NCBI GenBank assembly: GCA_000710935.1
Contig: BAYV01000006.1
Coordinates: 1-64,000, forward strand
Source: Iodidimonas nitroreducens
GTDB lineage: Bacteria; Pseudomonadota; Alphaproteobacteria; Sphingomonadales; Rhodothalassiaceae
Length of the DNA stretch: 64,000 bases
Direction: 5' to 3'
A model generated the notes under the pieces. It did not search any database. It saw only the letters and a list, made by a program, of their open reading frames with translations, and had not been told where the DNA came from. Below are positions 1 to 64,000 of the stretch, one piece after another. Each line of letters opens with the position of its first letter. Position 1 is the stretch's first letter. The position numbers and the translations under genes were made by a program.

Positions 1-1170
1 TCCCCCCGCCCGCCCATCAGCCGACGCATGGCCCTCAAGGGTGCTGGCATTTTGGGGGCAGCCGCCACCGGCACCGCGCTGGCGGCAGGTATTATCAGCC
101 ACCCCCCCAACAGCAGCTTGGGGCAAACAGGCCCGGCAATCATCGGCAAGGCCCATCGGCGCTTACGGATGGTGACCACCTGGCCGAAGAATTTTCCCGG
201 CCTTGGAACCGGAGCCGCCCGCCTTGGTCAGAGGATCACAGAGGCCAGCGGCGGATCATTCGACATCAAGGTTTATGCGGCGGGTGAACTGGTGCCCGCC
301 TTGTCTGCTTTTGATGCCGTCTCCCAGGGCAATGCCGAGCTTTATCATGGGGCGGAATATTATTGGCAGGGGCTATCGCCTGCCTTCACATTTTTTACCG
401 CCGTGCCTATGGGTTTGACCGCCCATGAAATGGAAGCCTGGATTCGCTTTGGCGGCGGCCAGGCTTTATGGGATGAATTGAGCGCCCGTTATAATGTTAA
501 GCCCCTGATCGCTGGCAATACCGGGGTGCAGATGGGGGGATGGTTCAAACGCCCGGTTCATAAACTGGCCGATTTCAAGGGTTTGAAGATCAGAATGCCC
601 GGCCTTGGGGGCGAGGTGATGAAAAGGCTGGGAGCCACCCCGGTGACCAAGGCAGGCGGTGAGCTTTTCCAGGCCCTTGATCAGGGCAATATCGATGCCA
701 CGGAATGGGTTGGCCCCTGGAATGATATGGCCTTTGCCTTTCATACCATTGCCAAATCCTATTATTATCCCGGCATCCATGAACCGGGGGCCACCCTTTC
801 TTTGGGGGTCAATCTCGATCTATGGAACGACTTTTCGCCGCAGGAACGCGCCATCGTCGAAAATTGCTGTGCCGCCGAATCGCTGGTGATGCGGTCGGAA
901 TTCGAGCATCATAATGCCCTGGCGCTAGAACGGCTGATCAAGGATACCGATGTCACCTTGCGACGTTTTTCCGATGAAATATTAGAGCGCATGGCCCAGA
1001 TCAGCGAAGATGTTTTAAGCGAAGTCGCCCAAACCGATGATCTGACCGCCCGGGTTTATGAAAGCTTCAAAGCAGCCCGCATCCGTGGCGCGCGCTGGGG
1101 CGAAATATCTGAACGCGCTTTCGATCATGCCCGTGGATTTTCCCCCGGCATTCCGAAAAATCTGCCCTGA
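1..1170 (+). CDS. TRAP transporter substrate-binding protein, TakP-like (5' end outside window)
   Basis: Periplasmic binding protein of a tripartite (TRAP) transporter, delivering an organic acid to the membrane subunits encoded directly downstream. The frame is open from base 1. The first visible residues include SRRMALKG followed by an Ala/Gly-rich hydrophobic stretch, which is a twin-arginine (Tat) signal; the ATG at 28 lies just after the two arginines, so the real start is upstream of the window. The central part (GGEVMKRLGATPVTKAGGELF, then DATEWVGPWND and YYYYPGIHEPG) matches the 2-oxoacid-binding TakP branch of the DctP family. Folding before Tat export is usual for this branch. The substrate is inferred to be a mono- or 2-oxocarboxylate; the exact ligand is unknown. 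Confidence 0.9.
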   Translation, partial: SPRPPISRRMALKGAGILGAAATGTALAAGIISHPPNSSLGQTGPAIIGKAHRRLRMVTTWPKNFPGLGTGAARLGQRITEASGGSFDIKVYAAGELVPALSAFDAVSQGNAELYHGAEYYWQGLSPAFTFFTAVPMGLTAHEMEAWIRFGGGQALWDELSARYNVKPLIAGNTGVQMGGWFKRPVHKLADFKGLKIRMPGLGGEVMKRLGATPVTKAGGELFQALDQGNIDATEWVGPWNDMAFAFHTIAKSYYYPGIHEPGATLSLGVNLDLWNDFSPQERAIVENCCAAESLVMRSEFEHHNALALERLIKDTDVTLRRFSDEILERMAQISEDVLSEVAQTDDLTARVYESFKAARIRGARWGEISERAFDHARGFSPGIPKNLP

Positions 1171-1727
1171 TGGTTATGCCCATGCCTATGTCGCCTTCCA
1201 CAGCCACATGCCCCACCCGCCCCGGCTTCATTCATTTCCTTGAACGGATGAATGAAGGGCTTGGTCGCTTTCTGGGTCTGGCGGCTTTGCTTTTAGTGAT
1301 CGTGCAATTCAGTCTGGTCCTTTTGGGGGCGATTTTTTCCTATGGCTCGATTTGGCTGCAAGAATCCCGGCTTTATCTCAATGCCCTGATTTTTATGGGC
1401 GGGGCGGGCTATACGCTTTTGCATGATGGGCATGTGCGGGTGGATCTGTTTTATGGCAGCGCCGACACCCAGGCCCAAAGCTGGGTTGATCTGCTTGGCG
1501 GCCTCATTTTTTTGCTGCCCTTTCTGTTTCTGATCGGCTGGGCCGGATTTCCTTATATTTTCGCAAGCGTCATGAATCTCGAAGGCTCGACGGAAACCGG
1601 GGGCATCCCTTTTGTTTATGGGTTGAAAGCACTGATCGCGGTTTTTGCCATCAGCCTTGGGCTTCAGGCTGTGGCGATGATCGGGCGCAGCTTGGCAATC
1701 ATCTTGAATTCTGAAGAATCCTCATGA
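1170..1727 (+). CDS. TRAP transporter small permease (DctQ family)
   Basis: Small integral-membrane subunit of the TRAP transporter. The 185-residue product has four predicted hydrophobic segments (near residues 35-60, 70-90, 108-130 and 150-175), the expected DctQ topology, and a motif LQESRLYLNALIFMGG typical of this family. The ATG overlaps the TGA of the binding-protein gene by one base (TGATG) and the stop overlaps dctM, so the three genes are translationally coupled. Several in-frame ATGs close behind position 1170 make the exact start uncertain; the first ~25 residues are not conserved-looking and could be untranslated. Confidence 0.88.
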   Translation: MVMPMPMSPSTATCPTRPGFIHFLERMNEGLGRFLGLAALLLVIVQFSLVLLGAIFSYGSIWLQESRLYLNALIFMGGAGYTLLHDGHVRVDLFYGSADTQAQSWVDLLGGLIFLLPFLFLIGWAGFPYIFASVMNLEGSTETGGIPFVYGLKALIAVFAISLGLQAVAMIGRSLAIILNSEESS

Positions 1728-3286
1728 TGGGATTGCCCGCCCTTTTTGTGGGCCTGATGTTTCTGGCCTTGCTGGGCTTTTTGCTCACCGGCTTTCCCGT
1801 TGCTTTTGTGCTGGCCGGTGTTGCCCTGATTTTTGCAATCCTTGGGATGAGCCTTGGGCTTTTGGAGCCCGGCTTCATTCTTTTGCTGCCGGATCGCATC
1901 TATGGGCTGATGCAAAATGAACTGCTGCTGGCCATTCCCCTGTTCATCCTGATGGGGGTGATTTTAGAAAAATCCCGGGTGGCCGAAGATCTGCTCGATT
2001 CCATGGGCCGCCTTTTCGGCCCGATGCGCGGCGGCCTGGGTTATTCCGTGACCATCGTTGGCGCGCTTTTAGCTGCCTCTACCGGCATTGTGGGGGCGAC
2101 CGTGGTGACCATGGGGCTGATGTCTTTGCCGGTGATGCTGCGCCGGGGCTATGATCCGGCTCTCGCTTCAGGGTCGATTGCCGCAGCGGGCACCATGGGG
2201 CAGATCATCCCGCCTTCGATCGTCCTGATCTTGCTGGGCGATGTTTTATCCTCGGCCTATCAGCAGGCGCAGCGCGATATGGGGATCATCGCCACCTCGG
2301 CGCTTTCGGTGGGGGATCTGTTTGCGGGTGCCCTGATCCCGGGTTTGGGTCTTGTCAGCCTTTACCTGCTCTATCAGGGCGGCATGGCGCTGTTTTTCCC
2401 CCACAGCAGCCCGGCCATTCCGCGCGAACCTGATGAAAAGCTCGATGGCCGGTTTTTTCGCCAGATCCTTTATGCCCTGCTGCCGCCGGTGATCCTGATC
2501 ATCACCGTTCTGGGCTCGATTCTGGGCGGCATTGCCACCCCTACCGAAGCCGCAGCCCTAGGGGCCGTGGGGGCGCTTTTTCTGGGGGCCCTGCGCAAGG
2601 CCAAAACACATCAGCGCCTGCTTTTGGGGGCCATCATCGCACTTGCTGCTCTTTTTGTGCAAAGCCTGATCCTGGGCCCGGCTTTAGCAGGCTGGCATCT
2701 GTTCATGGCCGCAATCCTCAGCTTTTTGACCATCGCGGGGCTGTTTCTCGCCATCTGGCGCACGGATCGGATCGGCATTTTAAGGCCCGCTTTGCAATCC
2801 ACCGTGCGCATCAGCGTGATGATTTTTACCATTCTGATCGGTGCGGCGCTGTTCTCACTCGTTTTTCGCGGGCTGGGTGGCGATGAAGTGATCGAAGATT
2901 TGCTGTCGTCCCTGCCCGGCGGGGTGCGCGGTGCCCTGATTGCGGTGATGCTGGTGATGTTTATCTTAGGATTTTTCCTCGATTTCATCGAAATCATCTT
3001 TGTCGTCGTGCCGATCATCGCCCCCATCCTGATCAAGATGGGGGTTGATCCCATCTGGCTGGGGATCATGATCGCGATGAATCTGCAAACCAGCTTTCTC
3101 ACTCCGCCCTTTGGTTTTGCCCTTTTTTATCTGCGGGGGGTGGCGCCAGCTTCCATTGCCACCAAGCAGATTTATCGTGGGGCCCTGCCCTTTGTGGCAA
3201 TCCAGCTTCTGGCGCTTGGGCTTTTGGCTCTGTTCCCGCATTTGGCCACATGGCTGCCCACCCTGCTGGCCACACCAGCGCGATAA
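1724..3286 (+). CDS. TRAP transporter large permease (DctM family)
   Basis: Large membrane subunit that carries out Na+-coupled substrate translocation. At 520 residues it is longer than the usual ~430-residue DctM and belongs to the long variant found with TakP-like binding proteins: an extra membrane-spanning block sits around residues 290-345. It has repeated hydrophobic helices with the family signatures GATVVTMGLMSLPVMLRRGYDPALASGSIAAAG (split here: start at about residue 125) and TSFLTPPFGFALFYLRG near the C-terminus. The ATG overlaps the dctQ stop by four bases (ATGA). A weak hairpin without a proper T-run follows the stop. Confidence 0.92.
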   Translation: MMGLPALFVGLMFLALLGFLLTGFPVAFVLAGVALIFAILGMSLGLLEPGFILLLPDRIYGLMQNELLLAIPLFILMGVILEKSRVAEDLLDSMGRLFGPMRGGLGYSVTIVGALLAASTGIVGATVVTMGLMSLPVMLRRGYDPALASGSIAAAGTMGQIIPPSIVLILLGDVLSSAYQQAQRDMGIIATSALSVGDLFAGALIPGLGLVSLYLLYQGGMALFFPHSSPAIPREPDEKLDGRFFRQILYALLPPVILIITVLGSILGGIATPTEAAALGAVGALFLGALRKAKTHQRLLLGAIIALAALFVQSLILGPALAGWHLFMAAILSFLTIAGLFLAIWRTDRIGILRPALQSTVRISVMIFTILIGAALFSLVFRGLGGDEVIEDLLSSLPGGVRGALIAVMLVMFILGFFLDFIEIIFVVVPIIAPILIKMGVDPIWLGIMIAMNLQTSFLTPPFGFALFYLRGVAPASIATKQIYRGALPFVAIQLLALGLLALFPHLATWLPTLLATPAR

Positions 3287-3406
3287 TTTCTTGAAAGCGT
3301 GACCTAAAAGACACCTCTTTGTCTTAATTTGATGATATATTGTGATAATCGCTCATAATTTATAACTATCTATTCATATAGATCATCCATGCGGGAGGCT
3401 TTTATC

Positions 3407-3604
3407 ATGATTTTTTTCAACAGGCGGCAAGCCCATCAGCGCCCGGATGATCATGATATCATCCAGACTGATGAAAGCCTTGCGGATATTCTGGCCCGTG
3501 CCGGATTTGATGGCGAGCGGATGATGCATAAAGCACAGAAGCGCGGCCCCTTATCGGAACAATCCGCCGAAGATATGATCAAAGCGGCGCGCAGCATTGC
3601 CTGA
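3407..3604 (+). CDS. Small hypothetical protein (65 aa)
   Basis: Not recognised as any family. The ATG at 3407 is preferred over one at 3389 because a GGGAGG ribosome-binding site (3393-3398) lies 8 nt before it. The product begins MIFFNRRQAHQ, is hydrophilic and charged with no membrane segment, and carries a short predicted helix region (SLADILARAGFDGERMMHKAQ). It stands alone: an A/T-rich gap separates it from the TRAP genes, and the next gene begins about 60 nt downstream. The strong Shine-Dalgarno sequence and normal codon usage support a real gene. Confidence 0.6.
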   Translation: MIFFNRRQAHQRPDDHDIIQTDESLADILARAGFDGERMMHKAQKRGPLSEQSAEDMIKAARSIA

Positions 3605-3664
3605 GCCAACGCCATTGCCTATGCTGATAAGCTATATGCAATGGCGGGGGCTGTGGCTTTTGTG

Positions 3665-4435
3665 ATGATCGTGCTGTTTACCGATTTTGGCTGGAATGGC
3701 CCCTATGTGGGCCAGATGAAGGCTGTTTTCGCTGAACAGGCCCCGGCTGTTCCGATCATTGATCTGATGCATGATGCCCCGTCTTTCGCGCCCCAGCCAT
3801 CCGCCTATCTGCTGGCCAGCCTGATCCAGGACTTGCCCGAAGATGCGATCATCTGCGCGGTTGTCGATCCCGGCGTGGGCGGCCCTCGCATCCCTGTGCT
3901 GGTAGAGGCCGATGGGCGAAAATTCATCGGCCCGGGCAATGGGTTATTTGAACTCGTTTGGCGTCGCGCCCAGCATCATCAGGCCATCATGCGCCTCACC
4001 CGTATGCCGGTGCGCCTGTCGGCCAGCTTTCATGGTCGCGATCTGTTTGCCCCTACGGCTGCGGCCCTTGCCCTTGGCAAGCCGGTGCCCATGGCGCCTT
4101 TCGCGACCCCAGAGGATGGTGCGGTCCGTGATGGTTTGGCCCGGGATGGTTTGGCCCGGGATGGTTCAGATTGGCCCGATGATCTGGCACAGGTGATCTA
4201 TATCGATCATTATGGCAATGCCATCACCGGAATGCGCGCCGATAAGCTGGGCAAAGCCTCGCTCATGCTGGGGGGGCGGCGGCTACCCCATGGGCGCACC
4301 TTTGCCGATCATCCGCCGGGCATGGCTTTCTGGTATGCCAATTCCAGCGGCCTTGCGGAAATCGCGGTTACAAAAGGCAGTGCCGCCCGTCAGCTTGATC
4401 TTGAAATCGGCACGGCCATATCCCTTACGGCCTGA
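3665..4435 (+). CDS. S-adenosyl-L-methionine hydroxide adenosyltransferase (SAM hydrolase, DUF62)
   Basis: Member of the fluorinase/chlorinase-related family that in most bacteria uses water (hydroxide) to split SAM into adenosine and methionine. The family's N-terminal strand MIVLFTDFGWNGPYVGQMKAVF begins at the ATG at 3665, so that start is chosen over the open frame from 3641. Further signatures are AVVDPGVGGPR, FIGPGNGLFE and, near the C-terminus, YIDHYGNAITGM. Between the two domains a 15-bp unit is repeated three times, adding a (RDGLA)n linker. It lies convergent to parC; no functional link to neighbours is evident. Confidence 0.85.
   Translation: MIVLFTDFGWNGPYVGQMKAVFAEQAPAVPIIDLMHDAPSFAPQPSAYLLASLIQDLPEDAIICAVVDPGVGGPRIPVLVEADGRKFIGPGNGLFELVWRRAQHHQAIMRLTRMPVRLSASFHGRDLFAPTAAALALGKPVPMAPFATPEDGAVRDGLARDGLARDGSDWPDDLAQVIYIDHYGNAITGMRADKLGKASLMLGGRRLPHGRTFADHPPGMAFWYANSSGLAEIAVTKGSAARQLDLEIGTAISLTA
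4126..4170 (+). repeat. Three tandem 15-bp repeats inside the SAM hydrolase gene
   Basis: Three adjacent 15-base units (ccgtgatggtttggc, then ccgggatggtttggc, then a diverged copy) encode RDGLA-RDGLA-RDGSD in the linker between domains. The copies are in frame, so copy number can change without breaking the protein. Confidence 0.9.
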
Positions 4436-4461
4436 TCAAAAGCGAAAAGGCCCGCAAGGCT

Positions 4462-6711
4462 TCAGCCCGAAAAGCGATTGGAACGCGGGAAGCCCGTGGG
4501 CGGCATGCGGCCACTACCCGCCCGCTTGCCAAGCCACAGGGCCAGATCGGTTTCCGTGCGGGTGCGGCCTTGGGAGCCACCCATCGGCCAATTCAAGCCA
4601 TCGGCCAGATCAAGCAAACGCAGATCCGACAGACCGCCATCCTTATAGCGTTGCAAAATCACCCCACGGCCCCGCGCCAGCACCGGCACCTCATCCAAAG
4701 GAAAGAGCAAAAGCTTGCGATTTTCACCGATGATCGCCACGGTATCGCCCCGCACCGGCAGGCAATGGGTGGCCCGCACACCCGATACCACATTCATCAC
4801 CTGTCGCCCGCCCCGGGTAGAGGCCAGAACCTTATCGGCTTCAACCCTGAAGCCCCGCCCTTCCGATGAGGCCAGCAATAATTCGCTGCCCGGAACATAA
4901 GGAAGGAGAGCCACGACTTCCTCGTCGCTTTCCATCTCGACCAGAAGCCGCAATGGCTCGCCATGCCCCCGGCCCCCGGGCAATTTATCCGCGCCAAGGC
5001 TGTGAATCCGCCCCATCGAGGTGAAAGCAAGAATTTTATCGGTGGTGAAGGCATGGAAACGAAAGCGTTCCTCATCGCCATCCTTGAACCCAAGGCTGGC
5101 TTCGGCGGCCATATGGCCCTTCAAGGCCCGAAGCCAGCCGCGCCGGGAGAAAACCACCGTCACCGGCTCACGCTCGATCATCGCTTCGGCTGGCACGAAA
5201 TCCACATTCGGCAGATCCGCGAATGATGTCCGGCGTTTGCCTTCTAATGTTTCGGATCCGAAACTTTCTTTGACATGGGCCAGCTTTTCCCCCACCGCGA
5301 TCCATTGGCGCTCAGATGATCCCAGCAAAGCCTGCAACTCTGCCTGCTGGGTGCTCAGCTTTTCATGTTCGCCACGGATTTCCATTTCCTCAAGCTTGCG
5401 CAGGGATCGCAGGCGCATATTCAGGATCGCTTCCGCCTGCACATCGGTGAGGTCAAAGGTTTTGATCAGGGTCGCTTTCGGCTCATCTTCCTCGCGGATG
5501 ATGCGGATCACCTCATCAAGATTGAGATAGGCCTTCAGATAGCCTTCCAAAATTTCCAGCCGCCGAGCAATTTTATCAAGCCGAAAAGCCGTGCGGCGCT
5601 TCAGCACGTCAAGCTGGTGATCAAGAAAGGCTTCCAGCGCCTGACCCAAAGATAAAACCCGGGGGGCCCCATCCAGATCAATGACATTGAGATTGAGGGA
5701 CGCCCGCACCTCAAGATCGCTGAGCCGGAACAGGCTTTCCATCAGAATGCGGGGGTCCACATTGCGGCTTTTGGGTTCCAGCACCAGCCGGATATCTTCG
5801 GTGGATTCATCGCGCACATCGGCCAGAATCGGCAATTTGCGATCATTGATCAATTCCGCGATTTTTTCGATCAGCTTGGATTTCGCCACCTGATAAGGAA
5901 TTTCCGTGACCACGATCTGCCAGGTGCCATGGCCGGTCTCTTCCTGCTCCCATCGGGCACGGGTGCGAAAGGAACCGCGACCGGTGCGATAGGCTTCCAA
6001 CATGCTGGCGCGCGGCTCAACAATCACCCCGCCGGTGGGGAAATCCGGCCCGGGCACCAAAGCCAGCAGTTCATCATCCAGAACCGGGCCGCGCCGCCCC
6101 AGCCGGGCTTCGATCAGGATTTGCAGGGCATCGATCAATTCGCCCGCATTATGGGGGGGAACAGAAGTGGCCATGCCCACCGCAATGCCCGCCGCCCCAT
6201 TGGCCAGAAGATTGGGAAAGGCCCCGGGGAAAACCACCGGCTCTTCTTCCTCGCCATCATAGGTGCGGCGAAAATCAACCGCATCCTCATCCAGCCCATC
6301 CATCAAAAGGGCGGCCACGGCGGTCATCCGGGCTTCGGTATAGCGCATGGCCGCAGGATTATCGCCATCCACATTGCCAAAATTGCCCTGACCATCGATC
6401 AGCGGATAGCGCACGGCAAAATGCTGGGCCAATCGCACCAGCGCATCATAAACCGCCTGATCGCCATGGGGGTGATATTTACCGATCACATCCCCCACCA
6501 CCCGGGCACATTTTTTATAGCCGGTGCCGGGATCAAGCTTCAGCAGGCGCATGGCATAAAGCAGCCGCCGATGCACAGGCTTTAACCCATCGCGCACATC
6601 GGGCAGCGATCGTGACATGATCGTTGACAGGGCATAGGCAAGATACCGTTCAGACAAGGCGGCATCAAACGGCGTTTCAAGGATCTGTTCGCTGGGAATA
6701 TCTCTGTTCAT
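4462..6711 (-). CDS. parC: DNA topoisomerase IV subunit A
   Basis: Catalytic breakage-reunion subunit of topoisomerase IV, which with ParE decatenates replicated chromosomes. The 749-residue length fits alphaproteobacterial ParC. The N-terminal winged-helix/tower domain has [13 protein letters not shown] and the active-site tyrosine Tyr124 in [11 protein letters not shown]. The quinolone-determining segment reads [14 protein letters not shown], with Gln85 where E. coli ParC has Ser80. The C-terminal beta-pinwheel (from about residue 500) carries repeats around [13 protein letters not shown] and TSMGRIHSL; this acidic-tail, shorter C-terminus separates ParC from GyrA. No Shine-Dalgarno precedes the ATG; a TATAGT -10-like box ends 6 nt before it, suggesting a leaderless transcript. 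parE is not in the window. Confidence 0.95.
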
Positions 6712-6717
6712 GGGCGG

Positions 6718-6746
6718 ACTATAACAGTGCTTTCAGGCTTTTCCAG
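6718..6746 (-). promoter_or_regulatory. Possible leaderless promoter of parC
   Basis: On the minus strand a TATAGT hexamer (6723-6718) lies 6 nt upstream of the parC ATG, so transcription would begin at the A of the start codon. The -35 candidate CTGGAA (6746-6741, 17-nt spacer) is weak. No Shine-Dalgarno is present, consistent with a leaderless mRNA. Confidence 0.35.
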
Positions 6747-6776
6747 TGCTGACTTTGATGGCTTTAGGGTGAAATT

Positions 6777-7643
6777 CTAATACCGCCCGCGCCAGACCGC
6801 GATCAACAGCTTTAGCTGCCGCATGGCCGCACCCCGGGCAAAATCCGCCTTGAAAGGATCATCGCCGCCGCGCTTCAGGCGCAGCAGATAATCATCGGTC
6901 AATATCCCCAAAAGCATGGGGCTGCGGGCTTTTGGGGGAAAGTGCTTTTGCCGTTTGCGGGCGGTGGCGCAGGCTTTTGCTGCCTGCGCGGCCAGTTCGC
7001 GGATGAAGGGCTTCAATTCCGGGGCAAAGTCCCCGCGATAAAGGCTTTCGGGGGCAATGCCCGCTGCATCCAGCGCCTCTTTGGGCAGGGTCGTGTATTG
7101 CATCGCTGCCTGAAAGCCCAGGGCCCGCACGATCCCGGTCAGGGCCCAGGCGCGCCCAATGGCATGGGCGGCTGCCTGATCGGCCGGATCATCAGCCCCG
7201 CAAATTTGGGCCGCCAAAGCATTGAGCCCACCCCCCGTGGCATCGGCATAAGCGATCAGATCGCCAAGGCCCTGCGGCCCTTCCTCATAAAGATCGGCGC
7301 TGCGGGCATCGATCAGCGCCATAAAGGCCGCGCGATCAAGGGCATGGCGATCCAAAACCAAAGCCAAGGCGTCCGCCACGGGATGCCTGCGTGGCCTGCC
7401 TTCATAAAGGCCATCGATGGTTTCCCGCCACCATTGCAGGCGGATTTCCCCCAGCATCGGTTCCGATATCTGCTCACGGGTTTTGGCCACCTCATGATTA
7501 AAGGCATAAAGGGCGGCCAGATCTTCGCGATCCTTGGGCGCGGCATAAAGCAGGGTCAGCCAACGATCATGATCATGATCGCGCACCATTTGGGCACAGG
7601 GGCTGAGCGCGGGCAGTTTTGAATGGTCGTTCTGGCTGTTCAT
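6777..7643 (-). CDS. Squalene/phytoene synthase family protein
   Basis: All-alpha isoprenoid-synthase fold protein of the squalene/phytoene synthase superfamily (288 aa). Visible family segments are LYAFNHEVAKTREQISEPMLGEIRLQWW near residues 45-75 and GRAWALTGIVRALGFQA near 165. The canonical substrate-binding Asp-rich motifs (DxxxD) are not clearly kept, and no carotenoid or hopanoid genes are nearby. The protein resembles the NDUFAF6-type branch that assists respiratory complex I assembly in mitochondria and is common in Alphaproteobacteria. Its ATG overlaps the stop of the gamma carbonic anhydrase gene by four bases, an association also seen for complex-I-linked gamma carbonic anhydrases; a role outside terpenoid synthesis is therefore likely but inferred. 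Confidence 0.75.
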   Translation of the reverse strand: MNSQNDHSKLPALSPCAQMVRDHDHDRWLTLLYAAPKDREDLAALYAFNHEVAKTREQISEPMLGEIRLQWWRETIDGLYEGRPRRHPVADALALVLDRHALDRAAFMALIDARSADLYEEGPQGLGDLIAYADATGGGLNALAAQICGADDPADQAAAHAIGRAWALTGIVRALGFQAAMQYTTLPKEALDAAGIAPESLYRGDFAPELKPFIRELAAQAAKACATARKRQKHFPPKARSPMLLGILTDDYLLRLKRGGDDPFKADFARGAAMRQLKLLIAVWRGRY

Positions 7644-8194
7644 GTTTGGGGATCGCGTGCACTTTTGAGATAGATCTGCGCCAGTTCGGCATAGCCCTCA
7701 GCCCCCTTTCGCTGCGCCTCGATATCCGCATCAGACAGCAGCCGCACTTTTTGCGCCGGGCGGCCCATCCATAATTCGCCGCGCTGCATCCTTTTGCCCG
7801 GAGCCAGCAGGGAGCCCGCCGCCAGCATGGCATCTTCCTCGATCACGCAGCCATCCATGATGATGGCCCCCAGCCCCACAAAGCTGCGATCGTGCAAAGT
7901 GCAGCCATGGATCATCGCCATATGGCCGATCAACACATCATCGCCAATGAAGGTGGGGTGGGTTTTTCGCGACACATGCACCACCGTGCCATCCTGAATA
8001 TTGCTGCCCGCGCCCACATGAATGCTGTTCACATCACCGCGCAATACGCAATTAAACCACACCGATGAACCGGCCCCGATGCGCACATCGCCTATGATTT
8101 TAGAGCCGGGGGCGAGATACACATCATCGGCGATCTGCGGCCTTGTATCGAGGAAGGGCAATAAAAGCCCCCCGCCATGGCGGGAATGGGTCAT
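7640..8194 (-). CDS. Gamma carbonic anhydrase family protein (left-handed beta-helix)
   Basis: Trimeric left-handed beta-helix enzyme of the gamma carbonic anhydrase/YrdA group. The 184-residue product shows hexapeptide repeats such as IGDVRIGAGSSVWFNCVLRGD and the zinc-binding histidines in VHVSRKTHPTFIGDDVLIGH and MIHGC. Carbonic anhydrase activity has been shown for some family members only, and in plants and many alphaproteobacteria relatives attach to respiratory complex I. It is the upstream member of a two-gene unit with the phytoene-synthase-like gene (4-nt overlap). Confidence 0.85.
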   Translation of the reverse strand: MTHSRHGGGLLLPFLDTRPQIADDVYLAPGSKIIGDVRIGAGSSVWFNCVLRGDVNSIHVGAGSNIQDGTVVHVSRKTHPTFIGDDVLIGHMAMIHGCTLHDRSFVGLGAIIMDGCVIEEDAMLAAGSLLAPGKRMQRGELWMGRPAQKVRLLSDADIEAQRKGAEGYAELAQIYLKSARDPQT

Positions 8195-8232
8195 GACAAT
8201 CTCATCACAGTTTGAAGCGCTGTTTCATCGGA

Positions 8233-9357
8233 TCAGGGGAATAAAGGCGCCTGCATCAGGCCGGTGGTTTCCGGCAGGCCCAGCATCAGATTCATTGCCT
8301 GCACCGCCTGCCCCGATGATCCCTTTACCAGATTATCGATCACCGAAACAATGATCGCCCGCCCCGCGATCCGATCTTCAAAAACATTGATCAAACACTG
8401 ATTGGAGCCGCGCACATGCCGGGTCGCGGGCACCACACCCGGTTCCGCCACCCGCACGAAGGGCTCATCGGCATAGCGTTCGGCCAATATCGTGCGCAGA
8501 TCATCCGCCGAACGACCACGCGCCAACCGCACATAGATCGTCTCCAACTCGCCCCGGTTCATCGGCACCAGATGGGGGGTAAAGCTCAGCCCCACCGGGC
8601 GGCCAGCGGCCTTGGCCATTTCCTGCTCCATTTCCGGCATATGGCGATGGCGGCCAAGCCCATAGGGATGCATGGCTTCGGAAATTTCGCAAAACAGCAT
8701 CGATTCCTTCAGGCTGCGCCCGGCCCCAGTGACCCCGGATTTGGCATCGATGATGATCTCATCAGGGCCGATGGCTGCCGCTTCCAACAAAGGCAGCAAG
8801 GCCAAAAGCGCCGCCGTGGGATAACAGCCCGGACAGGCCACGAGGCTGGCCGAACGCAAAGCATCGCGATGAAATTCGGGCAGGCCGTAAATCGCCCCGC
8901 GCTGCAAGGCCACCGCCTGATGCGGGCGGCCATACCATTCTTCATAAACCGCCGGATCATCGAGCCGGAAATCAGCCGATAAATCAATGATGCGGATATC
9001 TTTTTGCGTGGCCGCCACCAGATCCTCGCGCCGCTCGATCAACAGCTCATCCAAAAGACTGTGGCCGGTGGCATGCATCAGCCCCATCACCACTTCCTGG
9101 CTGGCGGCATGGGGCAGCGCGCAAAAAATCAGATCAAGATCAATTCCCGGCCATTCCACCTCATCAAGGCTGATCAGATCAGGCAAGGGCAAATGCCCCA
9201 GATGGGGAAAAACCTCGGCCAAGGGGCGGCCCGCACTGCGCCCGCCTACCAGAAGCGAGATTTCGATAGCCGGATGCCCCGAAAGGATGCGAATGAGATC
9301 AGCCCCGGTATAGCCCGAAGCGCCCAGAATGCCGATACGATATGTTTGTGTGCTCAT
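8233..9357 (-). CDS. argC: N-acetyl-gamma-glutamyl-phosphate reductase
   Basis: Third step of arginine biosynthesis: NADPH-dependent reduction of N-acetyl-glutamyl-phosphate to the semialdehyde. The Rossmann N-terminus reads GILGASGYTGADLIRIL, and the catalytic cysteine lies in SLVACPGCYPTAALLALLPL, followed by DAKSGVTGAGRS. The 374-residue length includes a somewhat longer middle than the ~345-residue type 1 enzymes. It is in the same direction as motA and the carbonic anhydrase gene but separated by short untranslated gaps; no other arg genes are near. Confidence 0.93.
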   Translation of the reverse strand: MSTQTYRIGILGASGYTGADLIRILSGHPAIEISLLVGGRSAGRPLAEVFPHLGHLPLPDLISLDEVEWPGIDLDLIFCALPHAASQEVVMGLMHATGHSLLDELLIERREDLVAATQKDIRIIDLSADFRLDDPAVYEEWYGRPHQAVALQRGAIYGLPEFHRDALRSASLVACPGCYPTAALLALLPLLEAAAIGPDEIIIDAKSGVTGAGRSLKESMLFCEISEAMHPYGLGRHRHMPEMEQEMAKAAGRPVGLSFTPHLVPMNRGELETIYVRLARGRSADDLRTILAERYADEPFVRVAEPGVVPATRHVRGSNQCLINVFEDRIAGRAIIVSVIDNLVKGSSGQAVQAMNLMLGLPETTGLMQAPLFP

Positions 9358-9427
9358 GCGCCCAGATTATGACCAGCCAGCCCCATGAGCAAGGGCAAGC
9401 TGCACCCGATGCCTGCAAATCGGCATT

Positions 9428-10300
9428 TCAGGCGAAATCATTGGGCAATTCCGCCAGCGACTCTTCTAATTCGATAAAGCTAGGCTGATGCTGGGCGGGC
9501 ACATTGCGCCGCCCGATTTCAACGGAAATCTGTGGGGCATTGCCATGGAGATGCGAAATCAGCACGGTTTTGATGATATCGAACATCTTGCCTTCTTCAT
9601 TCAAAACCTGCGCAAAGCGCCCGGCAATCGGCGCCACCATCAGATAAGACAGGAAAATCCCAAGGAAGGTCCCCACCAAAGCACCGCCCACCATGCGCCC
9701 GAGGATTTCCACCGGCTCATTGATCGCCGCCATGGTTTTGATGATCCCTAAAACCGCCGCCACGATCCCCACCGCAGGCAAGCCATCGGCCATGGTTTGC
9801 AAGGCATGCTGGGGTTCATGTTCTTCCGCATGATGGCGTTCGATATCCTGGTTCATCGCATCTTCCATCTGATGCGGATCTTCAAAATTCATGGTCATCA
9901 TGCGCAGATAATCAGCGATGAAGGCAACCAGATGATGATCGGCGGCAATTCTCGGGAAATGATTGAAGATTTTCGATTCTTCGGGCTTTTCAATATGCTG
10001 TTCAATCGCCACCACGCCCTTTGTGCGCATGGTTTTGATCAGGATAAACATCAGGCTGAGCAGATCGGTATAATCCTGCCTTTGCCATTTTGCCCCCTTA
10101 AAGGCCCGGCCCATCCCGCCAAGGGCTTTTTTGATGACCCCGGTGGAATTGGCGATCACAAAAGCGCCAATCGACCCCCCCAGAATGATCATCAATTCAA
10201 AAGGCAGCGCATGGATGATGATCTCCATCTTGCCCCCGGCGAAAAGATAACCCCCAAACACCATGAAGAGCACGATCACAAAGCCAATAATGAGAAACAT
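9428..10300 (-). CDS. motA: Flagellar motor stator protein MotA
   Basis: Proton-channel subunit of the flagellar stator. The 290-residue product has four membrane segments (about residues 3-20, 32-52, 168-190 and 198-222) and the large cytoplasmic loop between the second and third that contacts the rotor. Family motifs include the N-terminal GYLFAGGKMEIIIHALPFELMIILGG and MADGLPAVGIVAAVLGIIKTM, with the conserved prolines near the channel. motB, the usual partner, is not adjacent here, so the stator pair must be split or motB lies outside the window. Upstream lies a chemoreceptor gene pair in the same orientation, giving a small motility neighbourhood. Confidence 0.92.
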   Translation of the reverse strand: MFLIIGFVIVLFMVFGGYLFAGGKMEIIIHALPFELMIILGGSIGAFVIANSTGVIKKALGGMGRAFKGAKWQRQDYTDLLSLMFILIKTMRTKGVVAIEQHIEKPEESKIFNHFPRIAADHHLVAFIADYLRMMTMNFEDPHQMEDAMNQDIERHHAEEHEPQHALQTMADGLPAVGIVAAVLGIIKTMAAINEPVEILGRMVGGALVGTFLGIFLSYLMVAPIAGRFAQVLNEEGKMFDIIKTVLISHLHGNAPQISVEIGRRNVPAQHQPSFIELEESLAELPNDFA

Positions 10301-10632
10301 GCTCTTTCTACCACCATACCGAAATGTTAAAATTCCCGCGCCCGGAGAAGACGGGTAAGCCTTGAAGGCACACTATCGTGCAACAGCCTTAAAAAAGCTT
10401 AAATCTTACAGGACTTGAGCGCGCCAAAGATCGATCCCGGCCCGGGGGCTCGCCACATCCCCGCGTCATCTCTGACTCGGGGCAGACCAAAGGGATGCAC
10501 CGCAGAGGCGGGATCCATCTTTGGCACGCTCAGCCCTTCAAAGATGGACCCCAGGTCTCCGCCCGGGGTGACGAAAGAGGGGGGGGCGCAACAGCGTCAG
10601 CGCTTAGTGGCGCTGGCTTCTTCTCTCCCGCG
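10301..10632. other. Non-coding gap with palindromic repeat
   Basis: The 332-bp interval between motA and the MCP gene contains no convincing gene. Its middle (about 10460-10580) is a dispersed CGTCA...cccgggg palindrome of the same kind as at 15676-15875. No clear promoter or terminator was picked out elsewhere in it. Confidence 0.7.
10510..10552. repeat. REP-like palindromic element
   Basis: Arms GGGATCCATCTTTG (10510-10523) and CAAAGATGGACCCC (10539-10552) are complementary at 13 of 14 positions around a 15-nt loop. The flanks (cgcgtcatc upstream, cgcccggggtgacgaaag downstream) match the outer parts of the element at 15758-15842, so the two belong to one dispersed repeat family. Confidence 0.75.
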
Positions 10633-11868
10633 TCACCCTGCACGCACGGAGGCGAGGAAGCCCTGAGTTTCCTTATTCAGATCATCAAACAAGGTCTGCA
10701 TGTCGCGCGAGGCATCCAAAACACTGCGAGCCCCTTCACCGGTGGTTTCCGATGACGTGCGGATATCGGCCACCACCGCGCTCACTTCCCGGGACCCATC
10801 CGCCGCCTGCTGAATATTCCCGCTGATTTCATCGGTCGCGCCCGATTGTTCATCCACCGCATCATTGATGGCTTTGATCACATCATGCAAAGATGTGGTT
10901 TGTTTGGTGATCGCGGTGATGGAGCTTGTTGTCAGATTCGTTGCCTTTTGCATGTCTGCAATTTGCTTGGCGATATCTTCGGTGGCTTTCGCCGATTGGC
11001 TGGCCAATGCCTTGACTTCGCTGGCAACCACCGCAAAGCCCCTGCCCGCTTCGCCAGCGCGCGCAGCCTCGATAGTGGCATTGAGCGCCAAAAGATTGGT
11101 TTGATCGGCAATATCGCGGATGAAAGAAACCACTTTTTCAACATTGGCCGCAGCCTTGATCAAGCCTTCAACCGCCGTTTCGGCAGATTTCACATCTTTC
11201 CCAACCTCATCTACGGCCATGGTCGAATTCTGGCTTTGCCGCTTGATTTCCGAGATCGATGCCGTCAATTCCTCGGAACTGGCAGCAATGGCATTGATAT
11301 TGGCCGACGATTGTTCGGCCGCCGCGCTGACGGCCACGGCCTTTTCAAGGGCATCCGAAGCGCAATCCGCCAGGGTTTGCGCTGTATCCTCCATCTTGTG
11401 CGAGGCATCATTGAGCTTTTCAATACGCAGGAACACAGCTTTCTCAAAGCCATCGGCAAGCTTGTGGCGGGTATCCATCGCAGCTTTCGAGAGTTGATCC
11501 ATGCTTTGTCTGGCACCATCCACAACGGCGGCAGCAATCGAAAAACTGCCGCGAAAGCCGCGTGAAAGTAGCGAACGATGAAACCGACCATCGGCGGCCG
11601 CCCTTAAAACCCAACCGGCTTCGCGCAAAAAGGCATCGGTCATATCCAGAAGCTGATTGAGGGCATCCATGCTTTTGGCCCCCGGGGCACTTTGATCGAT
11701 TCCGATCAGGCGCGCTTCCAGATCGCCATGGGCGGCCGCCATGCAAACAGCCTCGATCCGCTCCAGGGTGTTTTTATAAGCATCCCTTTCCGCGATGAGG
11801 CGTGAGATTTCAGCCGACTGATCAGAACCCGCCTTGCCCTGACCCTTTGCTTTGAAAAACAGGTTCAT
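10633..11868 (-). CDS. Methyl-accepting chemotaxis signalling protein (no membrane segment)
   Basis: Cytoplasmic chemoreceptor signalling module that would control CheA through CheW. The 411-residue product has no transmembrane helix. Residues ~1-150 form a HAMP/helical region, and from about 190 onward comes a long coiled coil with the highly conserved hairpin tip [30 protein letters not shown] near residue 255. No sensory domain is present in this chain; the gene overlaps by four bases (ATGA) the stop of an upstream PAS-domain gene, which probably supplies the sensor. Together the two chains look like an Aer-type PAS-MCP receptor divided into two proteins. Confidence 0.9.
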
Positions 11869-12392
11869 GCCGCAGCTCGTCTATTGATCGTGGAAAAAAT
11901 GAATTGATCGAATGTTTGCCCCGCCGATGCGATTTTCGCCTGCAAAGCCTGCTCGCTGGCAATCAGCCCGGCTTTGCGATCAACGGCCCCCTGCTCGATG
12001 GCCCGCAGTTCGGCAAAAAGCCGGGTCATCTCATCGATCACCGGACGATCAGGAGCCCGGCGATTGGAATGATAGCCGATGATCTGCCCGTTCTTATCCA
12101 AAGTGGGGGTAACATGCGCGAGAACCCAATAATAATCGCCATTTTTAGTGGCATTTTTAACATAAGTAAAAATTTCATCGCCCTTGGCAATGGCATCCCA
12201 AAGGGCCTTGAAAATCACCCGGGGGGTATCCGGGTCGCGAATTACATTATGCGGCTTTCCAAGAACTTCATCTTCAGTATAATCAGCAATATCAAGAAAA
12301 ACGCGATTGGCGTAAGTAATATAACCCTTTATATCTGTTTTAGAGACAATAATATCCTCACGCGCAAGAAAGCGCTCTTTCCCAGCCGACAT
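11865..12392 (-). CDS. PAS domain sensor protein (partner of the MCP)
   Basis: Single PAS fold of the Aer-like (PAS_3/PAS_9) class, residues about 10-125, with the segments [55 protein letters not shown] and [22 protein letters not shown]; Aer members bind FAD with such a domain. A C-terminal helical tail (~125-175) could connect to the receptor coiled coil. The start is taken at the ATG at 12392, which has GAGGTG just upstream, rather than a TTG at 12404. It is the first gene of a two-gene unit with the MCP protein. Redox or oxygen sensing is inferred from family resemblance only. Confidence 0.85.
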
Positions 12393-12594
12393 AACCCACC
12401 TCAATATTTAAAAAATAACCGCGCGCCAACATCATTTGGTTGATTTAAAAATTTTATTTAAATGATGATAGCCCTGCCATAATTGTTAGGCTAAATCTAT
12501 TAATGATTTCCTAAAAATACATTATAAATAAGGTCTATCTGACTTATTGTTGAATTTTATCGTGTTATAGAAGAATAATAGGACTTGAATACAA

Positions 12595-13245
12595 TCAAAA
12601 AGCGTATTTAACAGAACAGCCATAGGGCTTTGTTTCTGCCTCGCGCACGGGCTGGCCAGCCTGCATATCCTGAAAAGCGGCAAGAACATAATTCTTCGCC
12701 CCTTCGATGCTGCTGTGCCGGGCGGATGGCTTATCATCGATCGCACCCTGATAAAGAAGCGTGCCATCACCATCAATCAAAAACATATCAGGCGTGGTGC
12801 GGGCCTTATAAAGCCGCCCAAGATCGCCCTGGGGATCAAGAATAATATGATCGGCATAGGAACCCCGGCTGGCGGCAATGCTGTTGGCCTCATCCGCCGA
12901 AACATGCCCTTGTGTGCCCGGAGCGGATGATATGATCGAAATCCATGTCACCCCCGCCTCCACCAAAGCGCGCTGGGTTTTTTGCATATTGCCGGTCTCA
13001 TAATGCTTCTTCACGAAAGGGCAATCATGATTGGTCCATTCCAAAATCACCGGATGGCCGCGCAAGGCTTCAAGGGAAATCGTCTCGCCTCTGGTGTTTT
13101 TGGCGGCAAATAATGGGGCTTCTTCCCCAATCATGGGCTGTGCCTGCGCCACAAAAGCGCCCGCCAAAAGGCCAGCCGCCGCAAACAGCAGGGCAGCACC
13201 CTTTAAAACAAAAGCCCCAGCCAGATTTGGAAACCGCATGGACAT
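12595..13245 (-). CDS. Exported redoxin / thioredoxin-fold peroxiredoxin-like protein
   Basis: Secreted thioredoxin-fold protein of 216 residues with an N-terminal signal peptide (hydrophobic residues ~12-34, cleavage after AQAQP region). The AhpC/TSA-type core starts at about residue 38 (IGEEAPLFAAKNTRGETISL) and the likely peroxidatic cysteine is in EWTNHDCPFVKKHY, a motif typical of periplasmic redoxins; there is no CxxC pair. A second cysteine lies near the C-terminus (KPYGCSVKY). An AAAGAGGT ribosome-binding site precedes the ATG. It follows a DsbD/ScsB-like gene by 90 bp in the same direction, so it may receive electrons from that protein, as periplasmic peroxiredoxin does from ScsB in Caulobacter. 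Confidence 0.82.
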   Translation of the reverse strand: MSMRFPNLAGAFVLKGAALLFAAAGLLAGAFVAQAQPMIGEEAPLFAAKNTRGETISLEALRGHPVILEWTNHDCPFVKKHYETGNMQKTQRALVEAGVTWISIISSAPGTQGHVSADEANSIAASRGSYADHIILDPQGDLGRLYKARTTPDMFLIDGDGTLLYQGAIDDKPSARHSSIEGAKNYVLAAFQDMQAGQPVREAETKPYGCSVKYAF

Positions 13246-13334
13246 GCCAATACCTCTTTTTCTTCAACCCCAATCGATAGGATGGCCACATCATTATGGC
13301 ATAATGCGCGCCGATCCTGAAGATCGCGGTTCGC

Positions 13335-15491
13335 TCAGCCTTTGAATTCTGCCAAAAGCAAAGCCGGGGTCAGGATTTGCGATAAAATTTTCGGAGCACT
13401 GCCATCGGCGGGATAAAACAGATAAAGCGGCACCCCATTGCGACCGAAAGCAGCAAGCTCTTTGGCGATCCGATCATCTTTGTTAGTCCAATCGGCTTTC
13501 AACACAGCCACCGAGCCATCCTGCACGGCGCTGATCACATCGGAATCAGCCAAAGCCACCCGTTCATTCACCTTGCAGGTGATGCACCAATCGGCGGTGA
13601 AATACACAAAAACGGGCCGGCCCGCTTCGCGCAATTGATCGCGCTTCTCAGGCGACCATGAGGCGACGGCAAGCTTGTCCTCATAGGAACCGGCCTTAGG
13701 TTGATCTTTTATATCCTTGACCAGGCTTCCGGCCTCAAAACCAATGAAGGTGCCCGAACTGCCGATCATGGGGATTGTCACCAGCGCCGTTAGCCCCAAA
13801 GCCACGATCTGCGCCCTGCGACCACGCCCACCGGCGATACCCCATACCCAGACGATGAAGGCCAAAGCCAAAAGCATGAGCAAGGCATAGCCAAGGGCAT
13901 CGGCCCCATTTTGCCGCCCCAAAACCCATAAAAGCCAGATCACCGTGAGAAAGATCGGGAAAGCGAGAAACTGCCGAAATACCCCCATCCACGGACCGGG
14001 GCGGGGCAAAAGATGCCGCAAAAGCGGAATGAAGGCCACCGCCACATAAGGCAAGGCAAGGCCCAGACCCAGGCTGGTGAAAATGGCCAGCACCACGGGC
14101 GCGGGCTGCACCATGGCAAATCCCAAAGCCGAAGCCATGAAGGGCGCGGTGCAGGGTGTGGCCACGATGGTGGCCAAAACACCCGTGAAAAAGGCGCCGC
14201 TCAAGCCCTTTTTTTCGGTCAAACCCTGACCGATCCCGGCAAAGCGGCTGCTGAATTCAAACATCCCCATCAAATTGAGACCAAGGACAAACAGGATAAG
14301 GGCGATGATCGTGACCACCATGGGCGATTGCAATTGAAAGCCCCAGCCAACCGAAGCCCCGGCCCCGCGCAGGGCCAGAAAAACGACACCCACCGCAAAA
14401 AAGCTACACAAAATCCCAGCCATATAGGCAAGGCCATCATGGCGCGCCGCTTTTTCCCCCGCCCCATGGGCCCGGATCAGCGAAAAAGCCTTGAGCGAGA
14501 GCACGGGAAAAACACATGGCATCAAATTGAGGATGATGCCCCCCAAAAGGGCAAAGGCGATGGCCTCAAACAGACCAATCTGCAAGCCCGCAGCACTGAA
14601 ACCCAAGCCATTCGATTTGGCCACCAAGGTTGTATCAAGGCTAAGGGGGGCCGCAATCTCGAAACCTTCATCAAGGCCATTGTCATTGGTGATGACCAGC
14701 ACACCACGCAAAATCTGATCATGTTCGCCAAGCTGTGGGGCTGATCCCGAACGCGCCACCAAAAGCTGCAAGCCGTCCTCGCCATAAGAAACGGCCTGGG
14801 GCTTGGCATAGCCAAACAGCCCTTCATTCACAGGATAAAAATAGGCCGATTTCACCAGCGCGGCATCGTCTTTCGGCATATCCACATCAAGGGCGAAAGC
14901 AGCATTGCTGATGCGCGCGCTGGCCTGCCACGGGCTTTGATGGGGCAAGGCGGCCCGGGCTTTGGCAAAGAGCGCCGCCATGCCGGGGGCAACCGTGCCA
15001 GAACCCGGGATCATTTGAAAAGCGAGATCGCCATATTCAGGGATACACACATCGGCGCATACCAGCCATTCCGCCGAAAGGGCCAGATCGATCGGCTGAT
15101 CCGGGATCGCAGCGGGCGGGGTGAGCCTGACCAAAAGGCTTTGGGGCGCTTCATAGCCATAATTCATCAAAGGCCCAACCGGGATACGATGAGGCACCGG
15201 ATAAAGAGGCGCATCCGCCGTCCAGCCTTCGGGCAAGGACCAGTTGAGGCTGGGCGCCTTGCCGCTATCGCCGTAATTTTCCCAATAGGTGTGCCAGCCT
15301 TCCGATGGCGTGAAGCGCAGGGCCAGCCATAAAGGCTCACCGGCAGCAACCGTGGTTTTTTCGGCAAAAATTTCAAGCCGGGTCTGGGGATTATCGACCG
15401 CAGCCAAAGGCGTTTGTGCCTGCACGGACTGACCCATCGCCATCAGCAACAGCGAGACGATGAAGAGTCGCGATTTAAAGAGCCAGTGCAT
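13335..15491 (-). CDS. Protein-disulfide reductase, DsbD/ScsB-like
   Basis: Inner-membrane electron transporter that carries reducing power from cytoplasmic thioredoxin to periplasmic thiols. Order in the 718-residue protein: signal peptide (1-25), periplasmic alpha domain with Cys145 and Cys149 (VCADVC), eight-helix DsbD core (about 300-560) with Cys326 in LNLMPCVFP and a second cysteine in VATPCTAPF, and a C-terminal thioredoxin domain with Cys636 and Cys639 (DWCITC). The CADVC form of the N-terminal domain is that of ScsB-type rather than classical DsbD. The periplasmic redoxin gene follows in the same orientation and is a candidate substrate. Confidence 0.9.
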   Translation of the reverse strand: MHWLFKSRLFIVSLLLMAMGQSVQAQTPLAAVDNPQTRLEIFAEKTTVAAGEPLWLALRFTPSEGWHTYWENYGDSGKAPSLNWSLPEGWTADAPLYPVPHRIPVGPLMNYGYEAPQSLLVRLTPPAAIPDQPIDLALSAEWLVCADVCIPEYGDLAFQMIPGSGTVAPGMAALFAKARAALPHQSPWQASARISNAAFALDVDMPKDDAALVKSAYFYPVNEGLFGYAKPQAVSYGEDGLQLLVARSGSAPQLGEHDQILRGVLVITNDNGLDEGFEIAAPLSLDTTLVAKSNGLGFSAAGLQIGLFEAIAFALLGGIILNLMPCVFPVLSLKAFSLIRAHGAGEKAARHDGLAYMAGILCSFFAVGVVFLALRGAGASVGWGFQLQSPMVVTIIALILFVLGLNLMGMFEFSSRFAGIGQGLTEKKGLSGAFFTGVLATIVATPCTAPFMASALGFAMVQPAPVVLAIFTSLGLGLALPYVAVAFIPLLRHLLPRPGPWMGVFRQFLAFPIFLTVIWLLWVLGRQNGADALGYALLMLLALAFIVWVWGIAGGRGRRAQIVALGLTALVTIPMIGSSGTFIGFEAGSLVKDIKDQPKAGSYEDKLAVASWSPEKRDQLREAGRPVFVYFTADWCITCKVNERVALADSDVISAVQDGSVAVLKADWTNKDDRIAKELAAFGRNGVPLYLFYPADGSAPKILSQILTPALLLAEFKG

Positions 15492-15905
15492 CCTGTCGCC
15501 TTCTTTTGCCGATCACGGTCCCTGTGCTTAGCATAAGCTATGCTCTGGAAAAATCACGACTGTGTTAACGCTGGGGAAAGGCCGCGGATACCCCTGCGAC
15601 ATTTCCGCCCAGCCCCTGACAAGAAGGATTCCGCCTTGATGCCTAAAATGACGAAAGTTGAGAGACTCCCTCAATCGTCACCCCGGCCCCCGAGCCGGGG
15701 CCGGTACTCGCATGAAGCGCGCTCAAGGCTGGGGCTACTCGTCTGCCGCCACTCAATCGTCATCCCGGGCTTGACCCGGGATCCATCTCGTGAAGCGCGA
15801 AGCATGGGAAAGAGTGGACCCCGGGTCAAGCCCGGGGTGACGAAAGACGGAGTCCCCGCCCGGGGTGACGAAAGATGAGACGAGATGACGAAAAACAAGA
15901 GACGG
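15492..15905. other. Non-coding gap with repeats
   Basis: A 414-bp interval between dsbD-like and the DHS-like gene. The half nearest 15906 is filled by palindromic repeats (15676-15875). The remainder (15492-15675) would contain the dsbD-like promoter; no conserved element was recognised and short open frames here show no protein-like features. Confidence 0.7.
15676..15875. repeat. Cluster of CGTCA...cccgggg palindromic repeats
   Basis: Main unit: arms at 15758-15786 and 15814-15842 (29 nt each) are near-perfect inverted copies (cgtcatcccgggcttgaccc and its complement) around a short loop. A partial unit at 15676-15703 (cgtcaccccggcccccgagc) precedes it, and the end piece cccggggtgacgaaaga is repeated again at 15859-15875. 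Elements of this form are dispersed in many alphaproteobacterial genomes and lie between genes; the other copy here is at 10510-10552. Confidence 0.85.
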
Positions 15906-16970
15906 CTATTGCCCATCCACGGCGTCGAACAACCGGGCGAAATGGCGCGCCTCGCGCCCCTTCCAAACGCCCCGATGATAGGCATCGGAGGCAATCAAGG
16001 GCACCACGGTGGTGGCTTCGGCAAAAACCATCTGTTCATAAGCGGTTTCCACCTTGCCCCAGCTTGATGCTTCTTTCAGCGTTGAGGATGAACAGGCCCC
16101 ATCGCGCACATCGGCCACGGTGATCTGGATCGCATATTTGTGCATTTCCGCTTCAACGCCCAGAATTTCCGCACAAACCACCGTATCCTGCACGAAATTC
16201 TTGGGCACGCCGCCGCCCACCATCAAAAGCCCGGTGCGGCCGGCTTTGATCTTGATATCGGTCAGTTCCCGGAAATCGGCAATGGAATCGATGGTCAGAT
16301 AAGGCGCGTTCGCCTTCATCCGGTTCACCTGATGCTTCACAAGGCCAAAGCCCGCCGAGCTATCGGTGAAAGCGGGGCAGAAGATCGGCACATCATGATC
16401 AAAACAGGTTTCGATCAGGCTGCCTTTCTTTTTGGCATTGCTTTTCAACCAACGGCCCATTTCACGGATGAAGGCGCGGCTGGAATAGGCCCGTGATGGC
16501 AGGCTATCAGCGATTTCCAGCAACACATGATCACAGGCCTGCAATTCTTCCTCATCGATGAAGGTGTCATAAATCCGATCGATATAAAGATCGCGCAGAT
16601 CATTATCATCGAGGGTGGAACTGCCCTGATAATGGCGGAAGCCAAGGGCCTCGAAAAAATCCATATCGATGATCGATGCGCCGGTGGCCACGATGGCATC
16701 CACCATCCCCGCCGCCACCAGATCGCGATAAACATGCATACAGCCGCCTGCCGAGGTCGATCCGGCAAGGGTGAGGATCACCGAGCAATCACGATCCGCC
16801 AGCATCCGATTATAAATCTCGGCAGCCCGGGCGGTATCGCGTGAGGTGAACGACATCTTGCCCATCGCCTCCACCAAAGGGCGGGCGTCATATTGGGTGA
16901 TATCGATATGTTCCACCGGCTTTGAAAGCAATTCGGCCTTGCGATTGGTGTGTGCGGTCTGGTCAGCCAT
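15906..16970 (-). CDS. Deoxyhypusine synthase family protein (probable polyamine enzyme)
   Basis: Homologue of eukaryotic/archaeal deoxyhypusine synthase, which transfers an aminobutyl group from spermidine using NAD. The 354-residue protein keeps the key lysine, Lys306 in EASSWGKVET (equivalent to the imine-forming lysine in SWGK of the eukaryotic enzyme), and the NAD-binding stretches LTLAGSTSAGGCMHVYRDLV and ATGASIIDMDFFEALG. Bacteria have no eIF5A, so a small-molecule acceptor such as putrescine (giving homospermidine or spermidine) is inferred. This is supported by its position 18 bp behind an ornithine decarboxylase gene, in one operon. An AGGA ribosome-binding site sits 6 nt before the ATG. 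Confidence 0.85.
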   Translation of the reverse strand: MADQTAHTNRKAELLSKPVEHIDITQYDARPLVEAMGKMSFTSRDTARAAEIYNRMLADRDCSVILTLAGSTSAGGCMHVYRDLVAAGMVDAIVATGASIIDMDFFEALGFRHYQGSSTLDDNDLRDLYIDRIYDTFIDEEELQACDHVLLEIADSLPSRAYSSRAFIREMGRWLKSNAKKKGSLIETCFDHDVPIFCPAFTDSSAGFGLVKHQVNRMKANAPYLTIDSIADFRELTDIKIKAGRTGLLMVGGGVPKNFVQDTVVCAEILGVEAEMHKYAIQITVADVRDGACSSSTLKEASSWGKVETAYEQMVFAEATTVVPLIASDAYHRGVWKGREARHFARLFDAVDGQ

Positions 16971-16988
16971 CTTCAGTCCTCTCGATCT

Positions 16989-18233
16989 TTATTGTGCATC
17001 GGCCATGGCAGCATCATGCTTCACAGGCAGGGGAACGACATTATTAGTCATGGCTTCCCGTGGCGCCACGGCAACGGTGAGATCGGAATGAAAGCCATTG
17101 AATTTGGTGCGCATCGACATGCCATAAGCCCCGAGATTGGCCACTTCGATCCAATCGCCTTCGGCCATATCGGCAGGCAGCATGAACGGACCCTTCATCA
17201 CATCCATGCTATCACATGTAGGGCCATAAAAAATGAATGCCTGCTCATTGTCACAAGCCGCCCGGCGCAGATCAACCCGCCGCACAGGATAACGCCAGCC
17301 AATGGCCCCGGCATCATATAAAGCCCCAAAGGTGCCATCATTGAGATAAAGCGCATTGCCCTTACGCAATTCCACCTTCACCAGCACTGATCCGCCATCA
17401 CCCACCAGCGCCCGGCCCGGCTCACATAAAAGCGGCAGGCCCAGAAAGCCATAATCGGCGACAGCCTGATCGATCACGCCCATGAAAGCATCCAAAGCCG
17501 GAGGCTCCATCCCCGGATAAGCAACCGGAAAACCACCGCCCACATCAAGGAGATCAATCGAGATTTCCGCTTCATCGAGCAAGGCCCGCACGGCAGCAAT
17601 GGCTTTGCGGTAGCTATGGGGGTTCATGCATTGCGAACCCACATGAAAGCTCACGGCGAGATTGGCGGAAACCGCCCGCGCCGCCTGCAAAAGGTCCACA
17701 GCCGCCGCACCATCCACCCCAAATTTGCCAGACAGATCAAGGGCCGCATCGCCTTTGGGCAGGCCAAGCCGAATGAAAAGGCCCAGATCATCGGCACCAT
17801 TGGTTTCTTCGATGATTTTTTCCAATTCCGCCAGGCTATCAATGGCGAAATCGCGAACCCCGGCCAGATAGGCATAGCGAATGGCCCGGCGGCTTTTCAC
17901 CGGGTGCATGAAATAAAGCTTTGCCGTGGCCGATATCCGGCGCACCGCATCGATTTCCTCTATAGAGGCCACATCGAACGCAGTGATCCCCGCATGAACA
18001 AGGGTTTCCAGCACCGCAGGCGTGGGATTGCATTTCACCGCATACATCACCGTGCCGGAAAAGCGGCTCAAAAAGGCGTGCGCTGCGCGTTCCATGCTTT
18101 GACGATACAGCACGTGAATGGGCTGATCATCGGCAATGGTGGCCACCACATCCTCAATCGAATTGAAAACAGGAATATCGCGATCGACGCCGGCATCAAC
18201 AGATGGATGCGCAAAGGCATAAAGTGCAGTCAT
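16989..18233 (-). CDS. Ornithine decarboxylase-like PLP enzyme (fold type III)
   Basis: Alanine-racemase-fold decarboxylase making putrescine from ornithine (or cadaverine from lysine). The PLP lysine is in MYAVKCNPTPAVL; other signatures are VSFHVGSQCMNP, LDVGGGFPVAYPG and CEPGRALVGDGG. The C-terminal FYGPTCDSMDV carries the catalytic cysteine and the GPTCDSxD form of ornithine-type decarboxylases. Two in-frame ATGs exist: 18239 is only 2 nt from AAGGA, while 18233 is 8 nt away, so 18233 (414 aa) is preferred. Upstream is a structured leader with its own small ORF, resembling the speF RNA motif known ahead of this gene in Alphaproteobacteria. Downstream is the DHS-like gene. Confidence 0.9.
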   Translation of the reverse strand: MTALYAFAHPSVDAGVDRDIPVFNSIEDVVATIADDQPIHVLYRQSMERAAHAFLSRFSGTVMYAVKCNPTPAVLETLVHAGITAFDVASIEEIDAVRRISATAKLYFMHPVKSRRAIRYAYLAGVRDFAIDSLAELEKIIEETNGADDLGLFIRLGLPKGDAALDLSGKFGVDGAAAVDLLQAARAVSANLAVSFHVGSQCMNPHSYRKAIAAVRALLDEAEISIDLLDVGGGFPVAYPGMEPPALDAFMGVIDQAVADYGFLGLPLLCEPGRALVGDGGSVLVKVELRKGNALYLNDGTFGALYDAGAIGWRYPVRRVDLRRAACDNEQAFIFYGPTCDSMDVMKGPFMLPADMAEGDWIEVANLGAYGMSMRTKFNGFHSDLTVAVAPREAMTNNVVPLPVKHDAAMADAQ

Positions 18234-18247
18234 GTTCATGGTCCTTA

Positions 18248-18366
18248 GGTGAACGAGGCCAGACCCATCTTGCCCGGCAAGAGGATCAAAAGTTCACCGG
18301 CCGCCATCCCTTGCGCATCATACAGCCTGGGAGACGTGGGGCACGGCAATGCTTCCCGCAAGGGGA
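18248..18366 (-). promoter_or_regulatory. speF-like structured RNA leader
   Basis: Between the leader ORF and the decarboxylase the transcript can fold into stacked hairpins. GGUGAAC and GUUCACC (18298-18292 with 18254-18248) enclose UCUUGC-cgg-GCAAGA (18282-18268), placed right before the AAGGA ribosome-binding site. A longer-range pairing joins the segment just after the leader stop (18365-18357) to 18315-18307 (CCCUUGCG with CGCAAGGG). The speF motif, described upstream of ornithine decarboxylase genes in Alphaproteobacteria, occupies this position; identity with that motif is inferred. Confidence 0.6.
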
Positions 18367-18368
18367 GG

Positions 18369-18497
18369 CTATGCGAGCATCGGACTATGCTTGTCGAGAA
18401 CCATGAAGCGCCAGCGCCAATAGCCCCGGTCGCTGGCAATAATTTTAAGCCCTTTGGAAGATATTCCGCCGGGGAAGCACACATCACTGGAGGCCAT
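18369..18497 (-). CDS. Leader peptide upstream of ornithine decarboxylase (42 aa)
   Basis: A 42-codon ORF starting MASSDVCF, preceded by GGGAG with 7-8 nt spacing (aaagggagtcgcca before the ATG), and ending in TAG. The middle reads KGLKIIASDRGYWRWRF, which is rich in aromatic and basic residues. It lies about 130 nt before the decarboxylase, with RNA hairpins in between, so its translation is expected to influence downstream expression. Enterobacteria have a comparable arrest peptide, SpeFL, which senses ornithine; the sequences are not alike, so similarity of mechanism is inferred. It could also be a small protein with an independent role. Confidence 0.6.
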   Translation of the reverse strand: MASSDVCFPGGISSKGLKIIASDRGYWRWRFMVLDKHSPMLA

Positions 18498-18892
18498 TGG
18501 CGACTCCCTTTATCAATCAGTGTCGGCTCATTGAAAAAGGCCGCCGACCCAACCAACAAAAAAAGCACGCATCGTTACGTAACCAGTACATAAGGGCCAG
18601 GGGCACGTGCGCGTACGTGACGCTCATATGACTGAACATTGCCCATGATTCAAGGATGAAATGATGCCTTTTGGCTCTCAACCCCAAAAAATTTATAAAG
18701 CACAATTAAAACAATGCGTTGTAAATTTTCACTCTGAGCCCTTTTCGGCCATTTTTATGGCCTCGCCGGTTCATGTCCCCAACATCGGCCCCGGCTCTCT
18801 TCTCGATCTGAGAAAAGTGCTTTAGACTATGAGGTGAATAAGACCGTTCTGACCGCGAAATCTCAAAGAATCGCCATAACACAAGGACAATC
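18498..18892. other. Divergent promoter region (leader transcript / asparaginase)
   Basis: This interval should hold the promoter of the polyamine unit (minus strand) and of the asparaginase-family gene (plus strand). It contains a perfect 10-bp palindrome GTTACGTAAC (18574-18583), a CACGTgcgcgtACGTG imperfect palindrome (about 18604-18619), and the inverted repeat listed at 18706-18732. No gene was found in it. Confidence 0.5.
18706..18732 (+). promoter_or_regulatory. Inverted-repeat operator candidate, copy 1
   Basis: TTAAAAC-aatgc-GTTGTAA followed by a TTTTCAC tail. The arms are identical to those of the copy at 49573-49598 while the five central bases differ. Both copies lie upstream of genes for secreted hydrolases in the same orientation (161 and 94 nt from the start codons), suggesting a shared regulator. 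Confidence 0.4.
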
Positions 18893-19984
18893 ATGATGAT
18901 CCCCGCGCCCGTCTCATCTCGCCATTCCCAAACGAAACGAACCGGACGCACCGCCCTTTGTCGTCTGCCGCTCGGGCTTTTGGGCGGCATCATGCTGAGC
19001 GCGCTGGCCATCAGCCCCCAAAGCCGTGCGCAGGAGGCGACAAAGGATGAAAGCAGCTATGCCATCGCCCTTCATGGCGGGGCCGGCACCATCACCCGCG
19101 CTTCCATGACGGCAGAGTCTGAAGCCGCCTATCGCGCCGCCCTTGGCGAAGCGCTGATTGCCGGGCAAAGCGTGCTCAAAAGCGGCGGCACAGCCATTGA
19201 TGCGGTGGCCGCGAGCATTCGCATCATGGAAGACAGCCCCCTGTTCAATGCCGGGAAAGGCGCGGTATTCACCTATGATGGCCGCAATGAGCTGGATGCC
19301 GCGATCATGGATGGCCGCACATTGAAGGCCGGGGCGGTCACCGGCGTGACCCGGATCAAAAATCCCATCCTGCTGGCACGGGCGGTGATGGGTCAATCGC
19401 GGCATGTGATGCTTTCGGGTTCGGGGGCCGAACATTTTGCCCGCATCCAAGGCATCGACCTCGTTTCCCCCACATGGTTTTTCACCGACCGGCGTTATCA
19501 GCAGCTTTTATCCATCCAAAATCATGAAAAAGGCGCCATGCAGCTTCATTTTGATGGCGATCATCAATTCGGTACCGTGGGCGTGGTGGCTTTGGATCAG
19601 GCGGGCAATCTGGCGGCGGGCACCTCTACCGGCGGGCTGACCAATAAAGAATGGGGCCGCATCGGCGATAGCCCCATCATCGGCGCAGGCACCTATGCCG
19701 ATAATAAAAGCTGCGCCGTATCGGCTACCGGCACCGGGGAATATTTCATGCGCGCCACCGCCGCCCGCACGATTTGCGCCCTGATCGAATATAAGGGCTA
19801 TGATGTGCAAAAAGCCGCCGATGAAGTGATCCATCAAAAGATTGCCGGGCTGGGCGGCGATGGCGGGGTGATTGCCTTGTCGCACAGCGGCGAGATTGCT
19901 TTCAGCTTCAATACCGAAGGCATGTATCGGGCAAAATTGAGCAGCCAAAACCCCACCCCCCTCATCCTCATTTACAAGGATTGA
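18893..19984 (+). CDS. Isoaspartyl peptidase / L-asparaginase family protein, exported
   Basis: Ntn-hydrolase of the plant-type asparaginase family, which cleaves itself and then hydrolyses isoaspartyl peptides or asparagine. An N-terminal signal (hydrophobic residues ~25-46, PLGLLGGIMLSALAISPQSRAQ) indicates export. The mature part starts AIALHGGAGTI, includes FNAGKGAVFTYDGRNELDAAIMDG, and the self-cleaving threonine lies in QFGTVGVVALD; substrate-binding GTSTGGLTNKEWGRIGDSPIIGAG follows. An AAGGA site precedes the ATGATG start. It is convergent to the NAGGN operon; whether it acts on amide dipeptides is unknown. Confidence 0.9.
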   Translation: MMIPAPVSSRHSQTKRTGRTALCRLPLGLLGGIMLSALAISPQSRAQEATKDESSYAIALHGGAGTITRASMTAESEAAYRAALGEALIAGQSVLKSGGTAIDAVAASIRIMEDSPLFNAGKGAVFTYDGRNELDAAIMDGRTLKAGAVTGVTRIKNPILLARAVMGQSRHVMLSGSGAEHFARIQGIDLVSPTWFFTDRRYQQLLSIQNHEKGAMQLHFDGDHQFGTVGVVALDQAGNLAAGTSTGGLTNKEWGRIGDSPIIGAGTYADNKSCAVSATGTGEYFMRATAARTICALIEYKGYDVQKAADEVIHQKIAGLGGDGGVIALSHSGEIAFSFNTEGMYRAKLSSQNPTPLILIYKD

Positions 19985-20033
19985 GGATGAGGGGACTGAG
20001 AACTGAAGCCCTTTTCATGCCAGACGGGGACGG

Positions 20034-21191
20034 CTAGTCATCGGATGGAAAGCCGTCTGCCGCTTCTTTTTTGGAAGGGGTGATGGGTTGATGGGTAAAG
20101 CCCTTCAATCCTGAAAGCTGATCCTTGTCGCGTTCGATATGCACTTCGCTTTGCAGATAAACCCCCACAAGCTCGGCAATCGAGCGCAAGGCATGGCTAT
20201 GGATTCGTTCCCACCCATGGCTGGCATCGATCCCAAAGGTGATGAGCGCGGTTCGGATATCATTGCCCGCCTCAAGGGCCGAAGCGCTATCCGAGCGATA
20301 ATAGCGAAAAATATCGCGCTGATGGCGGATATCATGCTGTTCGCATAAGGCCAGCAGCTTTTGGGTGAGGTGATAATCGAAAGGCCCGCTTTGATCGGCC
20401 ATGGCAATGGTCACGCCAAATTCCCGGCTGTTCTGGCCCGGTGCCGTGGTGCCATTATCGATGCTGACCATCGAGGCGATATCGCCATGGAGAATGGTGG
20501 AGGCACCGATCCCCACCTCTTCGGCGATGGAGAAAAGAAAATAGCTGTCCACCGGCAGATCGCATGGATCATCCACCAAAGCCTTGATCGCCGCAAACAT
20601 GCTGGCAACCCCGGCTTTATCATCCAGATGACGGGAATTGATGAAGCCATTGACCATTTCCGGCATGGGATCGATGGCCACGAAATCGCCGATGGCAATT
20701 CCCGCCCGCATCAGATCGTTTTTGGAAAAGCACAGGCCATCCACCCGTACTTCCAGATTGCTCCAGGCCGAAGGCTGCTGATCGATTTCTTCGTTAAACG
20801 TATGGCCCGATGCCTTGAGCGGCAGGATTGTGCCGCGCCATGATCCCTTGGTGGTAAAGATATTGCACCGCGCGCCTTCGGCAAATCGCGCCGACCAATG
20901 GCCGATGGGAACGATTTCAAGGCGGCCATTGTCTTTCAGCCCCTTGACCTGTGCTCCCAGGGTATCGAGATGGGCGATGATGGCTCGCCCGGGGTGTTTT
21001 GCCTTGCCCTTGATCCATGCCCGAATGGCCCCGCGCCGGGTCAATTCATATTCAAGGCCCAGACTTTTGAGCTCCTGCGCGCAGAACCGGACGATCTCAT
21101 CCGTATAGCCCGTGGGGCTGGGGATCGCCAGCAGGCGCAATAAGATCTGTTCCAGATAGCTGATGTCGATGGTTGGTCTTTTGATCGTCAT
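20034..21191 (-). CDS. M42-family metallopeptidase of the NAGGN osmoprotectant system
   Basis: Dinuclear-metal aminopeptidase fold (385 aa) of the M42 subfamily that is consistently encoded with the N-acetylglutaminylglutamine amide (NAGGN) enzymes. Metal-ligand segments are visible: IAHLDTLGAQV, SRHLDDKAGVA, IAEEVGIGAS and SIDNGTTAP. It presumably takes part in turnover of the dipeptide osmolyte, but this has not been shown for the family as far as I know. The start overlaps the end of the synthetase gene by four bases (ATGA), so it is the third gene of a coupled operon. Confidence 0.88.
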   Translation of the reverse strand: MTIKRPTIDISYLEQILLRLLAIPSPTGYTDEIVRFCAQELKSLGLEYELTRRGAIRAWIKGKAKHPGRAIIAHLDTLGAQVKGLKDNGRLEIVPIGHWSARFAEGARCNIFTTKGSWRGTILPLKASGHTFNEEIDQQPSAWSNLEVRVDGLCFSKNDLMRAGIAIGDFVAIDPMPEMVNGFINSRHLDDKAGVASMFAAIKALVDDPCDLPVDSYFLFSIAEEVGIGASTILHGDIASMVSIDNGTTAPGQNSREFGVTIAMADQSGPFDYHLTQKLLALCEQHDIRHQRDIFRYYRSDSASALEAGNDIRTALITFGIDASHGWERIHSHALRSIAELVGVYLQSEVHIERDKDQLSGLKGFTHQPITPSKKEAADGFPSDD

Positions 21192-23044
21192 GATCCTCCG
21201 CCGATGTCTTTGCTCAGTTTTAAATCCGTAGGCAATGAATGGGGAAACAACAGATCGATGAACCGCTCGGCTGTGGGCTGCGGTTCATGATTGGCAAGGC
21301 CCGGGCGCTCATTCGCCTCGATCACGATATAATCGGGCTCGCTTGGTGATTTCACGATCATATCCACACCCACCACCGGAATATCGATGGTTTTAGCACA
21401 GGTGATGGCCGCTTGACACAGATGCGGATGCAGCCGATCCGTCACATCATGCAAGGTGCCCCCGGTATGCAGATTAGCCGTTTTCCGCACAAAAAGCTGT
21501 TTTTTTGCGGGCAGGATAGTGGACAGTTCAAAGCCCCCATTGCGGATGGTGCGTTCGGTTTCCTGATCGATGGGGATGCGCGATTCACCATTCGTGGCCG
21601 CCATGCGCCGACGGCTTTGGGCCTTGATCAGCGCTTCGATCGTGCTTGATCCATCACCGATGATGGCTGCCGGGCGGCGGATGGCCGCAGCCACCAGCTT
21701 AAAGCCGATAACGATGATCCGCAGATCGATGCCATCAAAATATTCTTCCAATAGCACATGATCATCTACCCGCCGGGCGGCCTCCACCGCCTGTTCGAGA
21801 TGCGCCGCATCAGTGATATTGACACTGACCCCCCGGCCCTGCTCCCCATGCCGGGGCTTAACCACGATGGCCCCATGCTCGTGCAAAAAATCGGCATTGC
21901 GATCAGGGTTTAAAGCCGCCTGCTGCTGGGCCGGCACCCGTATATTGGCCGCCCCCAAAAGCCGCCTTGTGACCATTTTATCCGCGCAGCGGCTCATGGC
22001 GATGGCACTGGTCAATTCGGTCAGGGATTCCCGGCAGATCACGGATCGCCCGCCAAAAGAGAGCCGAAAATAGCCATTTTCAGCATCCAGAACATCCACA
22101 TGAATGCCCCGCCTGCGGGCTTCATTAACGATGATCAGAGCATAAGGATTGAAATTGGCATCAAAAGACGGACCGGCAAACAGCTTTTCATTGATCGAAT
22201 TCTTGTTTTTGAGGGCAAAGAACGGCAGGCGCTGAAAGCCCAGCTTTTCATAAAGTGCAATCGCCTGTTCATTATCGTGCATCACCGATAAATCCATATA
22301 GGCATTGCCCCGGGCCTGAAAATGTTCGGCCAGGCGCCGCACCAAAGCTTCGCCGATACCGGGATAGGGGCTTTGGGGATCCACCGCCAAACACCAGAGT
22401 GACGCCCCGCGCTCAGGATCGTGATAAGCCTGATAATGATTGACCCCGGTGACCGTTCCCACCAATGCCCCGCTTTCATCATCCTGGGCCACATAATAGG
22501 TCAGGCTGCGGCTATCGCGGCGATCCCAGAAAAAGCTGGGATCCACCTGCACCATATTGCGCGCCGCATAGATGCGATTGATTTCGGCAATATCAGAACG
22601 ATGCGACAAGCGCCGGATATGAAAGCCGCGAAAACGCCGCACCGCAGGCTGATAGGTATGGAGATCAAGGCGATAGGTATGGGATGGATCAAGGAAAAGC
22701 TCTTGAGGGGCTTTGGAAAGCGCCACATGGGGATCGCGCAGATAAAAAGCGATATCGCGCTGTTGGGGCATTTCCTGGCGCAGGGCTTCCACCACATCAT
22801 CAAGGCGATCAAAGGTCTGGGCGAAATATAACCGCCCCCAGCCGCAATCGATAAAAGCATCATGGGCCATGGTTTTGTGCTGGGGCTTCAAGGATTGCGC
22901 GCGCATTTTATCAAGGCGATATTGCCGATCAGGCCGCGCCGACCCGGGCTTGCGCCCCGGCGAAGCGGATGGCTCCGCTCTGCGCTTCCCTGTCTGCTCC
23001 CCATTTGCTGGGCCATCTTTTTGATCATCGGGCGCATCACTCAT
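21188..23044 (-). CDS. ngg: N-acetylglutaminylglutamine synthetase
   Basis: Two-domain enzyme forming the dipeptide backbone of N-acetylglutaminylglutamine amide. Residues about 75-300 contain a GNAT acetyltransferase domain (ESGALVGTVTGVNHYQ, then NEQAIALYEKLGFQRLPFF), and the C-terminal half is an ATP-grasp ligase (GAIVVKPRHGEQGRGVSVNI, VIEANERPGLANHE). The ATG at 23044 (MSDAPDDQ) is chosen, 5 nt after the amidotransferase stop; an open frame reaching 23098 would overlap that gene. The 618-residue length is close to known homologues. It is the middle gene of the NAGGN operon. Confidence 0.92.
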   Translation of the reverse strand: MSDAPDDQKDGPANGEQTGKRRAEPSASPGRKPGSARPDRQYRLDKMRAQSLKPQHKTMAHDAFIDCGWGRLYFAQTFDRLDDVVEALRQEMPQQRDIAFYLRDPHVALSKAPQELFLDPSHTYRLDLHTYQPAVRRFRGFHIRRLSHRSDIAEINRIYAARNMVQVDPSFFWDRRDSRSLTYYVAQDDESGALVGTVTGVNHYQAYHDPERGASLWCLAVDPQSPYPGIGEALVRRLAEHFQARGNAYMDLSVMHDNEQAIALYEKLGFQRLPFFALKNKNSINEKLFAGPSFDANFNPYALIIVNEARRRGIHVDVLDAENGYFRLSFGGRSVICRESLTELTSAIAMSRCADKMVTRRLLGAANIRVPAQQQAALNPDRNADFLHEHGAIVVKPRHGEQGRGVSVNITDAAHLEQAVEAARRVDDHVLLEEYFDGIDLRIIVIGFKLVAAAIRRPAAIIGDGSSTIEALIKAQSRRRMAATNGESRIPIDQETERTIRNGGFELSTILPAKKQLFVRKTANLHTGGTLHDVTDRLHPHLCQAAITCAKTIDIPVVGVDMIVKSPSEPDYIVIEANERPGLANHEPQPTAERFIDLLFPHSLPTDLKLSKDIGGGS

Positions 23045-23049
23045 GGCGA

Positions 23050-24855
23050 TCAAAGCCCCTGTTGTTGCAGCCAATATTCCAGCAAAGCCACCTGCCACAG
23101 CTTAGACCCGCGCAAGGGGGTGATATGATCCGCCGGATGCGCCAGAAGCTCATCCACCTTAGCCCGATCAAATAATCCGCGCGCCCGGGCTTGGGGAGCA
23201 TTGAGAATATCGCGCACCAGATCATGATAGGGCCCTTCTATATATTTAAGGGCAGGCACCGGAAAATAACCCTTTGGCCGATCAATCACTTCATGGGGAA
23301 TGATTTTCCGCGCCGCTTCCTTCAGAATATATTTGCCGCCGTCCCGTACTTTCAATTCAGCGGGAATGCGCGCCGCCAATTCCACCAGTGCATGATCCAG
23401 AAACGGCACCCGGGCTTCCAAACCCCAGGCCATGGTCATATTATCCACCCTTTTCACCGGATCATCCACCAGCATGATCTCGGTATCGATCCGCAGGGCC
23501 TTATCGATGGGCCGATCCGCCCCGCTTTTGGCGAAATGCCCTTCGATAAAGCTTTTGGCATGATCATCACCGCGATAATCGGGGCCCAGTATTTTTTGCA
23601 TTTCATGATGATCGCGATCACAAAACACCCGCATATAATCCGCCACCCCATCGCGAGACTCCATCATCGGCGGATACCAGTGATAACCGGCAAAAATCTC
23701 ATCCGCACCCTGCCCGCTTTGCACCACCTTCACATGCTGCGAGACCTTTTCGCTCAGCAGGTAAAAGCCGATGGCATCATGGCTGACCATGGGTTCCGAC
23801 ATCGCCGCCACGCAGCGACCCAATGCGGGCAAGGCACGCGTGGAATCGATGAAAAGCTGATGATGATCGGTGGCAAAATGCCGGGCGATCAGATCGGAAT
23901 ACTGAAATTCATCCCCCCGTTCATTCCCCACGGTTTCAAAGCCGATGGAAAAAGTCGCCAGCCCCGATTGACCGGCTTCCGCCAAAAGCCCCACCACCAA
24001 TGAGCTATCAAGGCCGCCGGAAAGCAAAACCCCCACCGGCACATCGGCAACAAGGCGGCGCTGCACTGATTGGCGCAAAACCTCGATCAGTTTGTCTTCC
24101 CAATCATTTTGGCGATAAGCCCGTTCATCCTCATGGGGGCCAAATTGGACTGACCAGTAAACAGTCTCCGTTTCCCGGCCTTCGGCATCGATTTCAAGCA
24201 AAGTGGCGGGGGGCAATTTCCGCACCCCCTTCAAAATCGTGCGGGGTGGCGGCACAATCGCATGAAAGCTCATATAATGGGCAAGGGCGATGGGATCGAT
24301 ATCGCAATCCACATCACCGCCCGCCAATAAAGCAGGCAGGCTGGAGGCAAATCGCAACCGCCGCCCCCCCATACCGGCGCCCCCATCGGGATCGGTTTGC
24401 TGCCATGACAGATATAAAGGCTTGATCCCCTGACGATCCCGGCCAAACAAAACCCGGCCATCATCCCGGTGCCAGATGCAAAAGGCAAACATGCCATAAA
24501 GCCGGGTGACGAAATTCTTCCCCCAATGATGATAGGCCTTCAGGATTACCTCGGTATCGCCATGGGAAAAGAATTGATAGCCCTTGGCGATCAATTCGGC
24601 GCGCAATTCGGGGTAATTATAGATACAGCCATTGAAAACAATCGCCAGCCCCAGCGCAGAATCGACCATGGGCTGTTGGGCGGCCTCGCTCAGATCGATG
24701 ATTTTCAGCCGACGATGGCCAAAAGCCACCCGACCTTGGGAAAACAGGCCATGGCCATCGGGCCCGCGCGGGGCCAGCGCCCGGATCATCCGCTCAACGG
24801 CCGCAGTCTCAGCCCTTTGATGATGAAAACTGATCTCGCCTGCAATGCCACACAT
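23050..24855 (-). CDS. N-acetylglutaminylglutamine amidotransferase (asparagine-synthetase-like)
   Basis: Class II glutamine amidotransferase fused to an ATP-PPi synthetase domain, converting the dipeptide to its amide in osmoadaptation. The start is set at the ATG at 24855 so that Cys2 (MCGIAGEISF) becomes the N-terminal nucleophile; an upstream ATG at 24876 would bury it. The synthetase domain has the P-loop VLLSGGLDSSLVVGL near residue 265 and FLDHALVELAARIP toward the C-terminus. At 601 residues it fits the asnO branch of Sinorhizobium/Pseudomonas NAGGN loci. First gene of the operon with ngg and the M42 peptidase. Confidence 0.92.
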   Translation of the reverse strand: MCGIAGEISFHHQRAETAAVERMIRALAPRGPDGHGLFSQGRVAFGHRRLKIIDLSEAAQQPMVDSALGLAIVFNGCIYNYPELRAELIAKGYQFFSHGDTEVILKAYHHWGKNFVTRLYGMFAFCIWHRDDGRVLFGRDRQGIKPLYLSWQQTDPDGGAGMGGRRLRFASSLPALLAGGDVDCDIDPIALAHYMSFHAIVPPPRTILKGVRKLPPATLLEIDAEGRETETVYWSVQFGPHEDERAYRQNDWEDKLIEVLRQSVQRRLVADVPVGVLLSGGLDSSLVVGLLAEAGQSGLATFSIGFETVGNERGDEFQYSDLIARHFATDHHQLFIDSTRALPALGRCVAAMSEPMVSHDAIGFYLLSEKVSQHVKVVQSGQGADEIFAGYHWYPPMMESRDGVADYMRVFCDRDHHEMQKILGPDYRGDDHAKSFIEGHFAKSGADRPIDKALRIDTEIMLVDDPVKRVDNMTMAWGLEARVPFLDHALVELAARIPAELKVRDGGKYILKEAARKIIPHEVIDRPKGYFPVPALKYIEGPYHDLVRDILNAPQARARGLFDRAKVDELLAHPADHITPLRGSKLWQVALLEYWLQQQGL

Positions 24856-24981
24856 AGGCGCTTCATGCTCCTTCATTCATGATCATCGGATCATGCATCA
24901 CAGCATAAAAGACGGCGCATTGGCCAGTTTGTTCGCGATAAAAGGCAGGTGATCCCCATTTGAACAGGATAGATAAGGCTT

Positions 24982-26289
24982 TTAGCGCCGCTCGTCCGCG
25001 TCAAAATCCCCATCCAAATGCCCATCAAAATCTGCTTCCGGATCGCCCGCATCCCCGGCTGCATTTTCATCCACAGGATCGTGCAATTGGAAAGCCGCCA
25101 TGGTGGTGCGCGGGGTAAGTTGGAAATCTTCTTTTTCGGCATCCGGCGTGGGGGCGCGGCTTTTAATCAGCACAAAAATCACCAAAGCCCCCAGTCCATG
25201 AACAAAGGCAGTAAAGCCAAACATCATCAGCGGACCATAATATTTGATGAGCACCGCCGTCGCCAAAGGCCCGAATAGCGAACTTGCCCCATATAAAAAC
25301 AAAAGCCCGCCAGAAATGCTGACAAAATTTTCCGGCCGCGCCTGATCATTGGCATGGGCAATACAGATCGGCTGAATGGTGAACGCAAAAGCCCCGAACA
25401 AAAAGCCCAGAACCATAACCGCCACCGGCGATATTCCGGCAAAAAAGACCAGACCCAAACCGCTGAGGCTGGCCGCCGCAGCGACAATACCGGCCACCAT
25501 CCGCCGATCATAGCGATCTGATAAATGGCCAATGGGCCACATCAAAGCAGCCCCGCCCAAAAGGGTGAGCGCCATGAACAGGGAAATATCATCAACCGCC
25601 ATGCCCATGCGGGCCGCAAAAATAGGCCCAAAAGCCCAAAAAGAGCTATTGGCAAACCCCACAGCGATCGAGCCAACCACCGCCACCCGCGACACATCAA
25701 GCAAGGATCCCATCCGCAAACGCGGTTGGGGCACCGGCACCGGCAGGGGGGCCCGCGTGAGGGCCACGGGCAAAGCCGCCAGAGCCGAGGTGATCGCCAC
25801 CAATGAAAAAAGCTGATAGCCCCCCAAGGGATAGGCCATCAATAAAAACTGGCCCAGCGCCAGCATCACCATTCCCACAAGGGAATAAAGCGACAAAAGC
25901 GCCCCCCTGATATGATTAGGGGCGCGTTCATTAAGCCAGCTTTCAATGGCCATATAGGCAATCGCCAGCGACGTACCCGTTAATATCCGGGCCAGCATCC
26001 AGAAGGTTTCATCAATCACCAAGGGATAGAGCAAGGCGAGAGCGCACAAAGCCGCTAAAACCGCAGTCAAGACCCGCACATGACCCAAACGACCGATCAG
26101 CGGGGCGCCGATGATGCACCCCAGCAGAAAACCCGCAAAATAGCCCGTTCCCAAAGTGGCGATGGCCATATCGCCAAATTGCTCGGCCTGCGCCCGGATG
26201 GGAATCAGGGTAAATTGCAGACCATTTCCCAATTGCAGAATAGCCGCACATAAAAGCAGTGCGAAAATGGAAAAAACGACCGGGCGCAT
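24982..26289 (-). CDS. MFS transporter (YcaD-like)
   Basis: Twelve-helix major facilitator superfamily permease (435 aa). The family loop motif between helices 2 and 3 reads GAPLIGRLGHVRVL, and the equivalent in the second half GHLSDRYDRRMVAG. The segment AYMAIESWLNERAPNHIRGALLSLY is typical of the YcaD/UMF-like group. The ATG at 26289 (MRPVVFSIF) is chosen because the open frame upstream encodes an unlikely polar leader. The C-terminal ~40 residues are an acidic cytoplasmic tail. Substrate unknown. It follows in the same direction upstream of the NAGGN operon, separated by ~125 bp. Confidence 0.85.
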   Translation of the reverse strand: MRPVVFSIFALLLCAAILQLGNGLQFTLIPIRAQAEQFGDMAIATLGTGYFAGFLLGCIIGAPLIGRLGHVRVLTAVLAALCALALLYPLVIDETFWMLARILTGTSLAIAYMAIESWLNERAPNHIRGALLSLYSLVGMVMLALGQFLLMAYPLGGYQLFSLVAITSALAALPVALTRAPLPVPVPQPRLRMGSLLDVSRVAVVGSIAVGFANSSFWAFGPIFAARMGMAVDDISLFMALTLLGGAALMWPIGHLSDRYDRRMVAGIVAAAASLSGLGLVFFAGISPVAVMVLGFLFGAFAFTIQPICIAHANDQARPENFVSISGGLLFLYGASSLFGPLATAVLIKYYGPLMMFGFTAFVHGLGALVIFVLIKSRAPTPDAEKEDFQLTPRTTMAAFQLHDPVDENAAGDAGDPEADFDGHLDGDFDADERR

Positions 26290-26454
26290 CGATGCTGTTT
26301 CTTTGACCTGTGTTGAAAGAGGCGAATCCCTGGATCCACAGCCTCTCCTACCCCCTTGAAGCCCCGGACGCAAATCCCGCGATCCTGCCAGCACTCAATC
26401 TCGCCGCAAAAGGCTAAAAAAGGATTTCACACAACAGCTTTGAATTATAGCCCT

Positions 26455-26949
26455 TTAATGCAAAGGAACAGGCTTTTGCATGTCGCGCAAAGAATCGCGC
26501 GCCCTGAACAGGCGGCTTTTAACAGTGCCCACAGCCAGGCCAAGCTGATCGGCGGCTTCATGATATTTATAGCCACACACCCCCACCAGCATCACCACCG
26601 ATTGTTCCGGCTGGCTCAAGCGATCGAAACTGCGGGCAAATTCTTCCAATTCCACGATCCATGGCTGGGGAGCCGGATGCGACATCCCCTCGCCCCACTC
26701 TTCCATGGGGATATGCACCCCGCGCCGGCGCAGACTGCGGCACTGATCGATATGCATATTATGCATGATGGTAAACATCCATGACCGAAGATTAGACCCC
26801 TCGCGGAAAAATTCCTTCCGCGAGATGGCCCGTTCCAAGGAATCCTGCAGCAAATCATCGGCCTGATCCAGATCCCGCGTCAAAGACCGCGCATAGCGGC
26901 GCAGATGGGGAATTTCATGCTTTATCTGTTCCAGAATGGCGTGCTTCAT
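26455..26949 (-). CDS. ECF-type RNA polymerase sigma factor
   Basis: Short alternative sigma factor (164 aa) with region 2 (PHLRRYARSLTRDLDQADDLLQDSLERAI and NLRSWMFTIMHNMHIDQCR) and region 4 (LSQPEQSVVMLVGVCGYKYHEAADQLGLAVGTVKSRLFRARDSL). An AAGGAGG ribosome-binding site 7 nt before the ATG is very strong. No anti-sigma factor or PhyR-like gene is adjacent, so it is not clearly the EcfG general stress sigma although it shares the alphaproteobacterial style of region 4. Its regulon is unknown; the EcfG-type promoter at 28005 lies nearby. Confidence 0.88.
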   Translation of the reverse strand: MKHAILEQIKHEIPHLRRYARSLTRDLDQADDLLQDSLERAISRKEFFREGSNLRSWMFTIMHNMHIDQCRSLRRRGVHIPMEEWGEGMSHPAPQPWIVELEEFARSFDRLSQPEQSVVMLVGVCGYKYHEAADQLGLAVGTVKSRLFRARDSLRDMQKPVPLH

Positions 26950-27091
26950 AGCCCGTCCTCCTTTTTAGATCAGCAATTATAGTGTTAATTATGTCATAAA
27001 GAAGAACAGTTTAGTTAATGATAAATTCACTTCAAAATTAAAAAGCGCAATAGAATATTATTTCAAAATAATACTTTAATTTACCAAGTTA

Positions 27092-27127
27092 AAACAAAAC
27101 GGGTGCGCCCATAAATAAGCACACCCA
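27092..27127 (-). terminator. Intrinsic terminator of sodB
   Basis: On the minus strand GGGTGTGC and GCGCACCC (8 bp with one G-U pair) flank a short loop and are followed by GTTTTGTTTT, about 55 nt after the sodB stop. Confidence 0.8.
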
Positions 27128-27181
27128 TTCTAATTCATATCCGAACAGGCTCAAATATTCTTTGAACGTTCGGATTTAGGG

Positions 27182-27772
27182 TCAGGCCTTTGAAAGGCGC
27201 TCATTGACATAATCCCAATTGACCAGCTTTTCGATGAAGGTCTTGAGGAAATCCGGCCGACGATTTTGGTAATCCAGATAATAGGCATGTTCCCACACAT
27301 CGGCGACCAGCAAAGGTGTTGCCCCATGAACCACGGGATTTTCGGCATTGGCGGTTTTCATGATCGCCAACTTCCCATCCTTCACTACCAGCCACACCCA
27401 GCCTGAGCCGAATTGTCCGGTCCCGGCGGCCACAAATTCTTCCGCAAAGGCTTCAACCGAGCCAAAAGCTTCAACCAGCTTGGCTTTCAAAGCTTCGGGA
27501 ACGGCACCACCGCCATTGGGCTTCATGCATTTCCAGAATTCATTGTGATTATAGATCTGGCCCACATTATTAAAAAGCTTGTCATTCTTGCCGAAGCTTT
27601 CCACCATCACCTGTTCAAGGCTTTGGCCTTCATGCGCTGTGCCTTTCACCAGATCATTCGCCACATCCACATATTTTGCATGATGCTTGCCGTGATGAAA
27701 ATCCAGTGTCTGAGCCGACATATGAGGCTCCAGCGCATTTTTTTCATAAGGCAGTTTTGGCAATTCAAACAT
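27182..27772 (-). CDS. sodB: Superoxide dismutase [Fe]
   Basis: Cytoplasmic iron superoxide dismutase, converting superoxide to peroxide and oxygen. Metal ligands are visible: His in LDFHHGKHHAKYV, His in QIYNHNEFW, and Asp/His in LLVADVWEHAYYLDYQNRR. Gln in TGQFGSGWVWLV is the FeSOD form of the outer-sphere residue (MnSOD has it elsewhere). The ATG at 27772 is preceded by GGAGG at 7 nt; an apparent TTG start 6 nt upstream is less likely. A strong terminator follows. 196 residues is normal for SodB. Confidence 0.95.
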   Translation of the reverse strand: MFELPKLPYEKNALEPHMSAQTLDFHHGKHHAKYVDVANDLVKGTAHEGQSLEQVMVESFGKNDKLFNNVGQIYNHNEFWKCMKPNGGGAVPEALKAKLVEAFGSVEAFAEEFVAAGTGQFGSGWVWLVVKDGKLAIMKTANAENPVVHGATPLLVADVWEHAYYLDYQNRRPDFLKTFIEKLVNWDYVNERLSKA

Positions 27773-28106
27773 AGTCAATCCTCCGGTTATTAAGGGCGAT
27801 AAAAGCGCAGACCCGTGAATTCAGTGCATGCGACGCCGCAGCCATGACATTGTTTCCAATCCATGATGATACAAGGACGGCCCCGGCATTTGCATGACAA
27901 GATACTGGTTTTATAGAAAATTCTTTTGCCCGATGCACCTGTTGTTTTCTGCGAAGTTGATCATAGATGTTAAAGCCAAGGCTGATACAATATGCAAAAG
28001 CCTGGGAACGTTCCATGCTGACCCGCGTTCCTTCAATATGGCCCATGAGGGCTTTGCCGGATTTTCAATGTGAAGACCGGACCCACCTTTAAACGGAGGA
28101 CTGACC
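27773..28106. other. Divergent intergenic region sodB / DUF883 gene
   Basis: A 334-bp gap with the sodB promoter side (to the left, not resolved) and a general-stress promoter at 28005-28029 reading right. No gene was recognised in it. Confidence 0.6.
28005..28029 (+). promoter_or_regulatory. EcfG-type general stress promoter
   Basis: GGAAC (28005-28009), exactly 16 nt, then CGTT (28026-28029). This is the consensus recognised by the EcfG sigma factor in Alphaproteobacteria (GGAAC-N16/17-CGTT). Transcription would start around 28036, about 70 nt ahead of the DUF883 gene. The -35 is part of the palindrome GGAACGTTCC. Confidence 0.7.
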
Positions 28107-28391
28107 ATGGCAACCGAGAAAAATTATGCCACCGAAATTGATGCCATCAAAGGGGATGTTCATCAATTGCGTGAAGATATCAGCGCGCTTTTAAGCGCCT
28201 TTGGCGATGATGCCGGGGAAAGCGGTGCCCAAGCCCGGGAAGCCGCCCTTGCCAAATTACGCCAGGCCCGTGCCCAAGGCACGGCGCATTTGCAGCAGGT
28301 GGAAAAAAGCATTGAAGACAATCCCTTGATTGCTCTTGCCGGGGCTTTGGGCCTGGGCTTTCTCATCGGCGCCCTGCTCAATCGGCGCTGA
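28107..28391 (+). CDS. DUF883 (ElaB/YqjD-type) membrane-anchored stress protein
   Basis: Small protein of 94 residues with an N-terminal helical coiled-coil region (EIDAIKGDVHQLREDISALLSAF) and a single C-terminal membrane anchor IALAGALGLGFLIGALLNRR, ending in the Arg pair typical of the family. Relatives YqjD and ElaB associate with ribosomes and the inner membrane under stress or stationary phase. An AACGGAGGA ribosome-binding site precedes the ATG. It lies downstream of an EcfG-type promoter and 2 bp before a second membrane-protein gene, so both are likely induced by general stress. Confidence 0.85.
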   Translation: MATEKNYATEIDAIKGDVHQLREDISALLSAFGDDAGESGAQAREAALAKLRQARAQGTAHLQQVEKSIEDNPLIALAGALGLGFLIGALLNRR

Positions 28392-28393
28392 TC

Positions 28394-28879
28394 ATGATTG
28401 GGGGGGAATTTTTCAAAAATATCGCCGCTGATGCCGCAAGACGTTTGCTGCTCATCCTGATTGCCGCCATTTTGTCGGCGGTCGTGATTATTTTGCTGTG
28501 CGCGGCCATGATCGTGGGGCTGAGCCATTTTGTGCCGATCTGGGCTTCTTTGCTGATCACCGCAGGCTTGCTGCTGGTGATCGCCCTCATTGCCCTTGTC
28601 AAAGCCTCTGCTGATGATCGCAAGACGCTTTCATCGCACCCAAAAAGGGCATCAACGGCCGCACCATCAAGCGAAAGCGGATCGGGCGATGCCGCCGCCA
28701 AAGGGGCAAATGCCCTTGATACCGGCATTTTTCTGGGCGAAGCCGTGAGTGCGGCGATGAAAACCCACCCCAAAAGCACGCTGGGGCTCGCATTGCTGGG
28801 TGGCGTGGCTTTGGGTGCCGATCCGGCCTTGCGCCGGGATCTGATCAATCTTTTGCAAGGGGGGCGCAATAAACCCTGA
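28394..28879 (+). CDS. Holin-X-like membrane protein (phage holin family / DUF1469-like)
   Basis: A 161-residue protein with two adjacent membrane segments (about 17-42 and 50-70) and a hydrophilic Ser/Ala-rich tail (80-115), then a weakly hydrophobic stretch LGLALLGGVALGADPAL. The arrangement and its coupling to a DUF883 gene fit the 'phage holin family' membrane proteins that accompany YqjD-like proteins (as YqjE does in E. coli). It starts 2 nt after the DUF883 stop and so is co-transcribed. The assignment rests on context and topology; no catalytic motif is visible. Confidence 0.65.
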   Translation: MIGGEFFKNIAADAARRLLLILIAAILSAVVIILLCAAMIVGLSHFVPIWASLLITAGLLLVIALIALVKASADDRKTLSSHPKRASTAAPSSESGSGDAAAKGANALDTGIFLGEAVSAAMKTHPKSTLGLALLGGVALGADPALRRDLINLLQGGRNKP

Positions 28880-28926
28880 TCGGATTGATCAGCAGGGATT
28901 GATCAGCGCAGATTTCCCAGATTTCA

Positions 28927-29679
28927 TTAGGGCTGATAATAGGCCATGGCTTCGGGGATCAAGGCCTGTATCCGCTCGATTCGATCTTCGGGCAAAGGGT
29001 GGGTTGAAAGAAATTTCGGTGGCCGCTCTCCGCCCAAGGCGGCGAAATTGGTCCACAAATCCACCGCCGCATGGGGATCATATCCGGCTTTCGCCATATA
29101 AATCAAACCGATGCGGTCCGCTTCGGATTCCTGCGATCTGTTGAACGGCAAAGCCACCCCCAAAGTCGCCACCCCCGATACCATCGCCACCATTTCCTGG
29201 CTGCCGGTGCTGGCCCCCAAAACGGCCAGCCCCAATTGGGTAGCCATATCCCGGCTCATGCGTTCAGCCGAATGTTGGGCCATCACATGGGCGATTTCAT
29301 GGCCCATTACCGTAGCCAGCTGAACTTCGGTTTTCGCCACTTGAAACAGGCCCGTATTCACCCCCACCTTGCCGCCAGGCAAGGCAAAGGCATTGGGTGT
29401 TTCATCCTTGAACAGGGTAAATTCCCAGGCAAATCCTTCTGCGCCCTCAACCACTTTTGCCATGGCGATCCCGATCCGCTCCACCATCCGAGCTTCGGGA
29501 GTGTTGGCCACGACCGGCAATTGTTCCTTGATCTGCTGATAGGAGGCCACACCCAAAGCGGTGGATTGCTCCTCGGAGACCAAAATCAACTGCCGCCGCC
29601 CGGTCACCGGTGCCGTGGTGCAGGAAACCAGCAAAAAAATCAGCAGAAAAGATGCCGGAACCAGTCGTTTCATCCCCAT
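28927..29679 (-). CDS. M48-family metalloprotease, lipoprotein
   Basis: Zinc endopeptidase of the M48 (BepA/LoiP/Oma1-like) family. The N-terminal signal ends in a lipobox (LLVSC), so the mature protein would be lipid-anchored in the envelope. The active-site HEIAHVMAQHSAER and the third zinc ligand in SQESEADRIGLIYMAKAGYDP are intact. Members degrade misfolded outer-membrane proteins or handle envelope stress. The ATG at 29679 has GGAG 6 nt upstream, which is better than the GTG at 29691. 250 residues; no TPR domain. It is convergent with the stress membrane-protein pair. Confidence 0.92.
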   Translation of the reverse strand: MGMKRLVPASFLLIFLLVSCTTAPVTGRRQLILVSEEQSTALGVASYQQIKEQLPVVANTPEARMVERIGIAMAKVVEGAEGFAWEFTLFKDETPNAFALPGGKVGVNTGLFQVAKTEVQLATVMGHEIAHVMAQHSAERMSRDMATQLGLAVLGASTGSQEMVAMVSGVATLGVALPFNRSQESEADRIGLIYMAKAGYDPHAAVDLWTNFAALGGERPPKFLSTHPLPEDRIERIQALIPEAMAYYQP

Positions 29680-29775
29680 GACGCACTCCACCTAAAGGGT
29701 TCAGTCTCTCATCCCCTTATAAAGAGGATTCCCGCTTTCCAACACCGGAAATCATCGAAAGGCCGCGAGAAGATT

Positions 29776-30297
29776 TCATAGGCGCAGCACAGATTGATCC
29801 CCCAAGCCACGCAAAAGCTTTTGCCCCGAACCCAAAATCGGATGCTGCCAATCAGGCGCAATTTCTAGCAAGGGTTGAAGAACGAAGCGACGTTCATGAA
29901 GATGGGGATGCGGCAAAATCAGGCTTTGAGGGGCGGCATGGCTTGTGGATGCCTGCTCCCATGCCTTGCTATCGGGCAATATCATCCCATCCATATCCAA
30001 AAGATCGAGATCAAGGGTGCGCGCCTGCCACCTGACATCGCGCTGGCGGGCAAAATGGTTTTCCACCTCATGCAAGCGATGCATCAGAGCCTGGGGCGTA
30101 TCCACCCATTGGATCCGGGCTGCTGCATTAATATAGGAGGGCTGATCTTTTGGGCCTATGGGAGCGCTTTCATATAAAGAAGATTTCTTTTCCACATTGA
30201 TGCCAAAGTCACGGAGTATAGAAAGTGTAGTGATGATTGTATTGGCAGGGTTACCCGCTATAGTCGTGAGATTACTGCCCAATCCAATATAAATCAT
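29776..30297 (-). CDS. folK: 2-amino-4-hydroxy-6-hydroxymethyldihydropteridine diphosphokinase
   Basis: Folate pathway kinase (HPPK) that transfers pyrophosphate from ATP to hydroxymethyl-dihydropterin. Signatures are GLGSNL at the N-terminus, ESAPIGPKDQPSYINAAARI, the RTLDLDLLDMDG magnesium/ATP motif, and LPHPHLHERRFVLQPLLEIAP. The 173-residue length is standard. It is divergent from the NYN-domain gene, sharing a 131-bp upstream region; no other fol genes are adjacent. Confidence 0.94.
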   Translation of the reverse strand: MIYIGLGSNLTTIAGNPANTIITTLSILRDFGINVEKKSSLYESAPIGPKDQPSYINAAARIQWVDTPQALMHRLHEVENHFARQRDVRWQARTLDLDLLDMDGMILPDSKAWEQASTSHAAPQSLILPHPHLHERRFVLQPLLEIAPDWQHPILGSGQKLLRGLGDQSVLRL

Positions 30298-30428
30298 ATG
30301 AATTTTGTGCCATTTGTTGATTTGTTTCTATTGCGAACAGCTTCAAAAATACCTATGGCTAGCAGCGCAAGGGCTGAGCTTTTGAAAATCAACAATGATC
30401 CATCCATAAAAAAACGGACGCTTTCAAG

Positions 30429-31058
30429 ATGATATTTTATCCGAATGAGAAAATTGGCGTATTTATCGACGGTGCCAATCTGTTTGCCACCGCACGCTCG
30501 CTGAATATGGAAATCGATTATAAAAAGCTGAAAACATTTTTTGCGGAAAAAGGTCGTTTGATCCGAATTTTCTATTATACGGCCATGATCGATGATGCGG
30601 ATTATTCGCCCCTGCGGCCTTTGATCGACTGGCTCGATTATAATGGCTATACCCTTGTAACCAAACCGATCAAGGAATTTACCGATGATCAGGGGCGGCG
30701 CAAGGTCAAGGGCAATATGGATATCGAAATCGCCGTCGATATGCTGGCCCTGTCGGAAAATCTCGATCATGTGGTGCTGTTTTCCGGCGATGGTGATTTT
30801 CGCCGTTTGATCGAAGCCATCCAGCGCAAAGGGGTACGGGTGACGATCATTTCCTCTAATTCCACCCAGCCTTCAATGATTGCCGATGAATTGCGCAGGC
30901 AGGCGGATCAATATGTGGATCTGGCAAAAATCCGTGATGATTTTGCTCGTCCCCGCAGCCAAAATCCGCAGCAGGCCCAAAGCATCGAAAATGATGATTT
31001 CGATGAGGATGGCGAGTATTATGAAGATGACGATGATTATGAAGACGATCCCCAGTAA
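30429..31058 (+). CDS. NYN-domain (LabA/DUF88-like) protein
   Basis: PIN-like NYN-fold protein, probably an RNA nuclease. The acidic catalytic positions are visible in VFIDGANLFATARS, GNMDIEIAVDMLAL and VVLFSGDGDFRRLIEAI; the later part GVRVTIISS...PSMIADELRRQADQYVDLAKI is also typical of LabA-like proteins. After about residue 180 there is an unusually acidic tail with runs of Asp/Glu and Tyr, probably disordered. 209 residues. Its TAA is followed in the same frame by the uracil-DNA glycosylase coding region. Confidence 0.85.
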   Translation: MIFYPNEKIGVFIDGANLFATARSLNMEIDYKKLKTFFAEKGRLIRIFYYTAMIDDADYSPLRPLIDWLDYNGYTLVTKPIKEFTDDQGRRKVKGNMDIEIAVDMLALSENLDHVVLFSGDGDFRRLIEAIQRKGVRVTIISSNSTQPSMIADELRRQADQYVDLAKIRDDFARPRSQNPQQAQSIENDDFDEDGEYYEDDDDYEDDPQ

Positions 31059-31088
31059 AATGGGGCCTTTGTAAAAAAGGACGATCCC

Positions 31089-31742
31089 ATCAAAACCCCA
31101 TCCGATCCCCCCGCCGAAGCGCCGGCATTATGCGATCTGTGCCCCCGGCTTGTGGCCTATCGAGCGGCTAATCAGCAGAAATTTCCCGATTTTTTCAATG
31201 GCGCCGTGCCCAGCTTTGGCGATGAGGCGGCAAAGCTTTTGATCGTGGGGCTGGCCCCCGGGGTGAAGGGAGCCAACCGCACGGCGCGCCCTTTTACCGG
31301 CGATTATGCAGGCGATCTGCTTTATCCCACCATGCTGAAATTCGGCTTTGCCAAGGGTGACTATCGCGCCGATCCAAAAGATGGGCTGTGCCTGTCGGGG
31401 GCGATGGTCACCAATGCCGTGCGCTGTGTGCCCCCGGAAAACAAGCCGATCGGCGCGGAAATTTCCCAATGTCGGCCTTATCTGATCAGCCGGATCAAGG
31501 CTCTGCCGCATTTAAAGGCGATTTTTCTGCTGGGGCGCATTGCCCATGAAAGCGTTTTGCGGGCTTTTGGCCAAAAGCCGGCCCACCATCCCTTTGCCCA
31601 TGGGGCGATGCATCAGATCGCGGGTTTGACCCTGATCGATAGCTATCACTGTTCGCGCTATAATGTGAATACCCGCCGCCTGACCCCGGCCATGTTTGAA
31701 GATGCTTTTCAAAAGGCGGCAAAGGCAGCCGATCAACCATAG
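31089..31742 (+). CDS. Uracil-DNA glycosylase, family 4/5 (Fe-S), unusual start codon
   Basis: DNA repair enzyme excising uracil. Motif A is GLAPGVKGANRTARPFTGDYAGDLL (family 5/UDGb-like) and motif B lies in SYHCSRYNVNTRRLT. The [4Fe-4S] ligands are expected as CxxC at the N-terminus plus two later cysteines: here LCDLCPRLVAYR, then NAVRC and EISQC. The first pair is encoded upstream of the GTG at 31152, and the frame has no ATG, GTG or TTG there. The only codon with a good Shine-Dalgarno (AAGGA, 7 nt upstream) is ATC at 31089, giving 217 residues. Non-canonical initiation or a sequence error is therefore implied; if translation began at 31152 two cluster ligands would be missing. Confidence 0.75.
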   Translation: MKTPSDPPAEAPALCDLCPRLVAYRAANQQKFPDFFNGAVPSFGDEAAKLLIVGLAPGVKGANRTARPFTGDYAGDLLYPTMLKFGFAKGDYRADPKDGLCLSGAMVTNAVRCVPPENKPIGAEISQCRPYLISRIKALPHLKAIFLLGRIAHESVLRAFGQKPAHHPFAHGAMHQIAGLTLIDSYHCSRYNVNTRRLTPAMFEDAFQKAAKAADQP

Positions 31743-31773
31743 GACCATCAAAAAACGGATGGGATCGCAGCCT

Positions 31774-32973
31774 TCAGGCGTTATCGATCCGGCCCTTGCC
31801 GCTTTCAAACAAGCGCTTCAGATTGCGCGCCGCCTGCCGGATGCGATGCTCGTTTTCCACCAGCGCAATCCGCACATGATCATCGCCATATTCACCAAAG
31901 CCCAGGCCCGGTGCCACGGCCACCTGCGCTTCTTGCAATAAAAGCTTTGAAAATCCCACCGACCCCAGATGGCGATAGGCTTCAGGCACAGGCACCCAGG
32001 CAAACATGGTGGCTGGCGGCGAAGGCACATCCCAACCGGCCTGAGCAAAGCGCGAAACCAGCACATCGCGCCGCGCCTGATAAATCGCGCGATGTTCGTC
32101 CACACAATCCTGCGGGCCATTCAAAGCGGCGGTGGCGGCCACCTGAATGGGGGTAAAGGCCCCATAATCGAGATAGGATTTTACCCGCGATAAAGCCCCG
32201 ATTAAGCCAGGATTGCCCGCCGCAAAGCCAATCCGCCAGCCGGGCATGGAGTAGGTTTTCGACATCGACGAAAATTCCACCGCCACATCTTTGGCACCGG
32301 GAATCTGCAAAATGGATGGCGGCGGATTGCCATCGAAATAAATCTCGGAATAGGCAATATCCGAGAGGATATAAAGCCCTTCCCGCCGCGCGAAATCGAC
32401 CATTTCAGCATAGAAATCAAGGCCCACCACCTGTGCCGTGGGATTTGACGGGAAATTCAAAATCAGCGCCGATGGCCGGGGAACCGAATGGCGACAGGCT
32501 TTTTCCAGCTCCCCCACAAAGCGATCAAGGGGCAAAAGCGGCACATGGCGCACCGATGCCCCGGCAATGGTGAAACCAAAAGCATGGATGGGATAGCTGG
32601 GATTGGGGCATAAAATCACATCCCCCGGGGCGGTGATGGCCTGCGCCAGATTGGCCAAACCCTCTTTCGATCCCAAGGTCACGATAGTTTCGCGCTCGGG
32701 ATCAAGATCAACCCCAAAGCGGCGGGCATAAGAGCCCACCAGCGCTTTTCTAAGGCCGGGTATGCCCCGGCTCATGGAATAGCGATGGGTTTTGGGATCG
32801 CGCACCGCTTCGGTCAGCTTATCCACCACATGCCGGGGTGTGGGCAGATCGGGATTGCCCATCCCAAAATCGATGACATCATCCCCCCGCGCCCGCGCCG
32901 CTGCCTTCAGGGCATTTACTTCGGCAAAAACATAAGGCGGCAAGCGCCTGATGCGATAGAAATCGGACGTCAT
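31774..32973 (-). CDS. alaC: Alanine/LL-diaminopimelate-type aminotransferase
   Basis: PLP-dependent fold-I aminotransferase of the AlaC branch (glutamate-pyruvate transaminase) that resembles LL-diaminopimelate aminotransferase. Motifs: DVIDFGMGNPDLPTP near the N-terminus, RYSMSRGIPGLRKAL, FPSNPTAQVV and the PLP lysine in SMSKTYSMPGWRIGF. The start MTSDFYRIRRLPPYVF is that of the AlaC subfamily. 399 residues. It ends close to the convergent uracil-DNA glycosylase gene. Confidence 0.9.
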   Translation of the reverse strand: MTSDFYRIRRLPPYVFAEVNALKAAARARGDDVIDFGMGNPDLPTPRHVVDKLTEAVRDPKTHRYSMSRGIPGLRKALVGSYARRFGVDLDPERETIVTLGSKEGLANLAQAITAPGDVILCPNPSYPIHAFGFTIAGASVRHVPLLPLDRFVGELEKACRHSVPRPSALILNFPSNPTAQVVGLDFYAEMVDFARREGLYILSDIAYSEIYFDGNPPPSILQIPGAKDVAVEFSSMSKTYSMPGWRIGFAAGNPGLIGALSRVKSYLDYGAFTPIQVAATAALNGPQDCVDEHRAIYQARRDVLVSRFAQAGWDVPSPPATMFAWVPVPEAYRHLGSVGFSKLLLQEAQVAVAPGLGFGEYGDDHVRIALVENEHRIRQAARNLKRLFESGKGRIDNA

Positions 32974-33067
32974 GACCCCATGCCACCTTTAGTTTGTTAC
33001 GGATTTGCGGATTAAATTAACAGATTCATATCCCGAAATGCCCCTTTTAGATAGATTGATGCGGAAA

Positions 33068-34348
33068 TCAAGGGCGGATATGCCCCGAACCCCGCACCCG
33101 ATAATGATAGCTGGTCAAATGTTCGGCACCCACCGGGCCACGGGCATGAAGCCGCCCGGTGGCAATGCCAATTTCGGCACCAAAGCCAAATTCACCCCCA
33201 TCGGCAAATTGGGTCGAGGCATTATGCATGACGATGGCCGCGTCCACTTCGCTCAGGAAGCGATCAGCCGCCGCCTGATCGGAGGCAATGATGCATTCCG
33301 TATGGCCCGAGCCGTGCCGATCGATATGCGCCAAAGCGGCATCAAGGCCATCCACCACCCGCACATTGATCACTGCATCCAGCCATTCCGTATCCCAATC
33401 CTCGTCACTGGCAGGCTCGATATCGGGGCAGATGGCCTTTGCGGCCGCATCACCGCGCACCCGGCATTGGGCATCGCTCAAAGCCTTGACCAAAGGAGGC
33501 AGATATTTCGCCGCCACGGCCTCATCAATCAGCAGGGTTTCGGTGGCCCCACACACCCCGGTGCGCCGCATTTTGGCATTCACCACCACCGCTTTTGCCA
33601 TCTCCAGATCAGCCGAGGCATGAACATAGCTGTGATTGACCCCCATCAGATGCCCCAATACCGGCACCCGGCTTTCTTCCTGCACCCGTGCCACCAATGA
33701 TCGCCCGCCCCGGGGGATCAAAAGATCGATATGCTCGGTCATGCGAAACAGTTCACCCACCGCATCGCGATCCTGTGTCGGCACGATATTCACCGCTTCC
33801 ATGGGCAGGCCAGCCTGCTCAAGCCCTTTTTGCATGGCCGACAGGATCATCTCTACGGATCGGCGGCTTTCGCTGCCGCCGCGCAGGATGGTTGCATTGC
33901 CCGCCTTCAGGCACAGGCCCGCAGCATCGGCGGCGACATTGGGGCGGCTTTCAAAAATCACCGCAATCACCCCCAAAGGCACCCGCGCCCGTTCAAAACG
34001 CATCCCATCCTCGCGCGCCCAGGATTGATCGATGGCCCCCAAAGGATCGGGCCGCGCGGCAATCGCCTCAAGGCTTTTGGCCATGCCTTCGATCCGGCCT
34101 TCATCCAAAGCCAGCCGATCGATGAAGGCATCATCCTTACCCATCTCACGGGCCTGCGCCACATCAGCGGCATTGGCCTTCAACAGATCGACAGAGATGC
34201 CCCTAAGGGCCACTGCTGCCGCCTTCAACGCGGTTTGCCGCATCGCATGGGGGCTGCGCTGAACCACACGCTGGGCGCGCTTTGCCCCATCGCCCAAGGC
34301 GATCATCTGGTCATGCAGTTGGGATGTGGATTGGCTCGAATGCGTCAC
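33068..34348 (-). CDS. proA: Glutamate-5-semialdehyde dehydrogenase (gamma-glutamyl phosphate reductase)
   Basis: Second step of proline biosynthesis, reducing glutamyl-5-phosphate. ALDH-fold protein of 426 residues with the catalytic cysteine in RRTGVCGATETLL, plus FESRPNVAADAAGLCLKAGNA and PRGGRSLVARVQEESRVPVLGH. Its ATG overlaps the proB stop by four bases, so the pair is coupled. The later C-terminal part FGFGAEIGIATGRLHARGPVG is a further family signature. Confidence 0.95.
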   Translation of the reverse strand: MTHSSQSTSQLHDQMIALGDGAKRAQRVVQRSPHAMRQTALKAAAVALRGISVDLLKANAADVAQAREMGKDDAFIDRLALDEGRIEGMAKSLEAIAARPDPLGAIDQSWAREDGMRFERARVPLGVIAVIFESRPNVAADAAGLCLKAGNATILRGGSESRRSVEMILSAMQKGLEQAGLPMEAVNIVPTQDRDAVGELFRMTEHIDLLIPRGGRSLVARVQEESRVPVLGHLMGVNHSYVHASADLEMAKAVVVNAKMRRTGVCGATETLLIDEAVAAKYLPPLVKALSDAQCRVRGDAAAKAICPDIEPASDEDWDTEWLDAVINVRVVDGLDAALAHIDRHGSGHTECIIASDQAAADRFLSEVDAAIVMHNASTQFADGGEFGFGAEIGIATGRLHARGPVGAEHLTSYHYRVRGSGHIRP

Positions 34349-35517
34349 AGGGCCTCCTTTGCCGCTTTTTGCGGAACGGTTATTGCAAGATTATCCCGGT
34401 GGATGAGGGTATCCGGTCCCTGATATCCCAGCAATTCCTCGAAGGTTTCGGTGCGCTGCCCGGCGATCACCTCCACCTCGTTCGAATCATAATTGCTCAG
34501 GCCGATGGCAATATCCTCGCCAGCCATGCTGCGCACGCGCACGGGATCACCAGAGAAAAATTCCCCCTCCACCCGGGTTACCCCAACACTTAGAAGGCTA
34601 TTGCCTGCATGCAAGGCTTTTATCGCCCCGCGATCCACGATGAGCGTGCCCGAAGGGGCCACGGTGGCGGCAATCCATTGCTTTCTCACGGTCAGTGGCT
34701 CGGATGAAGGGATGAACCATGTGGCCCGCGCATCCCCCCGCGTCAAAGCCCCCAAAGCCCCCTCTTCGCGCCCATTAGCAATGGCCATATGCGATCCCGC
34801 TCCCAAAGCCAGGGCCGCTGCCGCAATTTTTGCCGCCATGCCGCCGGTGCCAAGGCTGGTTCCGGCATCCCCCGCTTTTGCCTTGATTTCAGGGGTGATA
34901 GCCCGCACCACCGGAATATGCCTCGCCCCGGGCACCGAGCGGGGATCGGCATCATAAAGTCCATCCACATCCGATAACAGCACCACCAGATCAGCACTGA
35001 TCAATTGCCCCACCCGCGCGGCCAGCCGATCATTATCGCCAAATTTATGCTTATCGAAAGCCACCGTATCATTTTCATTAACGATGGGGACAATCGCGCG
35101 CGACAGCAGGGCTTCCATGGTCGAGCGGGCATTTAAATGGCGCAGGCGATCTTCGGTATCCCCCGGGGTGAGCAGCATCTGCGCCCCCACCGCCCCATGG
35201 CGGGCCAAGCTGCGGCGATAGGCATCAAACAAGCGGATCTGGCCAATTGCCGCTGCGGCCTGACGATCCGCCAGATTTTGCACCCCACCCGCGAGCGCTG
35301 AACGGCCGATTCCCACGGCCCCCGAGGTCACCAGCACCACCTGCTGCCCCCGCGTCCGCATGGCCCCGATATCCGCCGCCAAAGCATCCAGCCAGCGCCT
35401 TCTCAGGCGGCCATTTTCCACCAGAAGCGCCGAGCCGACCTTAATGACCACCCGATGGGCTTCTAAAAGCATCCGGGATGGGTTCGCTGGATCGGCCGTT
35501 TCATTTCCCTGCTGCAT
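34345..35517 (-). CDS. proB: Glutamate 5-kinase
   Basis: First, feedback-regulated step of proline synthesis. An amino-acid-kinase domain ([51 protein letters not shown]) is followed by a C-terminal PUA domain (about residues 285-370, [21 protein letters not shown]). The ATG at 35517 is used; a TTG three bases upstream has better spacing from GAGG and could be the true start. It is the first gene of a proBA unit and is divergent from the ilv leader. Confidence 0.93.
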
Positions 35518-35593
35518 CAACAGATTTCCTCAATTTATCGTCTTCATATTGCTAAATATCGTGCGCATTGGTAATTTTTCTCTCATATCTGTG

Positions 35594-35621
35594 TTGACAG
35601 CGACAGAAACATGCATATCCT
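35594..35621 (+). promoter_or_regulatory. Promoter of the ilv leader
   Basis: TTGACA (35594-35599), 16-nt spacer, TATCCT (35616-35621). The expected start of transcription, seven bases further, coincides with the A of the ATG of the leader ORF at 35628, so the leader mRNA would have no 5' untranslated region. Confidence 0.65.
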
Positions 35622-35627
35622 GCACCC

Positions 35628-35780
35628 ATGAATTTTGCAACGCACACACCGCGCTCGAACGCCCATGTTCAAATTTTTCCCTCTCATCAGTTGGCGGGAG
35701 CTTTTGCCCATGGTCAAACCCTTCTTGTGGGGATTGTGATCGTGCTGCTTATCAGCGGCGCGATGGGGCTGCCTTCCTGA
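35628..35780 (+). CDS. ilvL: ilv operon leader peptide (50 aa)
   Basis: A 50-codon ORF starting MNFATHTP. Near its end comes [12 protein letters not shown], twelve residues of which ten are Leu, Val or Ile, the hallmark of a branched-chain amino acid attenuation leader. It is followed by a 9-bp G+C-rich terminator (35807-35841), and the segment GGGGCT (35765-35770) inside the leader can pair with the AGCCCC of the terminator stem as an antiterminator. No Shine-Dalgarno is present; the promoter spacing suggests leaderless translation. Ribosome stalling on Leu/Ile/Val codons would permit transcription into ilvD. Confidence 0.72.
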
Positions 35781-35806
35781 AAACAACGGATCAGACAAGG
35801 AACACC

Positions 35807-35841
35807 AGCCCCGCTTTGCCCACCGCAGCGGGGCTTTTCTT
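35807..35841 (+). terminator. Attenuator terminator before ilvD
   Basis: AGCCCCGCT (35807-35815) and AGCGGGGCT (35827-35835) form a 9-bp stem with an 11-nt loop, followed by TTTCTTT. It ends 17 nt before the ilvD start codon. The 5' arm can alternatively pair with GGGGCT at 35765-35770. Confidence 0.8.
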
Positions 35842-35857
35842 TGGCCAAGGACAGAAA

Positions 35858-37555
35858 ATGACCAATAAGAACCGACCAAGCGACGCGATCAAATCCCAGG
35901 CCCCGGCCCGCGCCATGCTGCGTGCCACCGGCATGGATGATGATGCTTTGGCAAAACCGATGATCGGGGTTGTCAGCACCTGGACCGATGTTTCGCCCTG
36001 CAATCTGCATTTGCGTACCCTTGCCGAACCGATGAAGGATGGCATTCGGGCAGCAGGCGGAACGCCGGTGGAATTCAATACCATTGCCGTCACCGATGGG
36101 ATCGCCATGGGCACGGCGGGGATGCGGGCATCTTTGATTTCTCGCGAAGTGATCGCTGACTCCATTGAGCTTGCCGTGCGCGGACATTGTCTGGATGCGG
36201 TGGCGGTTCTCGTGGGATGCGATAAAACCATCCCCGCAGCGGCGATGGCGCTGGCGCGCATGAATTTACCGGGCATCATCTTATATGGCGGTTCGATCCG
36301 TCCGGGGTTTCATAAGGGGAAGTTCATCACAGTTCAAGAGGTGTTCGAGGCCGTGGGGGCGCGCGCTGCGGGTAAAATCGAGGCCGAAGAGCTCGATGCC
36401 ATCGAGCGTGTGGCCTGCCCCGGGGCCGGGGCCTGTGGCGGCCAATTCACGGCCAATACCATGGCTATGGTCCTGACTATGCTGGGTCTTTCCCCCATGG
36501 GGGCGAATGATGTGACAGCCACCGATCCGGCCAAGCCCGAAACCGCCGCCCTGTGCGGTCGGCTGTTGATGGAACTGCTCGAAAAAGATGTGCGCCCGCG
36601 CGATCTCATCACCCTTGAAAGCATCGCCAATGCCGCCACCATCGGCGCAGGCACGGCGGGGTCCACCAATCTGGTGCTGCATTTGCTGGCCATTGCCCGG
36701 GAAGCGGGGTTGCAAATCGATATCGATGAATTTGATAAAATTTCGGCCCGCACCCCGGTGATCACCGATCTGAAGCCGGGCGGGCGCTATACCGCCGTGG
36801 AAATGAGCGAAGCGGGCGGCACGGCTTTGGTTGCCCGCCGTTTGATGGAAGCCGGACTTTTGCACGATGGCCCCACGGTGAGCGGTAAAAGCCTGTTCGA
36901 TGAGCTTGAAGCGGCCGAGGAAACACCGGGTCAGGCGGTTGTTCGCACGGTGGATGATCCATTTAAACCACGCGGCGGCTTTGCGATTTTGCGCGGCTCC
37001 CTTGCGCCCGAAGGGGCAATCGTCAAGCTTGCGGGCCATGATGGGGATCGTTTCAGCGGCCCGGCTCGGGTTTATGATGGCGAAGAAGCCGCCTTTAAGG
37101 CTGTGCAGGATGGGGCGATCAAGGCAGGCGATGTGATCGTGATCCGCAATGAAGGCCCCAAGGGCGGCCCCGGGATGCGGGAAATGCTGGCGGTCACCGC
37201 CGCTATTCAGGGCCAGGGGCTTGGCAATGATGTGGCGCTGATCACTGATGGTCGCTTTTCAGGCGCCACCCATGGGTTCATGGTGGGCCATATCGCGCCG
37301 GAAGCCGCAGTGGGCGGCCCCATTGCCCTCATCCGCGATGGCGATCGCATCACCCTTGATGTCAGCGCCCGAACAATCGATGTGGAGGCCGATCTCGCCG
37401 CCCGCAAGGCGGAATGGACCCCGCCCCAACCCGCTGCCCTCACCGGCGCTTATGCCAAATATGCAAAACTGGTGTCTTCGGCGTCCGAAGGTGCCGTTAC
37501 CGCTTTTCCCTACTCACCCATGCAAAAACAAGCAACAGAGGATACGCGTTCATGA
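35858..37555 (+). CDS. ilvD: Dihydroxy-acid dehydratase
   Basis: Fe-S dehydratase of valine, leucine and isoleucine synthesis. The ATG at 35858 has AAGG 7 nt upstream and opens with [21 protein letters not shown]; the larger open frame upstream covers the attenuator and is not used. Cluster-binding cysteines are visible in [19 protein letters not shown] and [18 protein letters not shown], and an active-site segment in [20 protein letters not shown]. The 565-residue length is typical. Its stop overlaps ilvC (ATGA). First structural gene of the operon controlled by the ilvL attenuator. Confidence 0.95.
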
Positions 37556-38553
37556 AACTTTATAATAATTCCGATGTCGATCAGGCCGCCCTCAAGGGCA
37601 AAACGATTGCTATCATCGGCTATGGCAGCCAGGGCCGTGCCCATGCCTGCAATCTGAAAGACAGCGGTCACAAGGTCGTCGTCGGCGTTCGCGAAGGGGG
37701 CAAGGGCTGGCAGGCCGCGCGCCAGGATGGTCATGATGTGGCCGAGCCCGCCGCCGCCGCCAAAGCCGGTGATCTGATCGCCATCCTAGTGCCCGATATG
37801 GCGCAGGAAGCGCTCTATCGTGAAACCATCGCCCCCGCTTTGGAGCCGGGCAATACCCTGCTGTTTGCCCATGGTTTTTCCGTGCATTATGGCCGCATCA
37901 CCCCGCCCGAAGGCATCGATGTGGTGATGATCGCCCCCAAGGCCCCCGGTGATCTGGTGCGCCGCGAATATGAAATCGGCCGGGGCGTGCCCTGCCTTTT
38001 GGCGGTGCATCAGGATGCCAGCGGATCGGCCAAGGCCCGAGCTTTGGCCTATGCCCATGGCTTGGGCGGCACCCATGCCGGCGTTTTGGAAACCACCTTC
38101 CCCGAAGAAACCATCACCGATCTTTTCGGCGAACAGGCGGTGCTCTGTGGCGGCATGAGCGAACTGGTTTTGAAAGGCTTTGAAACCCTCACCGAAGCCG
38201 GTTATCAGCCCGAAGTCGCTTATTTTGAATGTCTCCACGAACTGAAGCTGATCGTTGATCTGATGCAGGAAGGCGGCCTTGCCAAAATGCTCAGCTTCAT
38301 TTCTGAAACCGCCAAATATGGCGATTTCGTTTCTGGCCCACGAGTGGTGGATGAAACCACCAAGGCGCGGATGAAGGCGGTGCTCACCGATATTGAAAAC
38401 GGCACCTTTGCCCGGGATTGGATTTTGGAAAATCAGGCCGGTTTGCCGCGCTATAAGGCCAGCCTGCAAAAAGATCTCGATCACCCGATTGAGAAAACCG
38501 GCAGTGCCCTGCGTGCGCGCATGGCGTGGCTCAATCCCAAACATAACGCCTAA
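37552..38553 (+). CDS. ilvC: Ketol-acid reductoisomerase (class I)
   Basis: Converts acetolactate to dihydroxyisovalerate (and the isoleucine equivalent) with NADPH and Mg2+. The true start is the ATG at 37552 ([21 protein letters not shown]), overlapping the ilvD stop. The Rossmann motif is [19 protein letters not shown], and the C-terminal knotted domain has [27 protein letters not shown] and [19 protein letters not shown] with the metal-binding acids. At 333 residues it is the short class I form. Next downstream is the ilvG relic. Confidence 0.95.
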
Positions 38554-38564
38554 GCAAAAAACAC

Positions 38565-38836
38565 ATGGTGCACAGCCTCTCCACATCCCCAATCAAGAGC
38601 AGAGCCAACAAGGCCGGCGGGAAAGGCAAAAGCCTGACCGGTGCGCAATGGCGCATGCATGCTCTTGAGGCACAGGATGTGGAGAGTGCGTTCGGCCATC
38701 CGGGCGGGGGCTATCCGGGCGGCCCGATCATGCCCTATATAAAGATCGCCCCCCCAAATCACACGATGCCAATATCTAACCATTGGTGCCGCATCAGATG
38801 ATGCACCAGATTATCAATGAGGAGACACCATCATGA
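38565..38836 (+). pseudogene. ilvG: Acetolactate synthase large subunit (ilvG) relic, internal deletion
   Basis: Remains of an acetolactate synthase large subunit. From 38565 the frame encodes KSLTGAQWRMHALEAQDVESAFG followed by PGGGYPGGPIMP, matching the normal start TGAQ...HALEAQGV..VFGYPGGAIMP, with Gly to Asp and a small duplication (atccgggcgg twice). The frame then loses homology. In another frame the end of the gene persists as DANI-stop-PLVP (family DANVYPLVP), and that frame stops at 38836, overlapping the ATG of the ilvM-like gene by ATGA, as a real ilvG would. Roughly 500 codons are missing. The remnant encodes a nested hairpin (38577-38686). Confidence 0.75.
38577..38686 (+). repeat. 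Long nested inverted repeat in the ilvG relic
   Basis: CTCTCCACATCC (38577-38588) pairs perfectly with GGATGTGGAGAG (38675-38686), and inside it TCAAGAGCA (38593-38601) pairs perfectly with TGCTCTTGA (38660-38668). The loop holds two further small hairpins: AGGC-aaaa-GCCT flanked by CCGG...CCGG, and TGCGC-aatg-GCGCA (38642-38655). The transcript of this stretch must fold strongly. Confidence 0.8.
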
Positions 38837-39020
38837 CCTACAAACTGTTAATTATTCTGGATGGATCGAAAGGTGCGCTTCTTCGGCTTTTGGGCAGCAT
38901 CGAACATTTGCGACACCAGATCTCCAAGCTTTTTCCCGTGCTTTCCTGTGCCGAGCACGATAAGGCCAGTGTAAGCATCGCGATGGATAGCCCCAAAACA
39001 CAATGGGCAGGAGCGGTAAG

Positions 39021-39024
<4 letters not shown>
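38833..39024 (+). CDS. IlvM-like ACT-domain protein (63 aa)
   Basis: Short ACT-domain protein like the IlvM regulatory subunit of E. coli acetolactate synthase II (IlvG partner): residues GALLRLLGSIEHLRHQISKLFP and ASVSIAMDSPK align with LERVLRVVRHRGFHVCSM and IELTVASPR of IlvM. It has a GAGGAG ribosome-binding site 8 nt before the ATG and no disruption. Its natural partner, the large subunit encoded just upstream, is destroyed. The stop overlaps leuA by four bases (ATGA), so it may now matter mainly for coupling leuA translation, or it may serve an acetolactate synthase encoded elsewhere. Confidence 0.65.
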
Positions 39025-40598
<1,574 letters not shown>

Positions 40599-40610
40599 GG
40601 AAGTTTGAAA

Positions 40611-41570
40611 ATGGCCCTGACTCCGACCCGTTTCATCTGGATGAATGGCACCCTGAAGCCGTGGGAGGAAGCCACCACCCATGTGCTGACCCACGCCCTG
40701 CACTATGGCTCGGCGGTTTTCGAGGGGATCCGTTGCTATGAAACTCCTGACGGACCGCGCGTTTTCCGCGTTGGGGATCATATCACCCGGATGTTTCAAT
40801 CGGGCCGGGTTTATCATATCGATATCCCCTTCACCCGGCAGGAAATCGGCGATGCCTGCAAGACGGTGCTCGCGTCCAATGAACTGGGCAGCGCCTATAT
40901 TCGCCCCATTGCCTATCGCGGCTATGGCAGTATTGGTGTGGTCAGCCCCGATTGCCCCATCGATGTGGCCATTGCCGCCTTTCCCTGGGGGGCTTATTTA
41001 GGGGAGAACGGTTTGGCTGATGGGATTGATGTGTGCATCGCAAGCTGGCAGCGTATGGCCCCCAATACCGTGCCGACGGGCCTGAAGGCAGCGGGCAATT
41101 ATCTATCAAGCCAATTGATCAGCATGGAAGCCAAATCCCGTGGCTTTGCCGAAGGCATAGGCCTTGGCACCGATGGATTGGTGAGCGAAGGTGCGGGGGA
41201 AAATCTCTTTCTCGTTCATCGCGGCAAAATCCTCACCCCCCCGGCCGCGGCCTCGATTTTGGCAGGCATCACCCGCGATACGGTGATCACTTTAGCCAAA
41301 GATCTGGGGTTCGAGGTGATCGAACAGCCGATCCCCCGGGAAATGCTGTATATCTGCGACGAGATGTTTTTCACCGGCACCGCTGCCGAAGTCACCCCCA
41401 TCCGGTCGATTGATCGCTTCAGTGTGGGGACCGGCGAACGCCCGATCACCAAGCAGATCCAGGATGCCTTTTTCGGTTTATTCAATGGCCAGACCGCAGA
41501 TCGCTGGGGCTGGCTGGAGCCGATTGAAACCGCCACCGCCAAGCATCCCATCACCGCCCTGCATAAATGA
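40611..41570 (+). CDS. ilvE: Branched-chain amino acid aminotransferase
   Basis: Fold-type IV PLP aminotransferase completing valine, leucine and isoleucine synthesis. The ATG at 40611 (MALTPTRFIWMNG) follows GGAAG by 7 nt and is preferred to a TTG at 40605. Motifs: HALHYGSAVFEGIRCY, YIRPIAYRGYGSIGV, the PLP-lysine region LKAAGNYLSSQLISMEAKSRGF, and EGAGENLFLVHRGKI. 319 residues. Position between leuA and leuB fits a branched-chain biosynthetic operon. Confidence 0.95.
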   Translation: MALTPTRFIWMNGTLKPWEEATTHVLTHALHYGSAVFEGIRCYETPDGPRVFRVGDHITRMFQSGRVYHIDIPFTRQEIGDACKTVLASNELGSAYIRPIAYRGYGSIGVVSPDCPIDVAIAAFPWGAYLGENGLADGIDVCIASWQRMAPNTVPTGLKAAGNYLSSQLISMEAKSRGFAEGIGLGTDGLVSEGAGENLFLVHRGKILTPPAAASILAGITRDTVITLAKDLGFEVIEQPIPREMLYICDEMFFTGTAAEVTPIRSIDRFSVGTGERPITKQIQDAFFGLFNGQTADRWGWLEPIETATAKHPITALHK

Positions 41571-41615
41571 TGGGGCTGATCCCACTTAAAATAACCGGAA
41601 AGGGCTTTTGATAGA

Positions 41616-42680
41616 ATGTCCCATCGTATCTTGCTTTTACCCGGCGATGGTATCGGCGCGGAAGTGCTCGAAGCCGGACGCCATGTGCTCGATCAACTGG
41701 CTTTGGCCCGCGGCTTATCGATTAATTACGAAACCGGGCTGATCGGCGGTGCGGCCATTGACGACATGGGCGAACCCCTGCCCGCCGATGTGCTGGAAGC
41801 CGCCCGCCGCGCTGATGCGGTTCTTTTGGGCGCCGTGGGGGGGCCGAAATGGCATGATCTTCCGGGGAACAAGCGCCCGGAAGTGGGGCTTTTGGCGCTG
41901 CGCAGTGCTTTGGGGGTTTATGCCAATCTGCGCCCCATCATCGTTCGCCCCGGGGCTGTTGATCGCTCGCCGGTGAAGGCCGAAATCGCTTCGGGCACCG
42001 ATATCTTATTTGTGCGGGAACTCACCGGCGGCCTATATTTTGGCGACAAGGGCACCGAAGGCGATAGTGCCTATGATATCTGCCGCTATAGCCGCCACGA
42101 GATCGAGCGCGTGGTGCGCATGGCGGCCATCGCCGCGCGCCAGCGTCGGGGCAAGCTGAGCCTGGTTGATAAAGCCAATGTGATGGAAACGAGCCGCCTG
42201 TGGCGCGCCGTGACCCAAGAGATCATCAGCCGCGATTTTCCCGATATCGAGCTTGAAATTCTGCTGGTGGATGCCGCAACCATGCATCTGATAACTCGGC
42301 CGCGGGATTTTGATGTAATCGTTACGGAAAATCTGTTTGGCGATATTCTCACCGATGAAGCCAGTGTACTGACCGGCTCCATCGGGCTCATCCCCTCTGC
42401 ATCATTGGGGGCGAGCGGTGCCGGGCTTTATGAGCCGGTGCATGGCTCGGCCCCTGATATTGCGGGGCAAGGCAAGGCAAACCCCATCGGCATGATCGAA
42501 AGCATTGCAATGATGCTGGATCATAGCCTGGGCCTGCCGACAGAGGCAAAAGCCCTGCGTGCGGCCATTGGGGCTGCCATGGCACAGTGTGTCACCGTCG
42601 ATCTGGGGGGCACGGCCTCCACCATGGATATGGCACGGGCCATTGCCGATCAACTGGATAGGGCGCTTGCCCTTGCCTGA
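41616..42680 (+). CDS. leuB: 3-isopropylmalate dehydrogenase
   Basis: NAD-dependent oxidative decarboxylation in leucine synthesis. Key parts: LLPGDGIGAEVLEAGRHVL at the N-terminus, GGPKWHDLPGNKRPEVGLLALRSALGVYANLRP, FVRELTGGLYFGDKG, DKANVMETSRLWR, and VTENLFGDILTDEASVLTGSIGLIPSASL. The conserved Tyr of YDICRYSRHEI and the adjacent Lys support LeuB rather than IDH. 354 residues. leuCD, the isomerase, is not in the window. Confidence 0.95.
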   Translation: MSHRILLLPGDGIGAEVLEAGRHVLDQLALARGLSINYETGLIGGAAIDDMGEPLPADVLEAARRADAVLLGAVGGPKWHDLPGNKRPEVGLLALRSALGVYANLRPIIVRPGAVDRSPVKAEIASGTDILFVRELTGGLYFGDKGTEGDSAYDICRYSRHEIERVVRMAAIAARQRRGKLSLVDKANVMETSRLWRAVTQEIISRDFPDIELEILLVDAATMHLITRPRDFDVIVTENLFGDILTDEASVLTGSIGLIPSASLGASGAGLYEPVHGSAPDIAGQGKANPIGMIESIAMMLDHSLGLPTEAKALRAAIGAAMAQCVTVDLGGTASTMDMARAIADQLDRALALA

Positions 42681-42729
42681 TGCCTCTTCACCCTTTTCTT
42701 CCCAATATCTGTTACATGAAGGGTCCGCT

Positions 42730-44070
42730 ATGACCAGAAACGCAGCCGAAACTGTATCGCGAAAACCAGATGAGGCAAAACCGCAGCCCATCCGCCTTGC
42801 CATCGCAGGCCTTGGAACCGTGGGATGCGGCCTGCTGGCGGTTCTGGCCAAAAACGGGGCGCTGATCGCTGATCGCTCTGGCCGGGACTTTCAGGTTGTC
42901 ACCGTTTCGGCGCGCGATAAAAATCGAGAGCGCGAGGCCGATATCAGCGCTTATGAATGGCATGATGATCCGCTTCAACTGGCCGATCCCCAAAAGGTGG
43001 ATGTGGTGGTGGAACTGATCGGCGGTGCCGAGGGCACGGCCCTTGATCTCGCCCGGGCGGCTTTATCCAAAGGAATTTCACTGGTCACCGCCAACAAGGC
43101 GATGATCGCCCATCATGGCGACGAACTGGCCAGATTAGCCGAGCAATCAGGCGCTGTTTTGCGTTTTGAAGCGGCCGTTGCGGGCGGCATTCCCATCGTG
43201 AAAACCGTAAAAGAAGGCTTGGCCGCCAATCGTATCGACCGGATGCACGGCATTTTGAATGGCACCGCCAATTTCATCCTCACTTTGATGGAAGACAGCG
43301 GCGCAAGCTTTGACGATGCGCTAGGACAGGCGCAGGCCTTGGGCTATGCGGAAGCCGATCCATCCTTTGATATCGATGGCGTGGATACGGCCCATAAAAT
43401 CTCGATCCTGACCAGCCTTGCTTTTGGCGCCCCGCCCTCGATGGATCTGCCCATCGAAGGCATTCGTGCCATCACCGATATCGATATTGCCTATGCCCGC
43501 GAATTGGGTTTTCGGATCAAGCTTTTGGGCATTGCCCGCATCACCGATGATGGCAAGCTCGATCAGCGGGTTCATGCCTGCCTTGTGGATGCCAATGAAA
43601 CCTTATCGAAGGTGGGCGGGGCGGCCAATGCCATCGAAGCCCATGGCGATTTCGTTGGCCCCTGCATGATCGAAGGGTTGGGCGCGGGCGCAGGGCCCAC
43701 GGCCTCTGCGGTGATGGCCGATCTTATCGAACTGGCCCGGGGCAATCGCAATTCCACTTTTTCAATGCCTGCCTCCAAGCTGAAACCCCTGCCCCTTCTG
43801 GAAACAGGGACGCGCCGGGGTGAATTTTATGTGCGCCTGCGGGTGGCTGATAAAGCCGGGGTGATGGCGGAAATCGCTTCGGCGCTCCGCGATGAAGGGG
43901 TATCGGTGGAGCGCCTGATCCAACGCACCCGGGCATCCGATGATAGCGTGCATCTGATCATGACCACCCATCAAACCACGGAAGCCCGGATGCAGGCCGT
44001 GCTCAGCCGTTTCCACAAGATCGATGATGTGCTCGATACGCCTTGTATGCTGCGGATTGAACCGATCTGA
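42730..44070 (+). CDS. hom: Homoserine dehydrogenase
   Basis: NAD(P)-dependent reduction of aspartate semialdehyde to homoserine, the branch leading to threonine, methionine and isoleucine. The ATG at 42730 (MTRNAAETVSRK) is chosen: AAGGG lies 6 nt upstream, and an open frame reaching back to 42559 would overlap leuB. The Rossmann motif is IAGLGTVGCGLLAVL, followed by LVTANKAMIAHHGDELARLAE and the dehydrogenase signature GILNGTANFILTLMEDSGASFDDALGQAQALGYAEADPSFDIDG. A C-terminal ACT domain (~355-440) suggests threonine feedback. 446 residues. Confidence 0.94.
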   Translation: MTRNAAETVSRKPDEAKPQPIRLAIAGLGTVGCGLLAVLAKNGALIADRSGRDFQVVTVSARDKNREREADISAYEWHDDPLQLADPQKVDVVVELIGGAEGTALDLARAALSKGISLVTANKAMIAHHGDELARLAEQSGAVLRFEAAVAGGIPIVKTVKEGLAANRIDRMHGILNGTANFILTLMEDSGASFDDALGQAQALGYAEADPSFDIDGVDTAHKISILTSLAFGAPPSMDLPIEGIRAITDIDIAYARELGFRIKLLGIARITDDGKLDQRVHACLVDANETLSKVGGAANAIEAHGDFVGPCMIEGLGAGAGPTASAVMADLIELARGNRNSTFSMPASKLKPLPLLETGTRRGEFYVRLRVADKAGVMAEIASALRDEGVSVERLIQRTRASDDSVHLIMTTHQTTEARMQAVLSRFHKIDDVLDTPCMLRIEPI

Positions 44071-44158
44071 TGATGGCCTTGTTTTTGCGCGGCTCTGTCT
44101 TCAAAATGCCGTCTTTATCCGGCAGATAAGCACAGAAAGCATTTTTGGGGGAACGTTG

Positions 44159-44725
44159 ATGCCAATCTCAGCACTATTCAGAAAAATCGCGGCTTTTTCA
44201 TTGGTCGCGGCTTTTATCATTATCGGTTCGGCCTCGGTTGTCGATGCCGCATCGAAGAAGAAAATTGATCGCCGTGTGGCCGAAACCATGGCCGAATTTC
44301 GTGAAAAATACGATGGCGCCCAATCGCTGCTGGATAAATCCGTTGGCGTTCTGGTGTTTCCCAGCATCAAAAAAGCCGGGATCGGCATTGGCGGCGAATA
44401 TGGCGAAGGCGCGCTTTTGGTGAATGGCTCTGCAGTGGGCTATTATAGCACCGCCGCCGCATCGATCGGCTTGCAGCTTGGCGGGCAGGTACGCAGCCAG
44501 GTTTTGCTGTTTATGGAAGAAGGGGCGCTAAATAATTTCCGCAATAGCGATAAATGGGAAGTGGGCGTTGATGGCTCGGTGGCCATTGCCACCATCGGCG
44601 CAGGTGGCTCTATTGATACCACCAATCTCGATGCGCCGATCATTGCCTTTATTTTCGGCAATAAGGGGCTGATGTATAATCTCTCCCTTGAAGGTTCCAA
44701 AATATCTGAGATCGAGCGCAACTGA
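44159..44725 (+). CDS. SYLF (Ysc84)-domain lipid-binding protein, exported
   Basis: Small secreted protein of 188 residues with an N-terminal signal (FRKIAAFSLVAAFIIIGSASVVDAAS). The rest is a SYLF domain: LDKSVGVLVFPSIKKAGIGIGGEYGEGALLVNG, YYSTAAASIGLQLGGQVRSQVLLFMEEGALNNF and GVDGSVAIATIGAGGSID, the phosphoinositide-binding fold of Ysc84 proteins. Role in bacteria is unknown. The start at 44159 has GGGGGAA upstream. A terminator stem overlaps its stop codon. Confidence 0.85.
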   Translation: MPISALFRKIAAFSLVAAFIIIGSASVVDAASKKKIDRRVAETMAEFREKYDGAQSLLDKSVGVLVFPSIKKAGIGIGGEYGEGALLVNGSAVGYYSTAAASIGLQLGGQVRSQVLLFMEEGALNNFRNSDKWEVGVDGSVAIATIGAGGSIDTTNLDAPIIAFIFGNKGLMYNLSLEGSKISEIERN

Positions 44726-44746
44726 TCTGCGCTCGCGCTCGTTTTT
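44713..44746 (+). terminator. Terminator after SYLF gene
   Basis: CGAGCGC (44713-44719, inside the last codons) pairs with GCGCTCG (44735-44741) and is followed directly by TTTTT. Confidence 0.65.
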
Positions 44747-44752
44747 CAGGCT

Positions 44753-45646
44753 TCAAGGCTGGGATGGCAAAGCGGCTGCCGGTTTCAGGCGGCTTTCCCA
44801 GCTTCCATAAACGGGATTGGGCAAAAGCACATAATGCGGATTGGCCATCACCGCCTGCATGGCCTGTGGATCTTCGGCAATGCTCTCGGTCAAAGCGGGG
44901 AAATCCTTGATATTATCCCCCACATACATCAGGATTTCGTGCGGCTTCGCCCATGATGCCTGATAGTGCTCACGGGCATCACCGGCTTGCCAATCCCAGC
45001 AGGCTTCGGCCTTGCCCTCCATGATCAGGCGACGCCGGCGATCCTTATCATTGCCATAGCCAAAAGCTTCCCATTCCTTCGGATTAGCATCCTTGCGATC
45101 TAGCGCCCCCCGGCCAAGGATGCACAGATCGGCGCGATCCGCATCAAACCCCAATGCGCTGAGATTAGCGCGGCTATGGCTCGTTACATTCTGATCGCGA
45201 TTGGTGATGATCACCAGCTTGCCCCCGCGCTTGCGGATATGATCAAGGAATGAGAGGACACCGGGCACGGCGGTGGCTTCTTCGCGTTTCACCCAAGTCC
45301 TCCAGGCCACAGGATCGAAATCCTTTGCCCCGGCCTGTAACGCTTCCACCTGATATTGGCTGTTATCAAAGATTGTTTCATCGGCATCGAGCACCACGAC
45401 CCATGGGCGCTGATCCGCACCCCGCTGGCGGGTGATGGCATCGAGATCGGTTTTGGCCTCTTCATATAAACGGGCGGTGATGATGGCATATTCCGAAGAT
45501 CGGCGAACCCACATCAGGCCGGGCTGCCGGGCCACAACATCCTTGGCCACCACATCATGCGGCGGCAAGACCGGTTGTTCCTGCGCATTGGTCGTGCACC
45601 CGATCAGCAGGATGGCGGTAATCGCCAGGCTGATCTGTTTCAACAT
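44753..45646 (-). CDS. HAD-family acid phosphatase / lipoprotein e(P4)-like nucleotidase
   Basis: Class C acid phosphatase lipoprotein of 297 residues. A lipobox (LLIGC) after a short signal marks outer-membrane or periplasmic anchoring. The HAD catalytic site is VVVLDADETIFDNSQYQ, with HAD motif II in LVIITNRDQNVTSHSRANL and motif III/IV in YVGDNIKDFP. Relatives are 5'-nucleotidases that dephosphorylate nicotinamide nucleotide and NMP, which may help nucleoside or NAD-precursor uptake. AAAGGAG lies 9 nt before the ATG. It is co-directional with the TonB receptor upstream but separated by a terminator. Confidence 0.87.
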   Translation of the reverse strand: MLKQISLAITAILLIGCTTNAQEQPVLPPHDVVAKDVVARQPGLMWVRRSSEYAIITARLYEEAKTDLDAITRQRGADQRPWVVVLDADETIFDNSQYQVEALQAGAKDFDPVAWRTWVKREEATAVPGVLSFLDHIRKRGGKLVIITNRDQNVTSHSRANLSALGFDADRADLCILGRGALDRKDANPKEWEAFGYGNDKDRRRRLIMEGKAEACWDWQAGDAREHYQASWAKPHEILMYVGDNIKDFPALTESIAEDPQAMQAVMANPHYVLLPNPVYGSWESRLKPAAALPSQP

Positions 45647-45717
45647 TGATCGATGCTCCTTTATCGAAAGGTGGGGCCTTGCTCAAAAGACCGGGCCTTG
45701 ATGGAAAGAACGGAGGC

Positions 45718-45752
45718 CCAAAAGCAGAAGGCGGCCGCAGCCGCCTTCTGTC
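45718..45752 (-). terminator. Terminator after TonB receptor 1
   Basis: On the minus strand AGAAGGCGGC and GCCGCCTTCT (10 bp) surround a 4-nt loop and are followed by GCTTTT, ending before the acid phosphatase gene. Confidence 0.75.
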
Positions 45753-45774
45753 GTCCGGTTATCCGATCATCAGA

Positions 45775-48700
45775 TCAGAAGCTGTAGCGAATACCAACCT
45801 GCAAGCGCCAGATGGTTGATTCCACATTGATATTGCGGTTCGGATTGAACCCGAAAGCCGATGTATCCGAGCCACCGGGATTGAAATTGCTGAAAACGAA
45901 TTGCGAACCATCCGCATTCAGACCGGCATCCAGAACGGGGACGCCTTCAAACACATCGCCCCGATCGAAAGACTGGAACACATTGGCACCGCTATCGATG
46001 AAGTTCAGGAAGTTTTCGATATCAAAGAACAGCTCGAACTTATGGCCGCGCCACGGTGTTGGCAGATCCTGCTGGAAGCGCAGATCAAGATCCTTGGTCC
46101 AATCATCGCGGAAGGCATTGCGCGGTGCAATCTGACCGGCATATTTGCTCAGACCCGTTTCATCGAGGAAGTTGAAGAACGCATCAAGTGTCCCTGCTGA
46201 TTGCAGAGCCGAAAGATCAACACGGGGATCATTCGGGCCGGATGGCACATAGAACAGATTGCGTTCTTCATTATCGCTATCACCAAACAAAGTGGTTGGC
46301 GTGTTGTTATCGAACACGAAGCTGAACGGACGACCGCTGCGCGCTTGGAAGAACACGCTGAGCGTGCTGCTCAGATCTTCAAAGAAATCATGGCTGAAGG
46401 TCGCTGCCACAGTGATATTGTGCTTATTGGCAAATTGCGACGATGCAAGCTCGGGATCATTGATATTCGTCAATGCGATTTCTTCAAAGTTCGATGTCGC
46501 TGTGGAGCTTGTGGTTGGATTCTTCACCTTGGCATCCGTGAAAGCATAGCCAAAGTTGAAATCAAACCGGGCCGGGCGATTAAAGACGGTATAATCCCAG
46601 CTATTATTGAGCAACAAGGAGATCGACGTGGTGCCGCCTTCTTTGCCTTTGGTATTGGTGAGAAGGATATCCTGATCATCGCCACCGGCATCACAAGGAC
46701 CGCCCTGCGCCGTATTCCCCGAAAAGCCGATGCGCGGCCCAAGGAAGGAGGCATTGCAACCCGGAAGCAGCGGATCAACGGCATTGAACAGCAAGCGGCC
46801 ATCAGGGGCAAAACCAACCGGGGTCAGGGTCAGATCCACGAAATCGGCTGAATTGCGACGACGATCATGGATGATGTCGAAATCGACCCGCCAATTATCC
46901 AGAAGACCCCCCACAGCGCCATTAAAATCGGTGAAGTGGGTGAAGCCCCAGCTTCCGCGAACCACCGACGGCAGCTTGAAATTGGGATCAACCGCATCCA
47001 CACGTCCATCAGCGCCCGTGGCTTGGGCGATCTGTGCCTGAGCCAAACAGGCAGGCGTGCCCGTGAAATTGCCATTGGCATCAATCACCTGAAGATCGGC
47101 TGCGGTGCAAGGCGAATCCTGGCTGGTTGGGGTGATCGAACCAAAGCCAATTCCGGAACCGAAGTTCGAGAAGGCATTCGAGAACCACACGGTCGGATCA
47201 CCGCCCGAGAAGATGCCCGCGCCGGCCCGGAAAGTGGTTTGGCCATAGAAATCCCATGGCGCTTCATAGGTGATGCCAAAGCGTGGCAGGAAGATATCCA
47301 AGCCATCGAAAGCCTGATCATTGGCGAAACCAAAGCGATCGACAAATTGCTGGCTGACCCGCGGATTATCCGACGATGTATAGAAATCATAGCGCAAGCC
47401 AAGCAGGAAAGTGAGATCGTCAGTCGCTTGCCATTCATCCTGCAGATAAAGGGAATGAATGGAGCGTGAGAAATTCGCCGCCGCATCATTGATATCGCCG
47501 GTGAATGAGCCATTGCCCTCGATGCTTGATGCCCGACCGGCCTGCAGATCTTCAATCGAATCGAAGGTGATGGTGCCGGTGGCATCGGTGACAAACAGAT
47601 TGAATACATCGATCTGATCGAGTTCATAACCGGCGGTGATCTTATGCGCACCGGTCAGATATTCGGCATTCAAACGAAGCTGGTTGATCTGGGTATCAAG
47701 GGCATTAGCAGAGCGGAATTCACCCGGACCTGACAGCAATGTGCCCCCCGGCGTATCGACAAAAATACGCGGAACAGGATTGGCATCCTGCGCTTCGCCG
47801 CCACCAACAGGATCCTGGGAATCGGTATTATCAGTGCGGGAAACCCAGAATTCCGTGGAAAGCTTATCGGTCCATTGCGAGAAAACGCGAACGGAATAGG
47901 TTTCAATTTCGCTGCCTTCTTCCAAAAAGTTATTGCGGAAGGCAAAATCATTCCCGAAACCGAAATCATCCTGCTGCTCAAAGGTTTCACGCAGGCGGGT
48001 ATAGGTACCGGCAACACGGTGATCATCATTGATAAACCAATCGAGACGACCAAGAATGCGGCGATTATCCCGCGCAAGGCTACGCGCAATGCCTAATGTT
48101 TCGATACCGAACTGATTTTCAAGAATGCCTTGTACCTGCTCCACCTGGGCAACGGTCGGACCTTCTTCGGTGCCAAAACCGCCACCAATGGGGCCATTAT
48201 CCTGAATGCCGGAATCATCGGCTTCTTCATAGGCGACATAGAAGAACAGCTTGTCCTTGATGATCGGGCCACCAAGCTCGGCACCCCAGTTTTTATCTGT
48301 GAAAGGATCGGTAATGGCCTGCTCGCCATCGATCCGCTCGCCGGTCAGATCGTCATTGTTGAAAACGAAAAAGGCCGAGCCATGGAAATCATTGGTCCCG
48401 GATTTGGTGACGATGTTGATATTACAGCCGGTAAACTGGCCATATTCAACGCTATAGGGCGCAAATTCCACCGATGTTTCACGCACCGCATCGAAGGGGA
48501 TCGGCATGTTATTGCGGCTGGGCAAACCCGACGCATTCAAACCAAAGCCATCGGAAGCGCGCACCCCATCGATGGTCACGCTGTTGAAGCGATTATTCCC
48601 GCCCAAACAGGAAATGGAATCGTCATTGCCTTCATTGATGCTGACGCGGGGATCGATCCGAATAATATCGCGGAAATCGCGGCTGATCGACGGGAAGGAT

Positions 48701-49161
48701 TCCAGCGTTTCGAGACCAAAAGAGCGGCCCGGACCAATCGCCAGCTGGCTCATCACAATGGGGGCTGCCGTGACGACGATTTCTTCCATCTGACCCGAAG
48801 TGAGGGAAATCGACAGATCTGCCATCTGCGAAATATTGAGGAAAAGTCCCTCGATGCGCTCGGCACGATAGCCGCTGCTCTCAACCGTCACCGTGTAGGG
48901 ACCACCGGTTTCCAGACCCGTTGCGGAAAAGCGCCCCTGAGCCGATGTTTCTGATGAGATCGTTCTGCCCGTACGACTATCGGTGATGCTGATCGCCGCA
49001 TTCGCCAAAGGCTGACCCGATGGATCGGTAACAACACCCCGAACGCCTGATGTCGTTTGCTGTGCTTCAACCTGCTGGGCCACCATCATGGCGGGCAAGG
49101 ATGCCGACAGCAAAAGCAGTGCTTTCGCAGCCCCTAGATAATTTTGTCTGAACCTCTTCAT
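45775..49161 (-). CDS. TonB-dependent receptor with carboxypeptidase-like N-terminal domain (Oar-like)
   Basis: Outer-membrane active transporter of 1128 residues. After a signal peptide (residues 1-34, ending VEAQ) comes a carboxypeptidase regulatory-like beta sandwich (GVRGVVTDPSGQPLANAAISITDSRTGRTISS, ~38-120), then a TonB-box-like EEIVVTAAP, plug and long 22-strand barrel ending in an aromatic residue (QVGIRYSF). This architecture is that of Oar-like receptors. The substrate is unknown; there is no siderophore gene nearby. GGAGGGA precedes the ATG and a strong terminator follows the stop. The neighbouring phosphatases (PhoD, class C) suggest but do not prove a role in phosphorylated-nutrient use. 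Confidence 0.88.
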   Translation of the reverse strand: MKRFRQNYLGAAKALLLLSASLPAMMVAQQVEAQQTTSGVRGVVTDPSGQPLANAAISITDSRTGRTISSETSAQGRFSATGLETGGPYTVTVESSGYRAERIEGLFLNISQMADLSISLTSGQMEEIVVTAAPIVMSQLAIGPGRSFGLETLESFPSISRDFRDIIRIDPRVSINEGNDDSISCLGGNNRFNSVTIDGVRASDGFGLNASGLPSRNNMPIPFDAVRETSVEFAPYSVEYGQFTGCNINIVTKSGTNDFHGSAFFVFNNDDLTGERIDGEQAITDPFTDKNWGAELGGPIIKDKLFFYVAYEEADDSGIQDNGPIGGGFGTEEGPTVAQVEQVQGILENQFGIETLGIARSLARDNRRILGRLDWFINDDHRVAGTYTRLRETFEQQDDFGFGNDFAFRNNFLEEGSEIETYSVRVFSQWTDKLSTEFWVSRTDNTDSQDPVGGGEAQDANPVPRIFVDTPGGTLLSGPGEFRSANALDTQINQLRLNAEYLTGAHKITAGYELDQIDVFNLFVTDATGTITFDSIEDLQAGRASSIEGNGSFTGDINDAAANFSRSIHSLYLQDEWQATDDLTFLLGLRYDFYTSSDNPRVSQQFVDRFGFANDQAFDGLDIFLPRFGITYEAPWDFYGQTTFRAGAGIFSGGDPTVWFSNAFSNFGSGIGFGSITPTSQDSPCTAADLQVIDANGNFTGTPACLAQAQIAQATGADGRVDAVDPNFKLPSVVRGSWGFTHFTDFNGAVGGLLDNWRVDFDIIHDRRRNSADFVDLTLTPVGFAPDGRLLFNAVDPLLPGCNASFLGPRIGFSGNTAQGGPCDAGGDDQDILLTNTKGKEGGTTSISLLLNNSWDYTVFNRPARFDFNFGYAFTDAKVKNPTTSSTATSNFEEIALTNINDPELASSQFANKHNITVAATFSHDFFEDLSSTLSVFFQARSGRPFSFVFDNNTPTTLFGDSDNEERNLFYVPSGPNDPRVDLSALQSAGTLDAFFNFLDETGLSKYAGQIAPRNAFRDDWTKDLDLRFQQDLPTPWRGHKFELFFDIENFLNFIDSGANVFQSFDRGDVFEGVPVLDAGLNADGSQFVFSNFNPGGSDTSAFGFNPNRNINVESTIWRLQVGIRYSF

Positions 49162-49691
49162 CGTGTCATTCCCTCCTGCTTTACATATTTTATGGGCAGT
49201 TAATCGGACGCAGCCTTTGCCCTTGGCTTCGACGGACCATGCACAGAAGCTTTTGCAATTCTATGACAAAGCCCACAGGTTTTATGATCAGCCTTTTATT
49301 TTTATAACCGTTTGGTCAAGTTATCTTGCAAAGTCGTGTGCTTACAACGCTTTTTTCGGACCTGGGCAAGGACTAAAAAACAATTTGATGCATGATATTT
49401 CAGCCGAAAGCAGCGCAGGACGATCCGTATCTCGCGAGGACCTTGAAAAATTTCTATGAGAAAACATAAGCTTGTGTTTTCAAACGCCCCTTCATTGGGA
49501 ACAAATTGTGCGCCTGACTTGTTGCAGCGCAATAAATATTTTGAGTATTTGATCAAGGATGTTCTGAAAAGTTTAAAACGATGTGTTGTAAAATTCACAC
49601 AGATGCGCGCGCACAGAGTCTATAATCTCGAAAAGGACGAGGCCGGGACCAGACAGGCCTGCCCATTCACTGAAAAACGGGAGGAAGACCA
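49162..49691. other. 530-bp divergent gap between TonB receptor 1 and PhoD
   Basis: No convincing gene. Two open frames exist but have no ribosome-binding site or recognisable features. It should contain both promoters; the inverted repeat at 49573-49598 and a TATAAT at 49621-49626 are the clearest elements. Confidence 0.6.
49573..49598 (+). promoter_or_regulatory. Inverted-repeat operator candidate, copy 2
   Basis: TTAAAAC-gatgt-GTTGTAA followed by AATTCAC. Shares both arms with 18706-18732 and lies 94 nt before the GTG of the PhoD gene. Confidence 0.4.
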
Positions 49692-50801
49692 GTGAAATTT
49701 TCTATTAATCATCTATTTGCAATCAGTTGCTTCATGCTGGCAGGCATGATCCCGCATCAACTCAGGGCAGAGGATGGCTTATCGGACCGCGCACCCTTCC
49801 CTGCTGAAAGCAGCGCCATCAGTCGAATCGCTTTTGGCTCTTGTGCCGATGAAACCCGGCCACAGCCCTTTTGGAACAGCATTGCGGCACAAAATCCTGA
49901 TCTGTTTCTGTTCACAGGCGATAATGTTTATGCCGACCAATATAAAGGCGAATGGATCAGGGAACCGGCTTTAGAACCCATCAGCTACGCCTATGCGCTT
50001 TTGGGCGCCATCCCCGAATTCAAGGATTTTCGCCGATCTGTCCCCATCATAGCCGGCTGGGATGATCATGATTATGGCTTGAATGATGCCGGTGCCGAAT
50101 TCCCCTTAAAAGAAGGCTCCAAAAATATCATGCTCGATTTTTTTGGAGTGCCAAAAGATGCACCGGTGCGCCAGCGTGATGGGCTTTATCATGCCCGCAT
50201 CATGGGGCCGGTGGGGCAAAGGGTTCAGATCATTTTTCTCGATACACGCTGGTTCAGATCCGATCTGCGGCCCACCGATGAACGCGGTGCGGTGGGAAAA
50301 GAACGCTATCTGCCCGATCCCGATCCTGCCAAAACCATGCTGGGAGAAGCGCAATGGACATGGCTGGAACAGCAACTCCAAAAGCCTGCCGATCTTCGGA
50401 TATTGGTATCGTCCATTCAGGTGCTGGCCGATGGCCATGGCTGGGAAGGTTGGCACAGCCTGCCTCTTGAACGGCAAAGGCTTTATGATCTGATCAACGA
50501 CAGCGGCGTCTCATCCCTGCTCATTTTATCGGGTGATCGCCATGTGGGCGGGCTTTATCGGCGCGATGATATTGCCGCTTTTCCGCTTTATGAAATCACC
50601 TCAAGCTCGCTTAATCTCAGCTTTGCCAAAGGCCCGGTTACCGAAACCGGCCCGCATCAGATGGGGCAGCTTTATGGGCCGGAAAATTTTGGGATGATCG
50701 AAGTGGATTGGGATCGGCGCATTCTCAGCTTTGATCTACGCGATATGGCTGGCGATCCCGTGCGGGGCATGACCATTGCTCTCGATGATCTGGCGCCTTG
50801 A
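49692..50801 (+). CDS. phoD: PhoD-family alkaline phosphatase, exported
   Basis: Phosphodiesterase/phosphomonoesterase of the PhoD family (369 aa). The GTG start has GGAGG 7 nt upstream. A signal peptide (FAISCFMLAGMIPHQLRAE) directs export. Metal-binding motifs are IAFGSCADETRPQPFW, LFTGDNVYADQYKGEW, IAGWDDHDYGLNDAG and LSGDRHVGGLYR. It is convergent with the TetR gene and shares an inverted repeat in its upstream region with the asparaginase-family gene; a Pho box was not identified. Confidence 0.85.
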   Translation: MKFSINHLFAISCFMLAGMIPHQLRAEDGLSDRAPFPAESSAISRIAFGSCADETRPQPFWNSIAAQNPDLFLFTGDNVYADQYKGEWIREPALEPISYAYALLGAIPEFKDFRRSVPIIAGWDDHDYGLNDAGAEFPLKEGSKNIMLDFFGVPKDAPVRQRDGLYHARIMGPVGQRVQIIFLDTRWFRSDLRPTDERGAVGKERYLPDPDPAKTMLGEAQWTWLEQQLQKPADLRILVSSIQVLADGHGWEGWHSLPLERQRLYDLINDSGVSSLLILSGDRHVGGLYRRDDIAAFPLYEITSSSLNLSFAKGPVTETGPHQMGQLYGPENFGMIEVDWDRRILSFDLRDMAGDPVRGMTIALDDLAP

Positions 50802-50862
50802 TGAGCAGCAATTTGGGCCCTGATCTTTTCTGAACCGCCCCGCACCGGCTTGCCATTAAGAT

Positions 50863-51501
50863 TTACAGCCTTTGCAAGCCGGTGCCGCGCAAAACCAGCT
50901 GCACCAGATCTTCGGTGGCTTCGATAAAGGCGCGGTCGCTCATCGGAGTTTCTGATGCTTCTGGGGATAGCTTTGAAATCTGCCAATCATGGGTCGCATG
51001 ATAATGCGTGCTCGCCCAGATCATATGGAACAAAATGGCCGGATCGAGCATGGGCATCTTTGCCGCAGTGATCCAGCCTTCGATCTTTTGGCAATGATCG
51101 GCCAGCCACGCCTTTAAAGGCTCCATCACATCATCGGGCAAATCCTGGCCCCGCGATGCGACCGCCATCCCCCACACCCGCAGGGCATCCGGGCGGTTAC
51201 GCGCCAATTCCATATGGCTGACCACGAAATCGCGCAGGGCTTCCGCCGGTTCAGGATTGCGATCAAAAGCTGCACAAGCCTCTATAACCGCATCAAAAAC
51301 CCCGGCCATCACCCGCTGATAAAGGCGCTTTTTATTGGCAAAATAATAATGCACATTGGCTTTCGGCACGCCCGCCGCTTCGGCGATACCATCCATGGTC
51401 GCCCCACGATATCCATATTGGGCAAAGACCTGTTCCGCCGCCTGCAAAATATGCGCTTCATTGGCACGACGGATCTGCTCTTTTGGATTTCGTAGCGGCA
51501 C
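50863..51501 (-). CDS. TetR-family regulator, RutR-like
   Basis: TetR/AcrR transcription factor of 212 residues. The N-terminal helix-turn-helix reads ILQAAEQVFAQYGYRGATMDGIAEAAGVPKANVHYYFANKKRLYQ, and the C-terminal ligand domain (DFVVSHMELARNRPDALRVWGMAVASRGQ, PAILFHMIWASTHYHATHDWQISKL) matches the RutR/YcdC group, in which uracil or thymine is the ligand. It begins with GTG. It lies behind the receptor gene and near the pyrimidine degradation operon; a matching palindrome at 54152 lies in that operon's control region. It probably controls pyrimidine catabolism. Confidence 0.85.
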   Translation of the reverse strand: MPLRNPKEQIRRANEAHILQAAEQVFAQYGYRGATMDGIAEAAGVPKANVHYYFANKKRLYQRVMAGVFDAVIEACAAFDRNPEPAEALRDFVVSHMELARNRPDALRVWGMAVASRGQDLPDDVMEPLKAWLADHCQKIEGWITAAKMPMLDPAILFHMIWASTHYHATHDWQISKLSPEASETPMSDRAFIEATEDLVQLVLRGTGLQRL

Positions 51502-51689
51502 AATCCCAAACCCTTATCCCATAAATTTAAATGAGCGCCCGGGATCATCCTGATCCTGGTTCAGGGCCATTAGGCACTCACCAAACCAGAGATAAGCATG
51601 CGGTGTTACAGCCATATTTCATTGATATGACAGCTTGGCTATAAGCCTGTTTTCATCAATCTCGATCAAAACCCTCATAAAAAACTCTC

Positions 51690-51726
51690 ATAAAAAACCC
51701 GGCCCCCTTTTGATGGGAGGCCGGGT
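51690..51726 (-). terminator. Terminator after TonB receptor 2
   Basis: On the minus strand ACCCGGCC...GGCCGGGT (8 bp plus extension) is followed by a T-run (TTTTTT), just after the stop of the receptor gene. Confidence 0.78.
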
Positions 51727-51757
51727 ATTTGTAACGCAAAAGCGAATGGAGATCAGA

Positions 51758-54085
51758 TCAGAAACGCTTGTTGAATTTCAGCCCGAATTCGCTGCGATCA
51801 TTGTTCAAGATCACTTCGGTAAAGCCGGAAAAGGCCTGATCAAGGCGGCCCACATCATATTTCTCGTTCCAGACATTGTCGCCATAAAGGGTTGCCGACC
51901 AGTTATTGGCCAGATTTTCATAGCGGATCGAGAAATTGAGCAGATCGCGGGCATCGAGCTTATTGAGCTCATTATTGACCGATTGCCCAAACATGGTGCT
52001 GCGATAAGAATAATCAGCCCGCATGGTGATCATATCGCCATTTGGCAGCACGAACTGATATTGCGGGCCCACATTGACTGTCCAGTCAGGGGTCAGCGCC
52101 GGGGTATCGCCCACAGCCACGCCCTGAGTGCCCGGATCAATCCGCTTGATTTCGCTATCCAGATAACCAACCGAAGTATTGAGCGAAAAACCACCAAACT
52201 GGAAGGTGTTTTCAAGCTCGAAACCCAAAGCTTCTGATTTCCCGGCATTGGCGGTAATGGTCACAAAACCTGCCGCCGAAGGGCTGGAAAAGGGCAAGGC
52301 CAGATCGGTATATTCAGTAAAGAAGAACGCGACCGACGATTGCATGAAATCAAAAGGCTGCCCCTTGAAACCAAGCTCGTGATTGCGGGCTGTGGTGGGA
52401 TCGAAATTGACGAAGGTATTCGGCCCGCCAAAGGGACGCGGGGGGAAACCGCCGCTTTGATAGCCTTTGGATTCAGCAAAATACACATTGAGATTTTCGG
52501 TCAGATCATAAGTAAGGGACGCATTCCACGTGATCTCATTCCAATCTTCAGACCGGAACACCCGCTGTGCGGAACCTGGTGTGCCATTGCCCGAGCCAAC
52601 GGGCGGTGCCAGAAACCATGGATTATTGGTGAACAGCGCATCGGCGCTCTTTTTATCATAGCTATAGCGCAGCCCGCCCGAAAGCTTCAGGCGATCCGTA
52701 ACCCGATAGCCCACATGGGCAAAAGCCGCATAGCTGTTGGTTGTTTGATTGATATCAAAGGTATCGCCCGGCGTGATGAAGGTATTGGGGCCGGAAAAGG
52801 TATCACCTTCTTCACGGAAATAATAAAGGGCGCTGACAAAATCAAAACGACCGATTTCACCATTCAACTGTGCTTCGATAGAAACCTGATCCGCTTCGCC
52901 GCTTTCCGGGAAAGATTGAAAATCCTGGAAGGCCGCATCATCATCCAGGCCACCCGTATAGGATGAATGACGGAAGCTCGCCAGAACCTTGGTGCTGAAC
53001 ATGTCATTGATGATATAATCGGCGGTGAGCGAGGTCCCGAATCCAGAATTGGACTGATTGAGCAGATTGCCCTCAGCGGAATTGGTATCATCGGGATCAG
53101 CCGCAATATCGCTGGCTTTCAAAGGACCGCCGGCCAGATCAACCGCCGGGCCAGTGGGATCGGTGAAAAAGCCCAAACCGGTTTCCGCAAATACGCCGGG
53201 CTGATCAAGGCCGGGAATGATTTCTGCGGTCATGGGCGATTGGCCATTTTCGCCTTCCACCATATCAGCCGTCCATAAAAGCGAGAAACGATCATTCACC
53301 TGCCAATCAAGGGCCACACGGCCCGAAGCCTGGAACAATTCGCCCACCTGCCGGGTTGGCTCCACCACATTCAGCGCCTTACCAAATCCATCGCGGCGGG
53401 TGATGTTGCCTGAAGCCGACATGGAAATATCTTCGGTCAGCTTGAAATTGCCATAGAAATTCGCTGCCACGCGGGCTCGCGTACCGCCCTGCAGGCCAAA
53501 TTCGAAATGATCCTCATCCCCCGGTTTTTGAGTGATGATATTGACCGCGCCGCCCAGGGTATTACGACCATAAAGGGTGCCTTGGGGGCCGCGCAGCACT
53601 TCGATGCGTTCGATATTCACCAGATCGAGATTGGCCCCCATCTGCCGCCCCAGATAGACCCCATCCACATAAACCCCAACGCCGGGATCGGTGGTGATGA
53701 TATGATCCTGCAAGCCGATGCCGCGAATGAAAATGGCGGCATGGGCAGGATTGCCAACCCCAAAGCGGGTGACATTCAGATTGGGCACGGCCCGATCAAT
53801 ATCCGCCAAACTATCAATGCCGCGCATCTGAAGATTTTCGCCAGACAGCGCCGTGATCGCCATGGGGGTGGAATACACCCCTTCCGAACGCCGCTGTGCC
53901 GTCACCACGATTTCTTCCAAAGAGAAAACCTTGGGGCCATCGGCATTATCTGCATTTTGCGCCATGGCCGAAGAACCACCAAATAGCGCCGATAAGGCAA
54001 CGGATGCCAGCAATGCCTTGCGAGCCGATGATCCTTTTTGCCGCGCTATGGGGCCGTGATCGCCTGTGTTTAAATAGGTTTTCAT
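51758..54085 (-). CDS. TonB-dependent receptor (candidate pyrimidine/nucleoside uptake)
   Basis: Outer-membrane TonB-dependent transporter of 775 residues. Signal peptide (ARKALLASVALSALFGGSSAMAQ), a TonB box EEIVVTAQ, plug domain with VLRGPQGTLYGRNTLGGAVNIIT, and a barrel ending NNDRSEFGLKFNKRF with a terminal Phe. GGAGG lies 7 nt before the ATG. It is transcribed divergently from the preT operon with which it shares a RutR-like operator, so uptake of pyrimidines, nucleosides or nucleotides is inferred; the substrate is not known. Confidence 0.88.
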   Translation of the reverse strand: MKTYLNTGDHGPIARQKGSSARKALLASVALSALFGGSSAMAQNADNADGPKVFSLEEIVVTAQRRSEGVYSTPMAITALSGENLQMRGIDSLADIDRAVPNLNVTRFGVGNPAHAAIFIRGIGLQDHIITTDPGVGVYVDGVYLGRQMGANLDLVNIERIEVLRGPQGTLYGRNTLGGAVNIITQKPGDEDHFEFGLQGGTRARVAANFYGNFKLTEDISMSASGNITRRDGFGKALNVVEPTRQVGELFQASGRVALDWQVNDRFSLLWTADMVEGENGQSPMTAEIIPGLDQPGVFAETGLGFFTDPTGPAVDLAGGPLKASDIAADPDDTNSAEGNLLNQSNSGFGTSLTADYIINDMFSTKVLASFRHSSYTGGLDDDAAFQDFQSFPESGEADQVSIEAQLNGEIGRFDFVSALYYFREEGDTFSGPNTFITPGDTFDINQTTNSYAAFAHVGYRVTDRLKLSGGLRYSYDKKSADALFTNNPWFLAPPVGSGNGTPGSAQRVFRSEDWNEITWNASLTYDLTENLNVYFAESKGYQSGGFPPRPFGGPNTFVNFDPTTARNHELGFKGQPFDFMQSSVAFFFTEYTDLALPFSSPSAAGFVTITANAGKSEALGFELENTFQFGGFSLNTSVGYLDSEIKRIDPGTQGVAVGDTPALTPDWTVNVGPQYQFVLPNGDMITMRADYSYRSTMFGQSVNNELNKLDARDLLNFSIRYENLANNWSATLYGDNVWNEKYDVGRLDQAFSGFTEVILNNDRSEFGLKFNKRF

Positions 54086-54463
54086 GTGATTTCCTCCCTT
54101 GATGATGATGGCGCGGCGCTGAAAAAATGGCTTCGAAATTCTGCCGTAACGTTAACCAATGGTTAATGCCGCAACATTCAGACATGTCTTTTGTCCTAAA
54201 CGCTCACAAAAGCTTTATCAATATTTTATCAACAGGATAAAGTTTGATCGAAATAATTTTTCAAACATGTTGCATTTATGCTTCATATTGAAATTTTATT
54301 GATCAATCAGTTTATGACATTATTGTCATATTCTGATCATTCGGACAAAATTTTCTTGATCAATGCGCCCACATATCTGATGCTTGATCCAAAGATGGTC
54401 ACAAGCTTGGATAAGAGACTGCACCAAACAGCTTGGGGCCGGCATAAAGGAGCTAGAATCGCC
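54086..54463. other. Shared promoter region TonB receptor 2 / preT operon
   Basis: A 378-bp divergent region. Contains the palindrome listed below, a second palindrome AGACATGTCT (54180-54189), and an A/T-rich stretch with GTTTGA...TCAAAC inverted hexamers (about 54243-54266). No gene was found in it. Confidence 0.65.
54152..54166. promoter_or_regulatory. RutR-like operator
   Basis: TTAACCA-a-TGGTTAA, a perfect 15-bp palindrome differing from the RutR consensus TTGACCAnnTGGTCAA by one base per arm and a one-base shorter centre. It lies between the divergent receptor and preT genes, next to a locus encoding a RutR-like regulator. Confidence 0.6.
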
Positions 54464-55849
54464 ATGCGCAAAAAACAGCTATCGCCCACCCACAAGCGGG
54501 ATATGGATATCGAACGCGCCTTCAGCGATCTGCATCCCCCGCTCGATGCGGGTGCAGCTTTTATCGAAGCCAGCCGCTGCCTTTATTGCTATGATGCGCC
54601 CTGCATCAATGCCTGCCCCACGGCCATTGATATCCCCACCTTCATCCATCAGATTCGCACCGATAATCTGGATGGATCGGCCCGAACCATTCTGGATGCC
54701 AATATCATGGGCGGCACCTGCGCCCGCGCCTGCCCCACCGAAATTCTGTGCGAAGGGGCCTGCGTGCTGAACAAAGGCGATGAAAAACCCATCCGCATCG
54801 GGGCTTTACAAAGGCGCAGTGTGGATCATCTGATGGATAAGGTCGCCAAAAATGGCACCCATCCTTTTCAGCGCGCCCCCCAAAGCGGGCGCAGGCTGGC
54901 AGTGATCGGCGCGGGGCCCGCGGGATTATCCTTTGCCCATCGTGCTGCCATGCTGGGCCATGATGTGACGGTCTATGAAGCCCGGCCCAAGCCCGGCGGG
55001 CTGAATGAATATGGCCTTGCCGCCTATAAGATGGTTGATGATTTCGCCCAGAAGGAAATTGATTTCCTGCTCGGCATCGGGGGTATCAGCATCAAATATG
55101 GTAAAAAACTGGGGGAGGATTTCAGCCTTTCCGATCTCAAGAAACAATATGATGGAGTTTTCATCGGCATCGGCCTAGGCGGCTCGGGCACTTTGGGCAT
55201 TCCCGGTGAAGATCTCGATGGGGTGGAGCCCGCCCTCAGTTTCATTGAACATTTGCGTCAGGCCAAGCAGAAATCCCACGTCAAATGCGGGCGTCATGTG
55301 GTGGTGATCGGCGGCGGCAATACCGCCATTGATGCAGCTATCCAATCCAAAAAGCTGGGGGCCGAAACGGTGACGCTGGTTTATCGCCGGGGTGATGACA
55401 GCATGAGTGCGACCGCCTGGGAGCGCGATCTGGCCCGGCTCAATGATGTTCAGATCCGCACATGGGCGCGCCCCAGTTCCATCGGCGGCGATCAAAAAGC
55501 CGATCATATCATGTTCGAGCGAACGAAAATCATCGATGGCAGGCTGCAAGGCACAGGCGAAACATATCGTCTGACCGCCGATCTCATCTTAAAGGCTATT
55601 GGCCAGAAAATGCTGCCTTTGGGGCTTGGTGATCTTCAGATCAAAAATGGCCGGATCGTGGTTGATGACCAATATCAAACATCGATGCCCGGCATTTATG
55701 CAGGCGGCGATTGTATCCAATCAGGTGATGATCTGACCGTGCAGGCGGTGCAGGATGGCAAGCTGGCAGCCTTGGCAATCGATCAGGCTTTAACACGGAA
55801 TGATGCGCAGCCACCGGTGGCGGCCCATTCCGGCAAAGGGGGTGCATGA
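54464..55849 (+). CDS. preT: Dihydropyrimidine dehydrogenase subunit PreT
   Basis: NAD(P)H-oxidising FAD subunit that supplies electrons for reduction of uracil or thymine to the dihydro form. The ATG at 54464 (MRKKQLSPTHKRD) follows AAAGGAG. The N-terminal Fe-S region has CLYCYDAPCINACPTAIDIP and GGTCARACPTEILCEGACVLN. The FAD/NAD domain has AVIGAGPAGLSFAHRAAMLGHDVTVYEAR and VVIGGGNTAIDAAIQSKKLGAETVTLVYRRG. 461 residues. Its stop overlaps preA by the ATGATG. First enzyme of the reductive pathway. Confidence 0.93.
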   Translation: MRKKQLSPTHKRDMDIERAFSDLHPPLDAGAAFIEASRCLYCYDAPCINACPTAIDIPTFIHQIRTDNLDGSARTILDANIMGGTCARACPTEILCEGACVLNKGDEKPIRIGALQRRSVDHLMDKVAKNGTHPFQRAPQSGRRLAVIGAGPAGLSFAHRAAMLGHDVTVYEARPKPGGLNEYGLAAYKMVDDFAQKEIDFLLGIGGISIKYGKKLGEDFSLSDLKKQYDGVFIGIGLGGSGTLGIPGEDLDGVEPALSFIEHLRQAKQKSHVKCGRHVVVIGGGNTAIDAAIQSKKLGAETVTLVYRRGDDSMSATAWERDLARLNDVQIRTWARPSSIGGDQKADHIMFERTKIIDGRLQGTGETYRLTADLILKAIGQKMLPLGLGDLQIKNGRIVVDDQYQTSMPGIYAGGDCIQSGDDLTVQAVQDGKLAALAIDQALTRNDAQPPVAAHSGKGGA

Positions 55850-57135
55850 TGGCGGATCTTTCATGTCGTATCGCGGGAATTGATAGCATCAATCCCTTTT
55901 GGCTGGCCTCAGCCCCGCCCACCGATAAAAAATATAATGTGGTGCGCGCCTTTCAAAAAGGCTGGGGCGGCGTGGTGTGGAAAACCCTGGGGGTTGATCC
56001 GCCGGTGGTCAATGTCACCAGCCGTTATGGCCTGCACAAGGATTTCAAGGGGGCCACCATCGGGATCAATAATATCGAATTGATTTCTGATCGGCCGCTG
56101 GATGTCAATCTGCGGGAAATCGAGGAATGTCGCCGGGAATGGCCGGATCGGGTGATCATCGGCTCGATGATGGCGGAAATGGATGAACAGGCCTGGAAAG
56201 AACTGGCCATCAGGATCGCCAATTCCGGCGTGCATGGGATCGAGCTTAATCTGGGCTGCCCCCATGGCATGTGCGAGCGGGGCATGGGTTCGGCCATTGG
56301 GCAGGTGCCCGAAATGGTGGAAAAAACCACCCGCTGGGTGCGCGAAGTGGTGGATCTTCCCGTGTTCACCAAGCTCACCCCCAATATAACCGATATTCTG
56401 GTCCCCGCCGAGGCGGCCCTTGCGGGCGGTGCCCATGCCGTCTCGCTGATCAATACGGTCAATTCCATCGTCTCGGTCGATCTTGATGCCATGGCCCCCG
56501 ATCCGATGATCGATGGCAAAGGCACCCATGGCGGCTATTGCGGCTCGGCGGTCAAACCCATCGCCCTCAATATGGTGGCGGAAATCGCCCGCAATGCGGC
56601 CACCCGCGATCTGGAAATTTCGGCGATTGGCGGGATCAACACATGGCGCGATGCTGCTGAATTCATCGCCCTTGGGGCATCGGGGGTGCAGGTATGCACC
56701 GCCGCCATGCTTTATGGCTTTCGCATCGTGGAAGACATGATCGCCGGTTTATCGGCCTTCATGGATGAAAAGGGCTATAAAACGCTTGATGATTTTCGCG
56801 GCCGGGCGGTGGCCAATACCGTTGATTGGAACGAACTGAATATGAATTTCGATCTGAAGGCACGGATCGATGAAGAAAGCTGCATCGAATGCGGGCGCTG
56901 CCATATCGCTTGCGAGGATACATCCCATCAGGCCATTCGGATCGAAGCCAAAGACGATGGCGGGCGCCGCTTTGTGGTGATCGATGATGATTGTGTGGGC
57001 TGCAATCTGTGCATGCATGTGTGCCCGGTGGATCAGTGCATCGAGATGGAGCCGGTGGCCAATGGCCTGCCACATCTGACCTGGCCCGACCATCCGAAAA
57101 ATCCGGCCCATAAAGCCGTTGCGGAGTCAGTATGA
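55846..57135 (+). CDS. preA: NAD-dependent dihydropyrimidine dehydrogenase subunit PreA
   Basis: FMN subunit of bacterial dihydropyrimidine dehydrogenase; the partner of PreT. The TIM barrel has NPFWLASAPPTDKKYN, GIELNLGCPHGMCERGMG (active-site region) and GTHGGYCGSAVKPIALNMV; a C-terminal ferredoxin-like domain has two [4Fe-4S] sites, ESCIECGRCHIAC and DDCVGCNLCMHVCPVDQC. 429 residues. The start overlaps preT by four bases. It reduces uracil or thymine by hydride transfer. Confidence 0.94.
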   Translation: MMADLSCRIAGIDSINPFWLASAPPTDKKYNVVRAFQKGWGGVVWKTLGVDPPVVNVTSRYGLHKDFKGATIGINNIELISDRPLDVNLREIEECRREWPDRVIIGSMMAEMDEQAWKELAIRIANSGVHGIELNLGCPHGMCERGMGSAIGQVPEMVEKTTRWVREVVDLPVFTKLTPNITDILVPAEAALAGGAHAVSLINTVNSIVSVDLDAMAPDPMIDGKGTHGGYCGSAVKPIALNMVAEIARNAATRDLEISAIGGINTWRDAAEFIALGASGVQVCTAAMLYGFRIVEDMIAGLSAFMDEKGYKTLDDFRGRAVANTVDWNELNMNFDLKARIDEESCIECGRCHIACEDTSHQAIRIEAKDDGGRRFVVIDDDCVGCNLCMHVCPVDQCIEMEPVANGLPHLTWPDHPKNPAHKAVAESV

Positions 57136-58469
57136 TGAGCGAAGACATCGCCAATTCCCGGGCCAATAATTCCCTCGATGCCTATTGGATGCCCTTTACC
57201 GCCAATCGCCAGTTCAAGGCCAATCCACGTATCTTTGTGGGGGCCGATGGCATGTATTTCAAAACCAGCGATGGCCGCGATGTTCTGGACGGCATTGCCG
57301 GTTTATGGTGCTGCAATGCCGGGCATAAGCGCCCGCGCATCATCGAAGCCGTGAAAAAACAAGTCGAAGAACTGGATTATTCCCCGGCTTTCCAGATGGG
57401 CCATTACAAGGCTTTCGAATTGGCTGATCGGCTGGCGCGGCTGATGCCCGGCGATCTTGATCATGTGTTTTTCACCAATTCCGGCTCTGAATCCGTGGAA
57501 ACGGCACTGAAAATCGCCCTCGCCTATCACCGCGCACGAGGCGAAGGCCATCGCACCCGTCTGATTGGCCGGGAAAAGGGCTATCATGGGGTGAATTTTG
57601 GCGGCATGTCGGTGGGGGGAATGCCTGCCAATCGCAAGATGTTCGGCTCTCTCGTCGCCGGTGTCGATCATCTCCGCCACACCCATTATGTGCCGGGCAA
57701 TGCCTATAGCCGTGGCCAACCCGAACATGGGGTTGAACTGGCCGATGATCTGGAACGCCTGTGCGCGCTGCATGATCCCTCCACCATCGCTGCGGTGATC
57801 GTGGAACCCGTTGCCGGATCGGCAGGGGTGATCATGCCCCCCAAAGGTTATCTGCAACGCCTGCGCGAGATATGTACGAAACACGGCATTTTGCTGATTT
57901 TCGATGAGGTGATCACCGGATTTGGGCGCCTTGGCGCGCCCTTTGCCGTGGATTATTTCGGGGTAGAGCCCGATCTGGTGACCACCGCCAAGGGGTTGAC
58001 CAATGGCGTGGTGCCGATGGGCGCGGTTTTTGCCAGCAGACAGATATACAACGCCTTCATGACCGGCCCTGAAAATATGATCGAGCTGTTTCACGGTTAT
58101 ACCTATTCCGCCAATCCCATGGCCTGCGCCACCGCGCTTGCCACCCTTGATACCTATGAGGAAGAGGGTCTGTTCACACGGGCCGCGGAATTGGACACTT
58201 ATTGGGCCGATGCGGTACATTCCCTTAAAGGCGCGCCCTATGTGACCGATCTGCGCAATATGGGGCTGATCGCGGCGATCGAGCTTGAAGGCATCAAGGA
58301 TGCCCCCACCAAGCGCGCCTTCAATGCCTTTTTGAAAGCTTATGATAAAGGGCTTTTGATCCGCACCACAGGGGATATCATCGCTTTGTCGCCGCCCCTG
58401 ATCATTGAAAAATCGCAGATCGATTTCGCCTTCGATACCCTGCGCACAGTTCTGAAAGAAATCGAATGA
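57132..58469 (+). CDS. Omega-amino acid:pyruvate/2-oxoacid aminotransferase (class III)
   Basis: Class III PLP aminotransferase of 445 residues. Motifs: FTNSGSESVETALKIALAYHRARGEG, GREKGYHGVNFGGMSVGG, the DEVITGFGRLG aspartate motif and VTTAKGLTNGVVPMG carrying the PLP lysine. In this cluster it would transaminate beta-alanine (or beta-aminoisobutyrate from thymine) to malonate (or methylmalonate) semialdehyde, the substrate of the next enzyme. The ATGATG start overlaps the preA stop, and its own stop overlaps the dehydrogenase gene. Confidence 0.9.
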   Translation: MMSEDIANSRANNSLDAYWMPFTANRQFKANPRIFVGADGMYFKTSDGRDVLDGIAGLWCCNAGHKRPRIIEAVKKQVEELDYSPAFQMGHYKAFELADRLARLMPGDLDHVFFTNSGSESVETALKIALAYHRARGEGHRTRLIGREKGYHGVNFGGMSVGGMPANRKMFGSLVAGVDHLRHTHYVPGNAYSRGQPEHGVELADDLERLCALHDPSTIAAVIVEPVAGSAGVIMPPKGYLQRLREICTKHGILLIFDEVITGFGRLGAPFAVDYFGVEPDLVTTAKGLTNGVVPMGAVFASRQIYNAFMTGPENMIELFHGYTYSANPMACATALATLDTYEEEGLFTRAAELDTYWADAVHSLKGAPYVTDLRNMGLIAAIELEGIKDAPTKRAFNAFLKAYDKGLLIRTTGDIIALSPPLIIEKSQIDFAFDTLRTVLKEIE

Positions 58470-59974
58470 CCGATATGAACGCACTCATCCCCCATCTGAT
58501 CGATGGCGCGCCCTATGGGGCGAAAAGCCCGCGCACCCAGGGCGTAACCAATCCCGCAACGGGCGAGATCACACGTCATGTGGCCATGGCCACGGCTGAT
58601 GATGTTGATCTGGCGGTGAAAGCAGCGCAAAAAGCCTTTATCGGCTGGTCGGAAACCCCGCCTTCGCGCCGGGCGCAGGTGCTGTTTGCTTTGCGCGATG
58701 GCATGATGAAGCGCCGCGACGAGATCGCCCGCACCATCAGCCTTGAACATGGCAAAACCCATGATGATGCGCTGGGCGAAGTGGCCCGCGCTTTGGAGGT
58801 GGTAGAATTTGCCTGCGGGATTCCGCATCTTTTGAAGGGCGATTTCAGCCGCCATGTCGCCCGCGATCTGGATGCCAGCTCGGAACGCCAGCCCCTGGGC
58901 GTGGTGGCCGGGATCACCCCGTTCAATTTCCCCGCCATGGTGCCCTTGTGGATGATCCCCATGGCGCTTGCCTGCGGCAACAGCTTTATCCTGAAGCCAT
59001 CGGAACGCGATCCTTCAAGCGCCAATCTGATCCATGAATTGCTCGAAAACGCCGGTTTGCCGCCGGGGGTTTTCAATGTGGTGCATGGCGATAAGGAAGC
59101 GGTGGATGCGATCCTTGATCATCCCGGCATTTCGGCCATCAGCTTTGTGGGCTCCACCCCCATTGCCCACTATATCTACAGCCGTGGTTGCAACAATGGA
59201 AAGCGGGTGCAGGCATTGGGCGGCGCCAAGAATCACATGGTCATCATGCCCGATGCCGATCTCGATCAGGCTGCCGATGCCCTGATGGGGGCGGGTTTTG
59301 GCTCGGCGGGGGAACGCTGTATGGCCATTTCGGTGGCCGTGCCGGTGGGCCGGGGAACTGCCGATCGCCTGGTGGAAAAGCTGGTGCCCCGGGTACAGGC
59401 TCTCAAGATCGGCCCCAGCACCGACAAGGACGCGGAAATGGGGCCGCTGATCACCAAAGCCCATCGCGACAAGGTGGCCGATCTCATTGCGAAAGGGGCA
59501 GCGGAAGGGGCGAAACTGGTGGTGGATGGCCGGGGATACAGCCTGCAGGGCTATGAAGGCGGCTTCTGGATGGGTGGCACCCTGATGGATCATGTCACCC
59601 CGCAAATGACCGTTTATCGCGAAGAAATTTTCGGCCCGGTTCTGAGCGTGGTGCGCGCCGATCATTATGATCAGGCCGTGGCCATGATCAATGCTCATCC
59701 ATATGGCAATGGCACCGCGATTTTCACCCGCGATGGCGATGCCGCTCGCGATTTCGCCCGCCGCATCGAGGTGGGCATGGTCGGGGTGAATGTCCCCATC
59801 CCGGTGCCGGTGGGCTATCACAGCTTCGGCGGCTGGAAACAATCGATCTTTGGCGCCCATGGCATTTATGGCCCGGAAGCGATCCATTTCTACACCCGGC
59901 TCAAAACGATTTCGGCACGCTGGCCCACGGGCATTCGGGCGGGTGCGGAATTCACCTTTCCCAGCAATGGCTGA
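58466..59974 (+). CDS. mmsA: CoA-acylating (methyl)malonate-semialdehyde dehydrogenase
   Basis: ALDH-superfamily enzyme that converts malonate or methylmalonate semialdehyde with CoA and NAD to acetyl- or propionyl-CoA and CO2. The 502-residue protein has the MMSDH features: PLGVVAGITPFNFPAMVPLWMIPMALACGN, FVGSTPIAHYIY, KRVQALGGAKNHMVIMPDADLDQ and the nucleophile in SAGERCMAISVAVPVG. It lies directly after the aminotransferase (ATGA overlap) and completes the route from beta-alanine to acetyl-CoA. Confidence 0.93.
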   Translation: MTDMNALIPHLIDGAPYGAKSPRTQGVTNPATGEITRHVAMATADDVDLAVKAAQKAFIGWSETPPSRRAQVLFALRDGMMKRRDEIARTISLEHGKTHDDALGEVARALEVVEFACGIPHLLKGDFSRHVARDLDASSERQPLGVVAGITPFNFPAMVPLWMIPMALACGNSFILKPSERDPSSANLIHELLENAGLPPGVFNVVHGDKEAVDAILDHPGISAISFVGSTPIAHYIYSRGCNNGKRVQALGGAKNHMVIMPDADLDQAADALMGAGFGSAGERCMAISVAVPVGRGTADRLVEKLVPRVQALKIGPSTDKDAEMGPLITKAHRDKVADLIAKGAAEGAKLVVDGRGYSLQGYEGGFWMGGTLMDHVTPQMTVYREEIFGPVLSVVRADHYDQAVAMINAHPYGNGTAIFTRDGDAARDFARRIEVGMVGVNVPIPVPVGYHSFGGWKQSIFGAHGIYGPEAIHFYTRLKTISARWPTGIRAGAEFTFPSNG

Positions 59975-60003
59975 TCATTCATCTCATTAAAGGAGCAGGC
60001 TTC

Positions 60004-60873
60004 ATGACCACAGTGCGCGGCGGATTGATCCAGATGGGGCTGAAAGCCTCGACCGATAAAGACCCCGAAACCATTCGCAAAGCCATGATCGAAGCGCATA
60101 TCCCGCTGATCGAGGAAGCGGGCGAAAAGGGCGTGCAGGTTTTGTGCTTTCAGGAAGTATTCACCCAGCCCTATTTCTGCCCGAGCCAGGACAGCAAATG
60201 GTATGATGCCGCCGAAGCCATCCCCGATGGCCCCACCACGAAGCTGATGCAGGATTATGCCAAAAAATATCAGATGGTGATCGTGGTCCCGATCTACGAA
60301 GCCGATGATGTAACCGGGGTTTATTACAATACGGCGGCCGTGATCGATGCCGATGGCAGCTATCTGGGCAAATATCGCAAAACCCATATTCCGCAGGTGC
60401 AGGGCTTTTGGGAAAAATTCTTCTTCAAACCCGGCGCATCGGATTGGCCGGTGTTCCAGACCCGCTATTGCAAGTTGGGCGTTTATATCTGCTATGATCG
60501 CCATTTCCCCGAAGGCTGGCGGGCACTGGCGCTGAATGGGGCGGAATATATCGTCAATCCTTCCGCCACCGTGGCCGGATTGTCGGAATATCTGTGGAAG
60601 CTGGAACAGCCCGCCTCTGCCGCTGCCAATGGCTGCTATATCGGCGCGATCAATCGCGTGGGCACGGAAGCACCGTGGAATATCGGGGAATTTTACGGCC
60701 AAAGCTATTTCGTCAATCCGCGCGGCCAAATCGAAGCCATCGCCAGCCGTGACAAGGATGAACTGATCATCCACGATATGGATATGGACAAGGTGAAAGA
60801 GGTGCGCAATCTGTGGCAGTTCTTCCGTGACCGTCGCCCGGAAACCTATTATCCCTTGGTCGCTGAAGAATGA
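60004..60873 (+). CDS. Beta-ureidopropionase (nitrilase superfamily)
   Basis: Hydrolyses N-carbamoyl-beta-alanine to beta-alanine, CO2 and ammonia. The nitrilase Glu-Lys-Cys triad is visible: Glu in LCFQEVFTQPYF, Lys in GKYRKTHIPQ and Cys in GVYICYDRHFPE. EFYGQSYFVNPRGQIEAIA and the terminal NLWQFFRDRRPETY are typical of bacterial beta-ureidopropionases. 289 residues. AAAGGAG lies 8 nt upstream of the ATG. It follows the dehydrogenase gene by 29 bp, in the same unit. Confidence 0.92.
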   Translation: MTTVRGGLIQMGLKASTDKDPETIRKAMIEAHIPLIEEAGEKGVQVLCFQEVFTQPYFCPSQDSKWYDAAEAIPDGPTTKLMQDYAKKYQMVIVVPIYEADDVTGVYYNTAAVIDADGSYLGKYRKTHIPQVQGFWEKFFFKPGASDWPVFQTRYCKLGVYICYDRHFPEGWRALALNGAEYIVNPSATVAGLSEYLWKLEQPASAAANGCYIGAINRVGTEAPWNIGEFYGQSYFVNPRGQIEAIASRDKDELIIHDMDMDKVKEVRNLWQFFRDRRPETYYPLVAEE

Positions 60874-60908
60874 AAACTGACCTTTGAATAAAGCCGGGGG
60901 CATGACGC

Positions 60909-63877
<2,969 letters not shown>

Positions 63878-63904
63878 GCCATAACACAAAGAAAAGGTTT
63901 GAAC

Positions 63905-64000
63905 ATGACCAAAGAAAATGCCTTGTGGACAGCCGCCAAAGCCGCCCGCCATCATGCTCACGCTCCTTATTCTCACTATCATGTGGGGGCGGCTGTTTTA
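63905..64000 (+). CDS. cdd: Cytidine deaminase (3' end outside window)
   Basis: The first 32 codons of a gene starting MTKENALWTAAK. The stretch APYSHYHVGAAVL matches the cytidine deaminase signature APYSxFxVGAA. It begins 27 bp after the dihydropyrimidinase stop in the same direction, and a cytidine or deoxycytidine deaminase would supply uridine to the pathway. Only the N-terminal part is visible, without the zinc-ligand motif HAE/PCxxC. Confidence 0.7.
   Translation, partial: MTKENALWTAAKAARHHAHAPYSHYHVGAAVL

Follow-up and report, generated by a model that had tools for sequence, protein, structure and literature searches.

A leader ORF under purifying selection and a speF-like RNA element upstream of an ornithine decarboxylase-like gene of Iodidimonas nitroreducens

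The ornithine decarboxylase (ODC)-like gene of Iodidimonas nitroreducens is preceded by a short ORF, which raises the question of whether this ORF encodes a peptide that matters as such and, if so, how the peptide may bear on polyamine synthesis. The window, i.e. the whole stretch of DNA analysed here (64,000 nucleotides of contig BAYV01000006.1), had been the subject of an earlier note, in which the ORF was described as a leader of 42 codons preceded by a Shine-Dalgarno (SD) sequence, unlike the arrest peptide SpeFL and possibly an independently evolved ornithine- or polyamine-sensing nascent peptide. The ORF proved to be real; it lies on the minus strand directly ahead of the decarboxylase gene and is conserved in all six family genomes in which this gene was found. 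The features of this operon are as follows.

18369-18497, minus strand: leader ORF, 42 aa (open reading frame, alignment of relatives, dN/dS)
18240-18368, minus strand: spacer from the leader stop to the decarboxylase, with predicted hairpins
16989-18239, minus strand: ornithine decarboxylase-like PLP enzyme, inferred substrate (PF02784, 6e-42; PF00278, 3e-8)
15906-16970, minus strand: next gene, deoxyhypusine-synthase-family enzyme (best NCBIfam match PRK02492, above cut-off)

Coding constraint and distribution of the leader ORF

The ORF (18497-18369, ATG start, 42 codons followed by TAG) encodes the peptide MASSDVCFPGGISSKGLKIIASDRGYWRWRFMVLDKHSPMLA, and its ATG is located six bases downstream of the end of the SD sequence AAAGGGAG (18511-18504). 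The peptide matched no Pfam family at E 0.1 and none in NCBIfam. The product of the downstream gene belongs to the Orn/DAP/Arg family of PLP decarboxylases, its best solved relatives being lysine/ornithine decarboxylases. Translation of this gene probably begins at the second ATG (18233) and not the first (18239), since the proteins of relatives start with MTA and just two bases separate the first ATG from AAGGA. The deoxyhypusine-synthase-family gene that follows is a probable operon partner in polyamine synthesis. The distance from the leader stop to the likely ODC start is 131-140 nt in four family members; no convincing common fold of the spacer was found among the family members compared, and a scan of the leader region for a sigma-70 promoter found none.

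A peptide search of 40 relatives gave four clear matches outside the window (G002, G001, G005 and G003; E 3e-8 or better), all four with the same decarboxylase directly downstream. When a five-row profile was run against 196 genomes of the order, five strong matches were obtained (E 3e-23 or better, own genome counted), together with weak matches in G004 and G012, both upstream of an ODC gene; in 385 genomes of the class the sole clear match was the own genome, the next best having an E of 0.001. The remaining loci drawn from the two scans lacked such an ODC, and no convincing copy of the leader away from an ODC gene was found in these 385 class and 196 order genomes. The family of the window (f1) was represented by seven genomes (G000-G006), six of which have the ODC at E 1e-60, and the leader is present in 6/6 of these. 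In G003 it is kept upstream of the ODC gene though the gene on its other side differs. Two ODC matches elsewhere (G437:C1:529579-530673 and G301:C2:75547-76626) have one in-frame TGA each and may be pseudogenes or errors.

The leaders of five family members share M1, P9-G10-G11, D23-R24, W27-R28, R30 and V33-L34-D35 as invariant residues, and that of the sixth, G004, deviates at several of them. The C-terminal block of the four closest members reads [YF]-W-R-[WF]-R-F-x-V-L-D-[KR]-H-S-P, with the stop two or three residues later. We grouped as type A these leaders and the same-place leaders of families f4 (L096, L098) and f7 (G012); the f4 leaders are only 15-29% identical to the window peptide and their grouping therefore rests on position, but the f4 and f7 leaders are likely to be diverged relatives of the window leader. 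In the nine-row type-A alignment, M1 and R24 do not vary; eight members have R and one has K at position 28, six have R at position 30, and eight of the nine have S-P close to the C-terminus, two to five residues ahead of the stop.

The leader ORF is under purifying selection as a peptide. The amino acid conservation with synonymous changes that the earlier note proposed to look for in relatives was found among four of the six family members (the two most divergent ones being omitted), whose six pairs, compared over 39 codons, have dN/dS of 0.11-0.22 (dN 0.15-0.30, dS 0.70-1.81). The 25-41 substitutions per pair result in 8-15 amino acid changes, compared to 15.7-23.2 expected if the substitutions are placed at random, and in each pair 0 or 1 of 5000 shuffles had as few. 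All nine aligned type-A leaders are open, which is weaker evidence than the dN/dS test because the members were found as open frames.

The SD-holding hairpin and related elements in Alphaproteobacteria

The earlier note had placed the leader ahead of the hairpins; a strong hairpin upstream of the ORF, which holds the leader SD, had been missed. Nor is the ORF a stand-alone leader: a structured RNA that resembles the alphaproteobacterial speF leader has the ORF at its 3' end. This region contains the following features.

18602-18611, minus strand: CGCACGUGCC block, conserved, 5' end of the element
18571-18583, minus strand: GUUACGUAACGAU, which corresponds to GYAACGACG, a nearly invariant motif of the element
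18500-18570, minus strand: long hairpin sequestering the leader SD (5' arm 18570-18543, 3' arm 18527-18500; fold and covariation)
18558-18565, minus strand: CUUUUUUU tract pairing with the SD
18554-18539, minus strand: terminator-like stem and T run inside the leader hairpin
18504-18511, minus strand: SD AAAGGGAG of the leader ORF, within the 3' arm of the hairpin

The 89-nt segment 18583-18495, which runs to the start codon, has a minimum free energy of -30.6 kcal/mol (z -2.69; 3/200 shuffles were as stable) and folds into a single long hairpin through pairing between CUUUUUUUGUUGGUUGG and CUGAUUGAUAAAGGGAG, which includes the SD. Two overlapping terminator-like sites (0.8 expected) are located inside the hairpin on the leader strand.

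Related elements were collected from 199 ODC loci (59 closest matches, 60 further and 80 named), which yielded 49 elements with the order CGCACGUGCC, a stretch of variable length, GYAACGACG, a U-tract and a hairpin with the SD. Seven duplicates (L210, L219, L221, L234, L238, L261, L262) were removed, as were L177 (spurious) and L251 (block near the ODC start) before alignment and the near-identical L097 and L151 later; L130, L148 and L149 were placed and L099, L102 and L108 added by hand. The motif CACGTGYC was found in 4 of the 60 further ODC loci of the class, L177 being the one judged spurious, and L099 is included among the 49 without a CACGTGYC match. A separate SD-preceded ORF of 8-56 codons follows the hairpin directly in 41/49 element loci, the ODC ORF itself starts there in 4/49, and neither was found by rule in the other 4/49, although in one of these, L126, the ODC begins five bases further (special rules were used for L159, L161 and L240). 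The element RNA can thus work without a leader, as the ODC ORF starts at the element in four loci. An ODC ORF at or within a few bases of the start codon of the element was noted in L125, L126, L148, L235, L237, L317, L322, L324 and L335.

RNAalifold on all 49 elements gave no structure, and folds were therefore tested on two sub-alignments, A6 (17 relatives, 15 from the order and two from another family of the class) and A7 (20 loci), which were picked by eye for alignability and together hold 37/49 elements; because 12 were omitted, the pair counts are valid for these subsets only. Covariation supports a conserved hairpin in which the leader SD is base-paired. In A6, 81.9% of the cells are paired, compared to 73.6% in shuffles and 36-58% in slid controls, a figure biased by the structure having been taken from the window sequence. 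The cells with changes on both sides number 49 (shuffles 20.6, slid 19-31), the covariation score is 0.382 (shuffles 0.253, slid 0.12-0.21), and CG, UG and UA are all seen at the pair of the first G of the SD (columns 25/83). Other measures were less favourable: pairs changed on both sides (13/27) were equalled by two slid versions, pair types were not above shuffles (152 of 500), columns 28/80, next to the SD, are unpaired in 10/17 sequences, and most positions of the basal stem are unpaired in 5-7 of the 17 sequences. In A7, the SD-sequestering fold is paired in 81.2% of cells vs 78.9 in shuffles, with several pairs mostly unformed and nine pairs with both-side changes vs 4.6 in shuffles. 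An alternative A7 fold, consisting of a GACG/CGUC hairpin and the upper stem, is paired in 96.7%; its GACG/CGUC hairpin competes with the SD pairing for one strand, but is not itself evidence since its pairs hardly vary.

Covariance models R1 and R2 were built from A6 and A7, respectively, and run with Infernal's stricter filters, which may lose weak matches. R1 matched the window, which belongs to its training set, at 18495-18583 with 87.4 bits, and gave one match in each of 17/196 order genomes, all 17 preceding a window-type ODC; as 15 of the 17 are training loci (the exceptions being G021 and G427), this shows specificity and not spread. R2 gave 39 matches in 31/190 class genomes, and the downstream gene was checked for the 30 matches that were made loci. 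Ten of these precede a window-type ODC and 14 precede a second ODC subfamily, whose ORF starts at the element in 4/14; R2 had been trained without any locus of this second subfamily or of homospermidine synthase. The second-subfamily ODCs are 32-36% identical to that of the window and 53-61% to that of the Rfam speF locus L030. One more element, L308 (G194:C13, 51625-51702, minus strand), precedes a homospermidine synthase gene (PDB matches E 5e-150), which suggests a polyamine regulon. Another R2 locus, L325 (G109:C253:3105-3178), has a downstream ORF that starts at the element and a glutamine amidotransferase-like body, for which a polyamine-related role is only a guess. Two loci run into contig ends and two look false (L333, L336). 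Similar elements thus recur upstream of polyamine genes across Alphaproteobacteria. Neither R1 nor R2 found the element in G003, though the leader is present there.

The leader peptides at element loci vary by clade. Most Kordiimonas-like leaders end in FLPPEMYDYFSAVLELSHSPAH or similar (the leader of L111 is the same as that of L234, from Kordiimonas gwangyangensis), and leaders of five loci (L224, L226, L231, L240, L253), three of them labelled Acetobacteraceae or Asaia, end in ..RIA. Coding constraint was seen in two of three pairs of Kordiimonas-like leaders (14 and 5 of 5000 shuffles), was weak in the third (177), was borderline in the L134/L137 pair (234 of 5000) and was not found in three pairs of the 15-aa Acetobacteraceae-like leaders, which differ by 2, 8 and 8 substitutions. 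Many of the other leaders at element loci have just 8-19 aa, which is short for a tunnel-sensing peptide. By eye, the ends of window-type and Kordiimonas-type leaders share an aromatic block, V-L and S-P; a profile-profile comparison of the two (A4 vs A5) found no link (probability 0.1%). The independent origin proposed in the earlier note agrees with the absence of detectable similarity to SpeFL and between the two clade types, which at 40 residues is weak evidence.

Relation to speF, odc1 and SpeFL

The gene context of the window is the same as that of the speF element (Rfam RF00518, Corbino et al. 2005). RF00518 did not match the window in a cmscan of 18100-18900 with E up to 1, the Rfam scan of the leader region gave a chance snoRNA match only, and no relevant Rfam family was found in the loci of 14 relatives, four f6-family loci among these. 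In 190 genomes, RF00518 had 11 matches in 10 genomes, four of which were above cut-off, and the six best loci (L028-L033) were taken for comparison. Each of the six contains GCAACGACG and a U-rich tract, together with a hairpin whose 3' side bears RAAGAGG. Four also contain CACGTGCC; the other two have only a CACGTG hexamer, farther upstream. In L028-L033, the RF00518 matches begin downstream of the conserved stretch of GCAACGACG and U-rich tract, which the model seems to miss. The motif order agrees with the description by Corbino et al., in which the 5' end is conserved and is accompanied by a stem that carries a large insertion and by a long bulged stem-loop of ~80 nt. Since the six Rfam speF loci share the element order, the leader region of the window is probably related to the speF leader reported in 2005, from which it would have diverged; it bears a leader ORF and escapes the Rfam model. 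The CUUUUUUU tract is likely to be the counterpart of the CUUUUUNG tract adjoining the Rfam speF matches. The ODCs downstream of the RF00518 loci differ from that of the window, to which they are only 32-36% identical. Inspection by eye of the six loci found no AUG at SD spacing after the hairpin and no short ORF kept across the speF loci, and a search of the text of Corbino et al. yielded nothing on a leader peptide or ORF tied to speF.

The probable kinship between the window and speF rests mainly on order, motifs and gene context, with partial support from the covariance models. An R2 match (G066:C1:3161279-3161357) overlaps an RF00518 match (3161313-3161440), and R2 scored 26.1 bits on L031 (E 2e-4), 17.5 on L030, 16.5 on L033 and 13.2 on L028, with no match on L029 and L032 at E 1. 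On the window R2 scored 15.1 bits (E 0.17), compared to 20.9 bits for a match inside an ODC gene (L112) that was judged false in the same search. R1 scored 13.2 bits on L033 (E 0.52).

The odc1 motif (uORF-25-1; Brewer et al. 2021, PMC8632094) is described as an ODC leader of Alphaproteobacteria whose RBS lies in the right shoulder of a stem. It has two overlapping UUG starts and a uORF that is always 11 aa long and located directly at the ODC start, and it was tested in E. coli with the Sphingomonas echinoides sequence. Like the window leader, it combines an ODC leader, an RBS in a stem and a conserved uORF, but in the window the leader begins with AUG and stops about 130 nt before the ODC, whereas odc1 has UUG-NN-UUG at the ODC start; with this different layout, the window leader is not the published odc1 uORF. 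In family f6 of the window's order, TTGnnTTG is found at the ODC start in 9/9 loci, the uORF being 11 aa long in six of them and 9 aa in the other three; the RNA element was absent from these nine loci, which have odc1-like starts instead.

SpeFL was also rejected as the identity of the window leader, as the earlier note had held: the Pfam scan at E 0.1 was empty and hence without a match to PF10940, and the HIRR(T) core is missing. The decarboxylase associated with SpeFL presumably belongs to a fold family different from that of the window's enzyme. Both leaders are short SD-preceded ORFs ahead of an ornithine decarboxylase, but the SD of the window leader, unlike that of SpeFL, sits in a conserved hairpin. 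According to two reports (PMC6386406, PMC8429421), the gammaproteobacterial SpeFL/ORF34 (PF10940/DUF2618) is a short SD-preceded ORF in the long structured leader of ornithine decarboxylase, at which pausing or termination arrest controls expression, and orf34/SpeFL is described as working through Rho, RBS unmasking and pausing (PMC6386406). TnaC and other ligand-dependent arrest peptides resemble the window leader in Trp, Asp and Pro near the stop, which is a resemblance only. No paper apparently describing the window leader was found; subscription journals and preprints lay outside the search, so that novelty is unproven.

Possible modes of regulation

Regulation of the ODC gene in cis by the leader region is likely. 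With moderate confidence, we consider that the leader peptide acts in cis in the 5' leader of the ODC operon and, by pausing the ribosome, sets ODC expression. The RNA element would limit how often the leader is translated, the C-terminal block, on sensing ornithine or a polyamine, would make the ribosome pause at the stop codon or close to it, and the paused ribosome would alter the folding of the 130-nt spacer or the access of Rho to it and so set decarboxylase expression. Candidate directions are induction by ornithine and repression by polyamine, and candidate means are Rho, a terminator or masking of the ODC SD. Such sensing by the nascent peptide, as suggested in the earlier note, is plausible, and the data point to a previously undescribed switch in which a leader peptide would control polyamine synthesis in Alphaproteobacteria. 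Counted for this explanation were the coding constraint, the linkage to ODC, the SD hairpin, the constraint on the second leader type, the precedent of orf34/SpeFL, and G003, where the leader persists although no element can be recognised, which favours the peptide as such having a role. Counted against it were the mixed covariation, the dissimilar leaders of other clades, the leaders of 8-19 aa, the three Acetobacteraceae-like pairs lacking coding constraint, the four loci of 49 in which the ODC ORF itself starts at the element, the terminator-like site in the hairpin and the lack of a common spacer fold.

A doubtful though serious alternative is that the RNA element is the sensor, riboswitch- or thermometer-like and possibly with an intrinsic terminator in the hairpin, and the leader a translated reporter whose peptide sequence is of minor importance and whose translation rate governs Rho access or spacer folding. 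The sequestered SD, with covariation in A6 and more weakly in A7, would fit such a sensor, as would the elements that directly precede ODC ORFs (4/49 loci; 4/14 in the second subfamily) or the homospermidine synthase gene, the terminator-like site and the competition of the A7 GACG/CGUC hairpin with the SD pairing, the latter hardly varying and not being evidence in itself. It leaves the amino acid constraint on the window-type leader unexplained, however, and is at odds with G003, which has the leader and no recognisable element; a passage of Corbino et al. on the tumefaciens speF RNA also speaks against it.

Classical attenuation by charged tRNA, in which a shortage of arginine, from which ornithine is made, would slow ribosomes at the Arg (or Trp) codons of the leader, appears improbable. 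The invariant R24 (9/9 type-A leaders) and the Arg found at position 28 in eight and at position 30 in six would suit it, and tandem Arg codons slow ribosomes in Salmonella orf34 according to PMC6386406, but R24, R28 and R30 are not tandem, the conserved block of the second leader type contains no Arg and many other residues are conserved too. That the ORF encodes a small functional protein acting in trans and merely located in the operon is a very slim prospect: the coding constraint is full-length and includes the N-terminal P-G-G, which would suit such a protein, but no clear copy occurs away from ODC in the class and order scans, the SD is fixed in the leader hairpin and other clades have dissimilar short ORFs in the same place. 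A chance ORF without function is hardly credible, since short ORFs are indeed common (114 of 30 aa or more overlap 14000-24000) but the dN/dS of 0.11-0.22 and the shuffles contradict it.

Returning to the leader peptide as regulator, we tentatively propose, as a possibility somewhat short of an even chance, that a class-wide RNA platform governs two ODC subfamilies and homospermidine synthase, and that each clade has mounted its own leader peptide on the start codon presented by this RNA, i.e. DRGYWRWRFxVLDxHSP in the window type, FLPPEMYDYFSAVLELSHSP in the Kordiimonas relatives and ..RIA in the Acetobacteraceae-like loci, constraint having been shown for the first two only. If so, arrest peptides that respond to one metabolite would have evolved repeatedly on a shared RNA scaffold, and the clade-specific peptides would form a natural set for learning how nascent chains evolve small-molecule sensing. 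Polyamine sensing via speF-type leaders in Alphaproteobacteria has been a question since 2005, when the speF RNA was reported and no ligand was found (Corbino et al. 2005). A leader peptide whose RBS lies inside a speF-type RNA is a possible reason why the naked RNA bound no ligand, as the sensor could be the translating ribosome. The 89-nt hairpin region, the 42 codons and the 130-nt spacer provide a concrete construct.

On its other side, the leader region adjoins a divergent gene of the asparaginase-2/isoaspartyl peptidase family (18893-19984, plus strand), and a gene of similar type is divergent from the leader in the relative G002 (L003). Further on, 20034-24876 (minus strand) holds genes for the osmoprotectant N-acetylglutaminylglutamine (NAGGN), namely an M42 peptidase (TIGR03106), a synthetase (TIGR03103) and an amidotransferase (TIGR03104), all of which exceed the cut-off.
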